Both the position numbers and the translations under genes were made by a program. This document shows positions 1-34,860 of a stretch of DNA of 34,860 bases, one piece after another (position 1 is the first letter of the stretch; every line of letters begins with the position of its first letter). The DNA lies in IMG/VR virus record IMGVR_UViG_3300028557_000110, positions 1-34,860 of that record; one strand, 5' to 3'. Source of the stretch: a virus. Under the pieces are notes generated by a model. It made no database searches and had not been told where the DNA came from. It saw only the letters and a list, made by a program, of their open reading frames with translations.

Positions 1-1
1 G

Positions 2-2602
2 TTACGAATTCCTAAAACAATAGGTAGTACTGGATTTGAATTTGTTAATAAAGTACAAGGTGAACAATTTGCTGTAATACAAGATATTTTAGCTAAATTC
101 TTAAATGTTGATGCAACATTTAAATATGGCAACCCATCAAATTATGAGAGAAGATTATTCTCCTCATTTTCAACTACACCAATTGTAGATAGGATTGAAT
201 GGAAAAAATATACAACTAATACCCCAAACGCCTTACCAACCTTAAATGGAACTGTTACATTATCAAACTCTCAGAATAATAATATTAAAGAATGGGCAGC
301 ATTATTTACTTATGTTGGATTTTCCGAAATACCTGAATTAAAATATAAAAATAGTGGATCATACATTACCGATTTCTTTGTTGATTTAAATATTGAATTT
401 ACCGAAGAAAATATTAAATCGTTTGCACCAATAATAAAAATATATGCAACACAAAAATTAAATCAGTTTCAAAGTAATTATATTCCATCACCAACCCCAA
501 GTAGTTCACCAAGAACTGTTGCTACGGCTATATTAAAAAGTGGTGATACGATTAATGTCCAACAATTTGAATTAAAATTCAGAACAACATATATCAATAA
601 AGACAATGTTTTATTATTTGAAAGTGAATACAATTCACCGACAAATAATGACATATATACAATCTCAGGTTCTGATGTTTATTACAAAACTTTAATAAAT
701 AATACCATTGTAGGAATATTTGGATCAACCACAACTGTAACAACAGACCCTCAATATATTATTAGTTTTGATAGAGTAGTTCCATCATCATATTCACCTA
801 CCCCATCACCTATTAACAGTCTAGGTTCATCAGCTTTTAATACCGCAATGACAAATTATCTTAATAAGATTAATGGGTTTAAAAATAAAGTCATTGATTC
901 ATTAATGATTGATGTTAGAAATTCATTAGATTCAATAAAGATAAATCCTGAAGAACAAATAAGTAGTGAGTTACAAGGTGAACCACAAACAAAATTAGAA
1001 ATTTGGGAGACTTTTAAAGCATTAAATGACAAATGGATTGCTGGTAATGACTTCAAGACTAAAACTTTATTTGAAGATGTTTTGTTATTAGATAGAGCTA
1101 GTAGAAATATTGGAGATAAAATTCTAGTGGACATTGATAGCTTAAAGGACAGATTACAAACAGTAATCGAAAGTAAATCAAGCAAAAAAACAATGTTGAT
1201 TTTTGTTCAAGATATTTTAATTGAGAATAATTTTGTTGTTATGAATTTACCGTCATATGTAAATTTTTATGGTGTTCAAGATTCAGTAAAAAATCCAAAA
1301 CCAAAAATTGAAAATACATTAGATTTTGCAAATACATTATTTGGAACATTTACAAATGTTGATTATAGAGAATCCACGGCAAAAATGGTTTGTTTTTATG
1401 CTAATAAACCTAGTGAACAAGTTGATTTAAAAAACAATATAGACTATCGTAAAAGAAGTGATGCTTTTGAATTGAGAAGAGCTAGTGATAATCCTTTAGT
1501 TGAAAACCAAATAGGTAAAAACGATTGGGATAAGTCAAATAGAGTTGTTGGTTTTAATGTTGATATTGGACCACAGAATCAAGGTATTTTCACAAGTTTT
1601 AATGTTGGGCAAGACATTGGCAAAGCAACCAGTGAATCTTTGGAAGCGACAAATCAATTAGCAAATCAAAGTAATAACAGAGAGGGTTCGACACAAAGTA
1701 CTTCACTATATAATTTGTATAAAAATAGAAGTTATCAATGTGATGTTGATATGTTAGGAAACGCATTAATACAACCAACAATGTATTTTAATCTTAGAAA
1801 TGTACCAATGTTTAGTGGTCCATATATGATTCTTTCAGTTGACCATAATATTAGACCTGGTTCATTTACAACAAGATTTACCGGAATTAGACAACCAACT
1901 GCTTCATTACCAAAGATTGATAATTTTATACAATCACTTAGACAAAAGTTGGTTCAAAACATAATTAATAAAAACAAACAAGAACGAGACGCAATCACAG
2001 CCTCGGAAAAAACAAATAGTGTAAGTATTAGAACTACAACACCAAATAAATTAAATAGTGTAGGTTTAGATCAAAATTGTACTGTAAGTACAAAATATAA
2101 TCAATATACTAGTCAAGGACCAAAAGGAACTTTCGAAACATCACAAAATATTGTGAATGAAATTGCGAAAAGAACTGATAGTGTTTTACTTAGATATTGT
2201 ATGTTTGCTAGAATTTATTATATATCTGGAGGCGAATCAATTATTGAATCATATTCTTATAATTTTGCAGGTATTTCACTTCTACAAGATTGGGGACCTA
2301 CCGAATCGTTTTTCTCTAGTAATAAAAAATATTTTTGTACCCCAACTAAAGAACCAATGGTATATTTTGACTCATTAAATGACCAACTTGGATTTATGTT
2401 TGAAAGATGGAAAAATTATCCGTCTTCCTTAAAACTACAAAGTAATTCTAAGGATATCGCAAAGTTTGTAATCATAACACTTTCAGCTGATTTTTCGGTT
2501 GGAGAAAATAATTACAAAGTATTAACTGGTACTGAAGAATTAAAAAATATTGAATCAATAACTCAAGCATCGATTGATTTATATAATTCAGTTAATAGAT
2601 AA
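2..2602 (+). CDS. Tail/baseplate hub-like protein, 5' end outside window (partial)
   Basis: The frame is open from the left edge, so the ATG at 848 is internal and the true start lies outside the window; 866 residues are visible. Around 1730-1910 the protein has a pattern seen in contractile-tail hub proteins (gpD/gp27/XkdQ-like): a conserved 'LGN' turn, then 'MYF.L..VPMFSGPYMILSV.H.I.PG.F.T.F.G.R'. The last ~150 residues (about 2145-2600) contain 'YNFAGI', a Trp and 'YFDSLNDQLGFMFERW', which recall glucosaminidase/lysozyme-like folds; this part could be a peptidoglycan-cleaving domain, as gp5 provides in T4. The N-terminal visible part contains Pro/Ser linkers ('PSPTPSSSP', 'SPTPSP'). Being next to other structural genes fits. 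The hub assignment is moderate and the hydrolase assignment is tentative. Confidence 0.55.
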   Translation, partial: LRIPKTIGSTGFEFVNKVQGEQFAVIQDILAKFLNVDATFKYGNPSNYERRLFSSFSTTPIVDRIEWKKYTTNTPNALPTLNGTVTLSNSQNNNIKEWAALFTYVGFSEIPELKYKNSGSYITDFFVDLNIEFTEENIKSFAPIIKIYATQKLNQFQSNYIPSPTPSSSPRTVATAILKSGDTINVQQFELKFRTTYINKDNVLLFESEYNSPTNNDIYTISGSDVYYKTLINNTIVGIFGSTTTVTTDPQYIISFDRVVPSSYSPTPSPINSLGSSAFNTAMTNYLNKINGFKNKVIDSLMIDVRNSLDSIKINPEEQISSELQGEPQTKLEIWETFKALNDKWIAGNDFKTKTLFEDVLLLDRASRNIGDKILVDIDSLKDRLQTVIESKSSKKTMLIFVQDILIENNFVVMNLPSYVNFYGVQDSVKNPKPKIENTLDFANTLFGTFTNVDYRESTAKMVCFYANKPSEQVDLKNNIDYRKRSDAFELRRASDNPLVENQIGKNDWDKSNRVVGFNVDIGPQNQGIFTSFNVGQDIGKATSESLEATNQLANQSNNREGSTQSTSLYNLYKNRSYQCDVDMLGNALIQPTMYFNLRNVPMFSGPYMILSVDHNIRPGSFTTRFTGIRQPTASLPKIDNFIQSLRQKLVQNIINKNKQERDAITASEKTNSVSIRTTTPNKLNSVGLDQNCTVSTKYNQYTSQGPKGTFETSQNIVNEIAKRTDSVLLRYCMFARIYYISGGESIIESYSYNFAGISLLQDWGPTESFFSSNKKYFCTPTKEPMVYFDSLNDQLGFMFERWKNYPSSLKLQSNSKDIAKFVIITLSADFSVGENNYKVLTGTEELKNIESITQASIDLYNSVNR

Positions 2603-2621
2603 TTTTTTTTATTTAAGATGA

Positions 2622-2629
2622 TATTTATA
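2622..2629 (+). promoter_or_regulatory. Candidate late-promoter motif TATTTATA
   Basis: TATTTATA preceded by GA sits in the 41-nt gap after the hub gene and ends 14 nt before the ATG at 2644. The same context (GATATTTATAA) recurs before 25380. If it works as a -10-type box, the transcript would start about 8 nt before the start codon. This is inferred from recurrence only. Confidence 0.4.
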
Positions 2630-2643
2630 ATAAAAATATAACT

Positions 2644-2868
2644 ATGAGCGTAAAAACTATTTTAGAAAACTACTTAGGTAAAAAAAACCAAACAACCCAG
2701 AAAGACTTGGGGGATGGAACAAAACAAGTTTGTGATTTACAAACTGGTGAATGTTATGTTGTGAGAATGAAAGATGGTCTCATTGAAAGGGTAGATAATA
2801 CAATTAAGACTAACAAAAAAATCCAAGTTGAAACTACAAATGGAATAAAACAATTATTAAACGGATAA
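2644..2868 (+). CDS. Small phage protein, unknown function (74 aa)
   Basis: A 74-residue Lys/Thr-rich soluble protein with no signal peptide or membrane segment. It contains 'DLGDGTKQVCDLQTGECYVVRMKDGLIERV', which looks like a short beta-rich fold with two cysteines eight residues apart. I do not recognise a family. It follows the hub gene after a 41-nt gap holding a TATTTATA motif, and is followed after 5 nt by the proline-rich gene, so the pair is probably co-transcribed. The position suggests a minor virion or assembly role, but nothing in the sequence shows this. Confidence 0.7.
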   Translation: MSVKTILENYLGKKNQTTQKDLGDGTKQVCDLQTGECYVVRMKDGLIERVDNTIKTNKKIQVETTNGIKQLLNG

Positions 2869-2873
2869 TTAAA

Positions 2874-3560
2874 ATGAGAGTTGATATTAGAATTTTAAAT
2901 GAAATTAAAAGATATAGAGATATAACTAACTATATTAATGAACAAGAAATTCCACCTCCACCTCCTGGTGGTGAACTTCCGCCCCCACCTCCACCTCCTG
3001 GTGGTGAACTTCCACCCCCACCTCCTCCTCCTGGTGGAGCACCCCCTCCTCCTGGTGAGAGAGCTCCATTACCTCCACCTGAACCGATAAATGTTGGCGA
3101 AGATCCAGAGGTTGAGAAAATTAGTGATGAAGGTAAAGAAAAGAAAATAAAAGTTACTGATTTGGTTAAAGGACAAAAATCGGTTGAAGAAAAACAAGAA
3201 ATTTATTTTGAAAACCTATTCCGGCATTTGGATGACTTAGAGAGTAAATTGGCTAATATGGATCAGATTATTGATAAATTAAATTCAATTGAAACTAAGA
3301 TTGAAAAATATAGAGTTAAGACACCTGAAGAAAAAATGGAATTAAGAAGTTTAGATTCTGGGCCATTTAACCAAAAACTAAGTCAATTTTTTCAAGAAAA
3401 AGAAGATGAATTTGAAGATACAGGAAGAGAACAATATATTATAAGACCAGACGATGTTGAAAATTATTCACAACCTGACATCAAAAAAAGTTTTAGAGAG
3501 TTTGAGGACATACAAGACCCAGACAAATTCAATCTTTCAGGATACCAAAAATTATATTAA
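2874..3560 (+). CDS. Proline-rich, acidic coiled-coil-type phage protein, unknown function (228 aa)
   Basis: The protein has three parts. Residues 1-25 are a charged, helical leader. Residues ~26-70 are a polyproline region made of tandem E-L-P7-G-G units. Residues ~75-228 are acidic and Lys/Glu-rich, with heptad-like Leu/Ile spacing ('LDDLESKLANMDQIIDKLNSIETKIEKY') that predicts a coiled coil. There are no cysteines or membrane segments. Such a protein could be a structural linker, scaffold or tail-associated factor, but I recognise no family. It starts 5 nt after the preceding small gene and is followed by a gap carrying the promoter of the SSB gene, so it probably ends the structural transcript. 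Confidence 0.75.
   Translation: MRVDIRILNEIKRYRDITNYINEQEIPPPPPGGELPPPPPPPGGELPPPPPPPGGAPPPPGERAPLPPPEPINVGEDPEVEKISDEGKEKKIKVTDLVKGQKSVEEKQEIYFENLFRHLDDLESKLANMDQIIDKLNSIETKIEKYRVKTPEEKMELRSLDSGPFNQKLSQFFQEKEDEFEDTGREQYIIRPDDVENYSQPDIKKSFREFEDIQDPDKFNLSGYQKLY
2973..3038 (+). repeat. Two tandem 33-bp proline-rich repeat units
   Basis: Two consecutive 33-base units (2973-3005 and 3006-3038) each encode Glu-Leu-(Pro)7-Gly-Gly. A degenerate partial unit lies before and another after. The copies differ only at a few wobble positions, mostly in proline codons. The C/G content of this short stretch is visibly higher than in the surrounding AT-rich DNA. Unit number could vary between relatives through slippage. 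Confidence 0.85.
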
Positions 3561-3567
3561 TATTTCA

Positions 3568-3599
3568 TTTGACAAACCCACGGCTGACACTTATTATTG
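3568..3599 (+). promoter_or_regulatory. Bacteroidota-type promoter upstream of the SSB gene
   Basis: TTTG (3568-3571) and TATTATTG (3592-3599) are separated by 20 nt. This resembles the Bacteroidota housekeeping promoter (-33 TTTG, -7 TAnnTTTG) with one mismatch in the -7 box. The predicted transcript would begin near 3604, about 30 nt before the ATG at 3635. It lies in the 74-nt gap that precedes the replication block, a fitting place for an early/middle promoter read by host RNA polymerase. Confidence 0.45.
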
Positions 3600-3634
3600 T
3601 GTATAACATTATCTAACTTAAATTTTTAACAAAC

Positions 3635-4480
3635 ATGGCGACAAATCCATTAGATGCGATTCTTGCTCAATATGAGCAATCACAAAAATCTAGTACTAAC
3701 ACAAACAAAATGTCTCAAGAGGAGAGAATGAAGAAATACTTCGTAGCTCTTCTTAAAGACAATGAAAAACAAGGACAAAAAAGACTTAGAATCCTACCAA
3801 CCAATGATGGAACTTCACCCTTTAAAGAGGTTTGGTTTCACGAAATCCAAGTTGATGGTAAATGGCAGAAATTTTATGATCCAGGTAAAAATGACAATGA
3901 ACGTTCCCCTCTCTCTGAGGTATATCAGGAACTTATGGCTACGGGTAAAGAATCCGACAAGGAACTTGCAAAACAATATAACCCAAGAAAATTTTACATC
4001 GTCAAATTAATTGACCGAGATAATGAAAAGGACGGTGTAAAATTTTGGAGGTTCAAGCACAACTACAAGAATGAAGGTATCTTGGATAAGATAATTCCTA
4101 TATTCAGAGCAAAAGGTGATGTAACTGACGCTGAAAAAGGTAGAGACATTATTCTTGAAATGACTAAGGCCAAGACACCAAAGGGTGCAACTTACACGGT
4201 TATCCAAACAATTATGTATGATGACCCAGGTACAATCCACGAGGATAAAGAAACCGCACAAAGTTGGGTTAATGATGAATTAACTTGGGCTGATGTATAT
4301 TCTAAGAAACCAGTAGAATACTTGGAAGCTATTGCTAAAGGTGAAACACCAAGATGGGATAGTGCAAAAGGTGGTTATGTGTATAGTAACTCTGAAGCGG
4401 GTGAAGTTATTATCGGTGGTAAAACAAGTATTGAAGACCCCCAAGACAATTGGGATGTTGATGCTGACCTTCCGTTCTAA
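3635..4480 (+). CDS. gp32-like single-stranded DNA-binding protein
   Basis: 281 residues. The core matches the T4 gp32 family pattern: 'LRILP..DG..PF.EVWFHEIQV.GKW', then 'LMATGKESDKELAKQY.PR.FYIVKLIDR', then 'GVKFWRFKHNYKNEGILDKIIPI', the aromatic/basic OB-fold surface that grips ssDNA. The protein coats single strands in replication and recombination and partners UvsX, the exonuclease and the helicase encoded just downstream. It contains no cysteine, so the zinc-binding motif of T4 gp32 is absent. The C-terminus is acidic and ends 'DVDADLPF', close to the bacterial SSB tip (D-D-D-I-P-F). It has its own putative promoter and is followed by a terminator, consistent with expression at a higher level than its neighbours. 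Confidence 0.88.
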   Translation: MATNPLDAILAQYEQSQKSSTNTNKMSQEERMKKYFVALLKDNEKQGQKRLRILPTNDGTSPFKEVWFHEIQVDGKWQKFYDPGKNDNERSPLSEVYQELMATGKESDKELAKQYNPRKFYIVKLIDRDNEKDGVKFWRFKHNYKNEGILDKIIPIFRAKGDVTDAEKGRDIILEMTKAKTPKGATYTVIQTIMYDDPGTIHEDKETAQSWVNDELTWADVYSKKPVEYLEAIAKGETPRWDSAKGGYVYSNSEAGEVIIGGKTSIEDPQDNWDVDADLPF

Positions 4481-4499
4481 AAAAAATATTTCTTAATCC

Positions 4500-4530
4500 G
4501 AACCCCATTTAATCGGTGGGGTTCATTTTT
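4500..4530 (+). terminator. Rho-independent terminator after the SSB gene
   Basis: An 8-bp stem GAACCCCA/TGGGGTTC (4500-4507 with 4517-4524) encloses a 9-nt loop and is followed by ATTTTT. It starts 20 nt after the SSB stop and ends only 10 nt before the next start, so downstream genes probably depend on read-through from the SSB promoter. Confidence 0.8.
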
Positions 4531-4540
4531 AAACTCAAAA

Positions 4541-4768
4541 ATGAAAATTCAAAAGAAAATGATTGAGGCACTCACTTACAAGTATGAAAGTGAGATTGCT
4601 GAGACAGAGGCCACTCTATGGATATACTTTAACAATCCAGTTGCTATTGGAGAACATCCACAACATTTGGAAGAAATGGATAAATTCATTGAAAAGATGG
4701 CAAACGCAAAAGACAAATTAGAAACACTAAAAGAATTTGTAAAATACAACTTAACCAATGGCAATTAA
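4541..4768 (+). CDS. Small helical phage protein between SSB and UvsX (75 aa)
   Basis: 75 residues, almost entirely predicted helical and rich in Glu and Lys ('EALTYKYESEIAETEATLWIYF', then 'KMANAKDKLETLKEFVKY'), so possibly a short coiled-coil pair. It starts 10 nt after the SSB terminator and its last 11 bases overlap the start of the recombinase gene, suggesting translational coupling. Placement between SSB and UvsX hints at an accessory role in recombination or replication; no family is recognised and this is inference. Confidence 0.7.
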   Translation: MKIQKKMIEALTYKYESEIAETEATLWIYFNNPVAIGEHPQHLEEMDKFIEKMANAKDKLETLKEFVKYNLTNGN

Positions 4769-5759
4769 GAAAAAAGAAATAACTTTGGATTCAATTAAGT
4801 CCAAATTCTCAACCAAAACAAAATATAAACCAGAAAGTTTCTATAATTGTGGTGATGCCTTTATGGAAGCATGTGGATTACCTGGACCTGTGTTAGGGAG
4901 TATAAACCTATTTATAGGTCACACAAATAGTTCAAAAACAACAGCAATGATTAAGTCAGCTGTTGATGCCCAAAAACGAGGTGATTTACCTGTATTCATC
5001 ATAACTGAAAAGAAGTGGAATTGGCCTCACGCTGTTGAGTTAGGATTACAAGCTGAACAATTAGAAGATGGTACTTGGGATGGGAACTTTATATTTAACG
5101 ATAGCTTTGATTATATTGAACAAGCTACTGATTACGTAAATGAATTATTAAACGCACAAGAAAAAGGTGAATTACCGTATAACTTATGTATATGTTGGGA
5201 TTCAGTTGGGTCAATTCCTTGTCAAATGACATTTGAGGGTAAAGGAGGTAAAATGCACAATGCGGCAGCTCTTGCCGATAAAATAGGAATGGGAATACAT
5301 TCAAGAATTACAAAATCTAAGAAAGAAGATTATCCGTATTACAATACTATGATTGTAATCAATCAACCTTGGGTTCAATTACCATCAAATCCTTTTGGAC
5401 AACCAAAAATAAAAGCAAAAGGGGGTGAAGCATTGTGGTTAGCAGCATCTTTGGTATTTCTTTTTGGTAATGAAGCGGACAATGGTATTAATCACATTAC
5501 AGCAACTAAAAACGGAAGAACTGTATCTTATGCTATTAGGACAAAAATTTCTATACTTAAAAATCATGTAAATGGTATAGCGTATAAGGATGGTAAAATA
5601 ATAGCTGTCCCACAAGGATATATTTCAGACACAAAAGAAGCATTAGAAAAATATAAAAAACAATACGCCCAATATTGGAATGCAATTTTAAATGGTACTG
5701 GTGAGATTACTTTAGATGAGACTGTATCTGAAATAAATGATATTTCTTACGAAGATTAA
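4758..5759 (+). CDS. uvsX: UvsX/RecA-like recombinase
   Basis: 333 residues. It polymerises on ssDNA and drives strand exchange and recombination-dependent replication. Visible motifs: P-loop 'GHTNSSKTT' (~54-62), where Ser replaces the usual last Gly; 'ITEKKW' (~82-87) with the likely catalytic Glu; Walker B 'LCICWDSVGS' (~143-152); a RecA-like 'INQ' (~201-203); and the L2/GG segment 'KAKGGEALWLAASLVFLF'. It is somewhat shorter than T4 UvsX (about 390). It overlaps the 75-aa gene upstream and lies 11 nt before the methyltransferase. The gp32-like partner is two genes upstream. The departure in the P-loop is within the range tolerated in UvsX-type proteins, so I expect an active enzyme. Confidence 0.88.
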   Translation: MAIKKKEITLDSIKSKFSTKTKYKPESFYNCGDAFMEACGLPGPVLGSINLFIGHTNSSKTTAMIKSAVDAQKRGDLPVFIITEKKWNWPHAVELGLQAEQLEDGTWDGNFIFNDSFDYIEQATDYVNELLNAQEKGELPYNLCICWDSVGSIPCQMTFEGKGGKMHNAAALADKIGMGIHSRITKSKKEDYPYYNTMIVINQPWVQLPSNPFGQPKIKAKGGEALWLAASLVFLFGNEADNGINHITATKNGRTVSYAIRTKISILKNHVNGIAYKDGKIIAVPQGYISDTKEALEKYKKQYAQYWNAILNGTGEITLDETVSEINDISYED

Positions 5760-5770
5760 ATTAGATTAAA

Positions 5771-6772
5771 ATGAATGAATTAAAAGTCATATCATTATTT
5801 TCAGGTTATGGAACACAAGAATTGGCCCTAGACTACATTGGTGTTGATTATGAAAATGTCGCAAATTGTGATATTCTAAAAATCGCTAATATTGCTTATG
5901 ACTCCTTACATAAAACTACATTGGGCAACTTGGGGGACATTTCTACGGTAAATGAAGACAATTACCCCCAATGTGACCTAATGACTTACTCCTTTCCTTG
6001 TCAAAGTGTGTCAATTTCAGGTAAACAAGAAGGGATAAAAAAAGGTACAAGGAGTGGTTTATTATTTGAAGTCGAAAGAATCTTAACCAAGAACCAACCA
6101 AAATATCTTTTGATGGAAAATGTTAAGAACTTGGTGTCAAATAACCATATTGAAAGTTTCAAAGACCATATTAATTTCTTAAATAGTATTAAATATGGAT
6201 GTGCTTGGAGGGTATTTAATGGCGCTGACTTTGGTTGTCCCCAAAATAGGGAGAGGGTGTTTATGATATCAGTCTATGGAATGACAAATGAAGAGGTAAA
6301 TGTTAAAATGTTAAATGTTGATAAGCATAAAAAGGATAGAATTCCAATGCGGCCATTCATAGAAAATGACATTACAGAGGACTTATTCATTGAATGCGAC
6401 ATTACACCCAACGAACCCAAAAAAGATAGTGTGTGCAAGCTTATAGCACGTAGAAACGATGTGAATTATGACCAAGCAAGACGTATCTATTCTATTGATG
6501 GTTGTTCCCCTTGTTTAACAACAACTGGTTCACCACAGATTATGGTAAATGGAAGAATAAGAACAATTACAGGTAGGGAGGCATATAGATTTATGGGGGT
6601 TAAAGAAGAGGATATTGACAAACTATTATCAACAACTTTAACTACAAAGAATCACGTCGCATTGGCTGGAAACTCGATATGTGTTCCGGTTATGTCAGCA
6701 ATATTCACAGAATTTTTAAGTGAATACATCGTTGAGAAGAAAAAACATTTTGAACAATTAAAATTATTTTAA
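5771..6772 (+). CDS. DNA (cytosine-5) methyltransferase, Dcm/HhaI type
   Basis: 333 residues with the conserved C5-methylase motifs in order: I 'LFSGYGTQE' (9-17, AdoMet binding), IV 'SFPCQS' with catalytic Cys77, VI 'ENV' (116-118), VIII 'QNRERVF' (158-164), then the variable target-recognition stretch with 'SPCLTTTGSPQ' and 'GREAYRFMG' (IX region), and X 'GNSICVPV' (300-307). It transfers methyl groups to C5 of cytosine in a specific sequence that cannot be read from the protein. No restriction endonuclease is adjacent, so it is an orphan enzyme, most simply protecting phage DNA from host restriction. Its stop overlaps the start of the exonuclease gene (TAATG), so it is embedded in the replication operon. 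Confidence 0.93.
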   Translation: MNELKVISLFSGYGTQELALDYIGVDYENVANCDILKIANIAYDSLHKTTLGNLGDISTVNEDNYPQCDLMTYSFPCQSVSISGKQEGIKKGTRSGLLFEVERILTKNQPKYLLMENVKNLVSNNHIESFKDHINFLNSIKYGCAWRVFNGADFGCPQNRERVFMISVYGMTNEEVNVKMLNVDKHKKDRIPMRPFIENDITEDLFIECDITPNEPKKDSVCKLIARRNDVNYDQARRIYSIDGCSPCLTTTGSPQIMVNGRIRTITGREAYRFMGVKEEDIDKLLSTTLTTKNHVALAGNSICVPVMSAIFTEFLSEYIVEKKKHFEQLKLF

Positions 6773-7779
6773 TGACAAAGACATTACTGGTTGATAGTAA
6801 TAACCTCCTAAAAATAGGATTTCATGGGGTTAAAAATTATTATCACAATGGTAAACATATTGGCGGTATTTGGCATTTCCTTAACACTTTGAGAAGATCC
6901 ATTGAAGAACAGAATTTTGATAAGGTAATTGTATTTTGGGATGGTGAAGAAAGTTCATCAACAAGGAAATTAATTTACCCCCAATACAAAGGAAATCGTA
7001 ACCAAGTACCTGATGAACCCAAGGATGAATCATTCAATTATCAAAAACAGAGGGTTAAACAATATGTTGAGGAAATGTTTATCAGACAAGTTGATATTAA
7101 CAACAATGAAGCTGATGACTTGATTGCTTATTATTGTCAAATAGCATCTGACGAAAATATAACCATATTTTCTGGTGATATGGACTTAACTCAATTGATA
7201 TCCAAAAATGTTTCAGTTTATTGCCCAAGGGTTAAACAGACATATACAGATGGGGATAGGATTAAAGTCAAAGAATATTGGATTCCACATTTTAATATTA
7301 AGACATATAAAATATTGGCTGGAGACACATCAGACAATATTGATGGGATATATTATTTGGGTGATAAGACATTATTTAAATTATTTCCTGAATTACTTGA
7401 AGATGTCATTTCAGTTACCAATATTATTACCAAGGCTGAAAACCTTTTGAAAGAAGATAAGAATAACAATGTCCTAAAGAATCTTTTAACAGGAAAGACT
7501 AAGACAGGAATTTATGGTGATGAATATTTTGAAATCAATAAAAAGATTGTAGATTTATCTGAACCATTGATTGATGACGAAGGAAAAAAGACTGTTGAAC
7601 TTTATTATAAAGAAACCTTGGATCCTGATGGAAGGGGGCATAGAAACTTGATAAAGATGATGATGGAGGATGGATTCTTTAAATATCTTCCAAAAGGTGA
7701 TGACGCTTGGGTAAATTTTTTAAAACCATTTTTGAAATTAACTAGAAAAGAAAAACGAAATTTTAAAACAAAAAAATAA
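6772..7779 (+). CDS. FEN/RNase H-type 5'-3' exonuclease (T4 rnh-like)
   Basis: 335 residues of the PIN/FEN nuclease superfamily to which T4 RNase H and T5 exonuclease belong. The acidic metal-binding residues are in place: D8 in 'LLVDSNN', D57 in 'FWDGEE', 'EADDL' (113-117), 'SGDMDLTQL' (134-142) and 'GDTSDNI' (184-190), the last being the start of the helix-hairpin-helix/H3TH DNA-binding region. The basic stretch 'YPQYKGNR' near 69-76 matches the helical arch entry. It would remove RNA primers and flaps on the lagging strand, working with the gp32-like SSB. Slightly longer than T4 RNase H (305). TAATG overlap with the methyltransferase gene upstream. Confidence 0.87.
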   Translation: MTKTLLVDSNNLLKIGFHGVKNYYHNGKHIGGIWHFLNTLRRSIEEQNFDKVIVFWDGEESSSTRKLIYPQYKGNRNQVPDEPKDESFNYQKQRVKQYVEEMFIRQVDINNNEADDLIAYYCQIASDENITIFSGDMDLTQLISKNVSVYCPRVKQTYTDGDRIKVKEYWIPHFNIKTYKILAGDTSDNIDGIYYLGDKTLFKLFPELLEDVISVTNIITKAENLLKEDKNNNVLKNLLTGKTKTGIYGDEYFEINKKIVDLSEPLIDDEGKKTVELYYKETLDPDGRGHRNLIKMMMEDGFFKYLPKGDDAWVNFLKPFLKLTRKEKRNFKTKK

Positions 7780-7786
7780 CAAAATA

Positions 7787-8242
7787 ATGAGAGAACAACA
7801 TGATATAACCAAATTGGAATTTTTGATGATGGTAAATGATAACATTATCGTTCAAAGATTTTTTAATGTAAAAGATTATAACCCCTCAGCAAGAAATTCC
7901 ATTGATTTTCATGAGTTTATGGATGAACTTCTTGAAAGTTTGAATTACCAACTCAAAATGAAATCGGTGACATATCTATTGGAAAATCAGTATGATGTAA
8001 TTCATAATCCAGGTATGTTGAACACATCCTTTATTGATGGACCCGAATACTTTAACATATATTTAAAACAGGGTGATAAACTATTGTGTCATAGAAAATT
8101 TGACGCAAAAATCTACCCCCCAAAGGTTAGATACACGGTTGACATCAGACAAACGATAAAAAATATCTTATCAGATTTGACAAGTATTTTGTCAGACAGA
8201 GACCTTTCTTACAACTATCTTGGACTTAATACAAGAGTGTAA
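7787..8242 (+). CDS. Replication-block protein, unknown function (151 aa)
   Basis: 151 residues with no recognised family. The N-terminal part is helical ('TKLEFLMMVNDNIIVQRFFNVKDY', 'HEFMDELLESLNYQLKMKSVTYLLENQ'); the middle looks beta-rich ('EYFNIYLKQGDKLLCHRKFDAKIYPPKVRYTVDIR'); the C-terminal end is again helical. It begins 7 nt after the exonuclease gene and ends 27 nt before the helicase gene. In T4 the loader gp59 and co-activator gp33 lie near rnh, so a replication or transcription accessory role is conceivable, but no motif supports a specific assignment. Confidence 0.7.
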   Translation: MREQHDITKLEFLMMVNDNIIVQRFFNVKDYNPSARNSIDFHEFMDELLESLNYQLKMKSVTYLLENQYDVIHNPGMLNTSFIDGPEYFNIYLKQGDKLLCHRKFDAKIYPPKVRYTVDIRQTIKNILSDLTSILSDRDLSYNYLGLNTRV

Positions 8243-8250
8243 TATTTATT
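8243..8250 (+). promoter_or_regulatory. Candidate promoter-like motif TATTTATT
   Basis: TATTTATT in the 27-nt gap before the helicase gene, ending 19 nt before its ATG. A weaker match to the TATTTATA/C motif seen before structural genes, and in a replication gene context, so less certain. Confidence 0.25.
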
Positions 8251-8269
8251 CATACAACAAATTTAAACT

Positions 8270-9649
8270 ATGTCATCTAACAAAAATTTTGATTACTTGG
8301 GGAGCTCATTCCAAATTCAACTGATTAATCAAATTGTATTAGATAATAACTTTTCAAGGTCAATCGTTGATGTTTTAGAACCAAATTACTTCGAGAACAA
8401 ATACTTTAAACTCATCGTTCAGATGATCAAGGAATACAATCAAAAGTGGGACAGCGTTCCCACTTTTGACACCTTGGAACAAATTACTAAAGCGGAATTC
8501 CAACAAGAGAATGTCGCTAAAATCGTAATTGATACAATTAAAAAGATTAAGGAAGCCCCATTATCTGGTGGTGAATTTGTTCAAGAGAAAGCCTTAAAGT
8601 TCTGTAAACAACAAGAATTACAGAAAGCAATTACCAAAGCACAAAAGGTCATTGACGGGGGTGAATTTGAAAGTTATGATACCCTTGAAGAAATGATTAG
8701 AGAAGCCTTACAAGTAGGTGTCAGAGATGATGGAATGTTAAATGTATTCTCCAATTTGGATGATGTATTGAATGAAGATTTCAGACATCCAATACCAATG
8801 GGAATTGGTGGTATTGACCGATTATTAAAGGGTGGTTTGGCAAAAGGTGAAATAGGCGTGGTACTTGCACCAACAGGTGTTGGTAAATCAACATTCCTAA
8901 CTAAGATAGCTAATCATGCTTTTAATTTGGGTAATAACGTACTTCAAATATTTTTTGAGGACAATCCCAAGGTTATTCAAAGAAAACATTTTACCTTGTG
9001 GACTAAAGTTCACCCTGATGATATGTCAAACAAAAAGGATGAAGTTATCAAAAAGGTTAAAGAGATTGAAGATAAAATGGATAATCAACTTATCCTAGAA
9101 AAACTTCCATCTGATACGATGACAATGAGTCAAATCAAAAACATTGTCAGAAAGAAGATTGCTGAAGGGGTTAAGATTGATATGGTATTATTGGATTATA
9201 TTGATTGTGTTGTACCTGAGAAGAACTTGGGTGACGAATGGAAATCAGAAGGTTCAGTTATGAGAGCATTTGAAGCAATGTGTCACGAATTGAATTTGGC
9301 TGGATGGACGGCAACACAGGGTAATAGAAGTTCAATATCATCTGAGGTGGTAACAACGGATCAAATGGGTGGTTCGATTAAGAAGGCTCAAGTTGGTCAC
9401 GTTATTATAACGGTTGCAAAATCATTACAACAAAAAGAAATGAAGTTAGCGACAATTGCGGTTACTAAATCAAGGATTGGAGATGATGGAATTATCTTTG
9501 AAAATTGTAAGTTTGATAATGGTATGTTGGATATTGATACAGAATCATCCGTTACATTCTTAGGACATGAGGAACAAAAAGAAGAAAACAATAGACAAAG
9601 AATTAAAGATTTATTAGAAAAAAGAAAACAAAGAGAAAATACAAATTAA
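8270..9649 (+). CDS. DnaB-like replicative helicase (T4 gp41 type)
   Basis: 459 residues. The N-terminal ~150 residues are helical, including '[14 protein letters not shown]...[21 protein letters not shown]', the DnaB/gp41-type N-domain. The RecA-like ATPase domain has Walker A 'APTGVGKST' (200-208), 'FFEDNP' with the likely catalytic acidic residue (~228-233), Walker B 'MVLLDYID' (305-312), and the 'TATQGNR' and '[13 protein letters not shown]' segments (sensor and DNA-loop region). The enzyme forms a hexamer that unwinds the fork 5'-3'. Length is close to T4 gp41 (475). No separate primase gene is visible in this window. NrdB starts 2 nt after its stop. Confidence 0.92.
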
Positions 9650-9651
9650 TT

Positions 9652-10602
9652 ATGACTGAAAAAATATTAACAGAGAATCCAAATCGTTTTGTGATTTTCC
9701 CCATTCAATACAATGACATATGGGAATACTACAAACAACATCAGGCTGCATTTTGGACAGCAGAAGAGGTTGACTTGACTGGTGACATCAGAGAGTGGCA
9801 AAACTTGTCAGAGAACGAACAATACTTCATTAAAAACATATTGTCGTTCTTCGCGGCATCTGATGGTATTGTAAATGAGAACTTGGCTGAGAACTTCTAC
9901 CGTGAAGTACAATACCCTGAAGCGAAATTTTTCTACGGATTTCAATTAATGATGGAAAATATCCATTCTTTAATGTATTCTTTATTAATTGATACTTATA
10001 TATCTAATCCAAAGGAAAAGGACGAATGTTTCAATGCGATTGATAGATTACCTGCGGTTCAAAAGAAAGCCAAATGGACTTTAGATTGGATTGAGAAAGC
10101 ATCATTCCAAGAACGATTGGTGGCATTTGCTGCGGTTGAGGGAATATTCTTTTCAGGGTCATTTTGTTCAATATTTTGGTTGAAATCAAGGGGGGTTATG
10201 CAAGGTCTTTGTAATGCAAATTCATTGATTTTCAAAGATGAAAACCTACATTGTGATTTCGCAATTCATCTTTTAAATAATCACGTTGAGAACAAACCAA
10301 GTGAAAAAAGAATAAAGGAAATATTACTTTCTGCTTTGGAGATTGAGAAAGAGTTTATCACAGAATCACTACCAGTGTCATTAATCGGAATGAATTCCAA
10401 TTTAATGAAACAATATTTGGAATTTGTTGTTGATGGTTTGTTGGTTAAATTTGGTTGTAGTAAACAATTTAATGTTGAACAGCCCTTCAAGTTTATGGAA
10501 CAAATTGCAATTGAAACCAAAGGTAACTTCTTTGAATCAAGAACTATGGAGTATCAAAAAGCAAAACTTAACGAAACTATTTCATTCACAGACGATTTTT
10601 AA
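9652..10602 (+). CDS. nrdB: Class I ribonucleotide reductase small (beta) subunit
   Basis: 316 residues. It holds the di-iron/tyrosyl-radical cofactor that starts ribonucleotide reduction in NrdA. All expected ligands are visible: Asp41 in 'EEVDLTGD', Glu102 and His105 in '[10 protein letters not shown]', Glu163 in 'VEGIFF', and Glu197 and His200 in 'DENLHCD'. The radical Tyr109 is seven residues after Glu102, the spacing of E. coli E115/Y122. The C-terminus 'ISFTDDF' is the usual acidic/aromatic tail that docks on NrdA. It lies 2 nt after the helicase and 9 nt before nrdA, so the two subunits are co-transcribed. It supplies dNTPs for phage replication. Confidence 0.95.
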
Positions 10603-10611
10603 AAATTAATT

Positions 10612-12195
10612 ATGTCATTAAGAATTCAAAAAAGAAATGGGGAGGTTGTTGCCTTTAACCCCACCAAAATACAAACAAGAATTAAACGAGCAAGTAAAAC
10701 CCTAAATGTTAATTCAGATCAGATATTCATTAAGGTAATTACATCAGTTCCAACTGAGGGTATAATCTCAACAAAACAATTGGATAAGTTGATTTATGAG
10801 ATTGCTGCGTCATACACTGGAAGTCACCACGATTATTCAAGGTTGGCTTCCTCTGTTGCAATATCCTCATATCACAAAGAAACCAATGAAAGTTTTAGTC
10901 AAACAATGAAATCATTGGCTAGTGTTGGAATTGTTAATGAAGAGTTAATGAATACAATTAACCAATATGGTGAATCAAACATTGACGAGGTTATTAATCA
11001 CGAAAATGATTATAACTTTGATTACTTTGCTTGGAGGTCATTATATGAAATGTATTTGTTAAAAACTCCTGAAGGTGTTACAGTTGAAAGACCCCAACAT
11101 ATGTATATGAGGGTCGCTCTATGGGTAACAAAATCATTTGACGAAGCCATTGAATACTACAAATCTTTATCAAATCAACTTATATCTCCCGCCACACCTA
11201 TTATGATTAATTCTGGTACAAAGATTCCACAATTGGCATCTTGTGTATTACATTTTAATGATGATGATAGTAGAGAGGGGTTATTAAACACAATGACTGA
11301 CATATCAACATATTCTGCTGATGCCGCTGGTATTGGACTTTGTATGTCAAATATTCGTAGTAAAGAAAGTAGATTGAGTACATCAGGTGGATATGCTGGT
11401 GGATTATTAAAATATCTTAAAATTGTTAATGAATCATTAAGATTTTTTAATCAACAAGGTAGAAGACCAGGTTCAGCTGCGATATATTTAGAACCTTGGC
11501 ATAAGGACATATTTGACCTATTGGACATCAAAAAGAACACTGGAGCTGAAGAACTAAGAGCTAGGGATTTATTCACTGCATTGTGGATTCCTGACAACTT
11601 TATGAGAGCGGTGAAGGAAGATGGTGAGTGGTATTTATTTTGTCCCAATGACATCAAGAAATCAGGATTACCGGCATTACACGAGGTATATGGGGATGAA
11701 TATGAATATGTATATAATAAGTTAGTTGAATTGGGTATTGGTAAAAAAGTTAGAGCTCAGGATGTGTGGAGTAAGATAATTGAATCCCAAATTGAAACCG
11801 GTGTTCCTTATCTATCATCAAAAGATAATGCTAATAAAAAAAGTAACCATCAGAATATTGGTACAATTAAACAATCTAATCTTTGTTGTGTTGTTGGAGA
11901 TACTATTTTAACTATTAAAAGAGAAAATGAAGAAATTCAAAATTTACCAATTAGTGAAGTTGTTGAATTAATTGAACAATCAGAAAAATTAATGGTATTA
12001 ACCGAAGGTGGTAAATTTAGTCTAATAATTGCTGGTATGTTAACAAGAAAAAATTCAGATGTCCTTGAAATTATTGATGAAAATACCGGATTTAGTATAA
12101 AATGTACTTCAGATCATTTAATTTTTACAAAAAATAGAGGTTATGTTAGAGCCAATGAATTAAAAGAAGATGATATTTTAGAATTGTACAAATAG
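10612..12195 (+). CDS. nrdA: NrdA N-terminal half fused to the N-terminal fragment of a split intein
   Basis: 527 residues. Residues 1-~90 are an ATP-cone ('IQKRNGEVVAFNPTKI', 'YSRLASSVAISSYHKET'); the catalytic barrel follows, with 'QLASCVLHF' carrying the first redox Cys. The NrdA part ends at residue 425, the Cys of 'KQSNLC', which corresponds to the thiyl-radical Cys of class I NrdA (N-x-C-x-E loop). Residues 426-527 are an intein N-fragment starting 'CVVGDTIL' and containing block B 'CTSDHLIF'. A stop at 12193-12195 follows. The remaining NrdA lies in a separate gene starting at 12584, so active enzyme requires protein trans-splicing. The spliced product would have 425 + 380 = 805 residues, near the size of other NrdA proteins. 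Confidence 0.93.
   Translation: MSLRIQKRNGEVVAFNPTKIQTRIKRASKTLNVNSDQIFIKVITSVPTEGIISTKQLDKLIYEIAASYTGSHHDYSRLASSVAISSYHKETNESFSQTMKSLASVGIVNEELMNTINQYGESNIDEVINHENDYNFDYFAWRSLYEMYLLKTPEGVTVERPQHMYMRVALWVTKSFDEAIEYYKSLSNQLISPATPIMINSGTKIPQLASCVLHFNDDDSREGLLNTMTDISTYSADAAGIGLCMSNIRSKESRLSTSGGYAGGLLKYLKIVNESLRFFNQQGRRPGSAAIYLEPWHKDIFDLLDIKKNTGAEELRARDLFTALWIPDNFMRAVKEDGEWYLFCPNDIKKSGLPALHEVYGDEYEYVYNKLVELGIGKKVRAQDVWSKIIESQIETGVPYLSSKDNANKKSNHQNIGTIKQSNLCCVVGDTILTIKRENEEIQNLPISEVVELIEQSEKLMVLTEGGKFSLIIAGMLTRKNSDVLEIIDENTGFSIKCTSDHLIFTKNRGYVRANELKEDDILELYK
11887..12192 (+). other. Split intein, N-terminal fragment (IntN, 102 aa)
   Basis: Begins with nucleophile Cys1 in 'CVVGDTIL' (block A), followed by Hint-fold strands including 'VLEIIDENTGFSIKCTSDHLIF' with the block B T-x-x-H, and ends 'GYVRANELKEDDILELYK' before the stop. 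The order and the ending resemble phage NrdA/gp41-type split inteins known from marine metagenomes. The DNA here is more AT-rich than the flanking NrdA sequence. Confidence 0.9.
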
Positions 12196-12207
12196 TCGTT
12201 TTAAGTA

Positions 12208-12215
12208 TATTTATA
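12208..12215 (+). promoter_or_regulatory. TATTTATA motif next to the GIY-YIG ORF
   Basis: An exact copy of the motif seen before structural genes, but ending only 3 nt before the ATG at 12219. A -10 box here would start transcription after that ATG, so it could not serve this start; it may instead feed the downstream NrdA C-half, or be chance in AT-rich DNA. Confidence 0.15.
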
Positions 12216-12218
12216 TAT

Positions 12219-12581
12219 ATGAGATATTATGTTTATATATTATTAGATGATATGATTAAAGGTCGATACGACAATGAATATTGTTCTATAGAATATAGAC
12301 CTTTTTATGTTGGTAAAGGAGATTCTAAATCTAAAAATAAAACGGAACGACATTTAAAACATTATAAAGAAACAAAACAAAATTTAACTAAAATTGTTAA
12401 TCCTCATAAATTTAATAAAATTAAAAAATTACAAGAAAATGGTTTTGAACCCAACTTTTTAATTATTTATGATTCTGTAACTGACGCTGCTGAAGCAATA
12501 AATGGAAACCCATCAACTATAACCCAAGTTTGTAAAGGTAAAAGAAAAAAACATAGAAATTTAACATTTAAATACGTTTGA
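12219..12581 (+). CDS. Small GIY-YIG homing-endonuclease-like ORF with IENR1/NUMOD-type tail, probably internally deleted
   Basis: 120 residues between the two nrdA pieces. Residues 3-9 'YYVYILL' and 28-34 'PFYVGKG' match the GIY and YIG elements, with Arg44 and His45/His48 following. From about residue 84, 'YDSVTDAAEAINGNPSTITQVCKGK' matches the helix-turn-helix repeat (IENR1/NUMOD1-like) found at the C-terminus of phage homing endonucleases. The usual middle part of the nuclease, which carries the catalytic Glu, is missing: the two parts are joined at 'YDS'. It is therefore probably a deletion derivative and may be inactive as a nuclease. It has its own frame, different from both NrdA halves, and its stop lies 2 nt before the ATG of the C-half. 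Confidence 0.75.
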   Translation: MRYYVYILLDDMIKGRYDNEYCSIEYRPFYVGKGDSKSKNKTERHLKHYKETKQNLTKIVNPHKFNKIKKLQENGFEPNFLIIYDSVTDAAEAINGNPSTITQVCKGKRKKHRNLTFKYV

Positions 12582-12583
12582 AT

Positions 12584-12682
12584 ATGATTAAAATAAATAA
12601 ATTAACTGAAAAACAAGATGTATATGATATACAAGTACCTGAAACCTCATGTTTTTATGGGAATAATATATTAGTTCATAAT
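12584..12682 (+). other. Split intein, C-terminal fragment (IntC, 33 aa)
   Basis: 33 residues with block F 'VYDIQVPETSCFYGNNILVHN' and block G His-Asn at the end, followed by Cys+1. All residues needed for splicing (Cys1 in IntN, T-x-x-H, terminal His-Asn, Cys+1) are present. Fragment sizes of 102 and 33 residues match the natural split site of known phage split inteins. Confidence 0.9.
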
Positions 12683-13825
12683 TGCGAAATTTATCAATTC
12701 ACTGACCAAAATACCACTGCAATCTGTACTCTATCTTCAATGGTTTTAAAAAACTTTGTTAAAGATGGTACATTTAATTTTGAATTACTATATAGAGAAA
12801 CGAGAAAGGTTGTTAGGGCATTGAACAAGGTTGTTGATATTAACAATTACTCAACATTAAAAGGTGAAAAGGGTGGAAGAGAACAAAGAGCAATTGCAAT
12901 TGGAACTCAAGGATTAGCTGATGTATTCTATTTAATGGATTATGAATTCACTTCAGATGAAGCAAAACAACTTAATAAGGATATCTTTGAAACAATTTAT
13001 TATGCCGCGATTAAAGAGAGTAATAAATTAGTTAAAAGTGGTGAATACAAAGCATATGATTTCTTTGAAGGTTCACCAATGTCAAAAGGCACATTCCAAT
13101 TTGATATGTGGGGATTGAAAGAATCTGAATTATCAGGTAGATGGCCTTGGGTTTTATTAAAAGATAGTGTAATTAAATATGGTATATGTAATTCATTGTT
13201 TACTGCTCAGATGCCTGTTGCAAGTTCTGCTAAGATTACTGGTTCTTACGAAATGACTGAACCAGCTCACTCAGCAATATTCAATAGACGTGTTGTTGGT
13301 GGTGAGATTACGATTGTTAACAAGTATCTAATTGCTGACTTTGAGAAACTTGGAATATGGGGAGAAGACCTTAAAAATGAAATTATCTACAACGAAGGTT
13401 CTATTAAAAACATTAATTTTAACAATTATTTAGATCCTGAAGATAAGAAATATAATCAAAAGGTTAAACGTATTGAACATTTGATTAAGAAGTATAAAAC
13501 AATATGGGAGATATCACAAAGAGAATTGATTGATATGGCAGCAGATAGAGGACCATTTATTGACCAATCACAATCAATGAATATCTATATGGGTAATCCC
13601 ACTTTAACAAAAATAACATCATCACATTTCCACGCTTGGCAGAAAGGATTGAAGACATTGTGTTATTATATTAGAACTAAGGCAATATCAACTGGGGCGA
13701 AACATTTGGCGATGGACATATCAAAGATGGGCAAACCAAGAACAACACCAACATTACCTCACGTTGAACCATTAAAAACTAAACCAAACGATTCTCCATT
13801 TGATTGTTTCGGTTGTTCCTCTTAA
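12584..13825 (+). CDS. nrdA: C-terminal fragment of split intein fused to NrdA C-terminal half
   Basis: I chose the ATG at 12584 rather than the in-frame TTG at 12578, which overlaps the stop of the preceding ORF. The first 33 residues are intein-C, ending 'ILVHN'; the NrdA part begins at Cys (12683) with 'CEIYQFTDQNTTAICTLSSMVL', which restores the catalytic Glu and the second redox Cys. Further visible: 'QMPVASSAKITGSYEMTEPAHSAIFNRRV', the Tyr-Tyr pair of the radical path in 'LCYYIRTKA', and a C-terminal 'CFGC' redox pair that accepts electrons from thioredoxin or glutaredoxin. It has its own start and a different frame from the N-half. A strong terminator follows. Confidence 0.93.
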   Translation: MIKINKLTEKQDVYDIQVPETSCFYGNNILVHNCEIYQFTDQNTTAICTLSSMVLKNFVKDGTFNFELLYRETRKVVRALNKVVDINNYSTLKGEKGGREQRAIAIGTQGLADVFYLMDYEFTSDEAKQLNKDIFETIYYAAIKESNKLVKSGEYKAYDFFEGSPMSKGTFQFDMWGLKESELSGRWPWVLLKDSVIKYGICNSLFTAQMPVASSAKITGSYEMTEPAHSAIFNRRVVGGEITIVNKYLIADFEKLGIWGEDLKNEIIYNEGSIKNINFNNYLDPEDKKYNQKVKRIEHLIKKYKTIWEISQRELIDMAADRGPFIDQSQSMNIYMGNPTLTKITSSHFHAWQKGLKTLCYYIRTKAISTGAKHLAMDISKMGKPRTTPTLPHVEPLKTKPNDSPFDCFGCSS

Positions 13826-13833
13826 AAAACATT

Positions 13834-13860
13834 AATCACGACATTATGTCGTGATTTTTT
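13834..13860 (+). terminator. Rho-independent terminator after nrdA
   Basis: A perfect 10-bp stem AATCACGACA/TGTCGTGATT (13834-13843 with 13847-13856), 3-nt loop, then a T run to 13860. It ends the replication block 9 nt after the NrdA stop and insulates it from the late structural block. Confidence 0.9.
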
Positions 13861-13869
13861 GTTTTATGG

Positions 13870-13877
13870 TATTTATA
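13870..13877 (+). promoter_or_regulatory. Candidate late-promoter motif TATTTATA before the gp25 gene
   Basis: TATTTATA preceded by GG lies directly after the nrdA terminator, 29 nt upstream of the ATG at 13907. A start of transcription near 13884 would give a leader of about 23 nt. A second, weaker copy (TATTTATC, 13896-13903) is too close to the ATG to serve it. Confidence 0.45.
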
Positions 13878-13906
13878 GAAATAATTCAAACATTATATTT
13901 ATCAAT

Positions 13907-14365
13907 ATGGCAGAAGGAACAACATATGGGATAAATTTCCCTTTTAGAAATTCATATCAAGGTAATTATTTATCTTTATCACAAACAAGTGATGAAGAAA
14001 TTAGAAGTAATCTTATTCATTTACTATTAACTAGAAAGGGGACAAGATATTATTTACCTGACTTTGGTACAAGATTATATGAATATTTATTCGAACCTTT
14101 AGATGGACCAACTTTTTCGGATATTGAGGCTGAAATTAGAGACTCAGTGGAAGAATATTTACCAGGATTAACATTGACTAATATATCAATCACACCGGCA
14201 TCAGAGGGAGAGGAAGACAAAGGTTTTTTTGTTAATGATGATGGTCAAAAAGAGTTTAGAGTTACAAGTATAGGACAAATGGAACATACAGCTAAAATTA
14301 GAATTGATTATACAATATCCGATTCAGCATTTAACACAAGTGATTTTATAATTATTAATATTTAA
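13907..14365 (+). CDS. Baseplate wedge protein, gp25/gpW family
   Basis: 152 residues. The gp25/GPW family signature is clear: 'RSNLIHLLLTRKGTRYYLPDFGTRLYEYLFEPLDG', followed by an alpha/beta half with 'IRDSVEEYLPGLTLTNISI'. The protein joins the sheath to the inner baseplate in contractile tails and contacts gp6, encoded 2 nt downstream. I use the ATG at 13907 ('MAEGTTYGINFPF'): an in-frame TTG at 13859 also exists, but it lies inside the terminator T-run and upstream of the putative promoter. It is the first gene of the late tail block. Confidence 0.93.
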   Translation: MAEGTTYGINFPFRNSYQGNYLSLSQTSDEEIRSNLIHLLLTRKGTRYYLPDFGTRLYEYLFEPLDGPTFSDIEAEIRDSVEEYLPGLTLTNISITPASEGEEDKGFFVNDDGQKEFRVTSIGQMEHTAKIRIDYTISDSAFNTSDFIIINI

Positions 14366-14367
14366 AT

Positions 14368-16209
14368 ATGTCAAACAAAAAAATATCGTATACAACTAGA
14401 GATTTTCAACAAATCCGAACAGAGTTAATCAACTTTACAAGAACGTATTATCCTGAATTAATTGATAACTTTAATGACGCATCAATATTTTCTGCATTAT
14501 TGGATTTAAATGCTGCAGTTTCCGATAACTTGCAATTTAATATTGATAGAAGCGTTCAAGAAACAATTCTTCAATATGCACAACAAAGGTCATCAATTTT
14601 TAACATCGCAAGAACGTATGGGTTAAAAATTCCAGGACTTAGACCATCTGTCGCCTTGGTTGATTTCTCAATAACAGTCCCAGCATTTGGAGATAAAGAA
14701 GATTTAAGATATTGTGGTATATTAAGAAGAGGAGCACAGGTTAATGGTGGCGGACAATTATTTGAAACAGTATATGACATTGATTTCGCATCGGCAATTG
14801 GTGGAGATGGTTCACCAAATCGTTTAAAAATCCCAAATTTTGACTCAACCAACCGATTATTAAAAAATTATACTATAACCAAGAGAGAGACGGTTGTTAA
14901 TGGAGTAACGAAGGTATTCAAACGTGTTGTAACACCAAATGATGTTAAACCATTTTTTGAATTATTTTTACCTGAAAGAAATGTGTTAGGAGTTACAAGC
15001 GTAATATTAAAAGATGGAACACAATACGCAAGCATACCACCCGAACAAGAATTCCAAGGATTGGATGATAGATGGTATGAAGTAAAAGCATTGATTGACG
15101 ATAGGGTTTTTATTGAAGACCCAACCAAAGTATCTGATAATCCGGGAATAAAAGTGGGAAGATATTTACAAACAAATACAAAATTCATTACTGAGTACAC
15201 ACCAGAAGGATTTTTAAAAATGATATTTGGGGGTGGAACACAATCGGCTGACGAACAACTGGCTGAATTTGCAAGAAATGGGTTTAAATTAAATCTTTAT
15301 AAGTACTCCAATAATTTCGCATTAGGAAGTACCTTAAAAGGTAACACTACCTTGTTTATTCAATATAGAGTTGGGGGTGGTGTTGGTAGTAACTTAGGTG
15401 TTGATGTTATTAACAATATCGGAACAGTGTCTTTTGCTGTTAATGGACCCTCTACTAGTGTAAACACGAGTGTTATAAATTCATTATCATGTGCGAATGT
15501 AACTGCGGCAATCGGTGGGGCAGGAGCACCTACAAATGAAGAAATCAGAAACTTGGTCGCGTTTAACTTTGCGGCACAGAATAGAGCGGTAACAATCAAT
15601 GACTATGAATCAATTATCAGAACAATGCCATCACAATTTGGGGCTCCCGCAAAAGTGTCAATAACAGAAGAAAATAACAAATTAAAGATTAAAATGTTAT
15701 CATATGATGATAGTGGGAGACTAACCGAAATCATATCAAACACATTAAAAAGTAATGTTGCTAACTATCTATCTAACTATAGAATGATTAATGATTATGT
15801 TTCTATTGAAACTGCGAATGTAATTGATTTAGGATTTAATATTGATGTCGTGTTGGACAACACTCAAAATCAAGGGGCGTTTGTTACTCAAGTAATTGAT
15901 ATAGTTTCAACCTACATGGAACCAGGTAATAGAGAAATGGGTCAAAATGTAAACATATCCGAAATAAGAAGATTAATTCAGTCTCAAAATGGTATATTAA
16001 CAGTATCGGATATTCAAGTATTCAATAAAGTTGGTGGTCAATATTCATCATCACAAACATCACAAAGATACTTGGATGCAACAACCAAACAAATTGAATT
16101 AATTGATGATACTATTTTTGCCGAACCTAGTCAAACGTATCAAATTCGTTTTCCAAATAAAGATATCAATGTGAGGGTTAAGAATCTTAAGACTACTAAT
16201 TTTACATAG
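14368..16209 (+). CDS. Baseplate wedge protein, gp6/gpJ-like
   Basis: 613 residues. The N-terminus 'YTTRDFQQIRTELINFTRTYYPELIDNFNDASIFSALLDLNAAVSDNLQFNIDRSVQE' is the characteristic start of gp6/baseplate-J proteins. The central region carries the 'VGGGVGSNLG' and 'GGAGAPTNEEIRNLVAFNFAAQNRAVTINDYESII' segments, the usual pattern of the J-domain ending ('R.V...DYE..'). The C-terminal part resembles the J-type trimerisation arm. In contractile tails it forms the ring of the baseplate wedge together with gp25 and gp7. It lies 2 nt downstream of gp25, the same pairing as in T4-like and P2-like phages. Confidence 0.9.
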   Translation: MSNKKISYTTRDFQQIRTELINFTRTYYPELIDNFNDASIFSALLDLNAAVSDNLQFNIDRSVQETILQYAQQRSSIFNIARTYGLKIPGLRPSVALVDFSITVPAFGDKEDLRYCGILRRGAQVNGGGQLFETVYDIDFASAIGGDGSPNRLKIPNFDSTNRLLKNYTITKRETVVNGVTKVFKRVVTPNDVKPFFELFLPERNVLGVTSVILKDGTQYASIPPEQEFQGLDDRWYEVKALIDDRVFIEDPTKVSDNPGIKVGRYLQTNTKFITEYTPEGFLKMIFGGGTQSADEQLAEFARNGFKLNLYKYSNNFALGSTLKGNTTLFIQYRVGGGVGSNLGVDVINNIGTVSFAVNGPSTSVNTSVINSLSCANVTAAIGGAGAPTNEEIRNLVAFNFAAQNRAVTINDYESIIRTMPSQFGAPAKVSITEENNKLKIKMLSYDDSGRLTEIISNTLKSNVANYLSNYRMINDYVSIETANVIDLGFNIDVVLDNTQNQGAFVTQVIDIVSTYMEPGNREMGQNVNISEIRRLIQSQNGILTVSDIQVFNKVGGQYSSSQTSQRYLDATTKQIELIDDTIFAEPSQTYQIRFPNKDINVRVKNLKTTNFT

Positions 16210-16214
16210 TAATT

Positions 16215-16222
16215 TATTTATC
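16215..16222 (+). promoter_or_regulatory. TATTTATC motif, first of a 12-bp direct-repeat pair
   Basis: TATTTATCTAAA at 16215-16226 is repeated exactly at 16264-16275 in the 77-nt gap before the 1780-residue gene. This is the distal copy, 64 nt before the ATG. Confidence 0.35.
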
Positions 16223-16263
16223 TAAATTGTTTTCTATCTTTTTGTTGAAAATATCAAATAAAC

Positions 16264-16271
16264 TATTTATC
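16264..16271 (+). promoter_or_regulatory. TATTTATC motif, second copy, candidate late promoter
   Basis: The proximal copy, ending 15 nt before the ATG at 16287, the same distance as the motifs before 2644 and 25380. The gap also carries AAAAAGGT just upstream of the start, one of the few places with a weak Shine-Dalgarno-like stretch. Confidence 0.4.
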
Positions 16272-16286
16272 TAAAAAGGTAGATTA

Positions 16287-19200
16287 ATGTCAAATTCATA
16301 TAGAATAAGAACCCAAGTTGGGGTAGATAAATCAATTAAAGTACATTTAACACAAGATTTTGAGTTTTTGGAAATACTTTCCATTAAGATTTTGGAAAGT
16401 GACATTTATACAAGACAATGTTCAGATTATGGTGTTGTAATCGGTAGAATTAGTATTAATAATGGATTTGGGCTTCCAAATTGTAAGGTTTCTATCTTTG
16501 TTCCATTATCAAGTATTGATGGAAATAATCCAATCATATCTGACCTATATCCTTATAGTTCAGTATCAGATTTAAATGACCTTGGGTATAGATATAATCT
16601 TTTACCTTATGTTAAATCATATTCAAATCACGTTCCAACTGGGTCATTCTTCAATAAAGAAGATGTCTTATTAAATCAAAGTTATATTGAGGTATTTGAC
16701 AAGTATTATAGATATACTGCCGTAACAAATGAGAGTGGTGACTTTATGATATTTGGTGTTCCACTTGGAACTCAGACCATCCATGTTGATATTGACTTAT
16801 CTGATATTGGTGAATTTTCATTAGCACCACAAGATTTGGTAAGAACAGGATTAGCGACAGAAACTCAAGTTGCCGGAACTAAATTTAGGTCTTCAAGTAA
16901 TTTAAACGAATTACCTCAAATTATATCAATCAATAGAATCATAACAGTTGAACCATTATGGGGACAACCTGATATTTGTAATATTGGCATCAACAGAACT
17001 GACTTTGATTTATCTGCGGAAGCGAATGTAGTAATCCAACCTACAGCTATTTTTATGGGGGCAATGTTTTCTGACTCAAATAATTTAGCGTTAAAAACAA
17101 GATGCAAACCCAAATTCAAACAAGGTGAATTATGTAGTTTAATTGCGGGGCCTGGTGAAATTTTGGCGATTAGACAAACAATACAACAAGATGCTCAAGG
17201 AAGACCAATATTAGAACAATTTGATTTAGATTCTGGTGGTCAAGTAATTGATGACAATGGTACTTGGTTATTGGACGTGCCAATGAATTTAGATTATATA
17301 ACAACGAATGAATTTGGGGAAAGAGTAATATCAAATGACCCTGAAGTTGGGATACCAACTAGAGGAAAATATAGATTTAAAATCAAATGGAATCAATCAA
17401 ACGATTTAGATGAAAATGTAAGGAGAGGGTATTTTTTAGTTCCCAATGTCAGAGAATACGGATGGCAAACAAGTACAGACCCACTAAGTCTCAATAACAC
17501 TCTGAACAATCAAATGTTAGCAAAAAAATCATACGCATTTAGTTTGGATTGGGGCGATTATGCTGACCCACAAACAGCAATAAATTGTGAAGACACATTC
17601 TATCAATTTTCATATAATAAAGTATATACTGTTTCACAATTAATTGACCAATACAGGAAAGGTAGTTTAGCAAATAGAATTATATCAATAAAAAATATAT
17701 TGGACGATGTTTGCGAAAGTGAAAATAATAAATTTCCAACTAATGATACTTCTTTTAGATGGGACTTTATATATCTTTTATATACTTTTGCATCGTATAT
17801 TTTTAGACCACTATTAATAATATTGGTTGCATTACTTCATTTTTTTTATTTAACGGTTTTTGTTCTTAGAATATTAGTTCTGCCACTATTAACTGCTTAT
17901 TTTGGAAATCTTACAGGTATTAAAATTGCTCAAGTCGTTGGAGCTTTAACTGCTCTTGAACCAGCTGTCGTCTTAGCTTCAGCACTTGCTTTGGAACTTA
18001 TACCTCTCTCCACTGCTTTTGCGGCATCTTTAACTATTAATATCATTTTATTTAAAATTAAATTTAGAGGAATTAATTTACCTCTTTTGTTGTATGACCA
18101 ATGTGAATTTTGCAAATGTGCTGACGGTGATGAATCGGAAGATACTGATGAGGGAGCGGCAATACAAGTATCGTCACCTTCACTCCCCCCTCCACCACCA
18201 CCAAACGCATCAGGTATTCTACTTACAAATTTTGAAGGAGGTTTGTATAATCAAGATTTAATTGAAGATAATATTAATTATGCGGTATATAACCAATTTT
18301 TAAGTGGTTATTATGTTCAATACAGACAAACTAAAACAAGGTCTTTTAGTAAAATACCAGTTAAAATTAACAGTCAATATTCATATGGAACTAATCAATT
18401 TGGTAGAGCCACTTTCTTTACTAGGGATATTACTTTGGCTGAACAATTTAATTTGTTTAATGTTAAGGCTAAATACTTTGACCAAACTACTAATAATCCG
18501 GGTGGTGGTGTAAATCAAGTTTATGTCTCAGTTGAGCCAACTTTAAATGGTGGTGGATATTCTTATGTTAATCAATCTAACCCTAATACTCCATATACAA
18601 CACTTGGTTCATACCACACAGATAATGTTATCGTTTTAATGATGACTCCTGAAAGTTTACCATTACTTTCTGGAGGTGCTATTTTAAGTTTTGTCAGTCC
18701 GAATTCTACAAAAGATGTAAATTATAGTGGAGCAACGTTAAATGATTATGGGACTAATTCAATTAGTGGAAGTAGTTTATTCGCTAATAGCCAATCAAAC
18801 ACAGTAACAATAAATGTTCGACATACACTACCTAATCAAACCTCCAGAACCACAACATATACAATACCAAAACCAAGTTCAGGGAATACCAATTATCATA
18901 AGTTCCCAACTGATATAGAATATTTTCAAGTCATTACAGCAATGACATATACCGACTTTATTGCTAAATCTAGTCATAGTGCTCCACTACCTGGTGGTGC
19001 TATTTTATCTAATGGTTTTCCTCAAAGAGTTTTAAATCACCAAATGAAAATTAATATTAATTATTTAAATGAAGACGGTGATCGAAGAGCTGTAATACGA
19101 CCACAATTTTTTGGGTTCTATCCATTAACATCTTTAGAGAATTACCAAAATCAAATAATTGTAATATTAAATAGAGGTGTTGATCCATATTCACCTAGAG

Positions 19201-21629
19201 TAAATATTAGATTTGATTTAGGTAGAATATTTGGTAGAGTAAGTCCTCAATTTGTTTCTGTTGAAGGTAACTTTAAGCTTAATATACCAATACAAGGAAG
19301 ACTTAAAAATGTAAAACATACAGTAGGAACTAATAATGCTAATGATACATATTCTAATATGCGTTTGTATTATGATACATTTGACTATATACCAAATACA
19401 AATCAATTTAGTGCATATTCATCAAATTTAATACAATATTATTCTTCACTAGATACAAATTATAGTCCTTACGATTTTTTAGTTTCTAATCCTGGGTATT
19501 GCCCACCTCCACCATCAAACTGTAGTTGCCAAACTGGTGTATGGTGGATTGACAGTCCTCTAAATCAAAATGGGGCAACTCTAACATATTCAAATCAATT
19601 TGGATTAACCGTAAATACTAATAATACACAATACAGTAGTAGCCAAAATGAATTTATTTATAGGTATGAGAGAAATCAACCTATTTCCGATAGATTTGGT
19701 ATTGGTGTTAATCCATCTACACCAAATTTGCCAAGCAATTCAGGTAAAACAGGTTATTTTAATGGTGAAATAATTGAGGGCGGATCACTTATGAGTATAA
19801 ATGCAAGTAAATCTCGTATTTTAAATTACGATATGTTACAGATATTTGAAGACCCAAATCCTGTGGCTTATGAATCGGCAACATATTCAGCCCCAAAATA
19901 CGGAAATTGGGTGTCAATTACTATACAATCACTCAACCCAAATACTGTAACAAATAGTGGTGGAAGAAGGTTAGTTATGCGTTCAGATAGACATCCAACA
20001 TCGGATAGACTATTAGAAACTTGTGGGATAGCGTACAATTTACAACAAAACCAAAATTTTGCAATTTATGTAATTCCAGATGAAGGGACATTTGATGTGC
20101 CACAAAATACAGGGGGGTCATCGGGAATAGTTCAAGATGGTGATACCGAAGCTGAAGATGTACAAAATTTTACATTTGATTTATTACAAAGTACCAATAA
20201 ATGCAGTGAAACAAGAAATTTAGATTGTTACGATTTTGAACCAAATGGATATACTCCCGCTAATAGATTACCAGGAGGTGGAAGATATATAATTAATTCA
20301 GGTAGATGTCAAGAATATAAAAACAAACAAATATTTGATAACGGATGTTACAAGTTAGTTACAAAAGTATTAACATCTTTACCCGAAGACACAAGATTAA
20401 TAATTGAATGGGTGTCAAGAACAAATATTACATTTGGTGCTTGTAGAAATGTATTTTCACATTTATTTACTCAAAATTGGGTAAACGGAACATTATACGC
20501 CTTTGCATTCAAAAATAATAAAATATTTGATAACTCAGGTAATATCACACCAGAATATTGTAAAGATGTTATATACTTTGATGATGATACTAATAATTTC
20601 TATTATAGAAGTAGTCCATATCGAACTGGAACAACTATATCTAGTACAGGATTTTATGGTAAACCAGCACCTGAAATAAGTAATAGACCAGATGGTAGAG
20701 ATTTAATGTTCCCAACAACAATTATGGATTTAGTATTCTCAGATGATTATGATGGATATGTTGTTAACAAATTAAATAGTACATCATATCAAGATGTTTC
20801 TGAACTTTTGAATTTATTAATAATAACTAGATTGTTAAATACATCATATAGAAGTATATTTAGAGGAACACAAGGTGGAAATATATTTAATTATTTTGCT
20901 AGACCACAATTAACCGTTGACGCAGATTACGCTCAAATGATTTCAATCAATTCTGAATTAGGTGTTGTTCCATTTGAAGCCGAAAGTTATCCAAGTTTAC
21001 CTCCACTATCACCACCAGCAACATTTAACATTGACCCAGTTTATTTTACTTCAGGTAGAAACAGAGACGTTATTTTTGGTATTTTTTATTCGTCAGATAC
21101 TCAAATTAGAGACTACATAACACCTAAGAGAACTATTATTAATTCTCAAGTAATGTTAAATGATGGTTGTGCTTTTAATAACTTTTATTGTTATTCACAA
21201 GAAGTACCATTTTATCAATGGAAGATAGAGAGAAACTCAGATAATAACCCAGAGTCAAGTATTTTTGGTGCTCAAAAAAACGATTGGTATAAACGACCTA
21301 TTAGTGGTCAATTTTTTCATAGTCACAAATATCAAAGTTTAGATAGAGCTAGTAGTTTATCTAGATATTTTAGAAGTGGTAATTCTGGTTTGTTTACTGA
21401 TGATTTCAAAGGGTATATTTACTCAATTAACAGAACGACACCACCAACACAAGACTTTTGGACAACACCGTCATTAGACCCACTTCAGACTTCTTGGCAA
21501 AGAAACAATCTTGACTTAAATACAGTAACAGTTGGAGCACCATTTTATTTTTATTTTGGATTGAAGAAAGGAAAATCGGCTTGGGATAGATTTGCAAAAA
21601 AATGGATAAATTTTGAAAATATTAGATAA
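16287..21629 (+). CDS. Very large baseplate/tail-region protein with internal multi-helix hydrophobic segment (1780 aa)
   Basis: 1780 residues, unrecognised as a whole. Residues ~47-175 resemble a carboxypeptidase-regulatory/transthyretin-like beta-sandwich ('GRISINNGFGLPNCKVSIFVPL', then 'TNESGDFMIFGVPLGTQTIHVDI'). Residues ~492-596 are strongly hydrophobic, enough for about four membrane-spanning helices ('FRPLLIILVALLHFFYLTVF', 'VVLASALALELIPLSTAFAA'). A Cys cluster 'CEFCKC' (~606-611), an acidic stretch and a polyproline linker 'PSLPPPPPPNASG' follow. The remaining ~1150 residues are Asn/Ser/Tyr-rich and look beta-structured. It lies between gp6 and other tail genes, so it is probably a virion component; the hydrophobic part suggests contact with a membrane during entry or assembly. 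That role is inference. Confidence 0.75.
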   Translation: MSNSYRIRTQVGVDKSIKVHLTQDFEFLEILSIKILESDIYTRQCSDYGVVIGRISINNGFGLPNCKVSIFVPLSSIDGNNPIISDLYPYSSVSDLNDLGYRYNLLPYVKSYSNHVPTGSFFNKEDVLLNQSYIEVFDKYYRYTAVTNESGDFMIFGVPLGTQTIHVDIDLSDIGEFSLAPQDLVRTGLATETQVAGTKFRSSSNLNELPQIISINRIITVEPLWGQPDICNIGINRTDFDLSAEANVVIQPTAIFMGAMFSDSNNLALKTRCKPKFKQGELCSLIAGPGEILAIRQTIQQDAQGRPILEQFDLDSGGQVIDDNGTWLLDVPMNLDYITTNEFGERVISNDPEVGIPTRGKYRFKIKWNQSNDLDENVRRGYFLVPNVREYGWQTSTDPLSLNNTLNNQMLAKKSYAFSLDWGDYADPQTAINCEDTFYQFSYNKVYTVSQLIDQYRKGSLANRIISIKNILDDVCESENNKFPTNDTSFRWDFIYLLYTFASYIFRPLLIILVALLHFFYLTVFVLRILVLPLLTAYFGNLTGIKIAQVVGALTALEPAVVLASALALELIPLSTAFAASLTINIILFKIKFRGINLPLLLYDQCEFCKCADGDESEDTDEGAAIQVSSPSLPPPPPPNASGILLTNFEGGLYNQDLIEDNINYAVYNQFLSGYYVQYRQTKTRSFSKIPVKINSQYSYGTNQFGRATFFTRDITLAEQFNLFNVKAKYFDQTTNNPGGGVNQVYVSVEPTLNGGGYSYVNQSNPNTPYTTLGSYHTDNVIVLMMTPESLPLLSGGAILSFVSPNSTKDVNYSGATLNDYGTNSISGSSLFANSQSNTVTINVRHTLPNQTSRTTTYTIPKPSSGNTNYHKFPTDIEYFQVITAMTYTDFIAKSSHSAPLPGGAILSNGFPQRVLNHQMKININYLNEDGDRRAVIRPQFFGFYPLTSLENYQNQIIVILNRGVDPYSPRVNIRFDLGRIFGRVSPQFVSVEGNFKLNIPIQGRLKNVKHTVGTNNANDTYSNMRLYYDTFDYIPNTNQFSAYSSNLIQYYSSLDTNYSPYDFLVSNPGYCPPPPSNCSCQTGVWWIDSPLNQNGATLTYSNQFGLTVNTNNTQYSSSQNEFIYRYERNQPISDRFGIGVNPSTPNLPSNSGKTGYFNGEIIEGGSLMSINASKSRILNYDMLQIFEDPNPVAYESATYSAPKYGNWVSITIQSLNPNTVTNSGGRRLVMRSDRHPTSDRLLETCGIAYNLQQNQNFAIYVIPDEGTFDVPQNTGGSSGIVQDGDTEAEDVQNFTFDLLQSTNKCSETRNLDCYDFEPNGYTPANRLPGGGRYIINSGRCQEYKNKQIFDNGCYKLVTKVLTSLPEDTRLIIEWVSRTNITFGACRNVFSHLFTQNWVNGTLYAFAFKNNKIFDNSGNITPEYCKDVIYFDDDTNNFYYRSSPYRTGTTISSTGFYGKPAPEISNRPDGRDLMFPTTIMDLVFSDDYDGYVVNKLNSTSYQDVSELLNLLIITRLLNTSYRSIFRGTQGGNIFNYFARPQLTVDADYAQMISINSELGVVPFEAESYPSLPPLSPPATFNIDPVYFTSGRNRDVIFGIFYSSDTQIRDYITPKRTIINSQVMLNDGCAFNNFYCYSQEVPFYQWKIERNSDNNPESSIFGAQKNDWYKRPISGQFFHSHKYQSLDRASSLSRYFRSGNSGLFTDDFKGYIYSINRTTPPTQDFWTTPSLDPLQTSWQRNNLDLNTVTVGAPFYFYFGLKKGKSAWDRFAKKWINFENIR

Positions 21630-23387
21630 ATGGGAAATAATAATAATTTGAGAGTTGTATTAGGGTCACTTAGGTACAAATCAGCACCTAATACAAACTT
21701 GTTATTCCAAGTACCACTACAACAAACTCAGAAAGAAATGGACGAGTTTGACAGAAGTGTTAATGTTGGATTGGAACAAGTATTCAATGAAGAAAGACAA
21801 TTATCTGATATATTCAGACCATCTTGTAAATTCTCATTATTATTTAAAAATACTTTAATTGGGTCAACAAATTATACCCCATTTGAAAACAATCTTTATT
21901 ATATTAATGCTGATGTCGCGGCAGCAACTCAATGTAATCTTGGTTCAAACTTAGTTGCTTGGTCGGGTTATCCTCAATTTAATGAATTTGATTTTGTTAG
22001 AAACGATTACAATGTATTAGGTTATACAATACCATCAGGTTCAACATTACCGCATGTTGATTTTATTCCCAAAAGTGCTAGTTCATATAATTGGGGGTTT
22101 TATTTAAGTTATCCATTTGATAATGTTGATAGAGAACTAGAAGCGACCAATTCAACAAACACAACATTTTCTTGGTCAGCGTCAACTGGTATTCCATTCG
22201 TAATTCAAAAACGAACTTATGCAGGAAGACCATTAATATCATTTAATTGTCCAATAAAACACGGATTGAGAATTGGAGAATTTTTTAAAATGAATTTCAG
22301 TTACAATGGAAATGACACATTCCAAGTTTATTCATTAGGTAATGAAGGATACGATACAAACCAATATACATTTAATATTGTTGACACAGGATTCACTGGG
22401 TCAACCTTTAATAATGGGGTTATTGGAAGATTTAGACGAATTATATTTAACACCAAAACTGGTGACACAATATCAAAATATTATGTCAGAAGACACAAAA
22501 TATTAACAAATCTTGAAGATGCTGTAATGACTAAAGCTGGATTTGAACAAAATGTTTTTGGAACAAAAAAGAAATATGAAAGTTCAGGTTTTACACCAAA
22601 TAAGGTAGCTAGAGTTTCAGTTTTGGAAGGTGCTCAATCATATACATTATCATTCAATACTGACTTATCAATTAGTCCATTATTAGATAATCAAAGAAGA
22701 CCTATAACAGAATTATTTTTTACTGTGGTTTGGAGGGGTTATTTTGGTTGGACATTAGATTTAAACCCAAATCCAAGTAGAGGAATAAAACAAGGTTATC
22801 TTTTTAATTTACCTAGTAGTGGAACACCAACAAATTGGTGGAGTACATTAAATACTAACTCCGATACAAATTTTACTTATAGTACATATAGCAAACCCAA
22901 TGGACCTACATTCAAATATGTTAATCCATTAAAAGAAGACGATATATTAGATGGTGCATTATGTGAATGGAATGATTACGAACAAAGAGAACGTGTAATA
23001 TCAAATCTATTTCATAAAATAACGTACAACCCTACTGTATTTAATATTAATGACAGTAATGTTGCAACTAACCCAAGAGGATATTATTATCAACCTCATT
23101 ATAGTTTAAAAATTAGAGTATTTTCAAATTATATTGAGGAGGCTAATCCACAAGAGGCTGATGTTATACCAAATTACGCATATTTTTCTACCACAGATAA
23201 TGTGTTTAAATGGAGAGATATATATAGTTATGGATATGTTGATGGAACTGGATTGGGTGTGAGTTATCCATTTTTAAATGGTACTCATTACCCACACACA
23301 AACTATTTTTTTAGGATAATACCAGAAGGTTATACATATCAGGATTTAACCATAATTGAACAACCAACTATTGACCCTTGTGAATAA
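21630..23387 (+). CDS. Putative tail/baseplate protein, unknown (585 aa)
   Basis: 585 residues, starting directly after the preceding stop (TAAATG). The N-terminal ~60 residues are helical and charged ('QQTQKEMDEFDRSVNVGLEQVFNEERQLSDIF'), after which the protein is rich in Asn, Tyr, Phe and Gly, with a beta-structured look throughout. No signal peptide, membrane segment or enzymatic motif is seen and no family is recognised. Tight packing with the 1780-residue gene and with the next two genes suggests one transcript and a common role in baseplate periphery or tail fibres. Confidence 0.75.
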   Translation: MGNNNNLRVVLGSLRYKSAPNTNLLFQVPLQQTQKEMDEFDRSVNVGLEQVFNEERQLSDIFRPSCKFSLLFKNTLIGSTNYTPFENNLYYINADVAAATQCNLGSNLVAWSGYPQFNEFDFVRNDYNVLGYTIPSGSTLPHVDFIPKSASSYNWGFYLSYPFDNVDRELEATNSTNTTFSWSASTGIPFVIQKRTYAGRPLISFNCPIKHGLRIGEFFKMNFSYNGNDTFQVYSLGNEGYDTNQYTFNIVDTGFTGSTFNNGVIGRFRRIIFNTKTGDTISKYYVRRHKILTNLEDAVMTKAGFEQNVFGTKKKYESSGFTPNKVARVSVLEGAQSYTLSFNTDLSISPLLDNQRRPITELFFTVVWRGYFGWTLDLNPNPSRGIKQGYLFNLPSSGTPTNWWSTLNTNSDTNFTYSTYSKPNGPTFKYVNPLKEDDILDGALCEWNDYEQRERVISNLFHKITYNPTVFNINDSNVATNPRGYYYQPHYSLKIRVFSNYIEEANPQEADVIPNYAYFSTTDNVFKWRDIYSYGYVDGTGLGVSYPFLNGTHYPHTNYFFRIIPEGYTYQDLTIIEQPTIDPCE

Positions 23388-24195
23388 TTTTTATTTTAAA
23401 CTACCTATAACAAATTTATCAATTCAATTACCTGTTGAAATACAATGGGATTTCTTGGATAGGTCAAATGCTATTCAGTCATTTGAAAGAGATGTTGTAA
23501 CCCAAATTATTGGTTCACCTGAAGATTTTGAAATAACTCGTTTTGCTCATGATGTCATTAATCCGATTAATGCTAAAACGGATATTAATTATGAGTTTTA
23601 TTTTTATAATACAGGTACACCAAGAACATTAACGTCAACAACAGTATCAACAGATTGGGTTAATTCATATATAACTGAGGGGTTCAATTCGGCGGAACTA
23701 TATTACGTTGCAAAACCTTTTACGAATTCATTTTTTAAGTTGGATTTCTATGATACATCAGACCCAAAAACTCAAATAAATTATTTTACAATAATAATAC
23801 CAACACAACAAGGATTTACAACTAGTGCGACAATATCACCATTAACCCCGCCAGTTCAAATAAAATACCCCAAATTTAAATTGGATTATGTTGGTGACAA
23901 GGAGGGGTTTTTTATTTATTGGTTAAGAAGTAGAAGTTTTATAGATATTGATACTTTTTATATGACAGCAAAGTTTTTTGATGCAAAAATAGGTGTTTTT
24001 GTAAAGATGATGAATAAACCCCAATCAGTATTACCACAAGGTGGTGGTAGGTTTAATTTCTCTGGGTCAACTTATTTTTATAATAAAGTTGTTTTGGATT
24101 ATGATAAAAAAACTTATCAAGTATTTGATGGGGGTAACAATCAAAGGATAGGGACGGCAACCCCAATAAAATGGTATGAATACGTTGGACAATAA
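23380..24195 (+). CDS. Putative tail protein, unknown, GTG start likely (271 aa)
   Basis: There is no ATG near the 5' end of this frame. I place the start at GTG 23380, overlapping the preceding gene by 8 nt ('MNNFYFKLPITNLSIQLPVEIQW'); in-frame TTG codons at 23371 and 23356 are alternatives. The protein is mostly beta-type, with conserved-looking aromatic stretches ('EGFFIYWLRSRSFIDIDTFYMTAKFFDAKIGVFVKMM') and a C-terminal 'TYFYNKVVLDYDKKTYQVFDGG'. No family is recognised. Its stop overlaps the next ATG (TAATG). It is probably part of the same baseplate or fibre assembly as its neighbours. Confidence 0.7.
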   Translation: MNNFYFKLPITNLSIQLPVEIQWDFLDRSNAIQSFERDVVTQIIGSPEDFEITRFAHDVINPINAKTDINYEFYFYNTGTPRTLTSTTVSTDWVNSYITEGFNSAELYYVAKPFTNSFFKLDFYDTSDPKTQINYFTIIIPTQQGFTTSATISPLTPPVQIKYPKFKLDYVGDKEGFFIYWLRSRSFIDIDTFYMTAKFFDAKIGVFVKMMNKPQSVLPQGGGRFNFSGSTYFYNKVVLDYDKKTYQVFDGGNNQRIGTATPIKWYEYVGQ

Positions 24196-25349
24196 TGAGT
24201 GATAGACATTTACATATAAGAATATCGCCTGAGGTTATAAATGGAGACAGATTTTTTGTTAGGTATAATGCGGGAAATTCACCAACAAGTGAACCTGATC
24301 CTTGTTGTGAGATAACAACAACATCAACGACAATACAATATACTGGTTATACCATTGCGTATTCCTCAATGACTCAAATATTATCCGGAGGAACAAACGG
24401 AACATCATTATTAACTGGATTAACAATCCCAATAATGTTATCCCAAACCGCTGTTGATGTTGGACATTATTCGGTATTTGATGGGGCAATATCTCAAAAA
24501 GATACGATGTTAAATTTCATTGTTTCAGGTTCACCATCAAACCCAACTCTATGTTATTTTTATAACACATCAGAAGTTGAGTTAAAGAAATATTTGAGTT
24601 TTACAAATTATTATATTAATTGGGGTGACTCTAGTTCTACTCAAATAATTGGACCAAACACCCCATTTCCATATCCCCATACATACCCACAACAAGGTGA
24701 ATATACAATAACCTTTAGTGGAATGAGTCCTTGGGGAAATAGTGTAATAACCAAAAAAGTTTACATTCCATTTACAGCGGTGATAGTTGATGATGTAAGT
24801 GGAACAGCCACCTTTACCCCACTAGGTGGTAGTTGGTCAGGTACTTCATTAGATTATGATTACTTGTTTAGCGGAGACACAACTTGTGAAATATATCAGA
24901 GTGGGGATAATCCCTTCTTAGATGGACCTTTGGTTATATCAGGTTATACCAATTCATCAATCAATGACTTAGTACAATATGGACCTATTAAATTTAAACA
25001 TAGCACCCCAGTAACTGGATCAACAGGAGTAAAGGGTATTGTATATCAACCAAATCCACAATTTCCATTTACCGCATATACTATCAATAATTTAGATTAT
25101 TTTGACTATCCTGAAGATTTAACCATATTCGTTGTTTCAGGTGTAAGTCCAATTGATGTTGTATGTTCAGCAATAACCAAGGAAGAATATCTCTTAAATG
25201 TTGTTGATGAACCTGAAGTACAATCTGCTGTATTTGTTGAGAGAGGAAAGAATTCGGCTTTAGAGAGACTTATGAGATTGGGTGAGGTAGATAATGTTGG
25301 GGATTTAACCAAGTATGGTTATGGATTTTTTAATGTTATAAAAACATAA
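24195..25349 (+). CDS. Putative tail/fibre protein with PKD-like domain (384 aa)
   Basis: 384 residues. A Thr-rich linker follows the first ~40 residues ('CCEITTTSTTIQY'). Residues ~132-190 have the PKD/Ig-like pattern: 'YYINWGDSSSTQ', a short loop, then 'YPHTYPQQGEYTITFSGMSPWGN'. PKD domains are common extracellular binding or spacer modules in Bacteroidota proteins and phage fibres. The last ~45 residues are different, charged and helical ('FVERGKNSALERLMRLGEVDNVGDLTKYGYGFFNV'), perhaps an attachment module to the baseplate. Start overlaps the preceding stop (TAATG). The overall role as a virion appendage is inference from context and the PKD module. Confidence 0.75.
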   Translation: MSDRHLHIRISPEVINGDRFFVRYNAGNSPTSEPDPCCEITTTSTTIQYTGYTIAYSSMTQILSGGTNGTSLLTGLTIPIMLSQTAVDVGHYSVFDGAISQKDTMLNFIVSGSPSNPTLCYFYNTSEVELKKYLSFTNYYINWGDSSSTQIIGPNTPFPYPHTYPQQGEYTITFSGMSPWGNSVITKKVYIPFTAVIVDDVSGTATFTPLGGSWSGTSLDYDYLFSGDTTCEIYQSGDNPFLDGPLVISGYTNSSINDLVQYGPIKFKHSTPVTGSTGVKGIVYQPNPQFPFTAYTINNLDYFDYPEDLTIFVVSGVSPIDVVCSAITKEEYLLNVVDEPEVQSAVFVERGKNSALERLMRLGEVDNVGDLTKYGYGFFNVIKT

Positions 25350-25355
25350 AATTGA

Positions 25356-25363
25356 TATTTATA
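25356..25363 (+). promoter_or_regulatory. Candidate late-promoter motif TATTTATA
   Basis: GATATTTATAA in the 30-nt gap before the ATG at 25380, with the box ending 16 nt upstream of the start. It is the closest match in context to the copy at 2622-2629. The following A-rich leader is typical of starts in this window. Confidence 0.45.
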
Positions 25364-25379
25364 AAAAACAAATAAAAAA

Positions 25380-26288
25380 ATGGCAATAGGCAATTATGGA
25401 ACCATAAGACAAGCGGATGTTTCCCCAGAAGATGTTGAAATTATATTGAATTATACACCATCAAGAGATGAAACACAGAACTTCTTATTAACAAAATTAA
25501 ATGCGAAATCAATCTTAAGACCATATTTCAATAACTCAAGCACTGGTGGAAACGCCAATGTTGAGATATTGGGTGGTTTATATAATTTAACATTACCTGC
25601 GGAACAATTTAACAGAGTTGGAATCTATACATTAATGATTAGACCTGCTCAAATTAGAACTACAATTTTGGATTGCGGCATATTATCAGCATTACCTAAT
25701 GTTAAGGGTTTGGTTATTGATTTAAACTCAGTTCCAAATGAATTTAGAAATAAATTCACCAATCAAGGGTTGGTTGGATTCAGAGTTGAATACTTGAATA
25801 CAGATAGGTCTAAAATACCCAATTTCTTCCGTATCATTACATCATCTTTCTTTTGCGAACCAGTTGTCCAAAACTTAACAAACACCTCTCAGAGGTCAAT
25901 TAGATACCGATATACAGATTCAAATTCAAATCTAATATTTTGTACATTATCACCATCAACCGCACCATCTAACAAACCTAATGCTGTACCATATATTGGA
26001 CAACCAAATCAGAATATTATTATAACAAATACATTCTTTAATCCGATTGTTATGGATATTGAAATTGCTGAACACGACTTTTCAACATTGGCTATTGGAT
26101 TATTTGGCAATCAGACCAAATCAATTGATGATGGTATTTACACATTATACGATAGTAATAATAACATATATAAACAATACAATTTATACGAAATACGAGA
26201 CCAATTTAATGACCTTCTATTTGAGGTTAGACAAGACAGAGGAGATAATGTTGATTTCAGTAAAAACTTCACAAATATAACTCAATAA
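25380..26288 (+). CDS. Putative baseplate protein, unknown (302 aa)
   Basis: 302 residues. The N-terminus 'MAIGNYGTIRQADVSPEDVEIILNYTPSRDE' is followed by a beta-rich body ('RVGIYTLMIRPAQIRTTILDCGILSALPNVKGLVIDL', 'FRIITSSFFCEPVVQNLTNTSQRSIRYRYTDSNSNLIFCTLSP'). There is no signal peptide, membrane segment or enzyme motif. Size and place next to the gp7-like gene would suit a wedge protein such as T4 gp8 (334 residues), but I see no diagnostic similarity and do not assign it. It has its own upstream TATTTATA motif, and its stop overlaps the next ATG (TAATG). Confidence 0.7.
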   Translation: MAIGNYGTIRQADVSPEDVEIILNYTPSRDETQNFLLTKLNAKSILRPYFNNSSTGGNANVEILGGLYNLTLPAEQFNRVGIYTLMIRPAQIRTTILDCGILSALPNVKGLVIDLNSVPNEFRNKFTNQGLVGFRVEYLNTDRSKIPNFFRIITSSFFCEPVVQNLTNTSQRSIRYRYTDSNSNLIFCTLSPSTAPSNKPNAVPYIGQPNQNIIITNTFFNPIVMDIEIAEHDFSTLAIGLFGNQTKSIDDGIYTLYDSNNNIYKQYNLYEIRDQFNDLLFEVRQDRGDNVDFSKNFTNITQ

Positions 26289-29200
26289 TGGCTAAATTTA
26301 CTTGTCCCCCACAACCACCAACAGGTGAAGGTACTTTTTCTGACAATTTGGTAGGATTCCAACTTGTTACTGGGGGTGGTTTAACTCAAGGTAATTTTAA
26401 TTTCACAACTGCGGTTACTGAAAAAGTTAATCGTAATTTTAGTACTGGGGTATTCTCAAATCCAATGAGCTTGGACTCAATGGGAATTACCGATATTAAT
26501 CAAGCCAAGGCAATTATTGAGAATAATTTTAAGATATATCCAAATTTTGATTTATCTCAAGTAACAAACTTTGTTTTATATGGTTCAATGGTCAAAAGGA
26601 TATCATCTGCCATCACAAAAATTATTAATTATTTCCCTGCGGCAATTGAATCAACATCAATTAGTATTGATTATACATCCGGTGTTACCGCAGAAAATAT
26701 TGTTTATAACGTTGTAGCGAATGAAACCTCATTCCGATTGAATTTATCAAGAATTCGTAATCCTTTTGAAATTGATTATACGGTTAATTCAACTAGGAAT
26801 TTGGAATTAAGAGAAATAAAAGTATCTCCATTGAGAGATATGACAACTCAGTATGTCAATTATTCACTGTATTATTTAGGTAATGGATATAATGTAACTA
26901 GAATAGTATCAACAAGCGGATTAACTAGTGGTTATTTAACAATATATGTAAGTGGAAATCCATTTTTAGGTCAAACAACAATATATAATGATATAGTTAT
27001 ACGACCAAATGACTTTGTTGTTGCAAAAGTCTTCAATGAAGATTTAGATGATGTTGAAAATTTCTTATTAAATAGGGATATAACACCATTATATACCTCA
27101 ACATTCAAAGTACCAATTGAAGCTGAAGATGGAACAGTTTATATCCAAAATCGTCAAATAACTTTTCCGTTGTATGGTAGATGGAATATTGATATTTTAA
27201 CATCTAATTTTGATAGATATTTAACTTCTTTAAATGAAATTGCGGTTTATTATGATAATCAACAAACAAATTTAGTATCAAGGTTTTTAGCAACTGGAGC
27301 ATTTACAGAATTTGACACTGATGATAGAAAAATTGAAAAAATATTACAAATTTTCGGTAGAAGTTTTGATGATGTTCAAAAATTCATTACATCTCTATCA
27401 TTTGTAAATTCGGTTAATTATACAGTTAGAAATGATATTCCATCCCAGTTATTAAAAAATTTAGCACAAACATTAGGATGGAATACAAATATAACACCAA
27501 TATCAAACGACAATTTTTTAACCTCAATATTCGGTGATACAAATACGGACACCTCAAATTTCAGTGGTGTAGCAATACGCTCAACTCCGGATGAATTAAA
27601 TTATCAATACTTTAGGAATATAATATTAAATTCAGCCTATCTTTTTAAATCAAAAGGTACTAGAAAATCAATTGAAGGTTTATTAAGGTTAGTTGGAGCC
27701 CCTGAAGCATTGGTTGAGTTCAATGAATATATTTATTTAGCCGACCAAAGAATTAATTTATCTGAATTTGACACTTATTGGGGTTTAATTTCTGGTGGGA
27801 CATATATTCAAGAAACCCCAATATTAGAAGAAGGAAATATATTTTCAATTCAAGGTATTGAATACACGGGATTCACCTCAACAAATTCAATTACTAGTGT
27901 TAATTTAAATTTGGAGGATTATCCGATAGATTCTCAAGGTTACCCAAGGACACCTGAAGATACGGAGAGTTATTTCTTCCAAATTGGAGGAGGATGGTTT
28001 GAACAAACTCCACAACACAGAGGCCCAGAAGTTATTAATTTAACATTTAGTATATTTACAGGTCAAAGTACAGTATTACAGACAAATCTACTACCACCAT
28101 CATATGGTCAAATATATTTAAATAGATATAGGAGATTTCCATTTATGAATCTTGGTTTTAGATTAACTTCTCAAATTGATAATAATAAGAGTTGGTTTGA
28201 TACCGAAACTGGATTACGGAGTAATTTAGATGGTAATTTAAATGCAAGGTATTTTGTTGATGATGAAAGATTGGTATTAAATGTTAAAAACGTTGATATC
28301 TTTATGAACCCAGCTCAAGGGTTATTATATGATGTATGGTCAATGTCAAGACAAGACAATTACCCAATCCCAAATCAAGGTTTAAATTATATTCAACCAA
28401 CAGCATGTGACCCAAACCCAATTAAATATTATCCTAATAAAGGTGGGGTGGATTGGACTATTATCAATCCCCAACCAAAGAGAAAAACATTCTTTGAATT
28501 TGCTCAAACATTTTGGCAAAATACAATCAATGTTAGAAATAGACAATTCTCATCAAATGGAAAAACTGGGGGGTATCCAACCTTGGATTCAATCTATTGG
28601 AGATATATCCAATCTGAGGAAATTGCCAATCTACCAAATAACAATTTCAAATATGAAAATATGATTGAATACGTTAATGGGATGGGTGATTATTGGATTA
28701 GATTGATTGAACAAATGGTTCCCGCAACAACAATTTGGAACACAGGAATTAGAATGGAAAATTCAATATTCCATAGACAAAAATTTGTTTGGAGAAGACA
28801 AGAGGGTTGCGAAATTGTGCCTAATGATAAGGGTGGGGCTCAAGAATTCCCTCCAATTAAAGATCCTAAAACAAGTCCATCAATATCAACACCACCTAGT
28901 GGTGTTGAAGTTCCATCAATTAAATTTAATGATGGTGGAAGTGTTAAAAATAATAATGGCGGATTTAAAGGTGGAGTACCACTCAATAGACCATCAACAC
29001 TTATTACAGATGTATTTCAGTATGATTGTAGTGCTGAATCTGTTGAGTGTCAAATTTATTCTTGGCAGTCAAATCCTCAAATATTAACATTAACTGGAGT
29101 ATTAGGAAGTATTTTGAATAATTATTTAAGTGTAAATGGATATGAACTAAACGATTGTTTATTAAACACACTACAAAGTAATTGGTATATTGAACTAAAA

Positions 29201-29458
29201 GTAAGTGGTAACACCATTGTTCAGAATGAATTTTTCACCGGAAACACATATTCAATAGCTCCATTTAATGCACCAACTGAAACACAATATTATAACGCAT
29301 TGATTTCAGCTTTAAACTCTTTAAAATCCTTGGGATATGATTATTACTTAACTGATAGTAATACGGTTGTTGTTTACAATCAAGTGTGTTCAACTGACGA
29401 TAGTGGATTTACATTTAGTATAGATATTGGTATAAACTTTAAAATTTATTGTAATTAA
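26288..29458 (+). CDS. Baseplate wedge protein with gpI-like domain (gp7 counterpart)
   Basis: 1056 residues, close to T4 gp7 (1032). Residues ~341-484 match the P2 gpI-type tail protein pattern: 'KIEKILQIFGRSFDDVQKFI', 'IPSQLLKNLAQTLGWN', 'YFRNIILNSAYLFKSKGTRKSIEGLLRLVGAPEALVEF', with the diagnostic 'KGTR..I..LL...G'. In contractile systems gpI/gp7 joins gp6 and gp25 to form the core wedge, and both of those are encoded upstream. The N-terminal ~340 residues are beta-rich. The C-terminal region has a flexible 'GGSVKNNNGGFKGGVPLNRP' linker, then a ~150-residue Cys-containing domain that may anchor the following adhesin-like protein. The next gene starts on its stop (TAATG). Confidence 0.75.
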   Translation: MAKFTCPPQPPTGEGTFSDNLVGFQLVTGGGLTQGNFNFTTAVTEKVNRNFSTGVFSNPMSLDSMGITDINQAKAIIENNFKIYPNFDLSQVTNFVLYGSMVKRISSAITKIINYFPAAIESTSISIDYTSGVTAENIVYNVVANETSFRLNLSRIRNPFEIDYTVNSTRNLELREIKVSPLRDMTTQYVNYSLYYLGNGYNVTRIVSTSGLTSGYLTIYVSGNPFLGQTTIYNDIVIRPNDFVVAKVFNEDLDDVENFLLNRDITPLYTSTFKVPIEAEDGTVYIQNRQITFPLYGRWNIDILTSNFDRYLTSLNEIAVYYDNQQTNLVSRFLATGAFTEFDTDDRKIEKILQIFGRSFDDVQKFITSLSFVNSVNYTVRNDIPSQLLKNLAQTLGWNTNITPISNDNFLTSIFGDTNTDTSNFSGVAIRSTPDELNYQYFRNIILNSAYLFKSKGTRKSIEGLLRLVGAPEALVEFNEYIYLADQRINLSEFDTYWGLISGGTYIQETPILEEGNIFSIQGIEYTGFTSTNSITSVNLNLEDYPIDSQGYPRTPEDTESYFFQIGGGWFEQTPQHRGPEVINLTFSIFTGQSTVLQTNLLPPSYGQIYLNRYRRFPFMNLGFRLTSQIDNNKSWFDTETGLRSNLDGNLNARYFVDDERLVLNVKNVDIFMNPAQGLLYDVWSMSRQDNYPIPNQGLNYIQPTACDPNPIKYYPNKGGVDWTIINPQPKRKTFFEFAQTFWQNTINVRNRQFSSNGKTGGYPTLDSIYWRYIQSEEIANLPNNNFKYENMIEYVNGMGDYWIRLIEQMVPATTIWNTGIRMENSIFHRQKFVWRRQEGCEIVPNDKGGAQEFPPIKDPKTSPSISTPPSGVEVPSIKFNDGGSVKNNNGGFKGGVPLNRPSTLITDVFQYDCSAESVECQIYSWQSNPQILTLTGVLGSILNNYLSVNGYELNDCLLNTLQSNWYIELKVSGNTIVQNEFFTGNTYSIAPFNAPTETQYYNALISALNSLKSLGYDYYLTDSNTVVVYNQVCSTDDSGFTFSIDIGINFKIYCN

Positions 29459-32400
29459 TGGCTTGTGATTTAGGAGTTGGAATTAATGGTATAACAGGGG
29501 ATTGTTCAAATAGTAGTTTAGGTGCTTTTGATATTAGTATTGATGGGACAGCGCCAGATTACATAATCCAACGGATTAGCCCAACAACAGGAACAACTGT
29601 ATTAGGTCTTGGTATTACCGGATATTCGCAAACCGGACTAACTGCTGGAACGTATACCTTTAATATTGTTGATAGCTGTTCTTCAGGGAATACGTATTTT
29701 TTGGTTAATATTAATATATCGTCAGGAACTTGTGTATCTATTGACTCCACAAATACAACTTGTGGTTTTGACAATGGGTCTATAACCGCAACAACTAATA
29801 ATTTATACAATAACTCAATATTTTATTTATATGAAGTTAATGATGGGATATCCCAAGTAATATCACTACCAGTTAATACTGCCGTTTTTAATACTTTGTC
29901 GGCAGGGACATATTATGTAATTGCTGATGATGGAGGAGGCTGTTCAGGTAAAAGTCAGAGTTGTATAATTAAAAGTTCAACAACATTAAATTTTGGATTG
30001 TATCAGGTTAATAATTCAGCTTGCGCTGTAAATTTAGGTTCATTGTATGTTACGGGACTAACAGGAACTCCACCATATACATATCTTTGGTCTAATGGAC
30101 AAACAACACCATCTATTACCGGATTATCTGATGGGTCATACTCTGTTGTAGTTACCGATAGCTTTGGATGTAGTACGTCTCAAGGAGCTATAATAGAATC
30201 AGTACCCATATTAACAAGTTTAATTTTAATTGATACTCAACCAACTTGTTTTTCAGCCACAGGTGAGGCGACTGTTTATATTTCAGGGGGAACTGCCCCA
30301 TATCATATACAAGGTTCAAATGGTGAAATTGTGATAACATTCTCACCATCTTATACATTCACCGGATTACCTGCGGGTTACTTCTCAACCACAGTCACAG
30401 ATGCTGGATTATGTCAATCAACTGCGTACACGACATTATTAACCCCTAGTGCTATATCTGTTGTTACATTTGATGTTACAAACTCAAATTGCAATAATTT
30501 TGATGGTCAAATATCAATATCTATATTCGGTGGGACAGCACCATATACATATACTTTAACAGATTCTCTTAATAATTCACAAATTGGGATACAACCATTA
30601 CAAAATGGTGGATTTATATTTACATCTTTAAGTTCTGACACTTATACCATAACAATTACGGATTCATTAAACATATGTCCTTATTCAGGTACTGTGGTTA
30701 TTAGTAATAATGTGTTATTTGATTTATCGGCAATAACATCTGGCGCTACTTGTAATTTACCGAATGGAGAAGTTGTATTATCAATTACTAGTGGAGGAAC
30801 TGGACCATATAGGTATGAAATTAATGGTTATGACATTTTTGGTCAAACAGGATTAACTTATACATTCCAAAATTTATTACCAGGGAATTATACTGCAAAA
30901 GTTACGGATGTTAATTTATGTCAACAGATTTTACCAATAACAATACCAAATCTAAGTAATCTAAATTATGTTTTATCATCATTGAATCCTTTATTTTCAA
31001 ATGATGGTGAAATCAGTATTTTCATTACAGATGGAACTCCACCATTTGCCGTTAATTGGAGTCCAAATGTAAATGGACAAACAGGTCTAACGATTAATAA
31101 TCTTTCAGCAGGGACTTATTCTGTTACAATTACGGATGCTTATGGATGTACATTGAGTAGAAGTATAACATTAATAGGTTATACGTTATTGCAATCAAAT
31201 CAAACTTATACCATTTCACAAGGATTATTAACCAATCAGACACAAAATCTAAGAAAAGGTCCACAACAGATGTTAATAGAAGGATTTAAGGACTTGACAT
31301 CTGGTGACACAAATTGTATTCTAAATTCAGCGGTATTTGAGGTTGAAGTGACATTATCTGGTGTTACAACATCAAGTACAGGTCAAACCTTTTATACTGC
31401 AACAACATTAAACGATTTTCCTGCGGATAATTTATATTACGATACGGTTAAGATTTTGTTATTGAGTTATTCCGGAATAACATATGTAGATATTGAACCA
31501 ATTGAAAATAAAATAACGATTGGAACAATAAGTAATCCACCACAAGAATATATTGATTCTGAAGTAATTGTTGGGGTTAAAGTTTATTATGATATAAGTT
31601 GTGAAGTATGTGCTCTACCAGTTTTAGCTCCATTTATATTTACGGTAGATACAACAAAAATTAGTTTAGGGTCAACAAATATTGATACGTTTAAGTTACC
31701 TTTAGTAAGTGGTGGTTCATATAGTTTTGATGTGGATTGGGGCGATGGTGTAGTTGAAACAATTAATACTTGGAATGATCCAAATGTTGAACATACATAT
31801 ACCGCAGTTGGTACATATGAGGTATCAATTAGTGGACAATTAAGTGGTTGGACATTTAATAATAGTGGAGATAGAGGAAAATTAATGGAGATTAAACAAT
31901 GGGGTATTTTAGAATTAGGTGATTCACCAGGTCATTTCTATGGTTGTGTTAATTTGGAATTGAGTGGGACTACAGATTTCATTGACTTATCAACAACATC
32001 AACATTAGTTCAAACATTTAGAAATTGTACTTCAATTACAACAATCAATAATGCTGAGTTTTGGGACGTTTCAACAATTACTGATATGACTGAAACATTT
32101 AGAAATGCGACATCATTTAATCACCCTATTGGTTCTTGGGACGTATCAAATGTTACAACTACACTTAGAATGTTCCAAACCGCATTTGATTTTAATCAAG
32201 ATATAAATAATTGGGATGTATCTAACTTAGTTAATTCAGCAAATATGTTTACTTCGGCAACATCATTTAATCAACCGTTGAATAATTGGAATGTATCCAA
32301 TATAACAAATATGTCTGGAATGTTTTCAACTGCAATAGTATTTAACCAACCACTGAGTGGATGGAATGTGTCTAATGCAACTAACATGAGTAATATGTTC

Positions 32401-32745
32401 GCAAATGCGACATTATTTAATCAAGATATAAGTGGATGGGATGTATCTAATGTAACAAATATGTTAAGTATGTTCGCAAATGCGACATTATTTAATCAAG
32501 ATATAAGTGGATGGGATGTTTCAAATGTTACAAGTATGTCATTTATGTTAAACACTTGTGGAATAAGTCAATCAAATTATGAATCACTTTTAGTTGGATG
32601 GAATTCCTTACCTTCATTACAAAATGGTGTGTTTTTGGGGGCTCTTGGGTTACAATATCAAATAGGTAGTGCCGCTGACACCGCCAGATCTAATATCATA
32701 GGAACATATTCTTGGACAATATCGGGAGATATTGCTGTACCATAA
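29458..32745 (+). CDS. Chimeric adhesin-like virion protein: SprB-type repeats, PKD-like domain, BspA/DUF285 repeats
   Basis: 1095 residues. Residues 1-~575 contain about seven SprB-type repeats, each with a 'PPYTYLWSNG'-like centre and an ending such as 'GLSDGSYSVVVTDSFGC'. Residues ~577-720 form a separate domain. Residues ~721-797 are PKD-like ('FDVDWGDGVVETIN', 'HTYTAVGTYEVSISG'). Residues ~800-1037 are BspA/DUF285 leucine-rich-type repeats of 25 residues ('FNQDISGWDVSNVTNMS.MF'). SprB repeats are known from gliding adhesins of flavobacteria, and DUF285 repeats from bacterial surface proteins. As the last gene of the tail block it is a good candidate for receptor binding. There is no secretion signal, as expected for a virion protein. 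A terminator overlaps its stop. Confidence 0.85.
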   Translation: MACDLGVGINGITGDCSNSSLGAFDISIDGTAPDYIIQRISPTTGTTVLGLGITGYSQTGLTAGTYTFNIVDSCSSGNTYFLVNINISSGTCVSIDSTNTTCGFDNGSITATTNNLYNNSIFYLYEVNDGISQVISLPVNTAVFNTLSAGTYYVIADDGGGCSGKSQSCIIKSSTTLNFGLYQVNNSACAVNLGSLYVTGLTGTPPYTYLWSNGQTTPSITGLSDGSYSVVVTDSFGCSTSQGAIIESVPILTSLILIDTQPTCFSATGEATVYISGGTAPYHIQGSNGEIVITFSPSYTFTGLPAGYFSTTVTDAGLCQSTAYTTLLTPSAISVVTFDVTNSNCNNFDGQISISIFGGTAPYTYTLTDSLNNSQIGIQPLQNGGFIFTSLSSDTYTITITDSLNICPYSGTVVISNNVLFDLSAITSGATCNLPNGEVVLSITSGGTGPYRYEINGYDIFGQTGLTYTFQNLLPGNYTAKVTDVNLCQQILPITIPNLSNLNYVLSSLNPLFSNDGEISIFITDGTPPFAVNWSPNVNGQTGLTINNLSAGTYSVTITDAYGCTLSRSITLIGYTLLQSNQTYTISQGLLTNQTQNLRKGPQQMLIEGFKDLTSGDTNCILNSAVFEVEVTLSGVTTSSTGQTFYTATTLNDFPADNLYYDTVKILLLSYSGITYVDIEPIENKITIGTISNPPQEYIDSEVIVGVKVYYDISCEVCALPVLAPFIFTVDTTKISLGSTNIDTFKLPLVSGGSYSFDVDWGDGVVETINTWNDPNVEHTYTAVGTYEVSISGQLSGWTFNNSGDRGKLMEIKQWGILELGDSPGHFYGCVNLELSGTTDFIDLSTTSTLVQTFRNCTSITTINNAEFWDVSTITDMTETFRNATSFNHPIGSWDVSNVTTTLRMFQTAFDFNQDINNWDVSNLVNSANMFTSATSFNQPLNNWNVSNITNMSGMFSTAIVFNQPLSGWNVSNATNMSNMFANATLFNQDISGWDVSNVTNMLSMFANATLFNQDISGWDVSNVTSMSFMLNTCGISQSNYESLLVGWNSLPSLQNGVFLGALGLQYQIGSAADTARSNIIGTYSWTISGDIAVP
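32394..32519 (+). repeat. Perfect 51-bp direct repeat within DUF285 coding region
   Basis: The 51 bases at 32394-32444 are identical to those at 32469-32519, offset by 75 bases (one 25-residue protein repeat). Neighbouring repeats of the same gene are diverged at the DNA level, so this pair looks like a recent duplication or gene-conversion event. Confidence 0.92.
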
Positions 32746-32780
32746 AATAAAACCCCACCTAAAAAGTGGGGTTTTATTTT
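32744..32780. terminator. Bidirectional terminator between convergent genes
   Basis: A perfect 15-bp stem (32744-32758 with 32766-32780), 7-nt loop, with a C4/G4 core flanked by A/T-rich arms that provide a T-run in both directions. It contains or touches the stop codons of both convergent genes (32743-32745 on +, 32779-32781 on -). Confidence 0.93.
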
Positions 32781-33378
32781 ACCATATATTTTCTTGTTTC
32801 ATATAACCTAGAACACAACAATAAGCGTCACTCATATCGAAATTCTCTTTTTTGAGTGTATTGTTTTTGGTATAGACCCAATTAATTTGGGGTTCTTTCT
32901 TTGCAACTTGTTCCCAAATGATTTGTTTCTTATCACAATCTTTTGGGAAACCACCAAATAAAACAAGTTTCTTTTTATCATTTTCTTTAACCAACCAAGG
33001 AAAAGCATTCTTCCTTGAATTATAGGTTGAGATATATTCTGGTACTAAACCTAGGGCATCATAAATTTCCTTTGAAATAATGGTGTTAAAACGTAACAGA
33101 GTTTGTATCGTATAAACATTATTACTATTAAGTAGAGGTTCTTCAATTACTACCTTTGTAATACCAAGTCCTTTATATTGTTCCAATTTTGTTTTAAAGA
33201 TTTCAGTTTTAAGAAATAATTCCTTAATTTTGTTATCTTCCTTTGGTTTGACAACAGGAGAAATATGAGTTAATTCCAAAAGTTCTTTTGATGCGATATC
33301 AAAAAGTGCCCAACCAATAGTCTTGGTGGACACATCTAAACCTAGTATTTTGGGGGTTGTTTCAATTGTTTTAGACAT
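32779..33378 (-). CDS. RuvC-like Holliday-junction resolvase (RNase H fold)
   Basis: 199 residues. RuvC-type catalytic acids are placed as expected: Asp15 in 'ILGLDVSTKTIGWALF', Glu79/Glu80 in 'VVIEEPLLNSN', and Asp181/Asp184 in 'FDMSDAYCC'. It would cut four-way junctions and branched DNA before packaging, a job done in T4 by the unrelated endonuclease VII. The region between residues 90 and 175 is basic ('SRKNAFPWLVKENDKKK', 'CDKKQIIW') and suits DNA contact. It lies 2 nt downstream of the fibre-like gene on the same strand and convergent with the tail block. Confidence 0.85.
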   Translation of the reverse strand: MSKTIETTPKILGLDVSTKTIGWALFDIASKELLELTHISPVVKPKEDNKIKELFLKTEIFKTKLEQYKGLGITKVVIEEPLLNSNNVYTIQTLLRFNTIISKEIYDALGLVPEYISTYNSRKNAFPWLVKENDKKKLVLFGGFPKDCDKKQIIWEQVAKKEPQINWVYTKNNTLKKENFDMSDAYCCVLGYMKQENIW

Positions 33379-33380
33379 AA

Positions 33381-34860
33381 TTAAAAATCAAATTTAACTA
33401 CAAATTGTTGAATACCATTCCTTGGGTATGGTGATTGTAGTTTCGATACAATCATAAGAGTTTTGTCAGAATCGTAAAGACCAATTTCAGACAGATGAAC
33501 TTTTTTGGTGTTTTCCCAAGTTGGATTTGATGATACCAAAAACTCTGATTGACCCAAGTTTATTTTATATCTCATTTCATAAATTGTGGCTTGAATGTCT
33601 GTATCTAAATTTCCATAGAAATAGTATTCATCACCAAAATTAAGATTTGTTGTTGTTCCTGATGGTAAATCAATATAGTCGGTTAATACATATGTATCCG
33701 CTTCATCATATAAGTCTTGTGTAATAACAAATGTATTTCCCGTTAGACCTTCTTCGGTTAAGTAACCATTAATTGTTGAACCACTTAATTGGTCGGTATA
33801 ATCAATTATTTTCCACTCACTAGGTTCAGGTCTTCCATTACCATCAACTTTCTGACAAATGATTTGGAATGTATCGGCATAAAATCCAAGAGGCATTGAA
33901 CAATAAGATGGACATATTGTTGTGGTTGTAGATATTACTGGGAATGTTGTTGTGGTTGTAACTATAAATTGGGAACAATTAACAGTTGTTGTGGTTGTAG
34001 TACAAGCACTAACACATTCGGTCTGTTCTAGTGTATCGCCAGATACATAAAACCAAGAAACTTCACTTGTTTCACCATTTATATTATAAACACATAAATC
34101 AATACCAAACCCAAAATCAGCATCTAATGTATTTAAAACACCATAACAATCGGTATAAATAATCATAGAACTCCCAGCTGTTACAAGATTAGTTGTCAAT
34201 GTAATACATTCGCAACCAAATGTAAAAAAGTCATCATAATTTGTTGTTGTGAAACCAGTTAACGATGGAGTAGTTGTTGTCCAAGTACCATATGGTGTAT
34301 CACCACTAGTTAATCCAGTTAATGTGGCTTCAACAATGTTATTTTCAATTAAAACCCAAGTATTACCACTAAATGTGATGTACTTACCTAAGTCTTGATC
34401 GGTATATATTCCAGTACCCCCTGATAATGCAAAATCATAGAAAATGTTATCGCAAATTGATCCACCAGAAATACATTGAGTGGTAACTATTCTATTGTAT
34501 AATCCACATTGAGAAACCCCTGAAATTCCAGCCCCTATAATTTCATAATTACCAATTGGTTCATTAGTGTCAAATAATATATTATAAGACTCATTTGCTG
34601 CCGTGTCAAAAACCCAATTAGTTGAATCCCAACTAATGTTAGCGTAAAATTCATTACCAAAAACATTAAATATTGGATAATTATTTAATGTTTTTGGTGT
34701 TGGTATAACGACAAGAGTTAAAAATACATTATTAATCTGATAAAACATAGTAAATCCACTAAACCAACAAGGGCAAGGGTTAAACGTAGTTGTTGTGGTT
34801 GTGATTGGATTAAATTGAGTTGAAAGACAACCAAACTCACCACCAAACCTTACACTTACA
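33381..34860 (-). CDS. Fibre-like virion protein with Thr-run linkers, 5' end outside window (partial)
   Basis: The frame stays open beyond the ATG at 34748 to the right edge, so the true start is outside the window; about 493 residues are visible. It is Thr/Ser/Gly/Asn-rich and beta-structured. Runs of 4-6 Thr next to Cys/Pro ('TTTTTFNPCPC', 'CTTTTTTVNC', 'VTTTTTFPVISTTTTICP') separate domain-like blocks. The last ~60 residues ('VHLSEIGLYDSDKTLMIVSKLQSPYPRNGIQQFVVKFDF') look like a compact end domain of the kind found in tail fibre or collar proteins, though I cannot name the family. Placed upstream of the resolvase on the - strand and separate from the main tail block. Confidence 0.7.
   Translation of the reverse strand, partial: VSVRFGGEFGCLSTQFNPITTTTTTFNPCPCWFSGFTMFYQINNVFLTLVVIPTPKTLNNYPIFNVFGNEFYANISWDSTNWVFDTAANESYNILFDTNEPIGNYEIIGAGISGVSQCGLYNRIVTTQCISGGSICDNIFYDFALSGGTGIYTDQDLGKYITFSGNTWVLIENNIVEATLTGLTSGDTPYGTWTTTTPSLTGFTTTNYDDFFTFGCECITLTTNLVTAGSSMIIYTDCYGVLNTLDADFGFGIDLCVYNINGETSEVSWFYVSGDTLEQTECVSACTTTTTTVNCSQFIVTTTTTFPVISTTTTICPSYCSMPLGFYADTFQIICQKVDGNGRPEPSEWKIIDYTDQLSGSTINGYLTEEGLTGNTFVITQDLYDEADTYVLTDYIDLPSGTTTNLNFGDEYYFYGNLDTDIQATIYEMRYKINLGQSEFLVSSNPTWENTKKVHLSEIGLYDSDKTLMIVSKLQSPYPRNGIQQFVVKFDF
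33916..34803 (-). repeat. Dispersed 15-bp repeats encoding Thr runs
   Basis: Near-identical copies of GTTGTTGTGGTTGTA (+ strand reading) lie at 33916-33930, 33946-33960, 33985-33999 and 34789-34803. Each encodes a Thr run on the - strand. They separate apparent protein modules and share the same codon order, which suggests duplication rather than independent drift. Confidence 0.75.

What the first reader, a model, noticed from the sequence alone, without database searches (positions are those of the whole stretch)
10612..13825. Fractured nrdA with a natural split intein placed directly after the catalytic cysteine
The N-half ends ...'KQSNLC' + intein 'CVVGDTIL'; the C-half has intein '...ILVHN' + 'CEIYQF'. 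The junction splits the N-L-C-x-E active-site loop between the thiyl-radical Cys and the catalytic Glu, so no activity is possible before trans-splicing. The three ORFs (IntN half, middle ORF, IntC half) are in three different frames and the C-half has its own ATG. All splicing residues are present. The arrangement matches the 'fractured gene' organisation described for phage split inteins from environmental DNA (gp41, NrdA, NrdJ types).
Basis: partly seen in the sequence, partly recalled or inferred. Interest (0 to 1): 0.88.

Follow-up and report, generated by a model that had tools for sequence, protein, structure and literature searches.

The report
Phage enzyme gene split by intein
A virus of bacteria carries its DNA-building enzyme (ribonucleotide reductase) as two genes that a self-splicing protein element should weld together at the active site, with the crippled remains of the DNA-cutting gene that spread the element lying between them; the arrangement is of a known kind, but relatives show every stage of its invasion and decay.

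Summary
nrdA is broken after the radical cysteine (KQSNLC|C...HN|CEIYQF) by a split intein: IntN 102 aa, IntC 33 aa, predicted 805-aa product. This is the published "fractured gene" kind; same-site examples also exist, unlabelled, in cultured phages (Klebsiella KP13-7, Campylobacter WX1; Yersinia TG1 one codon away).

New here is the life history. Intein-free alleles 95% identical to the predicted product exist (L010-L012). Seventy-three empty alleles read SNLC-Asn-EI; every occupied one reads SNLC|Cys-EI, so the +1 Cys codon apparently travels with the element. The window matches an occupied, distant allele (L005) for ~111 nt before and ~27 nt after the insertion, and its empty sister elsewhere: a co-conversion tract. 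L004/L005 elements are ~100% identical in 84%-identical exteins.

The "middle ORF" is a GIY-YIG homing endonuclease that lost 786 nt in frame between 12-nt repeats, removing the conserved Glu and Asn; its sister L003 has a nonsense codon. Other relatives have intact, remnant or no nuclease, yet the intein stays split.

"No activity before splicing" is unproven: phage Aeh1 NrdA works in two pieces. Trans-splicing itself was not tested. New member of a known kind; 0.45.

The parts
9652..10602 (+). nrdB, RNR small chain, directly upstream (context)
   Evidence: Pfam Ribonuc_red_sm E 2e-106
10612..11886 (+). nrdA N-extein, 425 aa, ends ..KQSNLC (radical Cys is the -1 residue)
   Evidence: Pfam ATP-cone, lgN, lgC 1-213; PDB alignments to RRM1 and Rnr1
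11887..12195 (+). IntN, 102 aa plus stop (C1, TxxH)
   Evidence: Intein_splicing E 8e-4; NrdJ-1 8ubs E 4e-17 for IntN+IntC joined; alignment A2
12219..12581 (+). Residual GIY-YIG + NUMOD homing endonuclease, 120 aa, internally deleted (intact relatives 382-390 aa)
   Evidence: Alignment A1, Pfam, 12-nt repeat seam
12461..12472 (+). AATTATTTATGA: the deletion seam; two copies 786 nt apart in the intact gene of L005
12584..12682 (+). IntC, 33 aa, own ATG 2 nt after the endonuclease stop; ends ..ILVHN
   Evidence: Intein_splicing E 9e-5; spacing table
12683..13825 (+). nrdA C-extein, 380 aa plus stop, starts with +1 Cys (CEIYQF)
   Evidence: Pfam lgC 213-523 E 2e-86
11776..11886 (+). Upstream co-conversion tract (about -111 to -1), like occupied L005 rather than sister empty L010
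12683..12709 (+). Downstream co-conversion tract (about +1 to +27), includes the Asn-to-Cys +1 codon

Best explanation
This is a fractured nrdA of a T4-like phage (probably of Bacteroidota). A mobile split intein entered the active-site loop codon of an intact nrdA by homing: an endonuclease encoded between the intein halves cut an intein-free allele in a co-infecting phage, and repair copied the element, its +1 Cys codon and some flanking sequence. The two halves are made as separate proteins; IntN and IntC associate, splice in trans and give an 805-aa NrdA with the loop SNLC-CEI. In this phage the endonuclease has since been cut down by a 786-nt in-frame deletion between 12-nt repeats and has lost the conserved Glu and Asn of the GIY-YIG domain, so the element should no longer home by its own enzyme; the intein is kept because the phage needs NrdA. 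Shown by sequence: anatomy, site, empty alleles, co-conversion, deletion. Inferred: trans-splicing, past nuclease activity, present nuclease inactivity, need for NrdA.
For: Anatomy. Empty uninterrupted alleles aligning end to end without gap, 95% (L010-L012). 73 of 73 empty alleles Asn, all occupied Cys at +1. Co-conversion tracts. Element ~100% identical between L004 and L005 whose exteins are 84% identical. Occupancy changes at least 6 times on the extein tree, 5 forced by strong branches, never 1 in bootstraps. Middle ORF: intact 382-390-aa GIY-YIG relatives in several distinct loci, structure search hits viral GIY-YIG proteins; deletion seam. No other RNR large chain in the 34.9-kb record or in the 58-kb record that holds the identical locus. 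No RNA intron by Rfam. Intein residues remain intact in alleles whose nuclease is lost.
Against: No splicing data. Window IntN has Ser where its close relatives have Pro in CTPDH, outside the TxxH residues. The -1 residue is itself a Cys, an unusual neighbour for the splicing centre, though shared by all 'after'-register members. Records are partial, so an intact nrdA elsewhere in the genome is not excluded. GIY-YIG identity rests on mostly sub-threshold Pfam hits, phage homologues at 30-40% identity and a moderate model (pLDDT 70, no PDB match).
Confidence: 0.9

Rival explanations
1. The two halves never splice and work as a non-covalent two-chain NrdA, as reported for phage Aeh1.
For: Aeh1 NrdA split by mobE is active as separate polypeptides (PMC2988022).
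Against: Aeh1 has no intein. Here all intein catalytic residues are kept and about 100 and 33 extra residues would sit in the radical loop if not removed; splicing residues are kept across strongly diverged relatives.
Confidence: 0.05
2. The locus is a dying pseudogene and the phage relies on host RNR.
For: The nuclease is broken in the window and its sister; Campylobacter phage nrdA has been described as degenerating (PMC3653736).
Against: Both extein halves are fully open and 95% identical to intact alleles; nrdB is intact upstream; intein residues are preserved.
Confidence: 0.04
3. Assembly or frameshift artefact of a contiguous intein.
For: Contiguous inteins do occur at the analogous site in L233-L235 and L290.
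Against: 100% identical locus in three further records; the same split in dozens of loci with an ORF of its own in the gap.
Confidence: 0.01
4. Compatible with the main explanation, about the middle ORF only: the shortened GIY-YIG/NUMOD protein is kept for a job, such as a DNA-binding autoregulator or to keep the C-half translationally coupled.
For: In-frame deletion, DNA-binding-type end retained, stop 2 nt before the IntC ATG; such abutting or overlapping is nearly universal in this family; a second truncated nuclease (L271, 94 aa) keeps the same stop/IntC overlap as its full-length relatives.
Against: Relatives L007, L008, L260, L275 have no ORF there at all and L009 only a remnant; one in-frame deletion has a 1-in-3 chance.
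Confidence: 0.15

Closest known systems
Fractured genes with split inteins and free-standing endonucleases (Dassa et al. 2009, NAR 37:2560; cited by PMC3653736; paper itself not held, content known from memory)
   Same: Phage DNA-synthesis gene cut in two by a split intein with an endonuclease gene between; nrdA is among the reported targets (7 nrdA cases in ocean data according to PMC3653736).
   Different: Window's nuclease is a deleted GIY-YIG; insertion is after, not before, the radical Cys as in the NrdA-2-like loci; empty alleles and co-conversion are visible.
NrdA-2 split intein (sequence recalled from memory; 98% to L260)
   Same: Same host gene and loop, IntN/IntC of similar size, GIY-YIG nuclease in L243-type relatives.
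   Different: One codon upstream: SNL|C..HN|CNEI, so the radical Cys is the +1 nucleophile.
NrdJ-1 split intein (PDB 8ubs)
   Same: Closest solved structure by sequence, E 4e-17 for the joined 135-aa intein.
   Different: By its name from NrdJ, a different RNR gene; about 114 of 135 residues aligned.
Klebsiella phage KP13-7 and Campylobacter phage WX1 nrdA (OP617745, OP654737)
   Same: Same register SNLC|C / TNLC|C..HN|CEI, split, other ORFs between; in KP13-7 a GIY-YIG above Pfam cut-off.
   Different: Distant NrdA, further breaks in nrdA, not annotated as intein.
Phage Aeh1 nrdA split by mobE
   Same: nrdA in two genes because of a homing endonuclease.
   Different: No intein; pieces work unspliced (PMC2988022).

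Membership tests
Fractured gene (split intein + free-standing endonuclease) | Conserved enzyme gene broken in two with IntN and IntC at the break | tested here: met
Fractured gene (split intein + free-standing endonuclease) | Endonuclease ORF between the halves | tested here: met
   A GIY-YIG-derived ORF is present but has lost conserved catalytic residues
Fractured gene (split intein + free-standing endonuclease) | Trans-splicing restores the protein | not testable with these tools
   Predicted product aligns without gap to intact alleles, but splicing was not assayed
Mobile intein (homing) | Sporadic occupancy, empty alleles, co-conversion | tested here: met
GIY-YIG homing endonuclease (active) | GIY/YIG strands, conserved Glu and Asn | tested here: not met
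   Window ORF keeps residues 1-85 but lacks invariant E96 and N114 of A3; intact relatives have them
NrdA-2 type insertion (radical Cys as +1) | SNL|C..HN|CxEI | tested here: not met
   Window is SNLC|C..HN|CEI
Group I intron | Intron RNA at the break | tested here: not met
   No Rfam match beyond chance in 9000-14500
Class Ia NrdA | ATP cone, all-alpha and barrel domains, NLCxE loop, nrdB neighbour | tested here: met

The most novel reading that the evidence does not exclude
The split intein at the radical cysteine has become a control switch: enzyme activity appears only after two separately translated halves meet and splice in a suitable redox state, so NrdA is timed by splicing, and the stripped endonuclease ORF is kept to tune translation of the C-half.
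Probability: 0.07. Interest if true: 0.8.

Novelty: new member of a known kind. Interest (0 to 1): 0.45.

Why it matters
The fractured-gene arrangement is known, but this locus and its relatives give, at one codon of one gene, uninvaded alleles, a full element with nuclease, a deleted nuclease, a nonsense nuclease, a remnant and a bare split intein that is still split. That makes two open questions testable: how endonuclease-free natural split inteins arise, and whether a split, once made, is ever repaired. It also offers a set of natural split inteins with Cys at both -1 and +1 for protein engineering, and shows that two insertion registers one codon apart, using either the enzyme's own radical Cys or an imported Cys as nucleophile, recur across phage NrdA.

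Tried and rejected
AlphaFold of the full 382-aa endonuclease was poor (pLDDT 50.6) and not used; the 126-aa domain model (pLDDT 70.5) found nothing in PDB but GIY-YIG proteins in the viral library. Scar search: I looked for uninterrupted QSNLCCEI as a trace of intein loss; it is common, but the loci returned are distant NrdA (best ones under 30% identity), and yeast Rnr1 has it too, so it is no scar evidence. GTDB genomes gave only weak hits. RNA intron rejected. 'After' register as a single origin: neither shown nor rejected (p 0.19). Dassa 2009 could not be read. The NrdA-2 sequence was recalled from memory; it matched real loci at 98% but its label rests on memory. The 12-nt repeat is not rare in this AT-rich gene; its weight lies in the seam falling exactly on it.

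Full report
The window (a 34,860-base IMG/VR virus record) has nrdB at 9652-10602, then an ORF 10612-12195 whose first 425 residues are the N-part of a class Ia NrdA ending KQSNLC and whose last 102 residues are IntN; an ORF 12219-12581; and an ORF from ATG 12584 to 13825 with 33 residues of IntC and 380 of NrdA. The halves match one Pfam barrel model without loss (1-213, then 213-523). The joined 805-aa product aligns over most of its length with human and yeast RNR large chains; the broken loop is SNLC|CEI against SNLCTEI (human) and SNLCCEI (yeast). From general knowledge of class I RNR, the first Cys is the radical cysteine and the Glu is catalytic.

The locus is real. Three other records are 100% identical to it over 5.7, 7.5 and 10.4 kb; they may come from related samplings, so they are separate assemblies rather than independent populations. 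Neither the window nor the 58-kb record with the identical locus has another RNR large chain, but neither is known to be complete.

Relatives at the same site. A search for the N-half gave 80 loci: seven with the intein and 73 with uninterrupted nrdA. L010, L011 and L012 are 95% identical to the predicted product without a gap. The residue after the radical Cys is Asn in all 73 uninterrupted alleles and Cys in all occupied ones. The simplest reading is that the +1 Cys, required for splicing, came with the element and stays in the spliced enzyme. Because yeast Rnr1 has Cys there, the substitution is tolerable.

Mobility. At sites where donor-like L005 and empty sister L010 differ, the window is mostly L010-like until 111 nt before the insertion, then mostly L005-like to the insertion, L005-like for 27 nt after it, then mostly L010-like again. 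L003, the window's sister, has a shorter tract. L004 and L005 have ~100% identical IntN and endonuclease although their exteins are 84% identical, and identity climbs from about 77% to 100% over the last 450 nt before the insertion. On an extein tree occupancy changes at least six times, five forced by well-supported branches, and no bootstrap tree has one change. Together these are the marks of homing.

The middle ORF. Several distinct relatives carry a 382-390-aa ORF in the gap. It resembles LEM-3-type GIY-YIG plus a NUMOD-like end (mostly just under Pfam cut-offs; NUMOD-like just over in L005, NUMOD3 over in L222), phage GIY-YIG proteins such as a putative homing endonuclease of BcepSaruman (E 1e-8) and, by structure, many viral GIY-YIG proteins. 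The window's version keeps residues 1-85 and the last 35 or so, joined exactly at AATTATTTATGA, a 12-nt direct repeat 786 nt apart in L005. The invariant Glu96 and Asn114 are gone. The sister L003 carries GAA-to-TAA at codon 183. L009 keeps only the last ~95 codons; L007 and L008 have no nuclease and only 30 and 14 nt between halves. Still the intein is split in all of them.

The wider family. With an IntN alignment, 80 viral loci were kept, almost all in the RNR active-site loop and in two registers one codon apart: SNLC|C..HN|CEI (this one) and SNL|C..HN|CxEI, where the radical Cys itself is the splicing nucleophile. The NrdA-2 sequence I recalled belongs to the second (98% to L260). Most have GIY-YIG or other endonuclease-like ORFs; KP13-7, L243 and L255 pass the Pfam GIY-YIG cut-off. 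The endonuclease stop and the IntC start nearly always overlap or abut (-47 to +19 nt), suggesting translational coupling, an inference. L271 of the NrdA-2 group has a truncated 94-aa nuclease with the same stop/start overlap, parallel to the window. The family is rare in cellular genomes.

Comparison with the known. Fractured genes were described from ocean data, with seven nrdA cases (PMC3653736; the original paper was not available). The window is a member by every feature that can be tested; splicing cannot be tested here.

Verdict: a genuine, well-supported new member of a known kind, with an unusually complete invasion-and-decay series around it.

Noticed in passing
L007:6735-8673; L008:6600-7123; also L222, L224: A second nrdA intein at MPVA|C..HN|S: contiguous in L008, split in L007 with a 493-aa ORF between (no confident Pfam match; ends IIIEYNGKAWHPNW, possibly Vsr-like), so nrdA there is in three pieces.
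   Followed up: partly
L009:6030-6110: Between IntN and the endonuclease remnant lies a stretch resembling, from memory, the 3' end of IS200/IS605 tnpB elements (GTGGAGGCGTTGCGGTTACGCAAGTCAATGAAACAGGAATC plus hairpin). No match in phage or plasmid collections or Rfam.
   Followed up: partly
L277:6001-7500: Split intein at GTNP|C..HN|CGEV, probably a different RNR class, with a 348-aa ORF between that weakly matches Phage_endo_I (E 1.5e-4, below cut-off): a possible other nuclease type in this role.
   Followed up: no
L233-L235:6001-6453 (L235 4380-4832); L290:6001-6435: Contiguous inteins of about 145-151 aa at the analogous RNR site, possible unsplit counterparts of this split family.
   Followed up: no
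L271:3564-3845: Truncated 94-aa GIY-YIG ORF in an NrdA-2-like locus with the same IntC overlap as full-length relatives: a parallel to the window's deletion.
   Followed up: partly
L090 (OP617745 28849-37145): Klebsiella phage KP13-7 nrdA is in four pieces with two split inteins and several endonuclease-like ORFs, annotated largely as hypothetical proteins.
   Followed up: partly
window 29458-32745: 1095-aa protein with SprB repeats and DUF285 domains, surface- or tail-fibre-like, pointing to a Bacteroidota host.
   Followed up: no
window 5771-6772: C5 cytosine DNA methyltransferase between uvsX-like and exonuclease genes.
   Followed up: no
window 32779-33378 (-): RuvC-like Holliday junction resolvase on the opposite strand to the gene array.
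   Followed up: no
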